Shown here: piece after piece, positions 1 through 64,000 of the stretch
How the letters are laid out: every line of letters begins with the position of its first letter
Numbering within the stretch: the first letter of the stretch is position 1
NCBI GenBank assembly: GCA_017302435.1
Contig: JAFLDL010000002.1
Location: 124,001 to 188,000, forward strand
Source of the DNA: Candidatus Accumulibacter necessarius
GTDB taxonomy: Bacteria > Pseudomonadota > Gammaproteobacteria > Burkholderiales > Rhodocyclaceae
Reading direction: 5' to 3'
Length of the DNA: 64,000 nucleotides
Translations under genes and position numbers: made by a program
The notes under the pieces: model-generated
Seen by the model: the letters and a program-made list of their open reading frames with translations, nothing else
What the model was told of the DNA's origin: nothing
Databases searched by the model: none

Positions 1-2
1 CG

Positions 3-1193
3 ATCAACTGCCCGGAGTCCGCAGAAACGGTGATGACCGATCTGCGCGAGATCGGCCCGACCTATTATTTCGCACCACCACGCGTCTTCGAGAACCTCTT
101 GACACAGGTGATGATCCGCATGGAGGACGCGAGTCTCGTCAAGCAGAAGATGTTTCACCTCTTCATGGCCGTCGCCCGGCGCAGCGGGGCCGAGATCCTC
201 GACGGTCAGCCGGTCTCGGCAGTCGATCGCCTGCTCTACGCGCTGGGCAACGTTTTCGTCTTCGGGCCGCTGAAGAACGTTCTCGGCATGAGCCGCATCC
301 GCGTGGCCTATACCGCCGGGGCGGCGATCGGCCCGGATCTTTTCCGCTTCTATCGATCAATCGGCATCAACCTGAAGCAGCTCTACGGACAGACGGAAAC
401 CTGCGCCTATGTCTGCCTGCAGCCCGATGGACAGATCAAGTTCGACAGTGTCGGCAAGCCGGCCCCGGGGGTTGAGGTGAAGATCGCCGACAACGGTGAA
501 ATCCTGGTCCGGGGCCCAATGTTGCTCAAGGAGTATTACAAGCGACCTGATGCGACGGCCGAAGCGATCAACGCCGATGGCTATTTCATGACCGGTGACG
601 CCGGGATCTTCGACGACGACGGTCATCTGAAGATCATCGACCGCGCCAAGGACGTTGGCAAGCTGGCCAATGGGGCGATGTATGCGCCGAACTACATCGA
701 GAACAAGCTCAAATTCTTCCCGCACATCAAGGAAGCGGTGGTCTTTGGCGACCAGCGCAAAATGGTCTGCGCGTTCATCAACATCGACATCGGCGCCGTC
801 GGCAACTGGGCCGAGCGGCGAGGCATCGCCTATTCGGGCTATACCGATCTGGCGGCGAAGCCGGAGGTCTATGGGCTGATTCAGGAGTGCATTGAACAGG
901 TCAATGGCGAACTGCTGGGCGAGGGCGCTCTCGCCGATTCACAGATTCACCGCTTTCTGATCCTGCACAAGGAACTCGATCCGGACGATGACGAACTGAC
1001 GCGCACGCGCAAGGTGCGCCGCGGTTTCGTCGCCGAGAAGTATGCCGTACTGATCGATGCGCTGTACAGCGGTCGCAACAGCCAGTTCATCGAAACGGTG
1101 GTCAAGTTCGAGGACGGCCGGCAAGGCAAGGTCGCTGCCGATCTCGTCATCCGCGACCTGAAGACCTTCGCGATTGCCGGGAGGGCCGCCTGA
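3..1193 (+). CDS. AMP-forming acyl-CoA synthetase, C-terminal part (5' truncated)
   Basis: An open frame runs in from the window edge, so the N-terminal part of the enzyme is missing. What remains (about 397 residues) is the C-terminal half of an adenylate-forming acyl-CoA synthetase of the long-chain FadD15 type. The YGQTE motif of the AMP-binding core is present, followed by TGD and then a DRAKD segment at the hinge to the small C-terminal domain. Such enzymes activate a carboxylic acid to acyl-AMP and then the CoA thioester. The stop overlaps the next start by one base (TGATG), so it is co-translated with the ABC transporter. A fatty or aromatic acid is the likely substrate, inferred from family and neighbours; the exact acid cannot be read. 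Confidence 0.88.
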   Translation: MNCPESAETVMTDLREIGPTYYFAPPRVFENLLTQVMIRMEDASLVKQKMFHLFMAVARRSGAEILDGQPVSAVDRLLYALGNVFVFGPLKNVLGMSRIRVAYTAGAAIGPDLFRFYRSIGINLKQLYGQTETCAYVCLQPDGQIKFDSVGKPAPGVEVKIADNGEILVRGPMLLKEYYKRPDATAEAINADGYFMTGDAGIFDDDGHLKIIDRAKDVGKLANGAMYAPNYIENKLKFFPHIKEAVVFGDQRKMVCAFINIDIGAVGNWAERRGIAYSGYTDLAAKPEVYGLIQECIEQVNGELLGEGALADSQIHRFLILHKELDPDDDELTRTRKVRRGFVAEKYAVLIDALYSGRNSQFIETVVKFEDGRQGKVAADLVIRDLKTFAIAGRAA

Positions 1194-1975
1194 TGAGTCG
1201 ACAGATCGGCGAGGTCATTCTCGACCTGAAGAACGTCTCTCTTGCCTTCGGTGGTGTCAAGGCGCTGACCGACATTTCCTTCGATGTTCGCGAGCACGAG
1301 ATTCGCGCGATCATCGGCCCGAATGGTGCGGGCAAGAGTTCGATGCTCAATGTGATCAACGGCGTCTATCGGCCACAGCAGGGAGAGATCATCCTGCGTG
1401 GCCAGCACTTCAGCAAGATGAACCCCTTCAAGGCGGCCAAGGCCGGGATCTCTCGCACCTTTCAGAACATTGCGCTGTTCAAGGGCATGAACGTGATCGA
1501 CAATCTGATGACCGGCCGCAACCTGAAGATCCGGAGCAACCTGATCCAGCAGGCGTTCTGGTGGGGGCCGGCCCGGCGCGAGGAACTGGCCCATCGCGCC
1601 AAGGTCGAGCAGGTGATCGACTTCCTCGAGATCCAGCACATTCGCAAGACGCCGGTTGGCCGCCTGCCCTACGGCCTGCAAAAGCGGGTCGACCTGGGTC
1701 GTGCGCTGGCCATGGAGCCGAGCATTCTCCTGCTCGATGAGCCGATGGCCGGAATGAACGTCGAAGAGAAGCAGGACATGTGTCGTTTCATCCTCGACGT
1801 CAACGACCAGTTCGGTACGACGATCGTCCTCATCGAGCACGACATGGCGGTGGTGATGGATATCTCCGACCGGGTGGTGGTGCTCGATTACGGCAGGAAG
1901 ATTGGTGACGGTGACCCCGACGAGGTTCGCGCCAGCCCGGAAGTCATCAGTGCCTACCTTGGCGCCAGCCACTGA
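1193..1975 (+). CDS. livG: Liv-type ABC transporter ATP-binding protein (LivG family)
   Basis: This 260-residue cytoplasmic ATPase belongs to the hydrophobic amino acid transporter (HAAT) family. It has a Walker A GPNGAGKSS at about residues 42-50, a Walker B ILLLDEP near 180 and the switch histidine in IEHDM near 215. The signature segment is a degenerate YGLQKRV, as is usual in LivG. It would pair with the LivF-like ATPase at 5510-6325 to power the two permeases that follow. Its start overlaps the upstream ligase stop. The operon surrounds it with CoA-ligase genes, so the transported solute is probably an organic acid rather than leucine or valine; that is inference. Confidence 0.9.
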   Translation: MSRQIGEVILDLKNVSLAFGGVKALTDISFDVREHEIRAIIGPNGAGKSSMLNVINGVYRPQQGEIILRGQHFSKMNPFKAAKAGISRTFQNIALFKGMNVIDNLMTGRNLKIRSNLIQQAFWWGPARREELAHRAKVEQVIDFLEIQHIRKTPVGRLPYGLQKRVDLGRALAMEPSILLLDEPMAGMNVEEKQDMCRFILDVNDQFGTTIVLIEHDMAVVMDISDRVVVLDYGRKIGDGDPDEVRASPEVISAYLGASH

Positions 1976-1987
1976 GGAGAGAACAAG

Positions 1988-2917
1988 ATGGGTTTCTTTC
2001 TCGAAACATTGATCGGTGGCCTGATGGCCGGCATGCTTTATTCCCTGGTCGCGCTGGGTTTTGTCCTGATCTTCAAGGCCTCCGGCGTGTTCAACTTTGC
2101 ACAGGGAGCGATGGTGCTGTTCGCGGCCCTGGCGATGGCACGCTTTTCGGCGTGGATACCCCAGTGGCTGGGAATTGACAGTCGTTTCCTGGCAAACACG
2201 GTGGCCTTCCTGCTGGCCGGGGCACTGATGTTTGTCGTCGCCTGGCTGATCGAGCGCCTGGTCCTGCGTCACCTGGTGAATCAGGAGGGTGCGACCTTGC
2301 TGATGGCCACCCTGGGCATTGCCTACGTTCTCGAAGGCGTTGGGACGAGCGTCTTCGGCAGCGATATCTACAAGATCGACGTCGGCATGCCCAAGGAACC
2401 GGTGATGATCCTCGAGGGAGCCTTCGAAGGCGGGTTGCTGATCAACAAGGAGGACTTCGTCGCCGCATTGATCGCGGGGGTTCTGGTCGGGCTGCTGGCG
2501 CTGTTCTTCCAGAAGACCTCTACCGGGCGCGCCCTGCGGGCAGTGGCGGATGACCATCAGGCGGCACAGTCAATCGGCATTCCGCTCAATCGCATCTGGG
2601 TGATCGTCTGGTGCGTCGCAGGGGTGGTCGCCCTGGTCGCCGGGGTGATCTGGGGTTCCAAGCTGGGGGTCCAGTTCTCGCTGGCGACGGTGGCGCTGCG
2701 CGGCCTGCCGGTGGTCATTCTCGGCGGTCTGACTTCGATTCCCGGTGCGATCATCGGCGGACTGATCATCGGCGTCGGCGAAAAGCTTTCAGAGGTCTAT
2801 CTCGGCCCGATGATTGGTGGTGGCATCGAAATCTGGTTTGCCTACCAGTTGGCCCTGGTCTTTCTGCTCTTCAGGCCGCAGGGGCTGTTCGGCGAAAAGA
2901 TCATCGACCGCGTCTAA
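1988..2917 (+). CDS. livH: Liv-type ABC transporter permease (LivH family)
   Basis: This 309-residue inner-membrane permease of the HAAT family has repeated hydrophobic helices spanning almost the whole protein. The N-terminal GLMAGMLYSLVALGFVLIFK segment and the later GRALRAVADD cytoplasmic loop are typical of LivH-type subunits, and the loop is where the ATPase docks. The ATG is preceded by GAGGAGAG 12 bases after livG, indicating one operon. With the LivM-like protein it would form the translocation channel. The substrate cannot be deduced from the permease alone. Confidence 0.9.
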   Translation: MGFFLETLIGGLMAGMLYSLVALGFVLIFKASGVFNFAQGAMVLFAALAMARFSAWIPQWLGIDSRFLANTVAFLLAGALMFVVAWLIERLVLRHLVNQEGATLLMATLGIAYVLEGVGTSVFGSDIYKIDVGMPKEPVMILEGAFEGGLLINKEDFVAALIAGVLVGLLALFFQKTSTGRALRAVADDHQAAQSIGIPLNRIWVIVWCVAGVVALVAGVIWGSKLGVQFSLATVALRGLPVVILGGLTSIPGAIIGGLIIGVGEKLSEVYLGPMIGGGIEIWFAYQLALVFLLFRPQGLFGEKIIDRV

Positions 2918-2932
2918 CCCGGGAGAAGGCAC

Positions 2933-4009
2933 GTGCTCTATAGAGAAAACGGTCAGTTCAAGACGTCCTACGCTGCCGATCAGCAGATTTTTCCGATTGC
3001 GCAGGACCGCTGGGCGATCGTCGGCATCCTGGTGTTTGCCTTCATCGGCGTTCCTCTCCTGGTCGATGAATACCTGTTCCGCGCCATCCTGATTCCCTTC
3101 CTGATCCTTTCGCTGGCCGCGCTTGGTGTCAATATCCTGGTCGGTTTCTGCGGCCAGATCACCCTGGGCGCCGGGGCCTTCATGGCCGTCGGGGCGTACG
3201 CCGCCTATAACTTTCATATTCGCGTCGACGGCATCCCGCTCCTCGTTTCCTTCCTGCTTGGTGGCCTCACCTCGGCGGCAGTCGGCATCTTCTTCGGTAT
3301 TCCGAGTCTGCGCGTTCGTGGTCTGTATCTTGCGGTCGCGACCCTGGCGGCACAGTTCTTCACCGACTGGGTGTTCCTGCGCGTCCCCTGGTTTACGGAC
3401 AATGCCTCGTCCGGCTCGGTTTCGGTCTCGAACCTGCAGGTCCTCGCGTGGCAGATCGACGCGCCGGTCGACAAATACCTGTTCTGTCTGGCGTTCCTGG
3501 TGGTTTTCGCTCTACTGGCGAAGAACATGACGCGCAGTGCCATCGGTCGGCAGTGGATGGCCATACGCGATATGGACGTGGCCGCCGAGGTGATCGGCAT
3601 CCGGCCGCTGTTTGCCAAGCTCTCGGCCTTTGCCGTCAGTTCCTTTTTCGTTGGCACCGCCGGCGCGCTGTGGGGTTTTATTCATCTGGCGTCGTGGGAG
3701 CCGGCGGCCTTCTCGGTTGATCGTTCGTTCCAGTTGCTGTTCATGGTCATCATCGGCGGCTTGGGGTCGATCATGGGCAGCTTCTTCGGCGCGGCGTTCA
3801 TCGTCATCCTGCCGATTGCCCTGAACCAGTTCCTGCCGGCGCTTGGCGGTTTGTTCGGGGTTACCATCTCCACTGCCGGCATATCGCATGCCGAACTGAT
3901 CATCTTTGGCGCACTGATCATTTTCTTCCTGATCAAGGAACCACACGGCATCGCTCGCCTGTGGTCTACCGGCAAGGAAAAACTCCGGCTCTGGCCATTT
4001 CCGCATTGA
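2933..4009 (+). CDS. livM: Liv-type ABC transporter permease (LivM family)
   Basis: This is the second inner-membrane permease of the transporter, 358 residues, starting at GTG behind a GGGAGAAGG ribosome-binding site 15 bases after livH. An N-terminal cytoplasmic stretch of about 25 residues precedes the first helix. The family-typical GFCGQITLGAGAFMAVGAY segment and the cytoplasmic loop around AIRDMDVAAEVIGI, which contacts the ATPase, are visible. It is expected to form a heterodimer with the LivH-like subunit. The next gene starts 83 bases downstream. Confidence 0.9.
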   Translation: MLYRENGQFKTSYAADQQIFPIAQDRWAIVGILVFAFIGVPLLVDEYLFRAILIPFLILSLAALGVNILVGFCGQITLGAGAFMAVGAYAAYNFHIRVDGIPLLVSFLLGGLTSAAVGIFFGIPSLRVRGLYLAVATLAAQFFTDWVFLRVPWFTDNASSGSVSVSNLQVLAWQIDAPVDKYLFCLAFLVVFALLAKNMTRSAIGRQWMAIRDMDVAAEVIGIRPLFAKLSAFAVSSFFVGTAGALWGFIHLASWEPAAFSVDRSFQLLFMVIIGGLGSIMGSFFGAAFIVILPIALNQFLPALGGLFGVTISTAGISHAELIIFGALIIFFLIKEPHGIARLWSTGKEKLRLWPFPH

Positions 4010-4092
4010 GCAGCGGCCGGGGGCTCGTTCCACTGCAATGGGGATCTTTTCTCGCAGATGCATTACTTCCAATACAACAAGAGGAGACACTG

Positions 4093-5430
4093 ATGAAACT
4101 AGGCAAGCTTGCATTGAGTACTGCGGCGACCGCCGTCGTTCTGTCGTCGCTACTGACCTCGCCGCATGCCCTGGCGCAGGCCAAGGAGCAGTTCTTTCCT
4201 GTCCTGGTGTACCGCACCGGGGCCTATGCTCCCAATGGCACGCCCTGGGCCAATGGTTATGTGGATTACCTGAAGCTGGTGAACGCCAGAGGCGGAATCA
4301 ACGGCGTCAAGATCAGCTTCGAGGAGTGCGAAACGGCTTATGCCACTGACCGCGGCGTCGAATGCTACGAGCGCCTCAAGGGCAAGCATGGCGGCGCTAC
4401 CGTGTTCCAGCCCTTGTCGACTGGCGTCACCTTTGCGCTGACCGAAAAGGCCCCGGTGGACAAGATCCCGCTGATCACGGCGGGCTACGGGAGAAGCGAA
4501 TCGCAGAACGGAGCCGTCTTCACCTGGAACTTCCCTTTGCTCGGCACTTACTGGGTCGGCGCCGATGTCGCCATTCAGCATATCGCCAAGAAGCTGGGCG
4601 GTGTCGCCAACCTGAAGGGAAAGAAGATCGCTCTTGTTTATCACGATAGCCCCTACGGCAAGGAGCCGATCGCGGTGCTGCAGGAACTTGGCAAGACATA
4701 TGGTTTCGAGGTTCAGCTGCTGCCGGTGGCGCATCCCGGCGTCGAGCAGAAAGCGACCTGGCTGCAGATTCGCCAACAGAAACCCGACTACGTGCTGCTC
4801 TGGGGGTGGGGGGTGATGAACTCGACCTCGCTGCGCGAAGCACAGGCGACAGGTTATCCGCGTGAGAAGATGATCGGAATCTGGTGGGCTGGTGCCGAGC
4901 CGGATGTCAAGGATGTTGCCGAGGGCGCCAAGGGCTACAGCGCGCTGACCTTGCAGCATGGTGCCGAGCCGAACTCGAAGGTCGTCAAGGACGTACTTGA
5001 ACTCGTGCATGCCAAGGGACAGGGTACCGGGCCAAAGGACGAGGTCGGGCAAGTGCTCTACATGCGTGGCCTGCTGTCGGCGATGCTCGGCGTTGAAGGG
5101 GTACGCAAGGCGCAGGAGCGCTACGGCAAGGGCAAGGTAATGACGGGAGAGCAGGTGCGTTGGGGTCTGGAGAACCTCAATCTGGACCAGAAGACTCTCG
5201 ACGCCATGGGTTTCGCCGGGGTAATGCGTCCGGTGCAGACCTCCTGTCTCGACCATATGGGCTCGTCGTGGGTTCGTGTTCACACCTGGAACGGCAGCAA
5301 GTGGGAGTTCTCCTCCGACTGGTACCAGGCCGACGAGAAGGTCCTGCGGCCGATGGTGATGCTGGCCTCGAGCAAGTATGCCGACGAGAAGAAGCTGAAG
5401 CCGCGTACGCCCGAGGAATGCAAGAAGTAG
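4093..5430 (+). CDS. livK: Periplasmic substrate-binding protein of the Liv-type transporter
   Basis: This 445-residue type I periplasmic binding protein (Peripla_BP_6/LivJ-K fold) captures the solute and delivers it to the permeases. The ATG at 4093 is chosen because it follows GAGGAG and begins a clear Sec signal peptide: a basic MKLGK start, a hydrophobic core and an AxA-type cleavage site near residue 30 (HALAQA). An upstream in-frame extension from 3961 would bury that signal and lacks a ribosome-binding site. It is longer than classical LivK (about 370 residues), as is common for binding proteins in aromatic- or fatty-acid-linked clusters. Two perfect hairpins follow the stop and may raise its mRNA level relative to livF. 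Confidence 0.88.
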   Translation: MKLGKLALSTAATAVVLSSLLTSPHALAQAKEQFFPVLVYRTGAYAPNGTPWANGYVDYLKLVNARGGINGVKISFEECETAYATDRGVECYERLKGKHGGATVFQPLSTGVTFALTEKAPVDKIPLITAGYGRSESQNGAVFTWNFPLLGTYWVGADVAIQHIAKKLGGVANLKGKKIALVYHDSPYGKEPIAVLQELGKTYGFEVQLLPVAHPGVEQKATWLQIRQQKPDYVLLWGWGVMNSTSLREAQATGYPREKMIGIWWAGAEPDVKDVAEGAKGYSALTLQHGAEPNSKVVKDVLELVHAKGQGTGPKDEVGQVLYMRGLLSAMLGVEGVRKAQERYGKGKVMTGEQVRWGLENLNLDQKTLDAMGFAGVMRPVQTSCLDHMGSSWVRVHTWNGSKWEFSSDWYQADEKVLRPMVMLASSKYADEKKLKPRTPEECKK

Positions 5431-5439
5431 GGTCCGGCG

Positions 5440-5457
5440 GACTCGCAACGGCGAGTC
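5440..5457 (+). other. Intercistronic hairpin 1 after the binding-protein gene
   Basis: A perfect 7-bp inverted repeat GACTCGC / GCGAGTC encloses an AACG loop, ten bases after the binding-protein stop. There is no T-run, so it is more likely an mRNA-stabilising or processing element than a terminator. Confidence 0.45.
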
Positions 5458-5462
5458 GATCA

Positions 5463-5490
5463 GGTGCCCTCCTGTGTGCGGGAGGGCACC
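5463..5490 (+). other. Intercistronic hairpin 2 between binding protein and LivF-type ATPase
   Basis: A perfect 10-bp inverted repeat GGTGCCCTCC / GGAGGGCACC with an 8-base loop lies 20 bases before the next start. No T-run follows. It could stop 3' exonucleases and so favour the binding-protein mRNA, a role known for hairpins inside transporter operons. Confidence 0.5.
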
Positions 5491-5509
5491 GCACTAATGA
5501 AGAGACGCC

Positions 5510-6325
5510 ATGAGCAACGCCACCAGCATCCTTCTCAGAGTCAATAGCATCGAGGTGATCTACAACCACGTGATCCTCGTTCTCAAGGGCGTTTCATTCA
5601 GCGTCCCGGAGGGAGGTATCGTCGCCCTGCTGGGAGGCAATGGCGCCGGTAAGACGACTACCCTGCGCGCGGTCAGCAATCTGCTGCACGGCGAGCGGGG
5701 AGAAGTCACCAAGGGCACGATCGACCTGCGCGACGAGCGAATCGAAGCGCTGACCCCGGCAGAACTGGTGAAACGCGGCGTGATTCAGGTGATGGAAGGG
5801 CGGCACTGCTTTGGTCACCTGAGTATCGAGGAAAACCTGCTCACTGGCGCCTATACCCGCAAGGATGGCAAGGCGGCGGTCGCCGAGACGCTCGACAAGG
5901 TCTACGCGTATTTCCCGCGCCTTAAGACACGCCGCAGCAGCCAGGCAGCCTATACCTCTGGCGGCGAGCAGCAGATGTGCGCCATCGGGCGCGCGCTAAT
6001 GGCCAATCCGAGCATGGTGCTGCTCGACGAGCCGTCAATGGGCTTGGCGCCGCAGGTTGTCGACGAGGTGTTCGGCATCGTCAAGGATCTGAACCAGAAG
6101 GAAGGCGTGACCTTCCTGCTCGCCGAGCAGAACACCAACATGGCGCTGCGCTACGCGGATTTTGGCTACATCCTGGAAAATGGCCGTGTGGTCATGGAGG
6201 GCGCTGCCGGCGATCTGGTGGCGAACGAAGACGTCAAGGAGTTCTATCTGGGACTCTCCTCGGCGGGTCGCAAGAGCTTCCGCGATGTCAAGCACTATCG
6301 CCGCCGCAAGCGCTGGCTGTCATGA
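5510..6325 (+). CDS. livF: Liv-type ABC transporter ATP-binding protein (LivF family)
   Basis: This is the second ATPase of the HAAT-family transporter, 271 residues. Walker A GGNGAGKTT lies at residues 42-50, the signature TSGGEQQM near 147 and Walker B MVLLDEPSMGL near 167. It carries an about 25-residue basic C-terminal tail (SAGRKSFRD then a run rich in arginine) beyond the usual LivF length of about 235-240. It completes the five-gene transporter. It is separated from the binding-protein gene by two hairpins and followed by a CoA-ligase gene. Confidence 0.9.
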   Translation: MSNATSILLRVNSIEVIYNHVILVLKGVSFSVPEGGIVALLGGNGAGKTTTLRAVSNLLHGERGEVTKGTIDLRDERIEALTPAELVKRGVIQVMEGRHCFGHLSIEENLLTGAYTRKDGKAAVAETLDKVYAYFPRLKTRRSSQAAYTSGGEQQMCAIGRALMANPSMVLLDEPSMGLAPQVVDEVFGIVKDLNQKEGVTFLLAEQNTNMALRYADFGYILENGRVVMEGAAGDLVANEDVKEFYLGLSSAGRKSFRDVKHYRRRKRWLS

Positions 6326-6463
6326 TCTGGCAAGCATCCACGCAGCCCCGGCCGCCTGCTCTTCAACCCCGACTCTGCCGACCGCACGCCACCTCGTTTG
6401 TTCGCTGGCGGCGTTCCCCCTGTTCTCCGGCGCGAACCTCTTTGTGGTGCCAATGACAAGCTC

Positions 6464-7696
6464 ATGAACACCTACGACTCCCTGGAAACCCGCTCGCCGG
6501 ATGAGCGGGAAGCCGCGCTGATGGCACGCCTGCCGCAGCAGGTTGCCCACGCCAAGGGAAGCTCGGCGTACTTTGGCCGGTTGTTTGCCGGATTCGACGC
6601 CGCGGCGATCAATTCGCGGCAGGCACTGGCGCGGCCGCCGCTGACGCGCAAGAGTGACCTGCATGAATTGCAGCGGGCAGCGCCACCCTTTGGTGGCCTG
6701 ACGGCAACGCCGTTGTCGGCGCTCGCACGGGTGTTTGCTTCGCCCGGCCCGATCTACGACCCCGAGGGGCGCGGACAGGACTGGTGGCGTTTTGCGCGGG
6801 TGCTGTTTGCCGCCGGTATCCGCTCTGGCGAACTGGTCCATAATGCCTTCTCGTATCACTTCACGCCGGCCGGCTTCATGCTTGAAGGCGCGGCACACAG
6901 GCTGGGCTGTCCGGTTTTTCCTGCTGGTGTGGGGCAGACCGAAATGCAGGTGCAGGCGATTGCTGATCTGAAGCCGGTGGCCTACGTTGGCACCCCTTCC
7001 TTCCTGCGCATCATCCTTGACAAGGCCGACGAACTGGGCGCTGATGTGAGCTCACTCAGGAAGGCCGTGGTGTCGGGAGAAGCCTTGCCGGCGGCGCTGC
7101 GTCAGTTGCTCAACGAAAGCGGCGTGGTCGTTCGCCAGGCCTATGCGACCGCCGACCTTGGCGTGATTGCTTATGAAACACCGGCCGAGGAGGGCCTGGT
7201 GGTCGAGGAGGAGATTCTGCTCGAAATCGTTCGTCCCGGTACGGGTGATCCGGTTGCCGACGGCGAGGTCGGCGAGGTGGTGGTGACCGGCTTCAACGCG
7301 GACTACCCACTGGTCCGCTTTGCCACGGGTGACTTGTCGGCGGTACTGCCCGGCATCAGCCCCTGCGGCCGGACCAACGTCCGCATCAAGGGCTGGCTGG
7401 GGCGAGCCGATCAGACGATCAAGATCAAGGGCATGTTCGTACATCCCTCGCAGGTTGCCGCAATTCTCGCGCGACACCCGGGCATTGGCCGCGCGCGTCT
7501 GGTGGTCGATAACGCGAGTGGTCAGGATCGGATGAGCCTGCACTGTGAGGTCCCCAACCCCTCTGACGAACTGGCTGCTGCGCTGGTGAACCGCCTTCGT
7601 GACCTGACCAAGCTGCGTGGGGAGGTCGTCTTCTGTGCCGTCAACGCCTTGCCCAACGATGGCAAGGTGATCGATGATCGCCGAAAGTATGAGTAA
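6464..7696 (+). CDS. Phenylacetate-CoA ligase-like AMP-binding enzyme (PaaK family)
   Basis: This 410-residue adenylate-forming enzyme resembles PaaK: it has a short N-terminal region with PPLTRKSDL, then a YVGTPSFL segment, an RFATGDL motif and an IKIKGMFVHPSQV hinge to the C-terminal domain. PaaK-type enzymes convert aryl acids such as phenylacetate to CoA thioesters. The ATG at 6464 is preferred over an in-frame TTG at 6398 because homologues begin near this residue, although no strong Shine-Dalgarno precedes it. The gene follows the transporter by 138 bases and precedes a CoA-transferase/racemase gene, supporting a joint uptake-and-activation role. The acid used is not determinable from sequence. 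Confidence 0.82.
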   Translation: MNTYDSLETRSPDEREAALMARLPQQVAHAKGSSAYFGRLFAGFDAAAINSRQALARPPLTRKSDLHELQRAAPPFGGLTATPLSALARVFASPGPIYDPEGRGQDWWRFARVLFAAGIRSGELVHNAFSYHFTPAGFMLEGAAHRLGCPVFPAGVGQTEMQVQAIADLKPVAYVGTPSFLRIILDKADELGADVSSLRKAVVSGEALPAALRQLLNESGVVVRQAYATADLGVIAYETPAEEGLVVEEEILLEIVRPGTGDPVADGEVGEVVVTGFNADYPLVRFATGDLSAVLPGISPCGRTNVRIKGWLGRADQTIKIKGMFVHPSQVAAILARHPGIGRARLVVDNASGQDRMSLHCEVPNPSDELAAALVNRLRDLTKLRGEVVFCAVNALPNDGKVIDDRRKYE

Positions 7697-7726
7697 GGCT
7701 GACTGGGAGCCTGGCGGGGCGGGCGG

Positions 7727-8893
7727 ATGAGTGGCGGACCGCTAAGGGGCGTTCGTGTTCTTGACTTGACGCGACTGCTGCCGGGTCCGGTCGCCACGCT
7801 GCATTTGGCCGATATGGGCGCCGACGTGATCAAGATCGAAGACCACGCTGCTGGTGACTACGCGCGCATCCTGGGGGAGGGTCCGAACGGCGTTAGCGTC
7901 TTCTATCGCAGCGTCAATCGCAACAAGCGTGGGCTGCGCCTCGATCTGAAGCGCCCGCAGGGGCTGGAAGTGTTCCTGCGCCTGGCGCGTACGGCCGACG
8001 TCGTGGTCGAGAGCTTCCGACCGGGGGTCAGCGACAAACTGGGTATCGGCTATGAAGTGCTGCGGGCACTCAATCCGAAAATCGTCTATTGCGCGATCAC
8101 TGGCTATGGCCAGAGCGGGCCGCTGGCGATGGCCGCCGGCCACGACCTCAACTACATTGGCCTGGCCGGTGTTCTCGATCAGATCGGGGTAAACGGCGGC
8201 CAGCCGGCCATTCCGAATCTGCAGATGGGTGACTTGCTGGGCGGTGCGATGACGGCGGTAATGGGCATTCTCGCCGCCTTGTTCGACGTGCAGCGCAGCG
8301 GGCGGGGGCGGATGGTGGATGTGGCGATGAGCGAGGCAGTTCTGGCTCACAATCTCTTCCCGTTTTTCGCGTTGCAGACTGAAGGAGTGGTGCCTCAGCG
8401 CGGTGCCGATCTGTTGAGCGGTGGCGACGCCGGCTATGGCGTCTATGCGACGGCCGATGGACGCTACATGGCGGTCGCGCCGCTGGAGAAGAAATTCTGG
8501 GATATTTTCTGCGCTGCCTTGGGGCGCCCTGAGTGGAAAGCGAGGCATGCCGCTCGCGGCGCTGCTGCAACCGCATTGCGAGGTGAGCTGGAGAAAGTCT
8601 TCGCGAGCCGCAATCAGGCAGACTGGCGGGCCCTGTTCGACGGGGTCGACTGCTGCGTGACGCCGGTTCTCACCGTTGCAGAGGCTCTCGAACATCCGCA
8701 ATTTATTGCCCGCGGGATGACTGTAGAGGCCGACGAGGTGACGCAATATGCGCCGCCAGTGAAGCTTTCCGGCTGGGTCTTCGCCGTCGAACGGGGCGCA
8801 CCCTCGGCTGGCGAGCATGGCGAGGAAATCTTGCGCGAGGCTGGTTTCAGCACCGGCGAGATCATTGGCCTGCAGCGGGCGTCCATCATCTGA
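7727..8893 (+). CDS. CaiB/BaiF CoA-transferase family protein, AMACR-like
   Basis: This 388-residue protein is of the family III CoA-transferase/alpha-methylacyl-CoA racemase fold. It opens with GVRVLDLTRLLPGP and a GADVIKIE segment typical of the family. A GHDLNY motif and a following MGDLLGG motif correspond to the His and Asp that act as the acid-base pair in alpha-methylacyl-CoA racemase. That favours racemase over transferase, but both share this fold. It would act on branched acyl-CoA products of the neighbouring ligases. It is the last gene of the plus-strand cluster and converges on the PhaM-like gene. Confidence 0.8.
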   Translation: MSGGPLRGVRVLDLTRLLPGPVATLHLADMGADVIKIEDHAAGDYARILGEGPNGVSVFYRSVNRNKRGLRLDLKRPQGLEVFLRLARTADVVVESFRPGVSDKLGIGYEVLRALNPKIVYCAITGYGQSGPLAMAAGHDLNYIGLAGVLDQIGVNGGQPAIPNLQMGDLLGGAMTAVMGILAALFDVQRSGRGRMVDVAMSEAVLAHNLFPFFALQTEGVVPQRGADLLSGGDAGYGVYATADGRYMAVAPLEKKFWDIFCAALGRPEWKARHAARGAAATALRGELEKVFASRNQADWRALFDGVDCCVTPVLTVAEALEHPQFIARGMTVEADEVTQYAPPVKLSGWVFAVERGAPSAGEHGEEILREAGFSTGEIIGLQRASII

Positions 8894-9040
8894 CGCAAGG
8901 TTACCCGTCAGGCGACGAAGATGCGCCCCAAGGCAATGCACGCCACTACCTCTCGCTGTCTTGCCGCCTGTTGTCCGACGCCTCATGCGCTCATGACAGC
9001 CCTGCTGTTGGCGGGCGTCCGGGCCACGCTGCGGTGGCGT

Positions 9041-9493
9041 CTACGGTTTGGCCGCGTCGTCGCGCGCTTCGCTGGCCTGTGCCGCCGCCGCTGCGGCTTT
9101 CTGCATTTGCTCCTGCATCTGTTGCAGCAGGGTCAATGGCCAGAGCGCAGCCTGCTTGAGCGCTTCATTGCCGGTGCCGGTAATGAGAGCAGTACCCTGA
9201 CTGTCGCCGGTGGAGGCAGCGGCGGCGCCAGTGCTGTAGCTGGTTGCCATCTGACCCATCGCGCGGACCGCGTTGAGTGTCACGCATTGCATCTCGAGGC
9301 CCTGAATCGTCATCTGCAACATCGACAGATTCATTTTCAGCCAGCTCTCGACCGCCTTCAGGTCTTTTACCTTTTTCTCGATCTCTTCTACATCGAGGGT
9401 CGGGGTGACCATGTTGGGCAGTGAAAAGCCCATGCCACCCCACATCTTCTTGGCAAAGCTCAGGGGATCGGGTACTGCGTCGTGATTGGACAT
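9041..9493 (-). CDS. PhaM-like polyhydroxyalkanoate granule regulatory protein
   Basis: This is a 150-residue protein. The segment around residues 15-70 (KKMWGGMGFSLPNMVTPT, then a conserved DLKAVESWLKMNLSMLQ helix) matches the pattern of PhaM proteins of betaproteobacteria, which bind PHA synthase and activate it. The rest is alanine/glutamine-rich and probably helical. Ralstonia PhaM has a long lysine/proline/alanine-rich tail that binds DNA. Here the C-terminus is short and ends AARDDAAKP-like without such repeats, so a nucleoid-anchoring role is doubtful. It is the last gene of a minus-strand group with the methyltransferase and oxidoreductase. The call rests on pattern memory, not on a search. 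Confidence 0.65.
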   Translation of the reverse strand: MSNHDAVPDPLSFAKKMWGGMGFSLPNMVTPTLDVEEIEKKVKDLKAVESWLKMNLSMLQMTIQGLEMQCVTLNAVRAMGQMATSYSTGAAAASTGDSQGTALITGTGNEALKQAALWPLTLLQQMQEQMQKAAAAAAQASEARDDAAKP

Positions 9494-9596
9494 CGGGGGA
9501 CTCCGGTGGTGGTGAGTCGGGGCATCTTAGCAAAGTTTGGCTCGTTCGGGCGAAGCGGCTGCGCGGGTGGGCAGGGCGGACGAGAGCGGTCAGGTT

Positions 9597-10394
9597 TCAC
9601 AGCCGGTAACAGAACAGGCGGGTTCTCCGGGTGTCATCAACGTCGGTCACGTTGCTGGCTTCGACATCGGGGATGGCAAAACTGTTGCTGATGAAGAGGC
9701 TGCCCGGCCGCATCTCCTGGCGAACCTTCTGCCAGAGAGCCGTCATCGGAGCTGGCGACAGGAAGGCATAGACGACGTTGTAGGCGGCAAGGTCGGTTCG
9801 CCAGATATCTCCCCAGCGCCAGTCACAATTGGCCAACCCGGCGGTGCGCAGGCGGCCTATCAGCCAAGTGGCGGGCGCATTCTCGACGCCGGTGAAACGT
9901 CCGTCAGGCCGTTCTCTGGCCAGAGGGTGAAGGACACTGCCGATACCCGCGCCCAGGTCAAGGAAGCGCAGGCCGTGCACTTCGGCGGTGAGCGTGGCGA
10001 GGGCTGCGGCAGTTGGTCGGTTCGAGAGATAGAGAGGTATCTGGCCAGTCAGTGCGCCGCGGTAGACGAGCAACAGCCCGATGGACAGCAGGAGGAACCA
10101 GCCAGGATCGATCGCCAGTCGCGAAACACTCCAGGCCAGCGGCGCGAAGAGGGCGTGCATGATTCGCCACCACCACGGCTGGCTGGTCAGACTGGCGAAT
10201 AATGCAGCGATTGCGCCAATGGCGAAAGCGGTCTGCGGCCAGGGGAGGTCTTCGCTGCCGATGCCATAGTAGGGCCAGGCCAGCGAGAGAACGACAAGCA
10301 TTGCGGCAAGTTGCAGGGCGAGCTGGCGCAGTGGAGACACGAACGTCGGTGGCGACGTTTCTGCCGGCTCGGTTTGGGGCGAGGAAAAGGGCAA
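9597..10394 (-). CDS. Membrane-attached class I SAM-dependent methyltransferase
   Basis: A 265-residue protein whose N-terminal third contains about three hydrophobic helices and whose C-terminal part is a Rossmann methyltransferase. SAM motif I appears as FLDLGAGIGSV, followed by an acidic strand end in GVENAPA. The start is TTG, supported by an AGGAG seven bases upstream (CTCCT at 10402-10406 on the given strand); no better ATG exists. It begins 44 bases after the ferredoxin oxidoreductase stop, so both are probably co-transcribed. The methyl acceptor is unknown. Confidence 0.75.
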   Translation of the reverse strand: MPFSSPQTEPAETSPPTFVSPLRQLALQLAAMLVVLSLAWPYYGIGSEDLPWPQTAFAIGAIAALFASLTSQPWWWRIMHALFAPLAWSVSRLAIDPGWFLLLSIGLLLVYRGALTGQIPLYLSNRPTAAALATLTAEVHGLRFLDLGAGIGSVLHPLARERPDGRFTGVENAPATWLIGRLRTAGLANCDWRWGDIWRTDLAAYNVVYAFLSPAPMTALWQKVRQEMRPGSLFISNSFAIPDVEASNVTDVDDTRRTRLFCYRL

Positions 10395-10438
10395 TGGCTT
10401 TCTCCTGGATAGCGAGTGGCGAATTCTATCCCCTGCGG

Positions 10439-13400
10439 TCAGGATGCGCGCGTTGGGCTGTCTGCCGGGGCCAGCAGTTGCGCGCGCAGGGCCGACTGTC
10501 TGGCGCGTGCCTGCAGCACCGACGCGGCCTTGACTTGACCAAAGCCGCGAATCTGTTCGGGCACACTGGCCAGCTCGATGGCGCTGGCCAGTGTTTCGGG
10601 CATCAGCCGCAAGAGCATGAGTTCAACGTCGGCTTCGTAGTCGGTCAGCAGTTGCCTTTCCATCTGCCGTTCCTCGGTCTTGCCGAAGGGATCGAAGATC
10701 GTGCCGCGCAAGGCCTTCAGCCGGCTCAGCCAGCGGAAGCTGTGCATCATCCAGGGGCCGTAACTGCGTTTGCTGGTGCTGCCGGTTGCGGGATCAGGTT
10801 TGGCGAGCAGCGGCGGTGCCAGATGAAAGTGCAGTCTGAAGTCGCCCTCGAACTCTTCGGACAACTGCTGGATGAACGATGGGTCGGCATAAAGCCTTGC
10901 CACCTCGTACTCGTCCTTGACCGCCAGCAACCTGAAATAGCTGCGGGCAACTGCCTCGGTCAGGGCCGTCGATGGCCATCTGGATTCGGCGGCGCGTACG
11001 CGCTCGACGAGGGCACGGTAGCGTTGGGCGTAGCGTGCGTCCTGATAGGCGGTCAGGTACTCGAGGCGGTGGTCGATCGTCTCGTCGAGGTTCTGTGAGA
11101 TTCTTCGCCTCGCCGCCGGGCTGGCCGGCAGGGTGAGCTGCTGCACGGATTGCGGGTCATGTGCCGCGCGCCGACCCCAGAGGAAGGCCTGCCGGTTCTG
11201 CTCTATCGCCGCCCCATTGAGCTCGATGGCCTTTTCGATGGCCGTCAGCGATAGCGGCACGAGCCCCATTTGCCAGGCAACACCGAGCAGCAAGACATTG
11301 CCGTAGAGAGCGTCACCCATCAGGCGGCGGGACATTTCCGTCGTATCAAGAAAAACCGCCTTCCCCTCGCCCAGTGCTTCATTGATCTGGGCCTGCATGA
11401 CTTCCCTGGGGAAATGCCAGTCACGGTTGCGGGTGAACTCGGCGGTTGGCGTTTCGGCGACATTGACCACTGCCCGTGTCTTGCTGGCCAGAACCTTCGA
11501 TAGCGCTTCGCTGCCGGCGGTGACTACCAGGTCGCCGCCGATGACCGCATGCGCTTCGCCGGTGGCGATACGTGCCGCATGAATATCCTCGGGCCGATCG
11601 GCGATCCGCAGGTGGGAAAAAACAGCTCCGTATTTTTGCGCGAGGCCCGTCATGTCGAGCACCGAGACACCTTTGCCGTCGAGGTGCGCGGCCATGCCCA
11701 GCAGGGCGCCGAGGGTTACGACACCAGTGCCGCCAACACCGGTGACAAGTATGTTGAAAGGGCTTCGGGTATCGGCCAGCAGCGGTTCAGGCAAGGGGGA
11801 AAAAGTGCTGGTGTCGGCGGCAATGGCTTGGCCACGGCGCCGACGGCCGCCTTCGACGGTGACAAAGCTCGGGCATAAGCCCTTGAGGCAGGAAAAGTCC
11901 TTGTTGCACGATGACTGGTCAATGGCTCGCTTGCGGCCATACTCGGTTTCGACAGGAATCACAGCGAGGCAGTTGGACTGCACGCCGCAGTCCCCACATC
12001 CTTCACAGACCGCTTCGTTGATGAACACGCGCCGAGCGGGATCGGCCAGCTTGCCACGCTTTCGACGGCGGCGTTTCTCGGTGGCGCAGGTCTGGTCATA
12101 GATCAGGATCGACACCCCGGGATGCTGCCGCAGTTGACGCTGAACCGCATCCAGCTGGTCACGGTGGTGGACCGGTGTCTGCGGCGCGAGATCGTGCACC
12201 TGATGATACTTGGCTGGCTCGTCAGTAACGATGACCATCTTGCTGATTCCTTCTGCTGCCAGCTGTCGAGTCAGCTGGGCGACGCTTAACTGGCCGTCGA
12301 CCGCTTGTCCTCCGGTCATCGCCACGGCATCGTTGTAGAGAATCTTGTAGGTGATCGCGACGCCGGCGGCGACCGACTGGCGAATTGCCAATAGTCCGGA
12401 GTGGAAGTAGGTGCCATCGCCGAGATTGGCGAACACGTGCTTTTCGCTGGTGAACGGCGCCTGCCCAACCCAGGTCACGCCCTCGCCGCCCATGTGGGTG
12501 AAGGTCGCGGTGTTGCGATCCATCCAGGTCACCATGTAGTGACAGCCGATACCGGCGACGGCGCGTGAGCCTTCAGGTACGCGCGTTGAGGTATTGTGGG
12601 GGCAGCCAGAACAGAAATAGGGCGTACGCTGGATGGTGGCCATGCCGGTGGCCGGAAGGAGGGGCGTGGAGAGACTCTTCTGCTTGGCTTCGAGCAGCGC
12701 CAGTCGCGACTCGATGGCCGGCGAGGTGAAGAAGCGACCGATGCGTGCCGCCAGTGCCCTTGCGACCTGTGCCACCGACAACTCGCCGGCGGCCGGCAGC
12801 AGCCAGTCACCGTGCGCCAGGTGCCCGCTGCCCGTCGGTAGCAGGGACCACTCACCTTTCTCGTCGAACTTCCCGACAACCCGCGGGCGCACGTCTTCGC
12901 GCCAGTTGTAGAGCTCCTCCTTGAGCTGGTATTCGAGTAGTTGCCGCTTTTCCTCGACCACCAGGATCTCGTCGAGACCCTCGGCGAAGCGCCGCACCCC
13001 GTCCGCTTCGAGCGGCCAGACCATGCCGACCTTGTACAGGCGAATACCGATTTGCGCCGCCAGTTCGTTGTCGATACCGAGCTCGCCGAGTGCCTGGCGG
13101 ACATCGAGGTAGGCCTTGCCAGCGGTGATGATTCCCAGACGCGCCGGCGAGGCGGGGTCTGTGCTGTCGATCACCACGCGGTTGAGCTGGTTGGCCCGAC
13201 AATAGGCCAGCGCGGCGTAAAGCTTGTGGTTGATCAGGCGCGCTTCCTGTTGCAGTGGCGGGTCGGGCCAGCGGATGTTGAGCCCGTGCGGGTCGTTCGC
13301 CGGCAGTTCGAAATCGACCGGCAGTTTGATGCGGGTGGAGAGTGGATCAATCGATACTGAAGCCGATGTTTCAACCGTATCGGCCAGTGCCTTCATCACC

Positions 13401-13990
13401 ACCCAGCAGCCGGAGTAGCGACTCATTGCCCATGCGTGCAGGCCATAGTCGAGATACTCCTGGACGTTGGCGGGATAGAGGACGGGCATCATCACCGCTT
13501 TGAAAATGTGTTCGGTCTGGTGTGGCAGGGTGGACGACTTGGCGGCGTGGTCGTCGCCGGCAATCACCAGAACGCCACCAAGCCTGGCCGAACCAGCAGC
13601 GTTGGCGTGCCTGAACACGTCGCCGCAGCGGTCCACACCGGGCCCCTTGCCGTACCACATGGCGAAGACGCCATCGTGTTTGGCACCAGGAAAAAGATTG
13701 AGTTGCTGGGTACCCCAGACGGCCGTCGCCGCAAGGTCCTCGTTGACCGCCGGCTGGAAGACGATGCGCTTGGCTTCGAGGTGTGCTTTTGCCTTCCACA
13801 GCGCCTGATCGAGTCCTCCCAGGGGGCTGCCACGGTAACCAGAGACAAAACCCGCGGTATTCAGTCCGGCCGCTTCGTCGCGCATGCGCTGCAGCATCGG
13901 CAGGCGAACGAGGGCCTGGGTGCCGCTGAGAAGGACTCGCCCGGACGTCGCCGTATAGCGGCTATCGAGCGTGATCGAGAGATCGCCCAT
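10439..13990 (-). CDS. Indolepyruvate/2-oxoacid ferredoxin oxidoreductase, fused alpha-gamma subunits
   Basis: This 1183-residue enzyme oxidatively decarboxylates aryl- or other 2-oxoacids to acyl-CoA with reduction of ferredoxin. Order of parts: pyrimidine-binding oxidoreductase region; TPP-binding region near residues 460-640 with FCSGCPHN and LGDGTYFHSG; a cysteine-rich 4Fe-4S segment near 665 (CEGCGDC and further cysteines); and a gamma-type domain from about 750 with GVGGTGVVTLG. Archaeal enzymes have separate IorA and IorB, while the fused form is usual in proteobacteria. ATG 13990 was chosen because GGGAGG precedes it and the upstream in-frame extension is arginine-rich and unlike the family. 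It could feed arylacetyl-CoA metabolism together with the PaaK-like ligase (inference). Confidence 0.9.
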   Translation of the reverse strand: MGDLSITLDSRYTATSGRVLLSGTQALVRLPMLQRMRDEAAGLNTAGFVSGYRGSPLGGLDQALWKAKAHLEAKRIVFQPAVNEDLAATAVWGTQQLNLFPGAKHDGVFAMWYGKGPGVDRCGDVFRHANAAGSARLGGVLVIAGDDHAAKSSTLPHQTEHIFKAVMMPVLYPANVQEYLDYGLHAWAMSRYSGCWVVMKALADTVETSASVSIDPLSTRIKLPVDFELPANDPHGLNIRWPDPPLQQEARLINHKLYAALAYCRANQLNRVVIDSTDPASPARLGIITAGKAYLDVRQALGELGIDNELAAQIGIRLYKVGMVWPLEADGVRRFAEGLDEILVVEEKRQLLEYQLKEELYNWREDVRPRVVGKFDEKGEWSLLPTGSGHLAHGDWLLPAAGELSVAQVARALAARIGRFFTSPAIESRLALLEAKQKSLSTPLLPATGMATIQRTPYFCSGCPHNTSTRVPEGSRAVAGIGCHYMVTWMDRNTATFTHMGGEGVTWVGQAPFTSEKHVFANLGDGTYFHSGLLAIRQSVAAGVAITYKILYNDAVAMTGGQAVDGQLSVAQLTRQLAAEGISKMVIVTDEPAKYHQVHDLAPQTPVHHRDQLDAVQRQLRQHPGVSILIYDQTCATEKRRRRKRGKLADPARRVFINEAVCEGCGDCGVQSNCLAVIPVETEYGRKRAIDQSSCNKDFSCLKGLCPSFVTVEGGRRRRGQAIAADTSTFSPLPEPLLADTRSPFNILVTGVGGTGVVTLGALLGMAAHLDGKGVSVLDMTGLAQKYGAVFSHLRIADRPEDIHAARIATGEAHAVIGGDLVVTAGSEALSKVLASKTRAVVNVAETPTAEFTRNRDWHFPREVMQAQINEALGEGKAVFLDTTEMSRRLMGDALYGNVLLLGVAWQMGLVPLSLTAIEKAIELNGAAIEQNRQAFLWGRRAAHDPQSVQQLTLPASPAARRRISQNLDETIDHRLEYLTAYQDARYAQRYRALVERVRAAESRWPSTALTEAVARSYFRLLAVKDEYEVARLYADPSFIQQLSEEFEGDFRLHFHLAPPLLAKPDPATGSTSKRSYGPWMMHSFRWLSRLKALRGTIFDPFGKTEERQMERQLLTDYEADVELMLLRLMPETLASAIELASVPEQIRGFGQVKAASVLQARARQSALRAQLLAPADSPTRAS

Positions 13991-14202
13991 TCCTTCGCCT
14001 CCCTTGTCGTGACTGCCTGTCATCCGGTCCAGCCAGCCGATGTCACTATTCGACCGCGGGCTTGGGCGCAGGTTGCACCGTGGGTGCCGCTTCGTCCTCC
14101 CCGGACGGAGGCAGGATCTTTCCAAGGCTGGAAAGGTTGTCGCGATCCGGTGTCGTCGAACCTGCCTTGTACTATAGAATACTGCGCGCCTCGAGAAAAT
14201 AT

Positions 14203-14231
14203 TTGACAGTCGGTTCGTTGGGCGTCAGAAT
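14203..14231 (+). promoter_or_regulatory. Sigma-70 promoter of the tRNA-tuf operon
   Basis: A consensus TTGACA at 14203-14208 and CAGAAT at 14226-14231 are separated by 17 bases. Transcription would begin around 14238, about ten bases before tRNA-Tyr. The position, spacing and perfect -35 make this the likely promoter of the whole tRNA-tuf-secE-nusG unit. Confidence 0.65.
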
Positions 14232-14246
14232 TGTGGGTTCTTGGCT

Positions 14247-14331
14247 GGAGGGATACCCAAGTGGCCAACGGGATCAGACTGTAAATCTGACGGCTCTGCC
14301 TTCGAAGGTTCGAATCCTTCTCCCTCCACCA
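14247..14331 (+). tRNA. tRNA-Tyr (anticodon GTA)
   Basis: The acceptor stem GGAGGGA pairs with TCCCTCC and ends in ACCA. The anticodon GTA is at 14281-14283. A long variable arm (class II) and a GGTTCGAATCC T-arm are present. It is first in a three-tRNA series ahead of tuf, as in E. coli tyrU-glyT-thrT-tufB. Confidence 0.96.
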
Positions 14332-14392
14332 CAAGCGCCGCTGTTGGTGAGGTTGTTCAATCGTTCTTCGGGTAATGGTTTCGCGGGTGTAG

Positions 14393-14456
14393 CTCAATGG
14401 TAGAGCTGAAGCCTTCCAAGCTTATGACGAGGGTTCGATTCCCTTCACCCGCTCCA
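14393..14456 (+). tRNA. tRNA-Gly (anticodon TCC)
   Basis: The acceptor stem GCGGGTG pairs with CACCCGC, followed by TCCA. The anticodon TCC lies at 14415-14417 in loop CTTCCAA, and the T-arm GGGTTCGATTCCC is intact. CCA is encoded. It sits second in the tRNA-tuf transcript. Confidence 0.96.
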
Positions 14457-14495
14457 GGTTGCGACCGCAGAATTGCTTAAGGCTTCTCGAGCGAT

Positions 14496-14570
<75 letters not shown>

Positions 14571-14624
14571 CCGATTGGTGCTGTAGATTCATTATTAACT
14601 TCTAACGTCTTGAGGTACCGGTAA

Positions 14625-15815
14625 ATGGCCAAGGGAAAATTTGAACGCACGAAGCCGCACGTCAATGTGGGCACGATTGGGCACGTTGATCATGGGAAGA
14701 CCACGCTGACGGCGGCGATCACGACCATTCTGGCGAAGAAATATGGCGGTGTGGCGAAGGCCTACGACCAGATTGATGCGGCGCCGGAAGAGAAGGCGCG
14801 TGGCATCACGATCAATACCGCGCACGTCGAGTACGAGACGGCCAAGCGTCACTACGCGCACGTGGATTGCCCGGGTCACGCGGACTACATCAAGAACATG
14901 ATTACCGGGGCGGCGCAGATGGACGGTGCGATCCTGGTGGTTTCGGCGGCTGACGGACCGATGCCACAGACGCGAGAGCACATTCTGCTGGCGCGTCAGG
15001 TGGGTGTGCCCTACATCATCGTTTATCTCAACAAGTGCGACATGGTTGACGATGCCGAGTTGTTGGAGCTGGTCGACATGGAAGTGCGTGAGCTGCTGTC
15101 GAAGTATGACTTTCCTGGAGACGACGTGCCGATCGTCCAGGGTTCGGCGTTGAAGGCTCTGGAAGGCGATCAGGGTCCGCTGGGCGAAGGCTCGGTGATG
15201 GCCTTGGCGGACGCGCTGGATGCCTACATTCCGACGCCGCAGCGAGCGGTAGACAAGCCTTTCCTGCTGCCGATCGAGGACGTGTTCTCGATCTCTGGAC
15301 GTGGCACGGTGGTCACGGGTCGTGTTGAGCGCGGGGTGGTGAAAGTCGGTGAAGAAGTCGAGATCGTTGGCATCAAGCCGACGGTGAAGACGATCTGCAC
15401 GGGTGTTGAAATGTTCCGCAAGCTGCTGGACCAGGGCCAGGCGGGCGACAACGTGGGCGTTCTGTTGCGGGGCACCAAGCGAGACGACGTTGAGCGCGGT
15501 CAGGTGCTGGCCAAGCCGGGTTCGATCAAGCCGCACACGCACTTCACGGGCGAAGTTTACTGTCTGTCGAAGGAAGAAGGAGGGCGTCACACGCCGTTCT
15601 TCAACAACTATCGTCCGCAGTTTTATTTCCGCACCACTGACGTGACCGGCGCGATTGCGATGCCGGAAGGCGTCGAGATGGTGATGCCCGGCGACAACGT
15701 CCAGATGACGGTCAAACTGATTTCCCCGATTGCCATGGAAGAGGGCCTGCGCTTCGCGATTCGTGAAGGTGGCCGTACCGTCGGCGCCGGCGTTGTCGCG
15801 AAAATTATCGAGTAA
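14625..15815 (+). CDS. tuf: Elongation factor Tu, copy 1
   Basis: This 396-residue GTPase delivers aminoacyl-tRNA to the ribosome. G1 GHVDHGKT is at residues 19-26, DCPGH and NKCD follow, then the two beta-barrel domains. The gene lies in the tRNA(Tyr-Gly-Thr)-tuf-tRNA(Trp)-secE context of classical tufB. Its coding sequence matches copy 2 at 31447-32637 except at three positions that I could find: synonymous changes at 15743 and 15794, and the stop codon (TAA here, TAG there). The flanks are unrelated, which indicates ongoing gene conversion. The two proteins are identical. Confidence 0.98.
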
Positions 15816-15830
15816 GTCCATAAAGGTACA

Positions 15831-15858
15831 GCGGCGGCCTCGTTCGCGGAGCCGCCGC
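15831..15858 (+). other. GC hairpin between tuf and tRNA-Trp
   Basis: A perfect 8-bp stem GCGGCGGC / GCCGCCGC with a 12-base loop lies 15 bases after the tuf stop. It has no T-run, so it is more likely a processing or partial-pausing element separating the tuf mRNA from tRNA-Trp than a terminator. Confidence 0.45.
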
Positions 15859-15869
15859 AGTTCTGCCGC

Positions 15870-15945
15870 AGGGGCATAGCTCAACTGGCAGAGCGTCGGT
15901 CTCCAAAACCGAAGGTTGGGGGTTCGATTCCCTCTGCCCCTGCCA
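15870..15945 (+). tRNA. tRNA-Trp (anticodon CCA)
   Basis: The acceptor AGGGGCA pairs with TGCCCCT, followed by GCCA. The anticodon CCA is at 15903-15905 in loop CTCCAAA, and the T-arm GGGGGTTCGATTCCC is intact. It lies between tuf and secE, the common betaproteobacterial position for tRNA-Trp. Confidence 0.96.
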
Positions 15946-15968
15946 AACATGTAACCAAAGCGGACGAG

Positions 15969-16316
15969 ATGGCCGATAAATTCAAGTTTGCGTTAGCGGT
16001 ATTGCTGCTTGTGGCCGGCGTCGCTGGCTTCTACCTCCTCGCCGAGCAGGCGATGATTCTGCGGGTGCTGGCCGTCATGGCCGGGACCGGCTTGGCTGTC
16101 GCAGTTGCATGGCAGACCGAGCCCGGGCGTCGTTTCTTCGACTTTGCAAGAGACTCTTCAGCCGAAGCTCGAAAAGTCGTCTGGCCTTCTCGCAAGGAGA
16201 CCATGCAGACAACGGGCCTGGTCTTTGCGTTCGTCGTGGTGATGGCCCTGTTTCTCTGGTTGACCGACAAGAGCCTCGAGTGGCTGCTATACGACCTGGT
16301 TCTTGGGTGGAGATGA
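15969..16316 (+). CDS. secE: Protein translocase subunit SecE
   Basis: This small inner-membrane subunit clamps SecY in the Sec translocon. It has 115 residues with three predicted helices (about 8-25, 30-47 and 80-100), the three-helix form of many proteobacteria. The conserved amphipathic segment [12 protein letters not shown] before the last helix is present. The start is an ATG 24 bases after tRNA-Trp, and the gene is followed directly by nusG as in nearly all bacteria. Confidence 0.95.
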
Positions 16317-16318
16317 CT

Positions 16319-16852
16319 ATGAGCATGCGCTGGTACGTGGTACACGCCTATTCCGGGTTCGAGAAGAGCGTGCAACGCGCATTGCTCGAGCGCATCCAGC
16401 GTCAGGGAATGCAGGGGGCGTTTGGCCGAATCCTCGTTCCGGTGGAAGAGGTTGTCGAGCTGAAAATGGGCCAGAAAAGCATTTCCGAACGAAAGTTCTT
16501 CCCTGGCTATGTGCTGGTGGAGATGGAAATGAATGACGACTCCTGGCATCTGGTCAAGAGCACGCCAAAAGTGACCGGTTTTGTCGGCGGAACTGCCAAC
16601 AAGCCGACGCCGATTTCCGAAAAGGAAGTCGCGAAGATCATGCAGCAAATGCAGGAAGGCGTCGACAAGCCGCGTCCGAAGGTTCTCTTCGAGCCCGGCG
16701 AAGTGGTTCGCGTCAAGGACGGGCCGTTCACCGATTTTCATGGTGCAGTTGAGCAGGTGAATTATGAGAAGAACCGCCTGCGTGTGTCAGTGACGATTTT
16801 TGGCCGCCCGACGCCGGTCGAGCTGGAGTTTGGACAGGTCGAGAAAGCTTGA
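16319..16852 (+). CDS. nusG: Transcription termination/antitermination factor NusG
   Basis: This 177-residue factor binds RNA polymerase and, through its KOW domain, Rho or ribosomal S10. The N-terminal [16 protein letters not shown] and C-terminal KOW segment [16 protein letters not shown] are clear. In-frame ATGs occur at 16313, 16319 and 16325. 16319 is chosen because GGAG at 16309-16312 is spaced six bases from it, while 16313 abuts the same site. It starts just after the secE stop. E. coli NusG has 181 residues. Confidence 0.95.
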
Positions 16853-16979
16853 TCGTGCAAGGGAGTGGCGGTGCGTGGGTTTCCCTCGACGCGCCGCAGT
16901 AGTGCGGCTTCCGGGCCGCGTTTGTCGTTTGGGGAGTGCTCCACCGAGCGCGTTTGAACCCGTCTAGAGGAGTCGCACC

Positions 16980-17411
16980 GTGGCAAAGAAAATCATCGGT
17001 TACATCAAGCTGCAAGTACCGGCAGGCAAGGCAAATCCTTCGCCGCCGATCGGGCCGGCGCTGGGTCAGCGTGGCCTAAATATCATGGAGTTCTGCAAGA
17101 CGTTCAACGCGCAGACGCAGGGCCTCGAGCCGGGCTTGCCGATCCCCGTCGTCATCACCGCCTTCGCCGACAAGAGCTTCACCTTCATCATGAAGACGCC
17201 GCCGGCGACGGTTCTCATCAAGAAGGCGATTGGCATTCAGAAGGGCAGCGCCAAGCCCCATACCGCCAAGGTTGGTACCCTGACCCGGGCGCAGTGCGAG
17301 GCCATCGCGACTCAGAAAATGCCCGACCTGACCGCCGCCGACATGGACGCCGCTGTGCGTACGATCGCTGGCAGTGCCCGCACCATGGGCGTTTCCGTGG
17401 AGGGCATCTGA
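16980..17411 (+). CDS. rplK: 50S ribosomal protein L11
   Basis: This 143-residue protein binds the GTPase-associated centre of 23S rRNA and is needed for RelA activation. It starts at GTG with AGAGGAG nearby. The N-terminal proline-rich [17 protein letters not shown] segment is diagnostic. A 127-base gap after nusG probably holds the rplKA leader, but no clear promoter or L1-binding structure was recognised there. rplA follows one base after the stop. Confidence 0.97.
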
Positions 17412-17412
17412 A

Positions 17413-18102
17413 ATGGCCGCTCTGAGCAAACGCCAAAAAGCCTTCAAGGGCAAGATCGACGCCAACAAGACCTATCCGGTTGGCGAAGCGCTGAAGCTGG
17501 CGCGTGAGTACGCAACCGCCAAGTTCGACGAATCGATTGACGTCGCCGTCTGCCTCGGCGTCGATCCCCGTAAGTCCGATCAGATCGTCCGCGGTTCGGT
17601 GGTCCTGCCTGCCGGCACCGGCAAGACGATCCGCGTTGCCGTCTTTGCCCAGGGGGAAAAGGCTGCCGCGGCCAAGGCCGCTGGTGCGGATATTGTCGGT
17701 TTTGAGGACCTTGCTGCGGAAATCAAAGCCGGGGTGATCAATTTCGATCGGGTCATTGCCACGCCGGATGCGATGCGCGTCGTCGGTCAACTGGGTCAGA
17801 TACTGGGTCCGCGTGGCTTGATGCCGAACCCGAAGGTGGGTACGGTCACCATGGACGTGGCGACGGCGGTCCAGAATGCCAAGGCCGGGCAGGTACAGTA
17901 TCGTACGGACAAGGGCGGCATCATTCACAGCACGATTGGTCGTGCATCCTTTGATGCCGACAAGCTGGCGGTCAATCTGAAGGCTTTGCTCGATGCCCTG
18001 ATCAAGGCCAAACCAGCGACTTCAAAGGGGCAGTATGTGCGGCGGGTGGCTCTGTCCAGCACGATGGGGCCGGGCGTCCGAGTGGACGCTTCCACGTTGT
18101 AA
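17413..18102 (+). CDS. rplA: 50S ribosomal protein L1
   Basis: This 229-residue protein of the L1 stalk also represses its own operon in E. coli by binding the rplK leader. The start ATG at 17413 follows the rplK stop by one base and gives [11 protein letters not shown], matching the family. The [17 protein letters not shown] segment is the conserved RNA-contact region. Upstream in-frame codons from 17374 lie inside rplK and are not used. Confidence 0.97.
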
Positions 18103-18382
18103 TGATTTAGCGGGCCACATTGAGTGTGCGTGGCCGGTGAGGAGCTTTGCTGGGAGGTCGACAACGCGTTCGCGCCATGTCGATGGACCGTCAAAGACCG
18201 CAGGTGCCGAGGCTTAGTAGCAGAGGCTTAAGTGTGCAAGCAGCCTGCGTAGACGGTGTGCCCCGAAAAGGATTTCGCAGCTTGGGTTTCCGGCCTTCGC
18301 TGCAACCCCTGATCAAGGTCGCCGTGGGTGCGGCACATCCTGCCGGATGTGTCGTCTGTTGACTTGAAGGGAGGAAAGGCCA
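18103..18382 (+). promoter_or_regulatory. Probable L10 leader upstream of rplJ
   Basis: This 280-base gene-free stretch separates rplA from rplJ. It is the usual place of the structured L10 leader, bound by L10-(L7/L12) complexes to repress translation. Visible structure includes the hairpin CACATCC-TGCC-GGATGTG at 18334-18351 shortly before the GAGGAAAGG ribosome-binding site. No clear promoter was found. The assignment relies on position and local hairpins; a covariance search with the Rfam L10-leader model would settle it. Confidence 0.55.
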
Positions 18383-18880
18383 GTGGGTCTTAATCTTGAT
18401 GAAAAGAAGGTTGTTGTTGCCGAGGTGTCGGCAAGGATGGCCACTGCCCAGACGATCGTTCTGGCTGAGTACAGCGGCTTGCCAGTCACTCACCTGACTC
18501 GTTTGCGTGCGCAGGCGCGCGCTTCGGGTGTTTACCTGCGCGTCCTGAAAAACACCTTGGTGCGGCGGGCGGTCGAGGGCGGTGTGTTTGCCAGTCTGGC
18601 CGAACAGATGACGGGGCCGCTGATTTACAGTATCTCGGATGATCCGGTGTCTGCGGCGAAGGTGCTCAACGATTTTGCCAAGACCAATGACAAGTTGGTT
18701 CTGAAGGCCGGCAGCTTTGCTGGCGAGCTGCTCGACAAGGCCGGGGTGCAGGCGCTGGCGGCCATCCCGAGTCGCGACGAGCTGCTTTCCCAGTTGCTGG
18801 GCATCATGCAGGCGCCGGTGTCCGGTTTTGCCTGTGCGCTTGCCGCCTTGGCCAAGCAGCGTGAAGAGGCGGTTTCCTGA
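18383..18880 (+). CDS. rplJ: 50S ribosomal protein L10
   Basis: This 165-residue base of the ribosomal stalk anchors L7/L12 dimers to 23S rRNA. It starts with GTG behind GGGAGGAAAGG. The conserved N-terminal AEYSGLPV and [12 protein letters not shown] segments are present, and the length equals E. coli L10. It is followed 48 bases later by rplL, with which it forms the stalk complex. Confidence 0.97.
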
Positions 18881-18928
18881 GCATCCGGTCAGCTTTTTTG
18901 AGTATTCAGATTTAGGAGTTTATTGATT

Positions 18929-19297
18929 ATGGCTATTACCAAAGAAGACATCCTCGAAGCCGTCGGCGCGATGACTGTCATGGAACTGAACACCCTGGTC
19001 AAGGCGTTCGAAGAGAAGTTTGGCGTTTCTGCAGCCTCGATGGCGGTTGCTGCGCCTGGAGCGGCTGCGGCGGTGGTTGAAGAGCAGACAGAATTTACCG
19101 TGGTGCTCGCCGGTATTGGCGAGAAGAAGGTCGAGGTCATCAAGGTTGTCCGCGCGGCTACCGGCCTTGGCCTGAAAGAAGCAAAGGATCTCGTCGACAG
19201 CGCACCGAAGGCGGTCAAGGAGTCCATTTCCAAGGCGGACGCCGAAGCCCTCAAGAAGCTCCTCGAGGATGCCGGCGCGAAGGTCGAGGTCAAGTAG
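18929..19297 (+). CDS. rplL: 50S ribosomal protein L7/L12
   Basis: This 122-residue stalk protein recruits translational GTPases. The N-terminal dimerisation domain ([13 protein letters not shown]) is joined by an Ala/Gly-rich hinge near residues 38-50 to the C-terminal domain with the conserved [12 protein letters not shown] helix. The ATG at 18929 is used because TAGGAG lies 10 bases upstream; an in-frame TTG at 18923 is too close to that site. An attenuator-like hairpin follows the stop. Confidence 0.97.
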
Positions 19298-19312
19298 TCT
19301 TGGTCAAGCATG

Positions 19313-19355
19313 CCGGGCTGACAGCCTTTCGGCTGTCAGCCCGGTTGTGCTTTTT
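19313..19355 (+). terminator. rplL-rpoB attenuator hairpin
   Basis: A perfect 14-bp stem (19313-19326 pairing with 19331-19344, loop TTTC) is followed by TTGTGC and then five Ts at 19351-19355. In E. coli a partial terminator at this place lets only a fraction of rplL transcripts enter rpoBC. The interrupted T-run here fits partial termination in the same way. Confidence 0.8.
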
Positions 19356-19556
19356 CGGAAACGGCTTGGCGTCTGCCCGTTGGGTGGGCGTAATGCCATG
19401 CAGTGCGCAAACGCAAGTACGACTGGTTAAGCCCGGGCAGGCCCGTTCACTGCCGTTTTGTCATCCAGTCATATTGCGTTTGTCCGTTGCGCCCCGGCGG
19501 ATAGTTCGATTGTCGCCGGTGCGCTAGAGGATTTGCCTTCTGAGTTCGGAGCGACC

Positions 19557-23840
<4,284 letters not shown>

Positions 23841-23852
23841 TTGTTTTGCCGA

Positions 23853-23900
23853 GGGGTGAGTGAGGGATGTAACTCCTCCAGCCTCATGGCTCTTCACCCC
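23853..23900 (+). repeat. Inverted repeat in the rpoB-rpoC spacer
   Basis: GGGGTGA at 23853-23859 is complementary to TCACCCC at 23894-23900. Further GAGTGAGG / CCTCACTC matches lie around it, giving alternative pairings just before the rpoC start. It may form an intercistronic hairpin; no function can be assigned. Confidence 0.4.
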
Positions 23901-23929
23901 TGACACCTCACTCCTCACTGGAGCAAAAG

Positions 23930-28140
<4,211 letters not shown>

Positions 28141-28144
<4 letters not shown>

Positions 28145-28169
28145 CTTGGACCCCAATAGACCATAGAAT
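28141..28169 (+). promoter_or_regulatory. Promoter of the str operon (rpsL-rpsG-fusA-tuf)
   Basis: TTGACT at 28141-28146 and TAGAAT at 28164-28169 are spaced 17 bases, overlapping the rpoC stop codon. The -10 continues into CGCCGGTCTTT, nearly the same as the sequence behind the -10 boxes of the rplC and rplN promoters. A GC-rich discriminator of this kind is typical of stringently controlled genes. No alternative promoter was seen between the following terminator and rpsL. Confidence 0.65.
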
Positions 28170-28223
28170 CGCCGGTCTTTGTCGCCGATAGCTAGGTGTC
28201 GCGTCGGCTTGTTATGGATGTCG

Positions 28224-28255
28224 CCAAGGCGGCCTTTGGTCCGCCTTGGTTTTTT
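28224..28255 (+). terminator. Intrinsic terminator between rpoC and rpsL
   Basis: A perfect 9-bp stem CCAAGGCGG / CCGCCTTGG with an 8-base loop is followed by six Ts at 28250-28255. It ends rpoBC transcripts, but it also lies downstream of the str promoter at 28141-28169, so it could act as an attenuator for rpsL-rpsG-fusA-tuf. Confidence 0.88.
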
Positions 28256-28311
28256 GCAGACGCCAAGTGCTCGTCACGTCGCGTTCTGAACTGAACATAG
28301 GGGTGGAAGCA

Positions 28312-28689
28312 ATGCCAACCATTAACCAGCTGGTGCGCAAGCCGCGCGAGGCCGTACGCACCAAGAGCAAAGTCCCTGCACTGAGCAATTGCCCCCAGAA
28401 GCGGGGCGTTTGCACTCGTGTGTACACTACCACGCCGAAGAAGCCCAACTCTGCGCTGCGCAAGGTTTGCAAAGTTCGGCTGACGAATGGTTTTGAGGTT
28501 ATTTCATACATTGGTGGTGAAGGCCACAACCTGCAGGAGCACTCTGTTGTTCTGATCCGCGGCGGTCGTGTCAAGGATCTGCCAGGTGTCCGTTACCACA
28601 CTGTTCGCGGTTCGCTGGATACCCAGGGTGTGAAGAAGCGCAAGCAGGGTCGTTCCAAGTACGGTACCAAGCGCCCGAAGGCGGCTTGA
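28312..28689 (+). CDS. rpsL: 30S ribosomal protein S12
   Basis: This 125-residue decoding-centre protein is the first gene of the str operon. ATG 28312 follows GGGGTGGA and gives [13 protein letters not shown]. The streptomycin-contact lysines (in [11 protein letters not shown] and [10 protein letters not shown], equivalent to K43 and K88) are unmutated, so the ribosome should be streptomycin-sensitive at this locus. rpsG follows 96 bases later. Confidence 0.97.
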
Positions 28690-28785
28690 GTTTCGTCCCG
28701 AGTAAGGGTCGCTCGTGATGGGCGGCTGGGAGGGGTGGGTCTGTTGCCCAACCCTTCAACTGAATTGTGACTATGAGAGGTTGCT

Positions 28786-29256
28786 ATGCCCCGTCGTCGT
28801 GAAGTACCGAAGCGCGATATACTGCCGGACCCGAAATTTGGCAATGTCGAGGTCTCGAAGTTCGTCAATACCATCATGAAAAGCGGCAAGAAGTCCGTCG
28901 CCGAGCGTATCGTCTATGGAGCCTTTGACCAGATCGTGACCAAGACTGGAAAGGATCCCCTCGAGGTTTTCAGTTTGGCTCTTGGTAACATCAAGCCTCT
29001 GGTCGAAGTCAAGAGTCGTCGGGTGGGTGGGGCCAATTATCAGGTGCCGGTTGAGGTTCGTCCTAGCCGCCGGATGGCCCTTGCCATGCGCTGGCTGCGG
29101 GAGTCAGCGCGTAAGCGTTCGGAAAAGTCGATGGGTCAGCGCCTGGCAGCAGAAATGCTGGAAGCATCGGAAAGCCGCGGCGGTGCAGTCAAGAAGCGCG
29201 ACGAAGTGCACCGTATGGCCGAGGCCAACAAGGCGTTCGCGCACTTCCGGTTCTAA
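28786..29256 (+). CDS. rpsG: 30S ribosomal protein S7
   Basis: This 156-residue primary 16S rRNA-binding protein initiates assembly of the 30S head and in E. coli autoregulates the str operon. The N-terminal [17 protein letters not shown] and the conserved [13 protein letters not shown] region are clear. The start follows GAGAGG. The length equals the short S7 form (E. coli B 156). fusA begins 73 bases after the stop. Confidence 0.97.
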
Positions 29257-29329
29257 GGCACCAGCGTCCAAGGCGCCGCTTCGGCTGCCTTGTGCTGGCG
29301 ATCGTTCTTTATTAGCGAAGGTTCATACT

Positions 29330-31423
29330 GTGGCTCGCAAAACCCCCATTGAGCGTTACCGGAACATCGGTATCAGCGCTCACATTGATGCTGGCAAGAC
29401 GACGGCGACGGAGCGTATCCTGTTCTATACGGGTATCAACCACAAGATCGGTGAAGTGCATGACGGCGCCGCGACGATGGACTGGATGGCGCAGGAGCAG
29501 GAGCGGGGAATTACCATTACCTCGGCGGCCACGACGTGCTTCTGGAAGGGGATGCAGCTGGATCGTCCCGAGCACCGGATCAACATCATCGATACGCCTG
29601 GTCACGTGGATTTCACGATCGAGGTCGAGCGCTCGATGCGTGTCCTCGATGGCGCGTGCATGATTTATTGTGCTGTGGGTGGTGTGCAGCCGCAGTCCGA
29701 AACCGTGTGGCGTCAGGCGACCAAGTACAAAGTACCCCGGTTGGCCTTCGTCAACAAGATGGACCGCCAGGGCGCGGATTTCTTTAAGGTCGTTGACCAG
29801 ATGCGGACCCGTCTGAAGGCCAATCCGGTCCCAATCGTAATACCGATCGGAAAGGAGGACTACTTCGAGGGGGTGGTCGATCTGATCAAGATGAAGGCGA
29901 TTTACTGGGATGAAGCCTCGCTGGGGATGAAATTCGATTACCGCGACATTCCGGCCGAGCTACAGTCCGAGGCCGACGAATGGCGCAGCAAGATGGTCGA
30001 AGCTGCCGCAGAGTCGTCTGAAGAGCTGATGGACAGGTACCTCGATGAGGGTGATCTGACTGAAGCGGACCTGATCAAGGGCTTGCGTGATCGCACCATC
30101 GCGTGCGAAATTCAGCCGGCCCTTTGCGGAACGGCCTTCAAGAACAAGGGTGTGCAACGCATGCTCGACGCGGTGATTGATCTTCTGCCGTCGCCGGTGG
30201 ACATTCCTCCAGTTACCGGGGAGAAGGAAAACGGTGAGCCGGATACGCGGGAAGCGTCCGACACTGCGAAGTTTTCTGCTCTTGCCTTCAAGCTGATGAC
30301 CGACCCCTACGTCGGCCAGTTGACCTTTATCCGAGTGTATTCTGGCGTCCTGAAATCTGGGGACACGATTTTCAATCCGATCAAGGGCCGTCGCGAGCGC
30401 ATCGGCCGAGTCCTGCAGATGCACGCCAACAATCGTGAAGAACTCAAGGAAGTGCTCGCGGGCGACATCGCAGCGTGCGTTGGCCTCAAGGAAGTAACTA
30501 CCGGCGAAACCCTCTGCGATCCTTCGGCAGTCATCACCCTGGAGCGGATGGTATTCCCTGAACCCGTGATCCACGTGGCCGTCGAGCCGAAGACCAAGCC
30601 GGACCAGGAGAAGATGGGCATAGCCCTCGGTCGCCTGGCTCAGGAGGATCCCTCGTTCCGCGTGCGTACCGATGAAGAGTCTGGGCAGACGATTATCTCG
30701 GGAATGGGCGAGCTCCACCTGGAGATAATCGTTGATCGACTGAAGCGGGAATTCGGTGTGGACGCCAACGTCGGCGCGCCACAGGTGGCGTATCGGGAAT
30801 GCATCAAGAAATCAGTCGAACAGGAAGGGAAGTTTGTCAAACAGTCGGGTGGCCGCGGTCAGTATGGCCATGTATGGTTGAAAATCGAGCCGAATGAGCC
30901 TGGCAAAGGCTACGAGTTCGTTGACGCGATCAAGGGTGGTACCGTACCTCGAGAGTACATCCCCGCGGTGGACAAGGGGTTGCAGGATTCGGTCACCAGT
31001 GGCGTGCTGGCGGGGTTTCCGGTGGTCGATATCAAGTTCACGCTGTTTGAAGGCTCGTACCACGACGTGGATTCGAATGAAAATGCCTTTCGGCAAGCGG
31101 CAGCCATTGCCTTCAAGGAGGGAATGCGCAAAGCTTCGCCGACCCTCCTTGAGCCAATGATGGCAGTCGACGTGGAGACGCCTGAGGACTATATGGGGAA
31201 CGTGATGGGCGACCTGTCGAGCCGTCGCGGCATGATTCAGGGAATGGAAGACCTGCCCGGAAACATCAAAGCCATCAAGGCGGAGGTGCCGCTGGCTGAG
31301 ATGTTTGGTTATTCGACGACCCTGCGATCCCTCAGTCAGGGGCGCGCGACTTACTCAATGGAATTCAAGCACTACGCTGAGGCGCCAAAGAACGTCGCCG
31401 AGGCGGTCATCAACAAGAAATGA
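29330..31423 (+). CDS. fusA: Elongation factor G
   Basis: This 697-residue GTPase drives translocation. It starts at GTG 29330 ([20 protein letters not shown]) behind GCGAAGG. G1 AHIDAGKTT is at about 17-25, and DTPGHVDF and [10 protein letters not shown] follow; domains II-V continue to a typical C-terminus. An upstream in-frame extension overlaps rpsG and is rejected. E. coli EF-G has 704 residues. The tuf copy 2 start is 24 bases downstream. Confidence 0.97.
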
Positions 31424-31446
31424 CTCTGATATTGTAAGGATACTAA

Positions 31447-32637
31447 ATGGCCAAGGGAAAATTTGAACGCACGAAGCCGCACGTCAATGTGGGCACGATT
31501 GGGCACGTTGATCATGGGAAGACCACGCTGACGGCGGCGATCACGACCATTCTGGCGAAGAAATATGGCGGTGTGGCGAAGGCCTACGACCAGATTGATG
31601 CGGCGCCGGAAGAGAAGGCGCGTGGCATCACGATCAATACCGCGCACGTCGAGTACGAGACGGCCAAGCGTCACTACGCGCACGTGGATTGCCCGGGTCA
31701 CGCGGACTACATCAAGAACATGATTACCGGGGCGGCGCAGATGGACGGTGCGATCCTGGTGGTTTCGGCGGCTGACGGACCGATGCCACAGACGCGAGAG
31801 CACATTCTGCTGGCGCGTCAGGTGGGTGTGCCCTACATCATCGTTTATCTCAACAAGTGCGACATGGTTGACGATGCCGAGTTGTTGGAGCTGGTCGACA
31901 TGGAAGTGCGTGAGCTGCTGTCGAAGTATGACTTTCCTGGAGACGACGTGCCGATCGTCCAGGGTTCGGCGTTGAAGGCTCTGGAAGGCGATCAGGGTCC
32001 GCTGGGCGAAGGCTCGGTGATGGCCTTGGCGGACGCGCTGGATGCCTACATTCCGACGCCGCAGCGAGCGGTAGACAAGCCTTTCCTGCTGCCGATCGAG
32101 GACGTGTTCTCGATCTCTGGACGTGGCACGGTGGTCACGGGTCGTGTTGAGCGCGGGGTGGTGAAAGTCGGTGAAGAAGTCGAGATCGTTGGCATCAAGC
32201 CGACGGTGAAGACGATCTGCACGGGTGTTGAAATGTTCCGCAAGCTGCTGGACCAGGGCCAGGCGGGCGACAACGTGGGCGTTCTGTTGCGGGGCACCAA
32301 GCGAGACGACGTTGAGCGCGGTCAGGTGCTGGCCAAGCCGGGTTCGATCAAGCCGCACACGCACTTCACGGGCGAAGTTTACTGTCTGTCGAAGGAAGAA
32401 GGAGGGCGTCACACGCCGTTCTTCAACAACTATCGTCCGCAGTTTTATTTCCGCACCACTGACGTGACCGGCGCGATTGCGATGCCGGAAGGCGTCGAGA
32501 TGGTGATGCCCGGCGACAACGTCCAGATGACGGTCAAACTGATTTCCCCGATTGCCATGGAAGAAGGCCTGCGCTTCGCGATTCGTGAAGGTGGCCGTAC
32601 CGTCGGCGCCGGCGTCGTCGCGAAAATTATCGAGTAG
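31447..32637 (+). CDS. tuf: Elongation factor Tu, copy 2
   Basis: This is the 396-residue str-operon copy of EF-Tu (tufA position), identical in protein sequence to copy 1 at 14625-15815. Within the coding region only positions 32565 and 32616 and the last base of the stop codon differ, all near the 3' end. The ribosome-binding site is GTAAGGA, different from copy 1. rpsJ follows after 54 bases, so the str and S10 operons are physically continuous here. Confidence 0.98.
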
Positions 32638-32649
32638 TTCAGCAAACTC

Positions 32650-32672
32650 CCGGTGGGTTTCCTTTCCACCGG
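32650..32672 (+). other. Hairpin between tuf and rpsJ
   Basis: A 7-bp stem CCGGTGG / CCACCGG with a 9-base loop begins 13 bases after the tuf stop. No T-run follows, so it is not a convincing terminator; it may be a processing or pausing element between EF-Tu and S10 mRNA. Confidence 0.4.
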
Positions 32673-32691
32673 CCGCTCTTTGGAAGAAGAC

Positions 32692-33003
32692 ATGCAAAGC
32701 CAGAAGATCCGCATCCGCCTGAAAGCCTTTGACTATCGTCTGATTGATCAGTCAGCTCAGGAAATTGTCGACACCGCAAAGCGTACCGGGGCCGTTGTTC
32801 GCGGCCCGGTTCCGCTTCCGACCCGCATCCAGCGTTTTGATATTCTGCGCTCACCGCACGTCGACAAGACTTCGCGTGACCAGTTCGAGATACGCACCCA
32901 TCTTCGCCTGATGGATATCATTGATCCAACTGACAAGACCGTCGATGCCCTGATGAAGCTTGATCTACCCGCGGGTGTTGACGTTGAAATTAAGTTGCAG
33001 TAA
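32692..33003 (+). CDS. rpsJ: 30S ribosomal protein S10 (NusE)
   Basis: This 103-residue protein of the 30S head is also the NusG/NusB partner in antitermination. ATG 32692 follows GGAAGAAG and gives [19 protein letters not shown], the family N-terminus. The length equals E. coli S10. It is the first S10-operon gene, but a strong promoter motif overlaps its stop codon, so rplC onward can be transcribed separately. Confidence 0.97.
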
Positions 33004-33023
33004 GGCTTCCTTGCGGCTATAAT
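32995..33023 (+). promoter_or_regulatory. Promoter between rpsJ and rplC
   Basis: A perfect TATAAT at 33018-33023 lies 17 bases from TTGCAG at 32995-33000, which is a weak -35. The downstream CGCCGCCTTTCG resembles the discriminators of the rpsL and rplN promoters. The spacer begins exactly at the rpsJ stop codon. It would drive the rplC-rplD-rplW-rplB part of the S10 operon. Confidence 0.6.
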
Positions 33024-33036
33024 CGCCGCCTTTCGC

Positions 33037-33062
33037 CGGGCAGCCAATATTGAGACTGCCCG
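33037..33062 (+). promoter_or_regulatory. Leader hairpin upstream of rplC
   Basis: CGGGCAG at 33037-33043 pairs with CTGCCCG at 33056-33062, and a second CCGGC/GCCGG pairing follows before the GAGGAG ribosome-binding site. It lies in the transcript expected from the promoter at 32995-33023. It may be a leader for translational feedback, but no known class was recognised. Confidence 0.35.
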
Positions 33063-33113
33063 TTCCTTAGCAGCGCTCGCCGGCCAATCGCAGCCGGTCA
33101 GAGGAGAATAAAC

Positions 33114-33758
33114 ATGAGTCTTGGCCTTGTTGGGCGCAAGGTCGGCATGACGCGCATTTTTACCGACGACGGCGTAAGTGTCCCGGTAACCGTGCTCGAT
33201 GTGTCGAACAATCGGGTCGCCCAGATCAAAACGCCGCAGAATGATGGTTACTCCGTCGTCCAGGTGGCTTTCGGCAAACGTCGCCCCTCTCGTGTCAACA
33301 AGCCATTGGCCGGTCACCTCGCCAAGGCCGGTGTTGAGGCGGGCCATGTCCTGAAGGAGTTTCCGGTTTCCGATGACGAGCTCGCGGCTCTCCAGGCGGG
33401 TGACCATATCAGCGTCACCATTTTTTCCGTCGGACAAAAGGTTGACGTGACGGGGCAAACCATCGGCAAGGGCTTTGCGGGCGGCATCAAGCGGCATCAC
33501 TTCAGGTCCCAGGGCGCTGCGCATGGCAACTCGGTCTCCCACCAGGCTCTCGGGTCCACCGGTATGGCGCAGGATCCGGGTCGCGTTTTTCCGGGCAAGA
33601 AGATGGCCGGCCATCTCGGCGCCGTCAAGCGCACACAGCAGAACCTCGAGGTCGTGCGTGTCGATGTTGAGCGCCAGTTGTTGTTGCTTAAAGGCGCCGT
33701 TCCCGGCTCCAAGGGCGCCGACGTCATAGTGCGTCCGGCAGTCAAGGTGGGGGCATAA
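33114..33758 (+). CDS. rplC: 50S ribosomal protein L3
   Basis: This 214-residue assembly-initiator protein reaches the peptidyl-transferase centre. [16 protein letters not shown] at the start and the internal [18 protein letters not shown] extension are diagnostic; the latter contains the glutamine region methylated in E. coli by PrmB. It starts at ATG after AGAGGAG. rplD begins immediately at the next base. Confidence 0.97.
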
Positions 33759-34379
33759 ATGGAACTCAAGCTTATCAATGACGAAGGACAGGAAGCGAGC
33801 CGCCTCGAGGCCTCCGACGTCCTGTTTGGTCGCGAATACAACGAAGCATTGGTGCACCAGGTCCTGGTTGCCTACCAGGCGAACGCGCGTAGTGGCAATC
33901 GGGCCCAGAAGGATCGCCAGGATGTGCGGCACACGACCAAGAAGCCGTGGCGCCAAAAGGGCACCGGACGAGCTCGTGCCGGTATGTCGTCATCGCCGAT
34001 CTGGCGCGGTGGCGGCCGGGTTTTCCCGAATTCGTCGGACGAGAATTTCAGCCACAAGCTGAACAGGAAAATGTACCGCGCGGGCATGGCATCGATCCTT
34101 TCGCAGCTCGCTCGTGAAGATCGCCTGGCCGTGGTGGACAGCCTGTCGATTGAGGCGCCCAAGACCAGGTTGTTTGCAGCGAAGATCAAAGGGATGGGTT
34201 ACGAGTCGGTGCTTGTGATTACAGACGATCTCGACGAGAACGTTTTTCTGGCGTCGCGTAATTTGCCGAATGTCCTCGTGGTTGAAGTCCAGCAGGCGGA
34301 CCCGGTGTCCCTGGTCCGCTTCCCGAAGGTCCTGCTGACAAAAGCTGCGCTCGCCAAGTTTGAGGAGATCCTGGGATGA
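33759..34379 (+). CDS. rplD: 50S ribosomal protein L4
   Basis: This 206-residue protein lines the peptide exit tunnel and, in gammaproteobacteria, autogenously represses the S10 operon. The conserved tunnel-loop region [14 protein letters not shown] and the following SPIWRGGG are present. It has no gap to rplC, and its stop overlaps the rplW start (ATGA). No macrolide-resistance change is evident by eye. Confidence 0.97.
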
Positions 34380-34678
34380 ATCAAGAACGTTTGATGCAAG
34401 TGCTCCTCGCACCGCAGATCTCCGAAAAGGCCACCTTCGTTGCCGACAAGTACCAGCAGGTGATCTTTCGTGTTGCCTCCAACGCAACAAAGCCTGAAGT
34501 CAAGGGAGCAGTCGAGTTGCTGTTCAAGGTGGCTGTCGAGTCGGTCCAGATCGCCAACGTCAAAGGAAAGCAGAAAAAGTTTGGCCGCGTGATGGGCCGT
34601 CGCAGCAACTGGAAGAAGGCCTATGTGTGCCTGCAGCCCGGCCAGGAGATTAATTTCGTCGATGGGGGAGCGGTCTAG
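34376..34678 (+). CDS. rplW: 50S ribosomal protein L23
   Basis: This 100-residue protein at the tunnel exit docks trigger factor and [20 protein letters not shown] near the N-terminus is typical, and the length equals the E. coli protein. It overlaps rplD by four bases and abuts rplB with no spacing, giving tight translational coupling. Confidence 0.97.
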
Positions 34679-35506
34679 ATGGCACTCGCTAAAGTCAAAC
34701 CGACCTCGCCCGGCCGCCGCGCGGTTATCCGGGTGGTCAATCTTAATCTACACAAGGGCGCTCCGGTTGCCGGGCTTGTCGAGTCGCAGTCGAAAAAGGC
34801 TGGCCGCAACAACAACGGGCATATCACGACTCGTCATCAGGGCGGTGGTCACAAGCAACACTATCGCTTGGTTGACTTCAAGCGCAACAAGGACGGGATT
34901 CCGGCGACAGTAGAGCGTCTCGAGTACGATCCAAACCGGACCGCCAACATTGCTCTGCTCTGTTATGCGGATGGCGAGCGTCGCTACATCATTGCGCCCA
35001 AAGGCCTTGTTGTTGGTCAGCAGATAAACAGTGGTTCAGAGGCCCCGATCAAGGTGGGCAACGCCCTGCCCATTCGCAACATCCCGGTTGGCACGACCAT
35101 CCACTGCGTCGAGATGGTGCCCGGCAAGGGCGCTCAGCTGGCACGTTCGGCTGGCACCTCGGTGCAGTTGTTGGCCCGGGAAGGCGTCCATGCCCAGTTG
35201 CGCTTGCGCTCCGGTGAAATTCGGCGAGTGCACGTCGAGTGCCGCGCGACGGTCGGCGAGGTGGGTAACGAAGAGCACAGTCTGCGTTCGATAGGCAAGG
35301 CTGGCGGGAATCGTTGGCGCGGCATTCGCCCAACCGTACGCGGTGTGGCGATGAATCCGATCGATCACCCGCACGGTGGGGGCGAAGGCAAGACGGCATC
35401 GGGTATGCACCCGGTCAGTCCTTGGGGTACCAAGACCAAAGGTTATCGCACTCGTCGCAACAAGCGCACGACTTCGATGATCGTGCAGCGCCGTCAAAAA
35501 CGCTAA
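34679..35506 (+). CDS. rplB: 50S ribosomal protein L2
   Basis: This 275-residue protein is essential for subunit association and peptidyl transfer. The conserved [15 protein letters not shown] segment and the C-terminal [13 protein letters not shown], which holds the functionally critical histidine, are intact. It starts directly after the rplW stop; rpsS follows after 13 bases. Confidence 0.97.
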
Positions 35507-35519
35507 GGGATAGAGAACC

Positions 35520-35795
35520 ATGGGACGTTCCATTAAAAAGGGCCCGTTTGCTGATGCCCATCTGATCAAAAAAGTGGGCACGGTGCGTGCGACTGGCGAT
35601 AAGCGCCCGATCAAGACCTGGTCGCGCCGGTCCACCGTGCTGCCAGATTTTGTGGGCTTGACCATCGCGGTTCATAACGGCAAGCAACATGTTCCTGTGT
35701 ATATCACCGAGAACATGGTTGGGCACAAGCTGGGCGAGTTTTCTCTGACCCGCACGTTTAAAGGCCACACCTCTGGCAAGAAGGCCAAGAAGTAA
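35520..35795 (+). CDS. rpsS: 30S ribosomal protein S19
   Basis: This 91-residue protein of the 30S head contacts the A-site finger. [15 protein letters not shown] and the later [15 protein letters not shown] are family-diagnostic. It lies 13 bases after rplB and 10 before rplV. The length is one residue below E. coli S19. Confidence 0.97.
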
Positions 35796-35805
35796 AGGAA
35801 TGAAT

Positions 35806-36135
35806 ATGGAAACTCGTGCTGTTTTGCGCGGTGTTCGGCTGTCGAGCCAGAAGGGTCGCCTGGTGGCCGACCAGATCCGCGGCCTGGCCGTTGATCGGGC
35901 ACTCAATCTGCTGACATTCAGCCCCAAGAAGGGTGCAGCGATCATCAAGAAGGTGCTCGAATCGGCGATCGCCAATGCCGAGCACAATGCGGGTGCCGAT
36001 ATTGACGAACTGAAGGTTAAGACCATCTCTGTCGAAAAGGGCATGGTGCTCAAGCGCTTCACGGCGCGGGCCAAGGGACGCGGCAACCGGATCGTCAAGC
36101 CGACCTGTCACGTTTTTCTGACTGTCGGCAACTGA
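35806..36135 (+). CDS. rplV: 50S ribosomal protein L22
   Basis: This 109-residue exit-tunnel protein carries a beta-hairpin near the tunnel constriction ([16 protein letters not shown] region). Two in-frame ATGs lie at 35800 and 35806. The second is chosen because AAGGA at 35795-35799 is spaced six bases from it and touches the first. Either way the protein differs by only two residues. Confidence 0.96.
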
Positions 36136-36144
36136 GGAACAAGA

Positions 36145-36984
36145 ATGGGACAAAAGATTCATCCTGCTGGCTTTCGTCTGGCTGTCACGCGTGATTGGTC
36201 TTCGCGCTGGTACGCCAACAGCAAGAACTTTGCCGGCATGCTCAACGAAGACGTTCGCGTTCGCGAATACCTCAAGAAGAAGCTAAAGCACGCGTCGGTT
36301 GGACGTATCCTGATCGAGCGCCCCGCCAAGAACGCCCGCGTCACGATCTTCTCGGCACGCCCGGGTGTGGTGATTGGGAAAAAGGGTGAGGAGATCGATC
36401 ACCTGCGGATCGCTTTACAGAAGATCATGGGCGTCCCTGTGCACGTCAGTATCGAGGAAATTCGCAAGCCCGAGCTGGATGCGCAATTGGTGGCCGACTC
36501 GATTACGCAGCAGCTCGAGAAGCGTATCATGTTCCGCCGGGCCATGAAGCGTGCGATGCAGAACGCCATGCGTCTTGGCGCGCAGGGTATAAAGATCATG
36601 AGTTCAGGCCGTCTCAATGGCGCGGAAATTGCTCGGCGCGAATGGTACCGCGAGGGGCGAGTCCCGCTCCATACGCTGCGGGCTGATATTGACTACGCGA
36701 CCTCCGAAGCCTTGACTACCTATGGTCTTATTGGCGTCAAGGTCTGGATCTTCAAAGGGGAGATTCTAAATCGCCAGGAGCAGGCGGCGACGGCTGCCGA
36801 TGCGACCCTTGATGAGCAGCGCCGGCCCCGTCGTGCTCCGCGCGCCGGTGACGTTGCCGACAGGCCGCCGCGCATGGTGAAGGGGCCGGAGGAAATGGCG
36901 AGGGTTGAGGGCGCTGTTGGGGAAGCGAAGGCACCCGTGAAACGAGTAAGAAAGGCAGGTACAACAGATGCTGCAGCCAGCTAG
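36145..36984 (+). CDS. rpsC: 30S ribosomal protein S3 with C-terminal extension
   Basis: This 279-residue S3 has the N-terminal KH domain with [13 protein letters not shown] (the GxxG loop) and the conserved C-terminal domain ending near residue 210. Beyond that is an about 65-residue tail rich in alanine, arginine and proline that E. coli S3 (233 residues) lacks for the most part. Its last 17 bases overlap the rplP start. The tail is probably disordered and exposed on the ribosome surface at the mRNA entry. Confidence 0.96.
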
Positions 36985-37381
36985 AAGGAAATACCGCAAA
37001 GAGCAGAAAGGCCGCAATACGGGCCTGGCGCTGCGCGGGGCCAAGGTCAGTTTCGGTGAGTATGGATTGAAGTCAATTGGCCGTGGCCGACTGACTGCCC
37101 GTCAGATTGAAGCTGCTCGGCGTGCAATGACGCGTCATATCAAGCGTGGCGGGCGGATCTGGATCCGCATCTTTCCCGACAAGCCGATTTCCAAGAAGCC
37201 TGCCGAGGTTCGTATGGGAAGCGGCAAAGGGAATCCAGAGTACTACGTGGCCGAGATCAAGCCGGGTAAGGTCCTTTACGAGATGGATGGGGTCAGCGAA
37301 ACTCTCGCTCGCGAAGCCTTTGCCCTTGCGGCCGCCAAGCTTCCGATCCCGACGGTTTTTGTTACGCGCATGGTAGGTTGA
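36968..37381 (+). CDS. rplP: 50S ribosomal protein L16
   Basis: This 137-residue protein sits near the A-site tRNA elbow. [17 protein letters not shown] at the start and the [10 protein letters not shown]-like segment ([18 protein letters not shown]) are typical. Its ATG lies inside the end of rpsC, a 17-base overlap that implies coupled translation. rpmC starts two bases after the stop. Confidence 0.97.
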
Positions 37382-37383
37382 TC

Positions 37384-37575
37384 ATGAAAGTCAGTGAACT
37401 CAGAGAAAAAACCGTCGACGAGCTGAACCAGGAACTGCTGGCCCTGCTGAAAGCCCAGTTCGGCCTGCGAATGCAGCTTGCTACACAGCAGTTGTCGAAC
37501 AACAGTCAGATTGGCAAGGTGCGTCGGCAGATCGCACGCGTACGCACGCTTCTTCGTGAAAAGGCAGTTCAATGA
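37384..37575 (+). CDS. rpmC: 50S ribosomal protein L29
   Basis: This 63-residue helical protein lies beside the tunnel exit. ATG 37384 gives [14 protein letters not shown]. An in-frame TTG at 37378 overlapping the rplP stop is not needed. The stop overlaps the rpsQ start by four bases. The length equals E. coli L29. Confidence 0.96.
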
Positions 37576-37838
37576 GCGAAACCACTACCAGCAAGCGTAC
37601 CTTGGTTGGGCGCGTCCTCAGCGACAAAATGGACAATACAGTGACGGTAATTGTCGAGCGCAGAGTGAAACACCCGATATATAACAAGATCATCGTGCGC
37701 TCGAGCAAGTACCACGCGCACAACGACAAGAACGAAGCCAAACTGGGTGATGTTGTCGAGATCCAGGAGTCGCGTCCAATGTCGAAGACGAAATCGTGGG
37801 TTGTCAGCAAGCTGCTCGAACGTGCAGTGGCGATTTAG
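37572..37838 (+). CDS. rpsQ: 30S ribosomal protein S17
   Basis: This 88-residue primary 16S rRNA-binding protein has an OB fold. [19 protein letters not shown] and the HPIYNKII segment identify it. It overlaps rpmC (ATGA) and is the last gene of the S10 operon. The rplN promoter begins four bases after its stop. Confidence 0.97.
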
Positions 37839-37841
37839 CCC

Positions 37842-37869
37842 TTGATTTTGTCTCAATAGCGGTTATAAT
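37842..37869 (+). promoter_or_regulatory. Promoter of the spc operon (rplN onward)
   Basis: TTGATT at 37842-37847 and a perfect TATAAT at 37864-37869 are spaced 16 bases. The -10 continues into CGCCGGCTTTC, matching the other ribosomal promoters of this window. A GCTCGA/TCGAGC stem at 37885-37909 lies in the 130-base leader ahead of rplN. Confidence 0.7.
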
Positions 37870-37968
37870 CGCCGGCTTTCCCCAGCTCGATGGTGTTTCG
37901 AGGTCGAGCCTTTCTCCCCTTGTGGGTTCCAAGACTGACCGCCGCCGCGGGCCAAGTTGGAGTGACAA

Positions 37969-38337
37969 ATGATTCAAGTACAGACTACCCTCGACGTCGC
38001 CGACAACACCGGCGCACGCTCGGTGATGTGCATCAAGGTGTTGGGCGGCTCAAAGCGTCGCTATGCAGGCGTGGGCGATATTATCAAGGTGAGCATCAAG
38101 GATGCTGCGCCCCGCGGGCGCGTCAAGAAGGGTGATGTCTACAGCGCAGTGGTAGTGCGTACTGCCAAAGGCGTGCGCCGCGTAGACGGGTCGCTGGTGA
38201 AGTTCGACCACAACGCGGCCGTACTCCTCAACAACAAGATGGAGCCGATAGGTACCCGTATCTTCGGGCCGGTTACACGCGAATTGCGCGGTGATCGATT
38301 CATGAAGATCGTGTCGTTGGCACCTGAAGTACTTTAG
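37969..38337 (+). CDS. rplN: 50S ribosomal protein L14
   Basis: This 122-residue protein forms bridge B8 with 16S r[20 protein letters not shown] at the start and the [13 protein letters not shown] segment near the C-terminus are diagnostic. It is the first spc-operon gene, about 90 bases behind the expected transcription start. rplX follows nine bases downstream. Confidence 0.97.
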
Positions 38338-38346
38338 GGGGGGGGC

Positions 38347-38664
38347 ATGGAAAGGATTCGCAAGGGCGACGATGTTATTGTGACCGCCGGTAGAGACAAG
38401 GGAAAACGGGGAAGTGTCCTTCGCCGTTCGGACGCCGAGCATGTCCTGGTGGAGGGCGTGAATCGAGTGAAGAAGCATGTCAAACCAAATCCGGTCAAAG
38501 GTGTTGTCGGCGGTATTGTTGAGAAAGAGATGCCGCTACACATTTCTAACGTTTCGCTCTATAACCCGGCGACCAGAAAAGCAGACCGAGTTGGCTTCAA
38601 GACCCTTGAAGATGGCACAAAGGTTCGTTTTTTCAAGTCGAACGGCGAAGTGTTGGGGGCATAA
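38347..38664 (+). CDS. rplX: 50S ribosomal protein L24
   Basis: This 105-residue assembly initiator carries an N-terminal KOW motif ([19 protein letters not shown]). Its ribosome-binding site lies in an unusual run of eight Gs (38338-38345) overlapping the end of rplN. The length is one residue above E. coli L24. Confidence 0.96.
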
Positions 38665-38673
38665 GGGACAATC

Positions 38674-39213
38674 ATGGCGCGTTTGCTGGAGTACTACAAC
38701 ACCACAGTGGTGCCCGAACTGACCCAGAAGTTTGGGTACAAGTCGAGAATGCAGGTTCCCCGAATCACCAAGATTACCCTGAACATGGGGGTAGGTGAGG
38801 CCATCGCGGACAAGAAAGTGCTTGAGAATGCGATGGGCGACCTGGTCAAGATCGCTGGACAAAAGCCGGTCACCACCAAAGCGAGGAAGTCCATCGCCGG
38901 TTTCAAGATTCGTACCGGATACCCCATTGGGTGCATGGTGACCCTTCGCGGTCCGCGCATGTTCGAGTTTATAGACAGACTGGTCACCGTAGCGCTGCCC
39001 CGGGTCCGCGACTTTCGCGGCATCTCCGGCAAGGGTTTCGACGGTCGTGGTAACTACAACATGGGCCTCAAGGAGCAGATCATCTTCCCCGAAATCGAGT
39101 ATGACCGGATTGATGCGCTGCGGGGCATGAACATCAGTGTCACTACTACTGCCAAGACCGATGAAGAGGCGCGTGCCTTGCTTGGCGCGTTTAAATTTCC
39201 CTTCAGGAACTGA
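38674..39213 (+). CDS. rplE: 50S ribosomal protein L5
   Basis: This 179-residue 5S rRNA-binding protein is the same length as in E. coli. [15 protein letters not shown] and the [12 protein letters not shown] segment are conserved. It begins nine bases after rplX. In E. coli S8 represses spc translation at about this junction; no equivalent site was verified here. Confidence 0.97.
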
Positions 39214-39219
39214 GACGAA

Positions 39220-39525
39220 ATGGCAAAACTCGCTGTGATCAACCGCGGTGAAAAGCGGCGCAAGATTGTGGAAAAATATGCCAAGAAGCGTGCTGAGCTG
39301 ATGGCTGCCGTTGCTGACCAGGGTCGGTCTGTCGAAGAGCGCTTTGAGGCGCGCCTGAAAGTGCAGGCGCTACCGCGCAATGCGAGCCCGGTAAGGCTTC
39401 GCAATCGCTGTCAGTTGACCGGACGTCCTCGGGGTGTCTATCGCAAGTTCGGTTTGGGTCGCGGCAAGCTGCGCGAGTTCGTGATGCAGGGCGAAGTGCC
39501 AGGAATGGTCAAGGCTAGCTGGTAG
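39220..39525 (+). CDS. rpsN: 30S ribosomal protein S14 (zinc-independent form)
   Basis: This 101-residue S14 is the long type without the CxxC zinc pairs of the 61-residue form. [19 protein letters not shown] near the C-terminus is the family signature. It lies six bases after rplE and 15 before rpsH. Confidence 0.97.
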
Positions 39526-39540
39526 GCAGGAGAGAACGAA

Positions 39541-39936
39541 ATGAGTATGAGCGATCCGATCAGCGACATGCTGACACGCATCCGAAATGCCCAGATGGCA
39601 AGCAAGGCCTCCGTCGCCATGCCGTCTTCAAAGGTGAAAATTGCCATCGCCCAGGTGTTGAGGGACGAAGGTTACGTCGAGGATTTTGCAGTTAGTCCGA
39701 ATGAAGGCAAGCCGATTCTCGAAATTGGCCTTAAGTATTATGCGGGTCGACCGGTCATCGAGCGGATAGACCGCGTGTCACGGCCGGGCCTCCGGATCTA
39801 CAGAGGAGCTGATGACATCCCGCTGGTCATGAATGGTCTTGGGGTAGCAATAGTCTCGACACCCAGGGGCGTTATGACTGATCGTAAGGCTCGCGCCAGC
39901 CATATTGGCGGCGAAGTGCTGTGCTTCGTCGCGTAA
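39541..39936 (+). CDS. rpsH: 30S ribosomal protein S8
   Basis: This 131-residue 16S rRNA-binding protein is the spc-operon repressor in E. coli. [16 protein letters not shown] and the C-terminal [13 protein letters not shown] segment identify it. ATG 39541 is used with AGGAGAG upstream; a second ATG at 39547 would remove two residues. rplF follows after nine bases. Confidence 0.96.
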
Positions 39937-39945
39937 GGGGTAGCT

Positions 39946-40482
39946 ATGTCCCGCGTTGCAAAGAAAACAATTGTTCTCCCGCCGGGTGTTTCGGTAGATA
40001 TCTCGCTGGAACAAGTTTCCGTCAAGGGTCCACTCGGTACGCTCGTTTTCCCCGCCAATCCAGCGGTGACGGTCGAACAGGAGGGCGATAGCCTGTCTTG
40101 CAAGCCGGTTTTGGGGATGGCCAATGGCGATGCGATGTCCGGCACCATTCGTGCCGTGGTTGCCAACATGGTTACGGGTGTTAGCAAGGGATTCGAGCGT
40201 AAGCTAAGCCTCGTTGGCGTTGGCTATCGTGCTCAAGCCCAGGGCGACACGCTCAACCTGACCCTTGGATTCTCGCATCCAGTTGCTTACAAGCTCCCGA
40301 GCGGCATTACTGCTATGACGCCGACCCAGACCGAGATTGTGATCAAGGGCGTTGATCGACAGCTCGTTGGCCAAGTCGCGGCCGAGGTTCGTTCGTATCG
40401 CAAGCCCGAGCCCTACAAGGGCAAGGGCGTGCGGTATGTCGACGAGGTGGTCGTGATCAAGGAAACCAAGAAGAAAAAGTAG
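39946..40482 (+). CDS. rplF: 50S ribosomal protein L6
   Basis: This 178-residue protein near the sarcin-ricin loop contains two related domains. The C-terminal signature [16 protein letters not shown] is intact. It starts at ATG behind AAGGGGTAG. The length is one residue above E. coli L6. Confidence 0.97.
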
Positions 40483-40492
40483 GGGTGTAGAG

Positions 40493-40849
40493 ATGATTGA
40501 CAAAAAACAGGCGCGTTTGCGCAGGGCTCGCAAAACCCGGGCCAAGATTGCCGAACTGAAGACGGTGCGCTTGTCGGTTCACCGCAGCAACTGCCATATT
40601 TACGCCCAGGTAATTTCGGCTTGTGGTTCGCAGGTGCTCGCGGCAGCTTCCTCGCTGGAGCCGGAGGTGCGGAAGATGCTCCCGAACGGGGGCGACATCG
40701 GCGCGGCGAAGACGATTGGCCTGTTGATCGCCGAGCGCGCCAGAAAGGCCGGAATCGAACAGGTTTCGTTTGATCGTGCGGGCTTTCGCTATCACGGGCG
40801 GATCAAGGCGCTGGCAGACGCAGCCCGTGAAGCCGGCCTCAAGTTCTGA
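40493..40849 (+). CDS. rplR: 50S ribosomal protein L18
   Basis: This 118-residue 5S rRNA-binding protein has a basic N-terminus ([16 protein letters not shown]), then a [16 protein letters not shown] strand and a [21 protein letters not shown]-terminus. It lies ten bases after rplF. The length is one residue above E. coli L18. Confidence 0.97.
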
Positions 40850-40876
40850 TCGCGCCACAGAGAATTGGAGTAATTG

Positions 40877-41401
40877 ATGGCTAAGCCGCAAAGCAGAAAA
40901 CCTCAGCAAGCCGAGAAGCCCGATGACGGCATGCGTGAGAAGATGATCTCGATCAACCGAGTGACCAAGGTGGTGAAGGGTGGTCGTATTCTCGGGTTCG
41001 CAGCACTGACTGTGGTTGGTGACGGGGATGGTCGTGTAGGGATGGGCAAGGGGAAGTCGCGCGAAGTGCCGGTCGCCGTGCAGAAAGCGATGGAGGAGGC
41101 GCGCCGTAACCTGATCAAGGTCAGCCTCAAGGGTGGCACCCTGCAGCACACGGTCGTGGGGCATCACGGGGCTTCAAGAGTGATGATGCAGCCGGCACCT
41201 GAGGGAACCGGGATAATCGCTGGCGGGGCCATGCGCTCGGTCTTCGATGTCATCGGTATGACCAATGTGGTTGCCAAGGCGCACGGTTCAACTAATCCTT
41301 ACAATATCGTCCGCGCAACCATCAATGGCCTGAAGGCGATGACCACGCCAGCCGAGGTCGCCGCCAAGCGGGGCAAGACGGTCGCTGAAATCCTGGGGTA
41401 A
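40877..41401 (+). CDS. rpsE: 30S ribosomal protein S5
   Basis: This 174-residue decoding-fidelity protein has [20 protein letters not shown] and the [17 protein letters not shown] loop, the site of spectinomycin resistance mutations, here of wild-type appearance. ATG 40877 is preceded by TTGGAG; an adjacent in-frame TTG at 40874 is not needed. rpmD follows three bases after the stop. Confidence 0.97.
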
Positions 41402-41404
41402 GAA

Positions 41405-41587
41405 ATGGCTGAGAAAAAAGTAAAGGTGACGCTCGTCCGGAGTCTCATCGGCACCAAGGAGTCGCACCGCGCCACGGTACGAGGTTTGGGCTTGCGGCGG
41501 CTGAATAGTAGCTCGGTCCTTGAAGACACGCCGGCGGTTCGGGGAATGATCAACAAGGTGTCCTACCTGTTGAAGTGTGAGGGCTGA
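41405..41587 (+). CDS. rpmD: 50S ribosomal protein L30
   Basis: This 60-residue protein shows [20 protein letters not shown] and a conserved LGLRRLN. It is one residue longer than E. coli L30. It sits three bases after rpsE, and its stop is one base before the rplO start, giving tight coupling. Confidence 0.96.
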
Positions 41588-41588
41588 G

Positions 41589-42023
41589 ATGGAACTTAAT
41601 ACTGTTCGGGCCGCTGACGGCGCGCGTACGGGTAGGAAGCGTGTCGGGCGCGGCATCGGCTCCGGGTTGGGCAAGACCTGCGGGCGCGGTCACAAGGGAC
41701 AAAAGTCGCGTGCGGGTGGGTTCCACAAGGTGGGCTTCGAAGGCGGCCAGATGCCGTTACAGCGCCGTTTGCCAAAGCGTGGCTTCAAGTCGATGACCAG
41801 GGCTCGTAACTTCGAGGTTCGCCTGTCGGAAATCGCGCGCTTACCGGTCGACGAGATAGACCTTTCGACGCTGATGCAGGCCAATCTCGTCTCGCAGCAC
41901 GCGTTGTCGGCGAAGGTTGTGCTCTCTGGCGAGATCAACCGTAAGGTCATCCTCAAGGGTGTCGGGGCGACCGCAGGCGCTCGAGCGGCAATCGAAGCCG
42001 CCGGTGGCAGCATTGCGGATTAA
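41589..42023 (+). CDS. rplO: 50S ribosomal protein L15
   Basis: This 144-residue late-assembly protein has a glycine/arginine-rich N-terminus ([19 protein letters not shown]) that threads into 23S rRNA. ATG 41589 follows the rpmD stop by one base; upstream in-frame codons lie in rpmD. Its stop overlaps a tiny ATG frame (42023-42040) ahead of secY. Confidence 0.97.
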
Positions 42024-42046
42024 TGAGCAGGCAGGGGTGATCTTTT

Positions 42047-43372
42047 TTGGCAACTAGTTCGAGCACGGTTAGCAAGGGTGGAAAGTTTGGCGACCTCAAG
42101 CGCCGGCTGTGGTTCCTGCTGGGGGCACTGGTCGTTTACCGGATTGGGGCGCATATTCCCGTGCCAGGCATTGATGCGCAGGCTTTGAGCGAGCTGTTCA
42201 AGCAACAGCAGGGCGGCATCCTTGGCATGTTCAACATGTTTTCCGGAGGCGCCTTGTCGCGCTTCACGATTTTCGCGCTCGGAATCATGCCGTACATTTC
42301 GGCGTCGATCATCATGCAACTGATGACTCACGCCAGCCCTCAACTCGAGGCACTGAAAAAGGAGGGCGAAGCCGGGCGCAGGAAAATAACGCAGTACACG
42401 CGTTATGGCACCGTCTTTCTAGCGTTGTTTCAGGGGATTGGTATAGCGGTTGCGGTTGAGTCCCAACCCGGCCTGGTGCTGGACCCGGGAATGATGTTCC
42501 GTTTCGTGACCGTGACGACGCTGGTTACCGGGACAATGTTCCTGATGTGGCTCGGCGAGCAGGTGACCGAGCGGGGCTTGGGCAACGGGATTTCGATCAT
42601 CATTTTCGCCGGGATCGCAGCCGGCCTGCCGAACGCGATCGGTGGTTTGCTGGAGTTGGTGCGTACGGGTGCCATGCATCCGCTGACGGCAATCGTGATC
42701 AGCTTGCTGGTTGTTCTGGTCACCGCCTTCGTGGTGTTTGTCGAACGGGGTCAGCGAAAGATCCTGGTCAACTACGCAAAGCGCCAGGTTGGTAACAAGA
42801 TTTATGGCGGTCAGAGTTCGCACTTGCCGCTCAAGTTGAACATGGCGGGCGTTATCCCGCCGATCTTTGCCTCGTCGATCATACTTTTTCCAGCGACCGT
42901 TGCCGGTTGGTTTGGTTCAGGTGAGTCGGTTCGCTGGCTTAAGGACATTGCTGGTGCCTTGTCTCCGGGGCAGCCGGTCTATGTCATGCTGTACGCGGCG
43001 GCGATTATCTTCTTCTGTTTCTTCTACACCGCCTTGGTTTTCAACTCCAAGGAAACGGCAGACAACCTCAAGAAGAGCGGCGCGTTCGTGCCAGGGATAA
43101 GGCCAGGGGATCAGACGGCGCGTTACATTGACAAGATACTGATGCGACTTACCCTTGTTGGGGCGGCGTACATCACGATCGTATGCTTGCTGCCCGAGTT
43201 CCTGATCCTGAAGTGGAATGTGCCCTTTTATTTTGGCGGTACCTCGCTGCTGATCATCGTGGTGGTTACGATGGATTTCATGACTCAGGTCCAGGCATAT
43301 GCCATGTCACACCAGTACGAGAGTTTGCTGAAGAAAGCTAACTTCAAAGGCTCCGGGATGTCGGCGAAATAG
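42047..43372 (+). CDS. secY: Protein translocase subunit SecY
   Basis: This 441-residue channel subunit of the Sec translocon has ten predicted helices. The N-terminal [20 protein letters not shown] and VPGID plug-preceding region are typical. The start is a TTG at 42047 giving [16 protein letters not shown]; the only in-frame ATG upstream (42023) is closed by TGA at 42038. GGGGTGA nine bases upstream serves as ribosome-binding site. A weak start codon may lower SecY output relative to the ribosomal proteins. Confidence 0.95.
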
Positions 43373-43373
43373 G

Positions 43374-43592
43374 ATGGCAAAGGAAGATTTGATCGAAATG
43401 CAGGGAGAGGTTATCGAGAACCTTCCCAATGCCACCTTCAGGGTGAAGCTCGAAAACGGGCATATCGTCCTGGGTTTTATATCAGGCAAAATGCGGATGC
43501 ACTACATACGCATTCTGCCGGGCGACAAGGTGACGGTTCAACTTACGCCATACGATCTGAGTCGCGCGCGAATCGTCTTCCGCGCGAAGTGA
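43374..43592 (+). CDS. infA: Translation initiation factor IF-1
   Basis: This 72-residue S1/OB-fold factor binds the 30S A site. [19 protein letters not shown] and the [15 protein letters not shown] segment are characteristic. It starts one base after the secY stop and is the same length as in E. coli. A TCTACGCA direct repeat occurs in the spacer that follows. Confidence 0.96.
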
Positions 43593-43671
43593 GAAGTTTC
43601 TACGCAGTAATCTACGCAACAATTCGGCGAAGGGCTGGCTGCGCCTCGTGCCGGGGAATCAGGAGTGAGTC

Positions 43672-43785
43672 ATGAAAGTGCTGGCATCTGTGAAACGCAT
43701 CTGCCGGAAGTGCAAGATCATTCGGCGTCATGGCGTCGTCCGTGTGATTTGTTCGGATCAGCGTCACAAACAGCGTCAAGGTTGA
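43672..43785 (+). CDS. rpmJ: 50S ribosomal protein L36 (zinc-ribbon form)
   Basis: This tiny 37-residue protein starts at ATG behind CAGGAG. The four zinc ligands are present as C11, C14, C27 and H32, so this is the zinc-binding L36 form. The sequence begins [15 protein letters not shown] and ends in a basic RHKQRQG. It lies between infA and rpsM, the normal end of the spc operon. Confidence 0.95.
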
Positions 43786-43862
43786 TCGCTGCGGCTCACT
43801 CGGGTGGGTCGCCAGTCGGTTGAAGGTATAACTGTAAGTTTCGATTATTTTGGGGTGAATCG

Positions 43863-44225
43863 ATGGCCCGCATCGCAGGCGTAAACCTCCCGAACCACCA
43901 GCATGCCGAGATTGCTCTTACTGCAATCTACGGTATCGGACGTCCGCGCGCACAGAAGATTTGTGATGCTGCTGGGGTTCCACGTTCAACAAAAATGAAA
44001 GATCTGACCGAAGCTGAACTGGAGCGCCTGCGCGACCAGATCGGCAGGTTCAGTGTCGAGGGCGATCTGCGTCGCGAAGTGACGATGAGCATCAAGCGGT
44101 TGATGGATCTCGGCTGCTATCGTGGCCTTCGTCACCGCAAGGGCCTGCCGTCTCGCGGCCAGCGGACGCGGACCAACGCGCGCACCCGCAAGGGCCCGCG
44201 GAAGCCGATCGCCGGCAAGAAGTAA
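43863..44225 (+). CDS. rpsM: 30S ribosomal protein S13
   Basis: This 120-residue head protein contacts P-site tRNA with its basic tail. [20 protein letters not shown] and the [17 protein letters not shown] segment identify it. It is the first alpha-operon gene. The 77-base gap after rpmJ may hold the S4-controlled leader, but no pseudoknot was confirmed by eye. Confidence 0.97.
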
Positions 44226-44245
44226 TCAGGAGCTAGGACCTTACT

Positions 44246-44641
44246 ATGGCCAAGACCGCCGCAAAAGTTCGCAAGAAAGTCAAGATCAGAAAAAACGTGG
44301 CCGAGGGCGTTGCCCATATCCACGCCTCGTTCAACAACACGATCATCACGATCACCGACCGCCAGGGTAATGCCTTGTCGTGGGCGACGTCTGGTGGCGC
44401 CGGTTTCAAGGGATCACGCAAGAGCACGCCTTTTGCCGCTCAGGTCGCCGCTGAGGCTGCCGGTAGAGTGGCCGTAGAGTGCGGCGTCAAGAACCTTGAG
44501 GTTCGCATCAAGGGTCCTGGACCTGGGCGTGAGTCTTCAGTGCGTGCGCTCAATGCGCTCGGCATGAAGATAACAGCAATTACCGATGTAACACCGATCC
44601 CGCACAACGGCTGTCGGCCGCCCAAGAGGCGTCGGATTTAA
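44246..44641 (+). CDS. rpsK: 30S ribosomal protein S11
   Basis: This 131-residue protein of the 30S platform has [19 protein letters not shown] and the C-terminal [14 protein letters not shown]. The start follows CAGGAG. rpsD begins 12 bases later. Confidence 0.97.
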
Positions 44642-44653
44642 GGAGAAGGAAAA

Positions 44654-45283
44654 GTGGCTCGCAATCTCGATCCGAAGTGCCGTCAGTGCCGCCGCGAAGG
44701 CGAAAAATTGTTCCTGAAGGGGGAGAAGTGCTTTACTGACAAGTGTGCTATCGAACGTCGTTCGTATGCCCCCGGTCAGCATGGCCAAAAATCCGGACAG
44801 CGATTGTCGGACTATGGCGTCCACCTCCGGGAAAAGCAAAAGATCCGCCGCATCTACGGCGTTCTTGAAGGCCAGTTTCGCAAGGTCTATAGAGAAGCGG
44901 ACCGTCGCAAAGGTGTGACCGGCGAAGTTCTCCTGCAGTTGCTGGAGGCTCGTTTGGACAGCGTTTGCTATCGCATGGGCTTCGCCGCGTCACGTTCGGA
45001 GTCTCGCCAGGTGGTTCGGCATAATGGCGTACTGGTGAATGGTCGCCGTGTAAACATCCCTTCCTATCAGGTGCGTCCAGGCGACGTCGTCGAAGTCTGT
45101 GATAAGGCAAAAGCGCATCTTCGCGTCAAGGCCGCTCTGGCCGCTGCCGAGGCTCGCGGGTTTCCGGAATGGGTCGAAGTTGACGCAAAGGCTGCGAAGG
45201 GTACCTATAAAGCGCACCCGGAACGTAGTGAGCTGCCGCCGACGATCAACGAGAGTCTCGTCATCGAACTCTATTCGAAGTAA
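44654..45283 (+). CDS. rpsD: 30S ribosomal protein S4
   Basis: This 209-residue 16S assembly initiator is the alpha-operon repressor in E. coli. It starts at GTG after AAGGAGAAGG. The S4 RNA-binding domain is seen in [18 protein letters not shown] and the following [19 protein letters not shown]-x8-C-x2-C pattern at the N-terminus may be a degenerate zinc site. Length is three residues above E. coli S4. Confidence 0.97.
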
Positions 45284-45321
45284 TCGCGGCGAGTCTTGAC
45301 GGACTGAGGCAAAGGACATAC

Positions 45322-46296
45322 ATGCAAAGCAGTGGACTATTTAAACCGCGCATCATCGATGTGCAGAGCTTGTCGCCGGTGCATGCACGAGTTGTCATGG
45401 AGCCGTTTGAACGCGGTTACGGACATACCCTGGGTAATGCTTTGCGCCGAATCCTGCTATCGTCGATGCCTGGTTATGCACCGACCGAAGTCAGCATCGA
45501 AGGCGTACTTCACGAGTACTCGACGATTGACGGTGTTCAGGAGGACGTGGTGGATATCCTCCTCAACCTGAAGGGCGTGGTTTTCAAACTCTACAACCGT
45601 GAAGAAGTCGTCCTGCATCTCCGAAAGGAAGGGAAGGGCGTCGTAAGGGCTGCCGACATCGAAGTTTCTCACGATGTCGAGATCATCAATCCGGAGCACG
45701 TGATTGCGCACCTGTCGGCTGGTGGCAAGTTGGCCATGGAAATGAAGGTTGAGCGGTCGCGCGGCTACGTTGCAGGCAACCTTCGTGAGTTGAGCGACGG
45801 TAGCAAGAACATCGGCAAGCTGGTCCTGGATGCCTCTTTCAGCCCGGTGCGGCGAGTTAGCTATGCGGTCGAGAGTGCCCGTGTCGAACAGCGGACTGAC
45901 CTTGACAAGCTGATCATGGACATTGAGACCAACGGCGCCATTGAGCCGGAAGAAGCGATCCGGACGGCCGCCCGGATCCTGATGGAGCAGCTGTCCGTCT
46001 TCGCCGACCTCGCTGGGACAGCGATGCCTATCGAGTATCAGAAGACGGTGCAGGTTGACCCGCTGCTGCTGCGTCCGGTGGATGACCTTGAGCTGACGGT
46101 TCGTTCGGCTAATTGTCTGAAGGCAGAGAATATTTACTACATCGGTGATCTCATTCAGCGCACCGAAAACGAATTGCTCAAAACGCCCAATCTCGGACGA
46201 AAGTCGCTTAATGAGATCAAGGAAGTGTTGGCCGCCCGCGGTCTGACACTGGGCATGAAGTTAGAGAACTGGCCTCCGGCCGGACTCGAGAAGTGA
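45322..46296 (+). CDS. rpoA: DNA-directed RNA polymerase subunit alpha
   Basis: This 324-residue subunit nucleates polymerase assembly and contacts UP elements and activators. The N-terminal domain contains [20 protein letters not shown]. The C-terminal domain after residue about 245 includes [17 protein letters not shown] and [14 protein letters not shown]. It lies between rpsD and rplQ as usual. E. coli alpha has 329 residues. Confidence 0.98.
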
Positions 46297-46326
46297 GCAG
46301 CTGGAAAAGAACAGGAAGGAATTGAT

Positions 46327-46719
46327 ATGCGTCACCGTTTGGGTCTTCGCAAACTGAATCGTACCAGCGCCCACCGTCTGGCGATGTTGCGCAATATTAC
46401 GGTCTCGTTGCTTCGTGAAGAGGTCATCAAGACGACCCTCCCGAAGGCCAAGGAGCTTCGCCGCGTCATCGAGCCGATCATCACGCTTGGCAAGAAGCCG
46501 AGTCTCGCCAACCGCCGGCTCGCTTTTGATCGTTTGCGCGATCGGGACATGGTAGTCAAGGTGTTTGACGAACTTGGACCGCGTTACGCAAGCCGCAATG
46601 GCGGTTATCTTCGGATCCTGAAGTGTGGCTTCCGCGATGGTGACAATGCGCCGATGGCGTTCGTCGAATTGCTCGACAGGCCTGATTCGCTGGGCGATGC
46701 GGCGACGGTAGCAAGCTAG
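46327..46719 (+). CDS. rplQ: 50S ribosomal protein L17
   Basis: This 130-residue protein beside the tunnel exit starts [17 protein letters not shown] and contains [16 protein letters not shown] and [19 protein letters not shown]. It starts after AGGAAGG and ends the ribosomal supercluster; an intrinsic terminator follows 31 bases downstream. Confidence 0.97.
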
Positions 46720-46750
46720 GCCGTCTGGCACTTCAGCCCGACTTGAGAAA

Positions 46751-46776
46751 AGGCCAGGTCACGCCTGGCTTTTTTT
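46751..46776 (+). terminator. Intrinsic terminator of the alpha operon
   Basis: GCCAGG at 46753-46758 pairs with CCTGGC at 46764-46769 around loop TCACG, flanked by AG/TT extension and seven Ts at 46770-46776. It lies just after rplQ, the natural end of the ribosomal block. Confidence 0.9.
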
Positions 46777-46916
46777 GTCGGCGAACGTGCCGCAGTGAAA
46801 GTTCTAGCCCCGCGGGGGTTTCCCCGCCAGCGGCTGATATTGGTGGTTCGCGATGTCCTCTGGCGGGCCATGAGTCGGTCAGGCCTTGTGCCGTTCGTGG
46901 GCGAGGCTCCACAGGG

Positions 46917-48746
46917 TCAGCACTGCGAGACGAGCAACGCAGGTGCGTCGCTGGACTCTTCAAGCTGCTGCAATGCCCACATTTGCGCATACAGACCTGC
47001 GGCATCCAGCAGTTTCATGTGGGAGCCGCGTTCAACTATTCGACCAGCATCCATTACCAGGATCTCGTCGGCATTCATGATGGTCGATAGCCGGTGGGCA
47101 ATGATCAGTGTCGTGCGACCACGTGCCGCGTTATCAAGACTCGCCTGAATGGCCTTCTCGGTTTTCGAGTCGAGTGCCGACGTCGCTTCGTCGAAGATCA
47201 GCACCGGTGGGTTCTTCAGCAGCGCCCGGGCAATCGCCACCCGTTGCTTCTCCCCGCCGGAGAGCTTCAGGCCACGCTCGCCGACCCTCGTTTCATAGCC
47301 ATCGGGGAGCAAGTCGATAAAACCCGAGAGTTGCGCTGCTGCGGCCGCGGCAATCACCTGTTCTCGACTCGCTTGGGGCTGGCCGTACTGGATGTTGTAG
47401 TAGATGGTGTCGTTGAACAGGACCGTGTCCTGCGGAACGATGCCAATTGCGCTCCGCAGGCTCGTTTGCGTCAGATGGCGAAGATCGACACCATTGAGCA
47501 GAATGTGGCCGGCGCTGACGTCGTAGAAGCGGTACAGAAGGCGCGCCAGGGTCGATTTTCCCGAGCCGGATTCGCCAACAACAGCGACCGTCCGTCCGGC
47601 AGGAATCGCAAAATTAATGTGCTGCAGGATTTGCCGGTTTGGTTCATAGGAAAAGTCGACCTCCGAAAACCGGATCTGAACTGCTCCGGCGGCGAGACAA
47701 GCAGCGTCGGGGGCGTCGGCAATTTCCCGGTTGACCGCCAGGAGGTCGAACATCCGCTCGATGTCCGCTAGTGCCTGGCGAATCTCGCGGTACACCACCC
47801 CGAGAAAGTTGAGCGGCATGTAAAGCTGAATCAGGAAGGCGTTGACCAGGACCAGGTCGCCGATGGTCATGCTGCCGTCAACCACACCACTTGCCGCTCG
47901 CCACATCATGGCCGTGACCCCCAGGGCGATGATGATCTGCTGACCAAGATTGAGCCATGACAGGGAAACCTGGCTGCGAGTGGCAGCATCTTCCCACTCC
48001 TGCATCTGCCGGTCGTAACGCCGTGCCTCGTACTCCTCGTTATTGAAGTACTTGACCGTTTCGTAGTTCAGCAGGCTATCGATCGCGCGGGTATTTGCCG
48101 CGGAATCCATCTCGTTCAGTTTCCGGCGAATGGCGATCCGCCAGTTGCTGACCTTGATCGTGAACACGACGTAGGTCGCCAGCGAAGCGAGGGTGATAAG
48201 GACAAAGGCACTGTCGTAGCGCATCAGCAGAATGACCAGGACGAGGGTGATTTCGACCAGGGTCGGGAGGATCGAGTAGAGCGTGTAGCTGATCAGACTT
48301 GAAATCGATCGGCTGCCACGCTCGATGTCGCGCGAAACTCCGCCGGTCTGTCGTTCGAGATGAAAGCGAAGCGAGAGCTCGTGGAGGTGGCGAAAGACCT
48401 CGAGAGCGATCCGGCGCACCGCCCGTTGCGTGACGCGTGCGAAAAGGATCTCGCGCAGCTCGGTAAAGAGAGAGGTGGAAAAGCGCAGTGCGCCGTAGAG
48501 CAGGAGCAACAGGGCTGGCAAGGCGAGTGCCTGCTGAGTGCTGCTCAGGCCGTCGATCATCTCCTTGAAGACCAGCGGCACGGTGACGTTGGCTACCTTG
48601 GCGCTGAACAGACAGGACAAGGCCAGCAAGACACGCCATTTGTATTGCCACAGATAGGGCAGTAACTTGTGCAAGGTGGCCCCGAGGTGGCTGTCGCCAG
48701 CGGCGGGGCTGAGCGGGGCAGGGTAGGGCGAAGCGGTGCGGCGCAT
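46917..48746 (-). CDS. Atm1-type ABC exporter (membrane domain fused to ATPase)
   Basis: This 609-residue half-transporter has about six helices in the first 330 residues and an ATPase after that. Walker A GESGSGKST is near residue 393, signature LSGGEKQRVAIARAL near 494, and Walker B LIFDEATSALD follows. The membrane-domain motif LLNYETVKYFNNE is characteristic of the Atm1/ABCB7 subfamily, which exports glutathione-related or heavy-metal/sulfur compounds in mitochondria and proteobacteria. It is transcribed alone, divergently from the TetR-fad operon. The substrate is an inference from the subfamily. Confidence 0.87.
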   Translation of the reverse strand: MRRTASPYPAPLSPAAGDSHLGATLHKLLPYLWQYKWRVLLALSCLFSAKVANVTVPLVFKEMIDGLSSTQQALALPALLLLLYGALRFSTSLFTELREILFARVTQRAVRRIALEVFRHLHELSLRFHLERQTGGVSRDIERGSRSISSLISYTLYSILPTLVEITLVLVILLMRYDSAFVLITLASLATYVVFTIKVSNWRIAIRRKLNEMDSAANTRAIDSLLNYETVKYFNNEEYEARRYDRQMQEWEDAATRSQVSLSWLNLGQQIIIALGVTAMMWRAASGVVDGSMTIGDLVLVNAFLIQLYMPLNFLGVVYREIRQALADIERMFDLLAVNREIADAPDAACLAAGAVQIRFSEVDFSYEPNRQILQHINFAIPAGRTVAVVGESGSGKSTLARLLYRFYDVSAGHILLNGVDLRHLTQTSLRSAIGIVPQDTVLFNDTIYYNIQYGQPQASREQVIAAAAAAQLSGFIDLLPDGYETRVGERGLKLSGGEKQRVAIARALLKNPPVLIFDEATSALDSKTEKAIQASLDNAARGRTTLIIAHRLSTIMNADEILVMDAGRIVERGSHMKLLDAAGLYAQMWALQQLEESSDAPALLVSQC

Positions 48747-48781
48747 GGGTCGGGCTGCTCAATCGGGTTTCGGATCAGCGG

Positions 48782-48811
48782 AGTATGCCCTGTTGTCGAG
48801 CCCTGTCTCAA
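48782..48811 (-). promoter_or_regulatory. Possible promoter of the ABC exporter gene
   Basis: On the minus strand TTGAGA (48811-48806) and CATACT (48787-48782) are spaced 18 bases, about 35 bases upstream of the exporter start. The match is moderate. Confidence 0.4.
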
Positions 48812-48839
48812 GGCAGATGCAGAAAGTTGCAAAAAACCC

Positions 48840-48868
48840 TTGCATTCACTGTCCTGTGGCCCTAACAT
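48840..48868 (+). promoter_or_regulatory. Promoter of the TetR-fadE operon
   Basis: TTGCAT at 48840-48845 and TAACAT at 48863-48868 are spaced 17 bases. Both hexamers are imperfect, but the operator palindrome begins at the very next base, exactly as at the FadN promoter, which supports the assignment. Confidence 0.55.
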
Positions 48869-48884
48869 TAAAACGAACGTTTGA
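48869..48884 (+). promoter_or_regulatory. PsrA-type operator upstream of the TetR gene
   Basis: The 16-mer TAAAACGAACGTTTGA matches the reverse complement of the site at 58475-58490 at 15 of 16 positions. Its AAAC-N4-GTTTG core fits the published PsrA consensus. The position immediately behind the -10 box would block transcription, giving autoregulation of the regulator and the fad genes behind it. Confidence 0.7.
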
Positions 48885-48948
48885 ACGAAATGGTTCGGCA
48901 GAGTCATCAGAGTTCTCCCGCATCCGCTTTAACTGGATCATCTGTCCA

Positions 48949-49746
48949 ATGTCTGATCAAAAAAATGGCAGCGATACCCGCGAACGCATCCTTGACGTGG
49001 CCGAACGTCTGTTCATGGAGAACGGCTACGAGGCGACGTCGATGCGTACCATCACGAGCGCGGCCGAGGCCAATCTGGCGGCGGTGAACTACCACTTCGG
49101 GTCGAAAGAGGCTTTGCTGCGCGAGGTCTTCCGGCGTCGCCTTGCCTGGCTCAACCACGAGCGCTTGCAGGCACTTGACAAGCTTGAGGAGCAGGCTGCC
49201 GGGGCGCCGCTCAAGCCGTCACAGATCCTCGAAGCCTTTTTCGGCACGCTGTTGCGCATGGGTGAGAATCCGGCCCTGGGTGGGATGGTTTTTCTGCGCC
49301 TGCTTGGCCGTACGCTGACCGAGCCCGCCGAGTTCATTCGGACCTTTTTCGCCGGCGAGTATGCCGAGGTAATCGATCGCTACAAGCTCGCCCTCTTCAG
49401 TGCCTTGCCCGACGTGCCGAAAGCGGAGATTGTCTGGCGCCTGCATTTCATGCTCGGCGCCATGTCCTACGCCATTGCTGGCACCGATGTGTTGCAGGTC
49501 GTCACCGGTTGCGAGGTGGGCGATCTGGCTGGCGAAAAGGCGACTGATGAGACCGACGACACGGTGTTGGCGAGACGGCTGGCGCAGCGGCTGATGCCTT
49601 TCCTGCTCGGCGGTCTGCGGGCACCGTTGCCGCAGTTTGACGACCTCCAGAGAATACAAAAAGAGCCGCTGCCCAAGACGGCCCGAGATACGCGGGGCAA
49701 CGGCCCCAACCAAGACCCAAGACCCAAGACCCAAGACCAGCAATAA
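48949..49746 (+). CDS. TetR-family regulator, PsrA-like
   Basis: This 265-residue repressor has an N-terminal TetR helix-turn-helix (TRERILDVAERLFMENGYE, then ITSAAEANLAAVNYHFGSK), very similar in pattern to PsrA, the long-chain-fatty-acid-responsive regulator of beta-oxidation in pseudomonads. The rest is a ligand-binding helical domain. ATG 48949 is preferred; in-frame codons upstream to 48736 run through the operator and promoter. fadE follows 12 bases after the stop, so it heads the operon. The 3' end contains four tandem CAAGACC units that encode an unusual QDPRPKTQDQQ tail. Confidence 0.88.
   Translation: MSDQKNGSDTRERILDVAERLFMENGYEATSMRTITSAAEANLAAVNYHFGSKEALLREVFRRRLAWLNHERLQALDKLEEQAAGAPLKPSQILEAFFGTLLRMGENPALGGMVFLRLLGRTLTEPAEFIRTFFAGEYAEVIDRYKLALFSALPDVPKAEIVWRLHFMLGAMSYAIAGTDVLQVVTGCEVGDLAGEKATDETDDTVLARRLAQRLMPFLLGGLRAPLPQFDDLQRIQKEPLPKTARDTRGNGPNQDPRPKTQDQQ
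49711..49738 (+). repeat. (CAAGACC)4 tandem repeat at the 3' end of the TetR gene
   Basis: Four perfect copies of the 7-mer CAAGACC lie within the last ten codons of the regulator. Seven is not a multiple of three, so gain or loss of a unit by slippage would shift the frame of the C-terminal tail and move the stop codon relative to the fadE ribosome-binding site. Confidence 0.8.
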
Positions 49747-49758
49747 GGAGAAGCAGCA

Positions 49759-52110
49759 ATGATCACAACGATCGTCTCGATAGTCACCGGTGTCACACTG
49801 GTGAGTCTTGCCGTGCTGTTCAGTGTTCGTCCCTTGCGACGAGCGCTGGTCAGCCGGCCGGTTTTCCGTACCTACAAGCGGATTCTGCCGCAGATGTCCG
49901 AAACAGAGCGCGTCGCGCTTGAAGCAGGCACCGTCTGGTGGGATGGCGAACTGTTCCGCGGTAACCCCGACTGGAACAAACTGCTCGCCTATCCGGTGCC
50001 GAAACTGACCGCCGAAGAGCAGTCCTTCATGGACAACGAGGTCGAGCAGGCCTGTGCCTTGGTGGATGATTGGCAGGTAACGAGCGAGTTGAACGACCTG
50101 CCGTCAGAGGCATGGCAGTACATCAAGGACAAAGGCTTCCTCGGCATGATCATCCCGAAGAAGTATGGTGGCCTGCAGTTCTCGGCCTATGCTCACTCGC
50201 AGATTGTCACCAAACTGTCGACGCGTTGCTCGGCACTGTCGGTGTCGGTGATGGTGCCCAACTCACTGGGCCCGGCCGAACTGCTGTTGCACTACGGCAC
50301 CGAAGCACAGAAAAACCATTACCTGCCCCGGCTGGCGAAGGGTATCGAGATTCCAGCTTTCGCGCTGACCAGCCCGTGGGCGGGTTCCGACGCCGGGTCG
50401 ATCCCGGACGTCGGCATCGTCTGCAAGGGCATCTGGCAAGGCAAGGAAGTGCTGGGGATGCGGGTGACCTGGGACAAGCGTTACATCACGCTCGGCCCGG
50501 TCTGCACCATCCTGGGCCTGGCTTTCCACCTGTACGACCCGGATGGCCTGCTCGGCGGCAAAAAGCATGTCGGCATCACCTGTGCGCTGGTACCGCGTGA
50601 TACCCCCGGTGCCGAGATCGGCCGTCGCCACTTTCCGCTGAACGCCATGTTCATGAATGGCCCGACGCGTGGCAAGGATGTCTTCATGCCGCTCGACTAC
50701 GTGATAGGCGGGCCGGCGATGGTTGGGCAGGGGTGGCGCATGCTGATGGAGTGTCTGGCGGCGGGCCGCTCGATCTCGCTACCGTCGTCGAACACCGGTA
50801 TGGCTCAGCTGACGGCGCGCAGCGTCGGTGCCTATGCGCGCGTGCGCAGCCAGTTCAAGATGGCGATCGGGCGTTTCGAGGGTGTCGAGGAACCGCTGAC
50901 CCGGATCGGCGCCTACACTTACATGATGGACGCCGTGCGCAAGATGACGGCGGGTGCCATCGACCTCGGCGAAAAGCCGTCGGTGGTCTCGGCGATCGCC
51001 AAATACCATGTGACCGAGCGTGCCCGCCAGGTGGTCAATGACGGCATGGACATCGTCGGCGGCAAGGGCATCTGTCTTGGTCCCTCGAACTTTATCGGCC
51101 GAGCCTATCAGCAGATCCCGATCGGCATCACCGTGGAAGGGGCCAACATCCTGACGCGCAGCATGATCCTCTTTGGCCAGGGTGCCATCCGCTGTCACCC
51201 GTATGTGCTGAAGGAGATGAAAGCGGCTTTCAACCCGGATGGCGAGCAGGGGCTGCGCGACTTCGACCAGGCCTTGTTCGGGCATCTGGTATTCACCATC
51301 AGGCACGCCTTCGGAGCGCTGGGCAAGGGCCTGACCGGATCGCATTTCGTCTCCGTGCCAGCCAATGTCGCCCCGGAAACCCGACGTTACTATCAACAGC
51401 TTACCCGCTTCTCCTCAGCCTTTGCCTTCCTCGCCGATATCTCGATGCTGGTCCTCGGTGGTGAGCTGAAGCGTCGCGAGAAACTCTCGGCGCGACTTGG
51501 CGACATTCTGTCGATGCTTTACCTTTGCTCGGCCACGCTCAAGCGCTACGAGTCGGAAGGTCGCCAGCAGGCCGATGCGCCGTTGATGCACTGGGCGATG
51601 TGGGACGCAATGTACAAGGCGCAGATGGCTTTCGACGGGGCCATTGCCAATTTCCCGGTACGCTGGATTGGGCGCATGCTCTACCGGCTCGTTTTTCCGC
51701 TCGGTCATCCCTACGACGTGCCTTCGGACCGGATTGGTCACCAGGTGGCAAAACTGCTGATCGAGCCGTCGGCTGCACGCGACCGCCTGACTGCCGAAGC
51801 CTATCTGCCCAAGGTCGAGGGCGAAGCCGTCGGCGCCCTGGAACTGGCGCTTGCGGCAACCATTGAAGCCGAACCGATCGAGGCCAAGATTCGCGCCGCC
51901 GAAAAGAGCGGTGTACTGGTGGACAATCCAGACGCCAATGTCCGCGACCTGGCACATGCGGCCTTTGCCGCAGGTATCGTGACCCCGGCAGAGTATGCCG
52001 TGCTCAAGCGGCGCAACGAACTGCGCGACATCGTGATCCGGGTCGACGACTTCCCGCATGACCTTGGCCGCACGCGGCAGCAGCCCCTGCTGCACAAAGC
52101 CGCAGCGTAG
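49759..52110 (+). CDS. fadE: Acyl-CoA dehydrogenase, FadE family
   Basis: This 783-residue enzyme catalyses the first, FAD-dependent step of beta-oxidation. It has the N-terminal membrane segment (about residues 5-25) and extended C-terminal region that distinguish FadE (814 residues in E. coli) from ordinary 380-residue dehydrogenases. GFLGMIIPKKYGGLQFSAYA and TSPWAGSDAGS lie in the catalytic core. It starts at ATG behind AAGGAG, 12 bases after the TetR stop, and is followed by the thiolase after 87 bases containing a hairpin. Confidence 0.93.
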   Translation: MITTIVSIVTGVTLVSLAVLFSVRPLRRALVSRPVFRTYKRILPQMSETERVALEAGTVWWDGELFRGNPDWNKLLAYPVPKLTAEEQSFMDNEVEQACALVDDWQVTSELNDLPSEAWQYIKDKGFLGMIIPKKYGGLQFSAYAHSQIVTKLSTRCSALSVSVMVPNSLGPAELLLHYGTEAQKNHYLPRLAKGIEIPAFALTSPWAGSDAGSIPDVGIVCKGIWQGKEVLGMRVTWDKRYITLGPVCTILGLAFHLYDPDGLLGGKKHVGITCALVPRDTPGAEIGRRHFPLNAMFMNGPTRGKDVFMPLDYVIGGPAMVGQGWRMLMECLAAGRSISLPSSNTGMAQLTARSVGAYARVRSQFKMAIGRFEGVEEPLTRIGAYTYMMDAVRKMTAGAIDLGEKPSVVSAIAKYHVTERARQVVNDGMDIVGGKGICLGPSNFIGRAYQQIPIGITVEGANILTRSMILFGQGAIRCHPYVLKEMKAAFNPDGEQGLRDFDQALFGHLVFTIRHAFGALGKGLTGSHFVSVPANVAPETRRYYQQLTRFSSAFAFLADISMLVLGGELKRREKLSARLGDILSMLYLCSATLKRYESEGRQQADAPLMHWAMWDAMYKAQMAFDGAIANFPVRWIGRMLYRLVFPLGHPYDVPSDRIGHQVAKLLIEPSAARDRLTAEAYLPKVEGEAVGALELALAATIEAEPIEAKIRAAEKSGVLVDNPDANVRDLAHAAFAAGIVTPAEYAVLKRRNELRDIVIRVDDFPHDLGRTRQQPLLHKAAA

Positions 52111-52131
52111 CTGGCCATCGCGGCAAACCCG

Positions 52132-52159
52132 GAGGCACGGAGCATCTGTTCCGTGCCTC
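52132..52159 (+). other. Intercistronic hairpin between fadE and fadI
   Basis: A perfect 10-bp stem GAGGCACGGA / TCCGTGCCTC with an 8-base loop is followed by TTCTT only. It may act as a weak terminator or mRNA-stability element that sets fadE against downstream genes. Confidence 0.5.
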
Positions 52160-52197
52160 TTCTTGCACCGGGCGCCAGCATCAGAAAAGGAGATAAA

Positions 52198-53514
52198 GTG
52201 GGATTTCAGCCGGTTTACGTCGTGGATGGCGCCCGCACGCCATTCCTCAAGGGACGCAACGCGCCAGGGCCATTCGCGGCGAGTGATCTGGCGGTGCAGG
52301 CCGGGCGCGCACTACTCATTCGCCAACCCTTCGCGCCGACCCAACTCGACGAGGTGATCCTCGGCTGCGCCAGTCCCTCGGCCGACGAGGTGAATATCGC
52401 TCGGGTCGTGGCCCTGCGTCTGGGCTGCGGCAACCAGATGCCGGCATGGACGGTGATGCGCAACTGTGCCAGCGGCATGCAGGCGATCGATTCGGCAATC
52501 GCCAACATCCAGAACGGACGCTCGCAACTGGTACTCGCCGGCGGTGTTGATGCCCTGTCGCATGCGCCGCTGCTCTACAACGAGGCGATGGTGCGCTGGT
52601 TTGGACAGATGATGCAGGCCAGGACAATGGCTAAGAAGGTCGCCATGTTTGCCCGTCTGCGCCCGTCACAGCTGCTGTCGCCGGTGATCGGGATCCTCAA
52701 GGGTCTGACTGACCCGGTGATTGGCCTGCTGATGGGGCAGACCGCGGAGAACCTTGCCTGGCGCTTCGCCATCTCGCGTCAGCAGATGGACGAATACAGC
52801 GTGCGCAGCCACCAGCGCGCGGTGGCAGCCCGCACCGCCGGGCGTCTCGGCGAGATCGTTCCTGTGGTCGATGCCAGGGGCAAGGTCCATGCGGAGGACG
52901 ACGGCGTCCGTGCCGATTCGAGCCTGGCCGGTCTTGGGAAGCTCAAGCCCTTCTTCGACCGCAAGTACGGCCGGGTGACCCCGGGCAACAGCTCGCAGAT
53001 CACCGACGGCGCGGCGTGGCTGATCCTGGCCTCCGAGGCTGCGGTCGACCAGTGGCAACTGGCGCCGCTCGGCCGGATCACCGACAGCCAGTGGGCCGGC
53101 CTTGACCCAGCGCAGATGGGACTTGGCCCGGTGCATGCCGCGACGCCGATCCTGCAGCGGCATCGGCTCAGCCTCGACGACATCGACCTGTGGGAAATCA
53201 ACGAAGCCTTCGCCGCGCAGGTGCTTGGCTGTCTCGCCGCCTGGGAATCGGACGAGTACTGCCGAGAGCAGCTCGGCTTGCCGGGGGCTCTGGGTGCACT
53301 GTCCCACGATCGTCTCAACGTGGACGGCAGCGCGATTGCGGTCGGCCACCCGGTCGGAGCGTCCGGAGCACGCATCGTCCTGCACCTGCTGCAGGCGCTG
53401 CGTGCGGCCAAGGCAACGCGCGGCATCGCCGCGATCTGCATTGGCGGTGGTCAGGGTGGCGCCATGCTGATTGAAACGATCAGCCGAGAACAGGCCAAAC
53501 GGGAAAATCAATGA
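52198..53514 (+). CDS. fadI: Acetyl-CoA acyltransferase (thiolase), FadI-like
   Basis: This 438-residue thiolase cleaves 3-ketoacyl-CoA to acetyl-CoA and a shortened acyl-CoA. The nucleophilic cysteine is C90 in NCASGMQ; INEAFAAQ, GHPVGASG and the late cysteine in CIGGGQGG complete the active site. The ARTMAKKVAMFARLR loop resembles E. coli FadI (436 residues). GTG 52198 is chosen because AAGGAG lies five bases upstream; in-frame codons back to 52153 run into the hairpin. Its stop overlaps the next start by four bases. Confidence 0.92.
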   Translation: MGFQPVYVVDGARTPFLKGRNAPGPFAASDLAVQAGRALLIRQPFAPTQLDEVILGCASPSADEVNIARVVALRLGCGNQMPAWTVMRNCASGMQAIDSAIANIQNGRSQLVLAGGVDALSHAPLLYNEAMVRWFGQMMQARTMAKKVAMFARLRPSQLLSPVIGILKGLTDPVIGLLMGQTAENLAWRFAISRQQMDEYSVRSHQRAVAARTAGRLGEIVPVVDARGKVHAEDDGVRADSSLAGLGKLKPFFDRKYGRVTPGNSSQITDGAAWLILASEAAVDQWQLAPLGRITDSQWAGLDPAQMGLGPVHAATPILQRHRLSLDDIDLWEINEAFAAQVLGCLAAWESDEYCREQLGLPGALGALSHDRLNVDGSAIAVGHPVGASGARIVLHLLQALRAAKATRGIAAICIGGGQGGAMLIETISREQAKRENQ

Positions 53515-55439
53515 CCATCAATCGCAACAACGGTAGCCAACAGCACTGGCAGCTCGAGGTCGATGCCCAGGGGCTGGCGTGGGCGACGCTGAACAAGGCT
53601 GGCGAGTCGACCAACTCCCTTTCCAGTGCGGTAATGGAGGAACTCTCGCAGCTGCTGGATCATCTCGACCGTAGCCCGCCGAAGGGGCTGATCTTCCGCT
53701 CCGGGAAGGCGGCCGGCTTCATCGCGGGTGCCGACATCCAGGAGTTCACCCAGCTCGATACGCCGGAGAAAGGAATTGAACTCGTGTCGCGCGGCTGGCA
53801 GTTGTTCAATCGTTTGGCCGGGGTATCGTATCCGACGCTGGCGCTGGTGCGTGGTCACTGCCTTGGCGGTGGGCTGGAACTGGCGCTTGCCTGCCGTTAT
53901 CTGCTGGCCGTGGACGAACCGTCAACCCGGATGGGTCTACCGGAGGTCATGCTCGGTATCGTCCCGGGCTGGGGTGGCATGTTGCGTCTGCCTGAGCGCA
54001 TCGGTCCGCAGGCAGCGCTGGACATGATGCTGACCGGCAAGACGATCGACGCCAGCAAGGCCAGACGCCTCGGCCTCGCCGACGACTGCGTGCCGCCGCG
54101 GGTCATGGACAGCGCCGCGGCATTGCTGGTGCTTGCCAATCAGCCGCGCCGTCGTCCCCCCTTGCTGCAGCGCCTGCTCAACGGTCCCCTCAAGGCTCTG
54201 GTGGCCAGCGGCGCCAGGAAGCAGGTCGCCCGGCGCGCGCGTCGCGAGCACTATCCGGCGCCCTACGCGATCATCGACATCTGGGCTCGCCACCAGGGCA
54301 ATGCGCTGGCCGCTCCCGAGCTGATCGACAGCATCGTCCGGTCGCCAACGGCGCGCAATCTGGTCCGCGTGTTTTTCCTGCAGGAGCGCCTCAAGAGTTT
54401 CGGCAAAGCGAGTACCTTCGAGGCCAAACGCGTGCATGTCGTTGGCGCCGGCGTCATGGGCGGCGACATCGCCGCCTGGTGTGCACAGCGCGGGCTGACC
54501 GTCACCCTGCAAGATCAGGGGATGGAGCGAATCGCGCCCGCCCTCCAGCGAGCGTACGCCGCCTGGAGTCGGCGGGTCAGGGATGCGCGCGAGTTGCGCA
54601 AGATCATGGATCGCCTGATTCCCGATCCCGAAGGGCACGGTGCACGCCAGGCCGACGTGGTGATCGAGGCGATTTTCGAGGACACCGCGGCCAAGCAGGC
54701 CCTGCTCCAGCAGCTCGAAGCGCGCATCAGGCCGGACGCAGTGCTGGCGACCAATACCTCGAGCCTGCGCATCGAGGACCTGCGGACGGTGCTGGCAAGG
54801 CCGGAACGGCTGATTGGAATCCACTTCTTCAACCCGGTAGCCAGGATGCCGCTGGTTGAAGTCGTTGCCGCCGACGGTGCAGACCCCGAAATGCTTCAGC
54901 GCGGCACCGCTTTCGTCAGGCAGATCGACCGCCTGCCGCTGCCGGTGAAGAGCGCGCCCGGCTTCCTGGTCAACGCCGTCCTCGGGCCCTACATGCTTGA
55001 GGCAATGCGCGCCGTCGACGAGGGCCTGGCGCCGGCGACCGTGGACGAAGCGATGCTTGCCTTCGGCATGCCGATGGGCCCGATCGAACTGGTCGACATG
55101 GTCGGGCTTGACGTCGCGATGGCCGCCGGGCGGAGCCTCGCCGGGGCCGAGCCACCCAAGTGCCTGCTTGAGCGTTTCAACGCGGGTGATCTCGGCAAGA
55201 AAACCGGTCGGGGCTTTTACGAGTACGGCAGTGGCCGTACGGTCAAGGGCGCGGCGGGGTCAGTGCCGGCGGGTCTGGCCGAACGCCTGGTCAAGCCGCT
55301 GCTCGAACGCACGCAGCAGCTGGTCAGTGACGGGATCGTTGTCGACGCCGACCTGGCCGACGCCGGAGTCATTTTCGGTACCGGCTTTGCGCCGTTCACC
55401 GGCGGACCGCTCAATTACCTGAGGCGTCAGCATGGCTGA
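53511..55439 (+). CDS. fadJ: Enoyl-CoA hydratase/3-hydroxyacyl-CoA dehydrogenase (FadJ/FadB type)
   Basis: This 642-residue bifunctional enzyme performs hydration and NAD-dependent oxidation of enoyl-CoA. The hydratase domain is N-terminal (GHCLGGGLELALACRY near 115-130) and the dehydrogenase domain follows with VHVVGAGVMGGDIAAW near 307 and GIHFFNPVARMPL. It is somewhat shorter than E. coli FadJ (714). It overlaps the thiolase (ATGA) and the thioesterase gene (8 bases), so fadI-fadJ form a translationally coupled complex pair. Confidence 0.92.
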   Translation: MTINRNNGSQQHWQLEVDAQGLAWATLNKAGESTNSLSSAVMEELSQLLDHLDRSPPKGLIFRSGKAAGFIAGADIQEFTQLDTPEKGIELVSRGWQLFNRLAGVSYPTLALVRGHCLGGGLELALACRYLLAVDEPSTRMGLPEVMLGIVPGWGGMLRLPERIGPQAALDMMLTGKTIDASKARRLGLADDCVPPRVMDSAAALLVLANQPRRRPPLLQRLLNGPLKALVASGARKQVARRARREHYPAPYAIIDIWARHQGNALAAPELIDSIVRSPTARNLVRVFFLQERLKSFGKASTFEAKRVHVVGAGVMGGDIAAWCAQRGLTVTLQDQGMERIAPALQRAYAAWSRRVRDARELRKIMDRLIPDPEGHGARQADVVIEAIFEDTAAKQALLQQLEARIRPDAVLATNTSSLRIEDLRTVLARPERLIGIHFFNPVARMPLVEVVAADGADPEMLQRGTAFVRQIDRLPLPVKSAPGFLVNAVLGPYMLEAMRAVDEGLAPATVDEAMLAFGMPMGPIELVDMVGLDVAMAAGRSLAGAEPPKCLLERFNAGDLGKKTGRGFYEYGSGRTVKGAAGSVPAGLAERLVKPLLERTQQLVSDGIVVDADLADAGVIFGTGFAPFTGGPLNYLRRQHG

Positions 55440-55830
55440 CATCGTCACCGTCTTGCCGAGCAGGCAACCGACCCTGCGGGTCATGCCGATGCCCTCCGAA
55501 GTCAACCCGCAGGGTGACGTCTTTGGCGGCTGGATCATGGCGCAGGCAGACGTGGCCGGCGCGATTCCCGCGATGCACCGGGCACTTGGCCGTGTGACCA
55601 CGGTGGCGGTGAATTCCTTCCTCTTCAAGCAGCCGGTGTCGGTCGGCGACGTCGTCAGTTTCTTTGCCGAAGTGGTCAGCATCGGCCGCACTTCGATCAC
55701 CGTCAGGGTCGAGGTCTACGCAGAACGCCACCCGGCGCAGCCGATCGTCGTCAAGGTCACCGAAGCGGTACTCACTTATGTGGCAATCAACCAACACGGT
55801 GAGAAGCGGGAACTGCCAGACGCTCGTTAA
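55432..55830 (+). CDS. Acyl-CoA thioesterase, YciA-like hotdog protein
   Basis: This 132-residue hotdog-fold thioesterase hydrolyses acyl-CoA. NPQGDVFGGWIMAQADVAG contains the catalytic-aspartate helix and the following conserved segment of the YciA/BACH family. The C-terminal 70 residues include VGDVVSFFAEVVSIGRTS. It starts inside the end of fadJ, which ties it to beta-oxidation, perhaps to free CoA under overload. A decayed copy of its 3' half lies at 56731-56937 beyond the toxin-antitoxin pair. Confidence 0.92.
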   Translation: MADIVTVLPSRQPTLRVMPMPSEVNPQGDVFGGWIMAQADVAGAIPAMHRALGRVTTVAVNSFLFKQPVSVGDVVSFFAEVVSIGRTSITVRVEVYAERHPAQPIVVKVTEAVLTYVAINQHGEKRELPDAR

Positions 55831-55958
55831 GCCGGCATCACCTGCGGTGCGAACCGTGCCCCGCCTGCCAGGGCAAGGGCTGGGCGCAAATGGGTCTCAG
55901 ATTGGGTCGTTGCACTCAAGAACGATTTTCCCTCACAAGTCCCTTGATGCATTAACAT

Positions 55959-55978
55959 ATTGGTGTCAAAGCACCAAT
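55959..55978 (+). promoter_or_regulatory. Inverted repeat before the antitoxin gene, likely operator
   Basis: ATTGGTG at 55959-55965 and CACCAAT at 55972-55978 form a perfect 7-bp inverted repeat with a 6-base spacer, ending 11 bases before the antitoxin start. Ribbon-helix-helix antitoxins normally bind such sites to repress their own operon. No clear -35/-10 pair was found. Confidence 0.5.
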
Positions 55979-55989
55979 GTGAGGCTGGC

Positions 55990-56229
55990 ATGAGCCGTCT
56001 GACCATCACCCTGTCCGAAGCCCGCTACCGCGCGCTCAAAGAAGCATCCGCGCAGCGGGACAAGACCATCGGGCAACTGATCGACGAGAGCCTAGACTTC
56101 TACGGTATCAAGTCGCGTGCGGACGCGCGCGACCTTGTGCGGCGCGCGCGAGAACACAGCAAGCTCACCGAAGACCAGGCGGTGGCGGTGGCCGAGGAGC
56201 AAGTTCGGGCCGTTCGCCGCAAGTCGTGA
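55990..56229 (+). CDS. Ribbon-helix-helix antitoxin-like protein
   Basis: This 79-residue protein starts MSRLTITLSEARYRALKEA, the beta-strand and first helix of a ribbon-helix-helix DNA-binding fold, followed by a helical tail rich in charged residues that would embrace the toxin. ATG 55990 is preferred over in-frame codons upstream that run through the inverted repeat. It overlaps the PIN gene by four bases (GTGA), the standard coupling of type II toxin-antitoxin pairs. Confidence 0.8.
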   Translation: MSRLTITLSEARYRALKEASAQRDKTIGQLIDESLDFYGIKSRADARDLVRRAREHSKLTEDQAVAVAEEQVRAVRRKS

Positions 56230-56672
56230 GCCGCCAGGCAGTCATCGTCGACACGAACGTCGTCGTGGCCGGCCTGCTGACGGCGCACGCAGCGTCGCCC
56301 GTCGCCCGCATCCTCGACGGCATGCTCGCCGCTGTGTTTCCCTTTGTCGTGTCCGAGGCACTGCTGGCCGAGTACCGCATGGTGCTTCTGCGGCCGAACC
56401 TGCGCCAGCTGCATGGGCTGGCGGTTGCCGAAGTGGAAACCATCTTGACCGACATGGCTCAGCACGCGATCGAGCTGGCCCCCGTCGCCGCCCCGCCTGC
56501 TCCCGATCCGGGTGATCAATTGCTGTGGGATCTGCTCACAGCGAGGGCAGACTTAGCTCTTGTCACGGGCGACAAGCTGCTGCTCAAGGATCCGGGCATG
56601 CACGGGCGGGTGATTTCGCCGCGCGAGTTTGTGGCTGCGGTGTGGCCAACCCTGAGGCAGAACGTACCATGA
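56226..56672 (+). CDS. PIN-domain ribonuclease toxin
   Basis: This 148-residue PIN-fold protein is of the 'putative toxin component, PIN family' type (COG1569). The acidic metal ligands are D9 in VIVDTNVVV, E44 in VSEALLAEY, D97 in PGDQLL and D116 in VTGDKLL, so the active site looks complete. It starts with GTG overlapping the antitoxin stop. RNA cleavage is inferred from the family, and the target is unknown. It separates the intact thioesterase gene from a decayed paralogue. Confidence 0.82.
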   Translation: MSRQAVIVDTNVVVAGLLTAHAASPVARILDGMLAAVFPFVVSEALLAEYRMVLLRPNLRQLHGLAVAEVETILTDMAQHAIELAPVAAPPAPDPGDQLLWDLLTARADLALVTGDKLLLKDPGMHGRVISPREFVAAVWPTLRQNVP

Positions 56673-56686
56673 TCGTCGACGCTCAG

Positions 56687-56937
56687 TGCTCGCCGGCAGC
56701 GCGCAATCTCGTGCGGGTCTTCTTCATGCGCTTCAAGCAGCCGGTGTCGGTCGGCGACGTCGTCCGTTCTTTGCCGAAGTCGTCGAAACCGGCCGCACTT
56801 CGATCATCGTCAGGGTCGAGGTCTACGCCGAACGCCACCCGGCGCAGCCGATCACCGTCAAGGTGACCGAGGCAGTGCTCACCGATGTTGCAGTAAACCA
56901 ACATGGGTAGAAGAGAGAGCTGCCAAGTGCCGAATAA
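56687..56937 (+). pseudogene. Decayed fadJ-thioesterase remnant
   Basis: This stretch is a mosaic of two fragments. The first part encodes RNLVRVFF, as does an internal piece of the fadJ-type gene near 54355. From 56731 the DNA is a close copy of the last 208 bases of the thioesterase gene (55623-55830), with one base lost near 56769 that shifts the frame and an early TAG at 56908-56910. Alignment resumes up to the same TAA stop at 56935-56937. It is a non-functional relic of a paralogous fad-thioesterase pair with a large internal deletion. Confidence 0.8.
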
Positions 56938-56991
56938 GTGAGGATTTTTCTGGACAATCGTCTTAGCATAAGGCTTCAGATTGCTATTGAC

Positions 56992-57011
56992 GCGTGGCGA
57001 AAAAGCCACGC
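56992..57011 (+). other. Hairpin in the FadL leader
   Basis: GCGTGGC (56992-56998) and GCCACGC (57005-57011) pair around a GAAAAA loop, 28 bases before the fadL-type start. It could influence mRNA stability; no known regulatory class was recognised. Confidence 0.35.
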
Positions 57012-57039
57012 CCCGATCACATTCACAGGGGAGTTCAAC

Positions 57040-58350
57040 ATGTCGCACAAGATATCGATGAAGATGATCCCGGCGCTTTTGCTGGCGGCCTTGTCAGGTA
57101 CAGCGGGCGCGTCAGGTTTTCAGCTGCTGGAGCAGGGCAGCGGCCTGGGCAATGCCTACGCCGGTTCCGCAGCGAAGGCAAACGATGCCAGTACGATTTT
57201 CTGGAACCCGGCGGGAATGACGCAATTGCAGGCGCGAGAAGTCTCCGGTGGTCTGACGGCGGTGAGGCCCAGTTTCAAGTTCGATAACGACGGTTCACAG
57301 GTTGGCGGTTTCAATACGGCCGGTGATGGCGATGATGCCGGCAGCTGGGCATTTATTCCGAATGCCTATATCTCGTGGGCTCTCAGCAAGGATCTCTACA
57401 TTGGCTTGGGAATCGGCGGACCTTTCGGCAACGCAACCAAGTACGACAAGCCGTGGATTGGCAGTGCGCAGTCGGACGAGTTTGACATCAAGACGATGAA
57501 TATCAACCCCTCGATCGCCTATCGGGTCAACGATATGGTTTCGCTCGGCGCCGGCGTGAGCTGGCAGAAGATCGAGGCGGATTATTATCGCCAAGTGGGA
57601 ATATTGGGTAACCTGCCGCGCGTGGAATCGCACATGAGCATCAGTGACGACGCCTGGGGCTGGAACCTCGGCGCGTTGTTCACCCTCTCTCCGACGACCA
57701 AGGTGGGGGTATCCTATCGTTCGACCATCCAGTATCACACTGACGGCAAGGTCAAGCTGAGCGGTGATGGCACCGCGGCGGGCAATGCAACCGCGAATGC
57801 CCTGCGCGCTGCCGGTGGCCAGAGCGACGTGAAAGCGGATCTCGAGGTGCCGGATACCTTCATCGTCAGCGTGACGCAGAAGCTGAGCGATCGCTGGGAG
57901 ATGCTGGGAGACATTTCATGGACCGGTTGGAGTTCGATCAAGAACGTCGACATCATCCGCACTTCTGGGCCGCTCACTGGCGGGACGGCACAGGTCCTGG
58001 AGGCAGATTTTCAGGATACCTACCGCGTGGCCCTCGGGGCGAACTACACTTATTCGGACGCACTCAAGTTCATGTTCGGCCTGGCCTACGATCAGACGCC
58101 AGTCAAGAAGGCGTCCACCCGTCTGACTTCCTTGCCTGATAACGATCGGACCTGGTTTACCCTCGGTGCCCAATGGAAGCCGGCCAGGGAACAGACGCTT
58201 GAACTCGGTGCCGCGTACCTGTATATCCCCAAGACCAAGATCAACCAGGACGAGACCAGCTTGAATCCGCTCACGAATCGTGGGTGGGTAATTGGCGACT
58301 ACAGCTCAAGCGTGTGGATTCTCGGCGCCCAGTACTCGCTGGCTTTCTAG
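57040..58350 (+). CDS. Outer-membrane long-chain fatty acid transporter, FadL/OmpP1 family
   Basis: This 436-residue beta-barrel precursor has a signal peptide to about residue 24 (KMIPALLLAALSGTAGA) and then the mature N-terminus SGFQLLEQGSGLGNAYAG with a downstream FWNPAGM motif, both FadL hallmarks. The C-terminus ends in a hydrophobic aromatic residue (QYSLAF), as required for barrel insertion. ATG 57040 follows GGGGAG; an in-frame extension from 56938 would hide the signal. Placed between two beta-oxidation operons, it probably imports long-chain fatty acids. A strong terminator follows. Confidence 0.92.
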   Translation: MSHKISMKMIPALLLAALSGTAGASGFQLLEQGSGLGNAYAGSAAKANDASTIFWNPAGMTQLQAREVSGGLTAVRPSFKFDNDGSQVGGFNTAGDGDDAGSWAFIPNAYISWALSKDLYIGLGIGGPFGNATKYDKPWIGSAQSDEFDIKTMNINPSIAYRVNDMVSLGAGVSWQKIEADYYRQVGILGNLPRVESHMSISDDAWGWNLGALFTLSPTTKVGVSYRSTIQYHTDGKVKLSGDGTAAGNATANALRAAGGQSDVKADLEVPDTFIVSVTQKLSDRWEMLGDISWTGWSSIKNVDIIRTSGPLTGGTAQVLEADFQDTYRVALGANYTYSDALKFMFGLAYDQTPVKKASTRLTSLPDNDRTWFTLGAQWKPAREQTLELGAAYLYIPKTKINQDETSLNPLTNRGWVIGDYSSSVWILGAQYSLAF

Positions 58351-58370
58351 TCGCGCCAGGCAGTTTGCCC

Positions 58371-58401
58371 AAAAAAGCCCCGGATTCCGGGGCTTTTTTT
58401 T
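58371..58401 (+). terminator. Intrinsic terminator after the FadL-type gene
   Basis: GCCCCGG/CCGGGGC forms a GC-rich stem between six As upstream and eight Ts at 58394-58401. The symmetry would allow termination on both strands. Confidence 0.92.
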
Positions 58402-58446
58402 GGCCAGCACCGGTGAAGTCTCCCTGTCCTTCCCGCCCTGTCGGAG

Positions 58447-58474
58447 TTGACGTCGTGGGCAGATCGCGTATAAT
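58447..58474 (+). promoter_or_regulatory. Promoter of the FadN-type operon
   Basis: TTGACG at 58447-58452 and a perfect TATAAT at 58469-58474 are spaced 16 bases. Transcription would begin near 58481, inside the operator, leaving an about 78-base leader before the TTG start. Confidence 0.75.
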
Positions 58475-58490
58475 TCAAACGTTCGTTTGA
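58475..58490 (+). promoter_or_regulatory. PsrA-type operator upstream of the FadN-type gene
   Basis: TCAAACG and CGTTTGA are perfect inverted arms around TT, giving CAAAC-N4-GTTTG, the PsrA consensus form. It begins at the base after the -10 hexamer and covers the expected start site, so a bound repressor would block initiation. The site at 48869-48884 is its near-identical partner. Confidence 0.75.
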
Positions 58491-58558
58491 GCGGCTTTGT
58501 GCAGAGCCGCTGTGGGGTGTTCCCGGCGAGCGTAGACGACCCAGACAAGGAGGACAGC

Positions 58559-60946
58559 TTGAGCAACTTCATCGTACGCAAGGCCGCAGTACTCGGAGCG
58601 GGCGTGATGGGCGCGCAGATTGCCGCGCACCTCGCGAATGCCGAAGTGCCGGTGGTGCTTTTCGACCTGCCGGCCAAGGAAGGCGATCCCACCGGGATCG
58701 TCAGGAAAGCCATTGACGCGCTCAAGAAGCTCGAGCCGTCGCCGCTGGCCACGAAAGACCGCGTCGCCTACATCGACGCCGCCAATTACTCGCAGCACCT
58801 GGATCAACTCAAGGACTGCGACCTGATCATCGAAGCCATCGCCGAGAAGACCGAGTGGAAAGACGATCTCTATCGCAAGATCTCTCCCTTCATCTCGCCC
58901 GATGCGATCGTCGCTTCGAACACCTCCGGCCTGTCGATCAACCGCCTGTCGGAGGGTCTGCCGGAAGCACTGCGTTCACGCTTCTGCGGCATCCATTTCT
59001 TCAACCCGCCGCGCTACATGCACCTGGTTGAACTGATCGCGACCCGGACCACCGACCCGGCGCTGCTCGACAACCTCGAGTCGTGGTTGGTCTCGCGTCT
59101 CGGCAAAGGCGTCGTTCGGGCGCTGGATACGCCCAACTTCGTTGCCAATCGCGTCGGTGTTTTCTCGATTCTCGCCGTGATGCATCACACCCAGCGTCTC
59201 GGTCTTGGCTTCGACGTCGTCGATTCGCTGACCGGTCCGATTATCGGTCGCCCGAAGAGCGCCACCTACCGCACCGCCGATGTCGTCGGGCTCGATACGC
59301 TGGCGCACGTCATCAAGACCATGCAGGACACCCTGCCCGACGACCCCTGGCACGGCTACTACGGCGTGCCGGCATGGCTGGCGGCGCTGATCGGCAAGGG
59401 CGCGCTGGGGCAGAAGACGCGCGGCGGTATCTTCCGCAAGGACGGCCGGGCAATCAAGGTCCTCGACCTCGCGCTTCAGGACTATCGTGACAGCGCTGGC
59501 GACATCGACCCGACGGTGCTGGCGATCCTCAAGAACCGCAATCCGGCCGAGAAGTTTGCCCAGTTGCGGGCCAGCGAGCATCCGCAGGCGCAATTCCTGT
59601 GGGCGATCTTCCGCGACATTTTCCACTACGCTGCCTTCCATCTCGCCGACATCGCTGACAACGCGCGCGACCTCGACTTCGCGATGCGCTGGGGTTTCGG
59701 CTGGGCACAGGGTCCGTTCGAAAGCTGGCAGGCCGCCGGCTGGCAGGCGATCGCCGAAGCGGTCAAGGCTGACATCGACGCCGGCCTGACAATGAGCCCG
59801 GTAGCGCTGCCGGCGTGGGTCTTTGGCCAGGTTGCCCAGCAAGGTGTGCATACCGCACAAGGCTCGTATTCGGCGAGCGCCGACGCCTACCGGCCGCACT
59901 CGACGCTGCCCGTCTATCAGCGGCAGATCTTCCCCGAACGGGTGCTGGGCGAGAAGACGGTTGCCGGTGAAACGGTCTGGGAAAACGAGGGCGTTCGCCT
60001 GTGGACGCTGCCCCAGGTCGACGCTGGCATCGCTATCGTCAGCATCAAGTCGCGCAATCATACGCTTGGCCGTGACGTCATCATTGGCTTGCAGGAAGCT
60101 GTGGCGCGAGCCGAGGCCGATTATCAGGGACTGGTGCTGTGGCATGAGGCGCCGTTTGCCTTTGGCGCCAACCTCAAGGAGGTCGCCGAAGCAATCGCCG
60201 CCGGCGAGTTCGAACTGCTCGCGACGTACGTCGCCGAGTTCCAGAACGCGTCGATGTGCCTCAAGTATGCCAAGGTCCCGGTGATCGCTGCCGTGCAGGG
60301 CATGGCGCTGGGTGGCGGTTGCGAGTTTGTCATGCACGCCGCCAAGCGGGTGATCGCCCTCGAAAGCTACATCGGCCTGGTCGAAGCCGGCGTCGGCCTG
60401 ATCCCGGCTGGCGGCGGCTGCAAGGAGTTTGCCATCCGTGCCGCGCAGCACGCGGCCAGGACCGGCGGCAACGATCCCTTCGAGTTCCTCCAGCCGGTAT
60501 TCATGACCATCGCCATGGCGACGGTGTCGAAAAGCGGCGCGCAGGCCAAGGAACTCGGTTTTGCCGTCGAGTCGGACAAGATCGTCTTCAATGCCAATGA
60601 ACTGCTCTACGTCGCGCTGCGAGAGGCGCGCGGCCTCGCCGAGGCGGGCTACCATCCGCGGCTGTCGCCGCGTGGCATCAAGGTTGCCGGGCGCACCGGC
60701 ATCGCCAACTGCGTGATGATGCTGGCCAACATGAAGGAAGGCGGCATGATTTCGGCGCACGACTACGCGGTGGCCAAGGCGGCAGCGACGGCGCTCTGTG
60801 GTGGCGATATCGAGACCGGATCACTGGTCGATGAGCAGTGGCTGCTGACTGTCGAGCGCAAGCTCTTCGTCGAGCTGCTGCAGAACCCGAAAACCCAGCA
60901 GCGTATCCAGCACATGCTGGAAACCGGCAAGCCGCTGCGTAATTGA
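58559..60946 (+). CDS. 3-Hydroxyacyl-CoA dehydrogenase/enoyl-CoA hydratase, FadN type
   Basis: This 795-residue bifunctional enzyme has the domains in the reverse order to FadJ. The dehydrogenase comes first (AAVLGAGVMGAQIAAH near residues 8-23, GIHFFNPPRY near 143). The hydratase is C-terminal (QGMALGGGCEFVMHA near 579). This is the arrangement of Bacillus FadN (about 790). It starts at TTG 58559 behind AAGGAGGA; in-frame codons back to 58487 would lie across the transcription start. A thiolase gene follows 20 bases downstream. Confidence 0.92.
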   Translation: MSNFIVRKAAVLGAGVMGAQIAAHLANAEVPVVLFDLPAKEGDPTGIVRKAIDALKKLEPSPLATKDRVAYIDAANYSQHLDQLKDCDLIIEAIAEKTEWKDDLYRKISPFISPDAIVASNTSGLSINRLSEGLPEALRSRFCGIHFFNPPRYMHLVELIATRTTDPALLDNLESWLVSRLGKGVVRALDTPNFVANRVGVFSILAVMHHTQRLGLGFDVVDSLTGPIIGRPKSATYRTADVVGLDTLAHVIKTMQDTLPDDPWHGYYGVPAWLAALIGKGALGQKTRGGIFRKDGRAIKVLDLALQDYRDSAGDIDPTVLAILKNRNPAEKFAQLRASEHPQAQFLWAIFRDIFHYAAFHLADIADNARDLDFAMRWGFGWAQGPFESWQAAGWQAIAEAVKADIDAGLTMSPVALPAWVFGQVAQQGVHTAQGSYSASADAYRPHSTLPVYQRQIFPERVLGEKTVAGETVWENEGVRLWTLPQVDAGIAIVSIKSRNHTLGRDVIIGLQEAVARAEADYQGLVLWHEAPFAFGANLKEVAEAIAAGEFELLATYVAEFQNASMCLKYAKVPVIAAVQGMALGGGCEFVMHAAKRVIALESYIGLVEAGVGLIPAGGGCKEFAIRAAQHAARTGGNDPFEFLQPVFMTIAMATVSKSGAQAKELGFAVESDKIVFNANELLYVALREARGLAEAGYHPRLSPRGIKVAGRTGIANCVMMLANMKEGGMISAHDYAVAKAAATALCGGDIETGSLVDEQWLLTVERKLFVELLQNPKTQQRIQHMLETGKPLRN

Positions 60947-60966
60947 GCGAGCAAGGAGAACAGAAC

Positions 60967-62169
60967 ATGAGCAAACAGATTCAGGAAGCCTACATCGTTG
61001 CCGCGACGCGCCTGCCGGTGGGTCGGCGCAAGGGCCTGCTGGGCCACGTCCGGCCGGACGACATGCTGGCGCATGCCATCCGATCGGTCATGGCGCAGGC
61101 GCCGGGGCTTGACCCGGCACTGGTCGAGGACGTGATAGTCGGTTGTGCGATGCCGGAAGCCGAGCAGGGGATGAACGTCGCCCGTATCGGCCTGCTGCTC
61201 GCCGGCATGCCGGACACGGTCCCCGGCGTCACCATCAATCGCTTCTGCGCTTCCGGGGTGCAGACCGTGGCCATGGCAGCCGATCGCATCCGTCTGGGTG
61301 AAGCCGACGTGATGATCGCCGGCGGCACCGAAACGATGTCCTTGATGAACCAGATGATGGGCAACAAAATTGCGATGAACCCGGCAATTTTCGAGCTGGA
61401 AGAGAACTACGCGATTGGCTTCGGAATGGGCATCACGGCCGAAAAGGTTGCCGCGCAGTGGAAGGTTTCGCGCGAAGAACAGGATGCTTTTGCCGTTGCC
61501 TCGCACCAGAAGGCCTGTGCGGCGATCGCCGCCGGCCACTTCAAGGCCGAGATTTCGCCTTACGCAGTCACCGCGCGGTTGCCGAATCTGCGTACCGGCG
61601 AAGTGACCGTCAAGGAGTACCTGGCCGAGACCGACGAGGGACCGCGCCCCGACAGCAGTCTCGAGGGGCTCGCCAGACTGCGGCCGGTGTTTGCCGCGCG
61701 CGGCACGGTAACGGCCGGCAACAGCTCGCAGATGTCGGATGGCGCAGCCGCCGTGCTGGTCGTTTCGGAAAAGATCCTCAAGCAGTTCAATCTCAAGCCG
61801 CTGGCGCGCTTTGCCGGTTACTCGGTTGCCGGTGTGCCGCCAGAGATCATGGGCATCGGCCCGATCAAGGCAATTCCCCAGGTGCTCAAGCAGGCCGGCA
61901 TCGGTTTGGCCGAGGTGGACTGGATCGAGCTCAACGAGGCTTTTGCCGCGCAGGCACTGGCGGTGATCCGTGAGCTGGATCTCGATCCGGCCAGGGTGAA
62001 TCCGCTCGGTGGCGCCATCGCCCTCGGCCATCCGCTGGGCGCGACCGGAACCATTCGAACGGCGACGGTGGTGCATGGCCTGCAGCGCACCCGGCAGCGT
62101 TACGGCCTGGTCACCATGTGCATCGGTACCGGCATGGGCGCAGCGGGGTTGTTCGAATCGATCCAGTAG
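60967..62169 (+). CDS. Acetyl-CoA acyltransferase (thiolase), FadA type
   Basis: This 400-residue thiolase partners the FadN-type enzyme. C94 in FCASGVQ is the acyl-accepting nucleophile; ELNEAFAAQ, GHPLGATG and the second cysteine in CIGTGMG complete the site. ATG 60967 is used with AAGGAG upstream. It differs clearly from the FadI-like thiolase at 52198-53514 (shorter, without the ARTMAKK loop), so the two beta-oxidation operons are not simple recent duplicates. An intrinsic hairpin follows. Confidence 0.92.
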   Translation: MSKQIQEAYIVAATRLPVGRRKGLLGHVRPDDMLAHAIRSVMAQAPGLDPALVEDVIVGCAMPEAEQGMNVARIGLLLAGMPDTVPGVTINRFCASGVQTVAMAADRIRLGEADVMIAGGTETMSLMNQMMGNKIAMNPAIFELEENYAIGFGMGITAEKVAAQWKVSREEQDAFAVASHQKACAAIAAGHFKAEISPYAVTARLPNLRTGEVTVKEYLAETDEGPRPDSSLEGLARLRPVFAARGTVTAGNSSQMSDGAAAVLVVSEKILKQFNLKPLARFAGYSVAGVPPEIMGIGPIKAIPQVLKQAGIGLAEVDWIELNEAFAAQALAVIRELDLDPARVNPLGGAIALGHPLGATGTIRTATVVHGLQRTRQRYGLVTMCIGTGMGAAGLFESIQ

Positions 62170-62189
62170 ATCGCTGGTGAGGCGTTGTC

Positions 62190-62229
62190 GAGGCCTCGCC
62201 GGGTTTCCCGGCGAGGCCTCTTCCGTTTT
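62190..62229 (+). terminator. Terminator hairpin after the thiolase gene
   Basis: A 14-base perfect inverted repeat (62190-62203 with 62207-62220) is followed by TTCCGTTTT. The stem is very stable, but the T-run is broken and weak. Confidence 0.7.
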
Positions 62230-62266
62230 GTCGAACGGAGTTCAGAGCAACTGCGCGACATGGTCC

Positions 62267-62294
62267 TTGAGGCAGGCGAAGTGTCTGGCATAAT
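62267..62294 (+). promoter_or_regulatory. Possible promoter of the DUF2802-type gene
   Basis: TTGAGG at 62267-62272 and CATAAT at 62289-62294 are spaced 16 bases, about 30 bases before the ATG at 62325. It is a moderate match located just after the thiolase terminator. Confidence 0.5.
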
Positions 62295-62324
62295 GTCTGC
62301 CGAACACCGTCACGAAGGCGCGCA

Positions 62325-62939
62325 ATGGATCTCGAGCTACTGGGCAGTCTGGGTTGGCGCGAAGGCTTGATGGCGGTCATCGCGCTGTTGTTGCTTTATA
62401 TCATCGTCCTCTTTTTCCGCCTGCGCCGCCTGCAGCACGGCGTCCCAGCCCTGTCACCGATGGTTGCGCAATCAGCCGTGGCGGCCTATGCGGCGATCCA
62501 GGAACCCGACTCCGCCAAGGTGGCAGCGATAGAGCCCATCGGCCCGGTCGATGCCGCCGGGGCGAGTGGACCACAAGCGTTGGTCGCCGCGTCGGAGCTG
62601 CCAGAGGCCGATCCGGCCAAGCCGGAATTCCCCTGGAACGAGCCTCCAGCCGAGATTCCCGGGCAGGCGATGATCGATGCCCTGCAGCGCGAGGTTTACC
62701 AGTTGCGCTGCGAGGTGGACGAGTTGCGCGCCGAGGTGCTGGCTGCTCGCGAGGATTTCCGGCGCCAGTCTGCACAATCCACGGTGTCGGCGCAGAGCGC
62801 CTCGCCGCTCTACAACGATGCCATGCAGATGGCGATTCAGGGCCATGACGCGACGACCATCGCGCATCGCTGCGGCATAGCGCGGGCCGAGGCTGACCTG
62901 GTGGTGGCGCTGGCGCGCAACCGCCAAGAGGGCTTCTAG
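62325..62939 (+). CDS. DUF2802-type membrane-anchored protein
   Basis: This 204-residue protein has a single N-terminal hydrophobic helix (about residues 16-32), then an Ala/Pro-rich linker, a heptad-like charged helix near 115-145 (REVYQLRCEVDELRAEV) and a C-terminal helix-turn-helix-like YNDAMQMAIQGHDATTIAHR followed by CGIARAEADLVVAL. The C-terminal part matches the pattern of DUF2802 proteins. The function is unknown. It is followed 20 bases later by the SPOR gene and probably shares its transcript. Confidence 0.7.
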   Translation: MDLELLGSLGWREGLMAVIALLLLYIIVLFFRLRRLQHGVPALSPMVAQSAVAAYAAIQEPDSAKVAAIEPIGPVDAAGASGPQALVAASELPEADPAKPEFPWNEPPAEIPGQAMIDALQREVYQLRCEVDELRAEVLAAREDFRRQSAQSTVSAQSASPLYNDAMQMAIQGHDATTIAHRCGIARAEADLVVALARNRQEGF

Positions 62940-62959
62940 AGGCGGAGCAAAGACCCGAG

Positions 62960-63637
62960 ATGGCAATTCGACCGCGAAGCAGTACCCCCGAAGCCGCCCC
63001 CGCGCCAGCTGCCACCGTGGTTGGCATGGCCGCGGCAGCGGCGGACCAGCAAGCGGCTCTCAGGCGCCAGTTGCACTGGCGGATGGGTGCTGCCGGCCTG
63101 CTGATCCTGCTGCTGCTGGCGGCGTTGCCGCTAGTTGATTACCTGAGTCCGCTTGATGATCCAATGGCCGGCGGTCCGCAGTTTACCGAACCGGTACCGG
63201 TCAAGAAAGCACTGCCAGCCCTGAAAGTAGCTGAACCGCTGGTCGAAACGCCGGTCGTTGTGCAGGTAGTGGCCGGACCTCAGGCCAGTGGTGCAGCGAT
63301 CGAGCAACTGCTGCCGCCGGCTGAGTCATCGTCGTCGGCCACCAACCCCGGCCAGGCATCGGCCGGCACCGAGGCGGCTGCGGCGGCCGCGCCGCTGGCT
63401 GTTGTCCCGCCGCGTCCGCTATCCGGGCACGCCCTGCAGTCCAGTCCGCTGCCCGATCAGCAGCAGGCCGCAGAACTCCAGGCCAGGCTGGCACAGGAAG
63501 GCCTCCCCTCAAACATCGAGACGCGCCTGCAGGTCGGCCCGTTCAGGAGTCGCGCGGAAGCTGAGGCGGCTCGTCGCAAACTGCAGACCCTCGGGATCGC
63601 GGCGGATCCCGTGTTGCTCAAGGGCGGCCGGCCGTAG
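62960..63637 (+). CDS. SPOR-domain membrane protein
   Basis: This 225-residue bitopic protein has a cytoplasmic N-terminus of about 35 residues, one transmembrane helix near 36-52 (GAAGLLILLLLAALPL), an Ala/Pro-rich periplasmic linker and a C-terminal SPOR domain with LQVGPFRSRAEAEAARRKL. SPOR domains bind denuded septal peptidoglycan, as in DedD and FtsN, so a cell-division location is likely. It converges on the TPR gene with a four-base gap. Confidence 0.8.
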   Translation: MAIRPRSSTPEAAPAPAATVVGMAAAAADQQAALRRQLHWRMGAAGLLILLLLAALPLVDYLSPLDDPMAGGPQFTEPVPVKKALPALKVAEPLVETPVVVQVVAGPQASGAAIEQLLPPAESSSSATNPGQASAGTEAAAAAAPLAVVPPRPLSGHALQSSPLPDQQQAAELQARLAQEGLPSNIETRLQVGPFRSRAEAEAARRKLQTLGIAADPVLLKGGRP

Positions 63638-63641
63638 GCGC

Positions 63642-63980
63642 TCAGCGTTCTGCCGCCGGCAGTTGGCGGCGTAGCCGCCGGGCAAAAACCGTCATTTCCC
63701 GGGCTGCCTGAAGGTCGCCCCGGGCTTCGGCGACGACAATTCCCTGTTCATACGCGGCGAGCGCCTCGCCCGGCTGTCCCGCCTCGCTCAGCGCCTTTCC
63801 GAGCAGCTTCCACGCGGCGGAGTAGGCGGGGTCCTGTACCAGAGCTGCACGCAGGTGGATCGCTGCTTGTTCAGGGTGGCCGGCCTTGAGATACTCGTTG
63901 CCGAGTGAATAACGCAGCAAGGCGCCATCACGAGGCCCGCCGAGCAGTTTTTCGAGATTGGCGATGAGCGTCGTCGTCAT
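63642..63980 (-). CDS. Tetratricopeptide-repeat protein
   Basis: This 112-residue protein consists of about two TPR units (LRYSLGNEYLKAGHPEQAAI and WKLLGKALSEAGQPGEALAA) with short ends and no signal peptide. TPRs mediate protein-protein contact; the partner is unknown. It is transcribed toward the SPOR gene and starts 20 bases from the window end, so its promoter is outside. Confidence 0.8.
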   Translation of the reverse strand: MTTTLIANLEKLLGGPRDGALLRYSLGNEYLKAGHPEQAAIHLRAALVQDPAYSAAWKLLGKALSEAGQPGEALAAYEQGIVVAEARGDLQAAREMTVFARRLRRQLPAAER

Positions 63981-64000
63981 ATGGGTTTCCCGGTTCAGTA

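Follow-up and report, generated by a model that had tools for sequence, protein, structure and literature searches.

We consider it highly likely that an autoregulated PsrA-type repressor controls two beta-oxidation operons in Candidatus Accumulibacter necessarius, which long-chain fatty acids or their CoA esters would release. Judged from sequence, one repressor gene and two matching switches would very probably turn the neighbouring beta-oxidation sets on and off together. Accumulibacter is a leading phosphorus-removing organism of wastewater plants, and our analysis predicts a specific fatty-acid switch for it, with its only two near-consensus targets named. The scheme is already known from Pseudomonas; new is this example in Accumulibacter. 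The window comprises 64,000 nucleotides of contig JAFLDL010000002.1.

Predicted operators and promoters of the two operons

The reverse complement of site 2, TCAAACGAACGTTTGA, has a single mismatch to site 1, and both 16-mers directly adjoin a -10 hexamer (TAACAT 5′ of site 1, TATAAT 5′ of site 2). Reading of the sequence confirmed both the agreement at 15 of 16 positions and this placement, which had been claimed in a preceding sequence-only reading. Its further assignment to the form CAAAC-N4-GTTTG holds exactly for site 2, while the left half of site 1 is AAAAC. Likewise, site 2 is an exact instance of the operator C/GAAAC-N2-4-GTTTG/C and site 1 is off by one base in the left half. Base counts of the operator were derived from 78 family sites. 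The FadN-operon promoter agrees with the consensus at 11 of 12 positions in a promoter scan. The promoter of the regulator operon, whose -35 region is weak, was absent from the consensus promoter scan.

Both annotation and conservation in the genus identify the genes behind the operators as beta-oxidation genes, the expected targets of a PsrA-type regulator. The third gene of the first operon had been labelled fadI. Its product is indeed a thiolase, but it fits PRK08170 (771 bits) far better than the FadI model TIGR02446 (252 bits, cut-off 712). The FadJ-like protein carries ECH_1 at the N-terminus and 3HCDH at the C-terminus (Pfam). In the FadN-type protein the 3-hydroxyacyl-CoA dehydrogenase is N-terminal and the enoyl-CoA hydratase C-terminal, a domain order which we take to be that denoted by the name FadN; its best NCBIfam model stayed under the cut-off. 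The hairpin that parts FadL from the FadN promoter was missed by the terminator/promoter scan. A scan placed another terminator-like hairpin downstream of the PRK09052-type thiolase (62190-62220).

Table 1. Features of the window around the two predicted operators
Feature	Position	Strand	Basis and remarks
Promoter of the regulator operon	48840..48868	+	-35 TTGCAT 48840-48845, 17-bp spacer, -10 TAACAT 48863-48868; read from the sequence
Operator 1 (site 1), predicted autoregulatory, TAAAACGAACGTTTGA	48869..48884	.	Sequence read; genome pattern counts, family and genus conservation
TetR-family regulator, PsrA type, 265 aa	48949..49746	+	NCBIfam PsrA 154 bits, PDB 2fbq, Pfam TetR_N and TetR_C_30, fold
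Acyl-CoA dehydrogenase FadE	49759..52110	+	NCBIfam PRK09463 1174 bits, above cut-off
Acetyl-CoA C-acyltransferase (thiolase, PRK08170 type)	52153..53514	+	771 bits, above cut-off
FadJ-like enoyl-CoA hydratase / 3-hydroxyacyl-CoA dehydrogenase, 642 aa	53511..55439	+	PRK11154 461 bits, under equivalog cut-off
YciA-like hotdog acyl-CoA thioesterase	55432..55830	+	NCBIfam 121 bits, under equivalog cut-off; Pfam 4HBT
FadL-like outer-membrane fatty-acid transporter	56938..58350	+	Profile match; between both operons
Intrinsic terminator-like hairpin	58369..58403	+	-21.2 kcal/mol, z -3.5, T run
Promoter of the FadN operon	58447..58474	+	TTGACG 58447-58452, 16-bp spacer, TATAAT 58469-58474
Operator 2 (site 2), predicted, TCAAACGTTCGTTTGA	58475..58490	.	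Sequence read; mirror orientation of operator 1; genome counts and conservation
FadN-type protein, 795 aa	58559..60946	+	Pfam order 3HCDH_N, 3HCDH, ECH_1
Acetyl-CoA C-acyltransferase (PRK09052 type)	60943..62169	+	711 bits, above cut-off

Relationship of the regulator to PsrA

A PsrA-type regulator, as proposed from the N-terminus, was borne out by reciprocal matches to P. aeruginosa PsrA. A segment of PsrA searched against the genome returned the regulator as best match (39% identity, 115.6 bits; next match 33.4 bits). In the forward direction, which covered solved structures only, P. aeruginosa PsrA (PDB 2fbq) was the best match of the regulator both with phmmer (E=1.4e-32) and by profile. 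The NCBIfam PsrA equivalog NF053516 (TranRepPrsAVib) was the best of the 16 models listed, with 154 bits against a cut-off of 300; as this model is named for Vibrio proteins, the failure excludes that equivalog and not the wider PsrA group. The structure model of the regulator (pLDDT 86.7) displays a TetR fold with a PsrA-like ligand domain. Foldseek ranked 2fbq first by E-value with modest TM-scores of 0.54/0.65, and NicR2 chains reached higher TM-scores than 2fbq.

Membership in the FadP group of betaproteobacterial TetR regulators instead of PsrA, which would have the same effect on beta-oxidation, is unlikely. According to PMC5343134, fatty-acid degradation in Ralstonia, Burkholderia and Comamonadaceae is predicted to be under the control of FadP. 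However, PsrA is both the best solved relative and the reciprocal match, FadP being weighed by description only, and the operator agrees with the published PsrA consensus.

Occurrence of the operator in family, genus and genome

The regulator is encoded in 97 genomes (own included), from which 79 relatives were taken and 17 left out. TetR matches above 150 bits and FadN matches above 400 bits with at least 150 bp of upstream sequence were counted; the 80 regulator sequences do not include five second TetR paralogues, which were scored separately. Upstream of the regulator, a site with at most two mismatches was present in 69 of 80 sequences (window included) and one with at most three in 79 of 80, which supports an operator in the regulator's own promoter. 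In contrast, only 4 of 4489 control segments contained a site within two mismatches, and this is an upper figure since the controls were not purged of other true sites. The regulator site was also found in 79 of 80 loci of named records, a set overlapping the 80 upstream sequences.

All 28 genomes of the genus have the TetR site and 26 of them the FadN site; for FadN the other two read as neither present nor absent. The pattern TNAAACRNNYGTTTNA occurs 56 times in these 28 genomes versus seven times for the reversed control, 25 matches lying before tetR, 26 before fadN and five elsewhere, and three further tetR sites start with C. Both sites persist where the operons are unlinked: in one genome they are 34 kb apart, and in two others some 27 and 20 kb separate fadN from tetR, with a site at each. 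Mean column conservation was 0.97 in the operator (centre excluded) compared to 0.44-0.69 in the flanks. A TTGC hexamer and a TA...T hexamer adjoining the operator were found in 24 of 25 tetR promoters, and TTGAC with TATAAT or TACAAT adjoining the operator in all 26 fadN promoters. The regulon of two operons with an autoregulation site, which had been predicted from the window, is thus supported by conservation across the 28 genomes of the genus and some 80 loci of the family.

The nearest FadN genes (own included) carry a site within one mismatch in 14 of 14 cases. Among family FadN genes such a site is found in the 250 bp upstream in only 13 of 55, which marks the fadN arm as lineage-specific. 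Five family regions show regulator, fadN and thiolase in direct succession, and in six family loci a second TetR paralogue (37-42% identity) immediately precedes fadN, so that local control of fadN may exist elsewhere. The regulator might accordingly govern its own operon only. In that case a different TetR-family protein would occupy the FadN site, and the two sites would resemble each other through inheritance or convergence. In two of the six loci a site one mismatch from consensus indeed lies about 184-211 bp upstream of fadN, between paralogue and fadN. Nevertheless, all five scored upstream regions of second paralogues are devoid of the motif (6-7 mismatches), the next match to the regulator in the window's genome reaches only 24.4 bits, and operator 2 shares the consensus of operator 1 in 26 genus genomes, all of which makes this alternative highly improbable. 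A reading of the 16-mers as conserved promoter elements, or as palindromes arisen by chance, that serve no repressor is scarcely credible: they do adjoin the -10 hexamer in both promoters, but family members retain the 16-mer in front of tetR at differing distances to the start, control segments almost never match it, and it is palindromic like a dimer site, fitting a known operator.

In the 4.56-Mb genome the core AAACGNNCGTTT was found at three places versus four for the reversed control pattern; both operators are intergenic and the third place is inside a biotin carboxylase gene. TNAAACRNNYGTTTNA was found at three places versus none for the control, the third inside a sugar-transferase gene. 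A motif common at random places, which would have spoken against the regulon, was hence not seen for near-perfect matches. With up to three mismatches the motif was enriched neither in the genome (125 versus 186 for the control) nor in the window (3 against an expected 2.79), so its significance rests on near-perfect matches and conservation across species. The two operators are probably the whole near-consensus regulon in this genome. A wider one was searched for with three patterns and rejected, a statement that applies to sites closer than three mismatches; the other near-consensus places examined fall in coding sequence (mutL, sugar transferase, PEP-CTERM protein and the biotin carboxylase gene). 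Two further sites with two mismatches lie within long open frames.

No further site within two mismatches exists in the window and hence none at FadL; at six other loci a site with at most two mismatches stands at or before fadL. Competition of PHA storage for the same acyl-CoAs, suggested in the sequence-only reading, found no direct support here: phasin and fadD genes were rejected as direct targets, the best matches at five phasin (PF09361) and two fadD loci having 4-5 mismatches in 3-4.4 kb. Near-perfect sites precede fadD in two relatives and two phasin genes in a third; picked by eye, these are leads and not a rate. At one of these places (L292) there is, in addition, a divergent open frame on the other side of the site. 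If true, the phasin sites of relatives would make the link to storage direct.

The strict pattern CAAACGNNCGTTTG, to which site 1 does not conform, occurs in 45 of 150 family genomes, with many places far from the regulator. It is present in 37 of the 97 genomes that encode the regulator and in 8 of the 53 that lack it (Fisher p 0.003).

The proposed switch and known fatty-acid regulators

Kazakov is said to have predicted PsrA in betaproteobacteria in 2009, which is compatible with PMC5343134. Among the matches listed in a literature search of partial coverage, no title concerned a PsrA regulon of Accumulibacter or Rhodocyclaceae. In the switch we propose, a regulator dimer would bind the two 16-bp near-palindromes (TNAAACGNNCGTTTNA), one in the regulator's own promoter, driving tetR-fadE-thiolase-fadJ-thioesterase, and one in the fadN-thiolase promoter, which would be reached in trans. 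As each operator starts at the base after the -10 hexamer, it would span about -6 to +10, and the bound dimer would block RNA polymerase. Upon fat uptake, long-chain fatty acids or their CoA esters would release the repressor and both beta-oxidation sets would be turned on. Because the repressor gene is part of the induced operon, the repressor level would then rise and re-close the switch.

In P. aeruginosa, fadBA5 and the fadE gene PA0506 are bound by PsrA at C/GAAAC-N4-GTTTG/C, and long-chain fatty acids release the protein (PMC5722320); in P. putida PsrA is autoregulated (PMC5722320, PMC13104628). PsrA of P. aeruginosa and P. putida (PA3006, 2fbq) and our regulator belong to one sequence and fold group of TetR repressors and have the operator in common; in Pseudomonas, a fadE and a fadBA operon are among the targets (PMC5722320, PMC13104628). 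Identity to Pseudomonas PsrA is 39%. Different from Pseudomonas, the fadE operon here begins with the regulator gene, a FadN-type multifunctional gene is the second predicted target, and the searches brought up no other near-consensus target.

The genes of the Xanthomonadales PsrA orthologues Smlt2053 and XAC2014 also come first in a beta-oxidation operon, which is preceded by a PsrA-type palindrome. In Stenotrophomonas, Smlt2053 represses the fadBA operon to which it belongs and acts as a sensor of long-chain fatty acids (PMC10304680). Their operon is regulator-fadB-fadA, whereas the window's regulator heads fadE and is proposed to act on a second operon in trans. TfmR (XAC3052) of Xanthomonas citri, likened here by description only, is a TetR regulator that represses fadE and that long-chain fatty acids release (PMC6637906); its gene is divergent from the fadE operon, while the window's regulator is the first gene of the operon. 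FadP of Burkholderiales, also compared by description only, is a TetR-family protein that regulates beta-oxidation in betaproteobacteria (PMC5343134, PMC12543098), with 12 operons reported for Ralstonia solanacearum (PMC12543098) versus two sites here. In Ralstonia, Burkholderia and Comamonadaceae PsrA is described as absent or as controlling fatty-acid synthesis (PMC5343134).

Deletion of PsrA lowers PHA in Pseudomonas putida (PMC9049629), and by analogy the same lever may matter for the split of acyl-CoAs between burning and storage in Accumulibacter. A more far-reaching scenario, which we offer tentatively and would not yet favour, is that in Accumulibacter the PsrA regulon was reduced to exactly two operators in mirror orientation. 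The fadN arm would be joined to it in trans both in Accumulibacter and in Dechloromonas/Azonexus-like genomes. A single fatty-acid gate might then command two redundant beta-oxidation modules, with the storage-polymer cycle drawing on the same acyl-CoAs. Across the family the fadN operon appears to be wired in three ways, by the operator of a distant PsrA-type regulator, by a local TetR paralogue, or by the PsrA-type gene itself directly in front of fadN.

Two operators and their promoters in the window

Direct reading of the DNA confirmed the two near-identical sites of the sequence-only reading. The 16-mer before the TetR-family regulator gene (site 1) and the reverse complement of that before the FadN operon (site 2) agree at 15 of 16 positions, and both sites start at the base right after a -10 hexamer. 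Site 1 is followed by the regulator gene and those of FadE, a PRK08170-type thiolase, a FadJ-like enzyme and a hotdog thioesterase, site 2 by the genes of a FadN-type enzyme and a PRK09052-type thiolase. The FadN promoter is strong (TTGACG-16-TATAAT, 11/12 in a promoter scan). The regulator promoter has a weak -35 hexamer (TTGCAT) and is absent from the list of that scan, from which the hairpin upstream of the FadN promoter is also missing. As this hairpin with its T run sets FadL apart from the FadN promoter, the FadN operon probably has its own transcription start. The duplicated thioesterase fragment between the thioesterase gene and FadL looks as if it came with the PIN-gene insertion.

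Features of the window surrounding the two operators
Feature	Position	Sequence or property	Location
Site 1	48869-48884	TAAAACGAACGTTTGA	before TetR regulator gene
Regulator gene	48949-49746	265 aa	heads fadE operon
Putative small antitoxin frame	55990-56229	no Pfam match	between thioesterase and FadL
PIN-domain protein	56241-56672	PF13470	between thioesterase and FadL
Truncated second copy of thioesterase gene (C-terminal part)	56731-56931	~87% identical over 196 bp	after PIN gene
Hairpin + T run	58369-58403	-21.2 kcal/mol, z -3.5 (fold energy)	between FadL and FadN promoter
Site 2	58475-58490	reverse complement, TCAAACGTTCGTTTGA	before FadN operon

Chance occurrence was assessed in the window's genome (4.56 Mb, 88 contigs), with the reversed pattern as control. 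AAACGNNCGTTT occurred at three places (control: four), namely site 1, site 2 and within a biotin carboxylase gene. TNAAACRNNYGTTTNA was likewise found at three places (control: none), the third lying within a sugar-transferase gene. Near-perfect matches at only three places argue against a motif common at random positions. With up to three mismatches from TCAAACGNNCGTTTGA, 125 places were counted compared to 186 for the control. In the absence of enrichment, the looser motif by itself means nothing.

PsrA kinship of the regulator and proposed mechanism

The regulator consists of TetR_N and TetR_C_30 domains. Its best NCBIfam model is the PsrA equivalog, named for Vibrio, at 154 bits (below the cut-off of 300), and among solved structures the closest is P. 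aeruginosa PA3006 (2fbq; E 1.4e-32 with phmmer, 3.4e-49 with a profile), which is PsrA (PMC10304680). A search back with the PsrA segment returned the regulator gene first (115.6 bits, 39% identity), followed by the next TetR gene at 33.4 bits. Both searches bear out the PsrA likeness noticed from the sequence alone. When folds were compared using the AlphaFold model (pLDDT 86.7), 2fbq ranked first by E-value (5e-9), with TM scores of only 0.54/0.65, below those of NicR2 chains. A close paralogue was not found in the own genome (next match 24.4 bits), and the nearest relatives among named records belong to Candidatus Accumulibacter (91% to Ca. Accumulibacter contiguus). The other, less probable group is that of FadP, a regulator that in Ralstonia, Burkholderia and Comamonadaceae is reported to act on fatty-acid degradation (PMC5343134); of the two groups, the comparisons described here covered PsrA.

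PsrA binds C/GAAAC-N4-GTTTG/C at fadBA5 and fadE (PA0506) and is released by long-chain fatty acids (PMC5722320). Negative autoregulation is reported for P. putida PsrA (PMC13104628), and Stenotrophomonas possesses an autorepressed regulator-fadB-fadA operon (PMC10304680). Based on this published behaviour, a PsrA-type dimer would cover the start region of both promoters and silence both operons until long-chain fatty acids or acyl-CoAs appear, upon which it would leave both promoters. Encoded inside the induced operon, the regulator would provide negative feedback. Its binding, repression and ligand are predicted by analogy to these systems.

Conservation of the two operators

Both operators are conserved in parallel in the genus. 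All 28 genomes searched contain at least one TNAAACRNNYGTTTNA match, and the 56 matches in total (reversed control: 7) comprise 25 before the regulator, 26 before FadN and five elsewhere. Three of these five lie inside reading frames, one in the window's genome (a sugar-transferase gene) and two in G125 and G158 that are likened to it by length only; the fourth stands before an additional TetR-FadE pair of G168, and the fifth lies in G158. Three genomes without a regulator-side match carry CAAAACGAACGTTTGA at this position, so that the regulator operator is present in 28/28 when these sites are counted. The FadN operator was matched in 26/28 genomes, counted by motif. G155 and G163 gave no FadN-side match in this search, which was for the motif alone. 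The two sites are 34 kb apart in G018, and the FadN gene with its site is ~27 kb (G062) or ~20 kb (G147) away from the regulator, indicating that the FadN operator is retained even where the two are not closely linked.

Mean column conservation was 0.97 for the operator (centre excluded) compared to 0.44 to 0.69 for the flanks. The FadN operator adjoins TATAAT or TACAAT in 26/26 sequences, the regulator operator a TA...T hexamer preceded by a TTGC hexamer in 24/25 (exception: L277 of G163). Read in the direction of transcription, the regulator operator has AA at its centre (25/25) and the FadN operator TT (26/26), which places the operators in mirror orientation. The second TetR-FadE pair of G168 (L289; 58% and 62% to that of the window) carries a separate PsrA-type site that departs from the consensus at two positions. 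In G155, the regulator gene is in two pieces (G155:C27:189247-189964), either broken or mis-assembled.

Among 150 family genomes, 97 encode the regulator, own included (E <= 1e-30), and 100 FadN (E <= 1e-150). In 69 of 80 regions examined fadE follows the regulator; 54 of the 80 contain a scored FadN, and those reaching far enough commonly show the order regulator-fadE-thiolase-fadJ-(thioesterase)-fadL-fadN-thiolase. Upstream of the regulator, 69/80 sequences (79 relatives and the window) exhibit a site within two mismatches and 79/80 within three, compared to 4/4489 control segments of the same loci within two (Fisher p ~1e-135, ignoring relatedness). Named-record loci, which partly overlap this set and reach Achromobacter and Bordetella, gave 71/80 and 79/80, respectively. 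The two-operator layout is compact and well conserved. Together with the regulator's kinship, site conservation supports the predicted PsrA-type regulon of two operons, which is of interest to Accumulibacter specialists and unsurprising to PsrA specialists.

Variation of the FadN arm and possible wider targets

The FadN-side site is less widespread than the regulator site, occurring within one mismatch at 13/55 FadN genes, window included. It was found in 19/30 of the best FadN matches, including 14/14 whose FadN identity is 79% or more (own included). Among named-record loci, 22/43 have a FadN site within two mismatches; the genus-titled ones are Accumulibacter, Dechloromonas or Azonexus, the others being titled to family or higher. 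None of nine Achromobacter/Bordetella named-record loci with FadN displayed the site. Many relatives lack the FadN arm.

A second PsrA-like TetR paralogue (37-42% identity) is located directly 5' of FadN in six regions (L101, L118, L126, L129, L135, L141), two of which (L118 and L126) carry a site between paralogue and FadN. The paralogues' own upstream regions lack such a site (5/5 scored). In five other regions (L105, L112, L117, L127, L146) the main regulator directly precedes FadN-thiolase. These differing gene arrangements suggest repeated rewiring of one operon inside one family.

The proposed competition with PHA storage is plausible but indirect; in P. putida, psrA deletion leads to less PHA (PMC9049629). 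In the window's genome, five phasin and two fadD loci showed no site nearer than four mismatches. Near-perfect sites, picked by eye from the match list, precede two phasin genes in one relative (G049) and fadD in two (G042, G098). Those of G049 (L292, L293) are one mismatch from the consensus and at most ~180 bp upstream of the phasin genes, the L292 site being shared with a divergent open frame; they might directly tie fatty-acid sensing to PHA granules in that genus. In genus g42 (G042, G098), perfect TCAAACGNNCGTTTGA sites are present before fadD (L294, L296) and before a methyl-accepting chemotaxis-like gene (L295, L297; labelled by likeness of its start and by NCBIfam, respectively), so that the PsrA-type regulon seems larger there.
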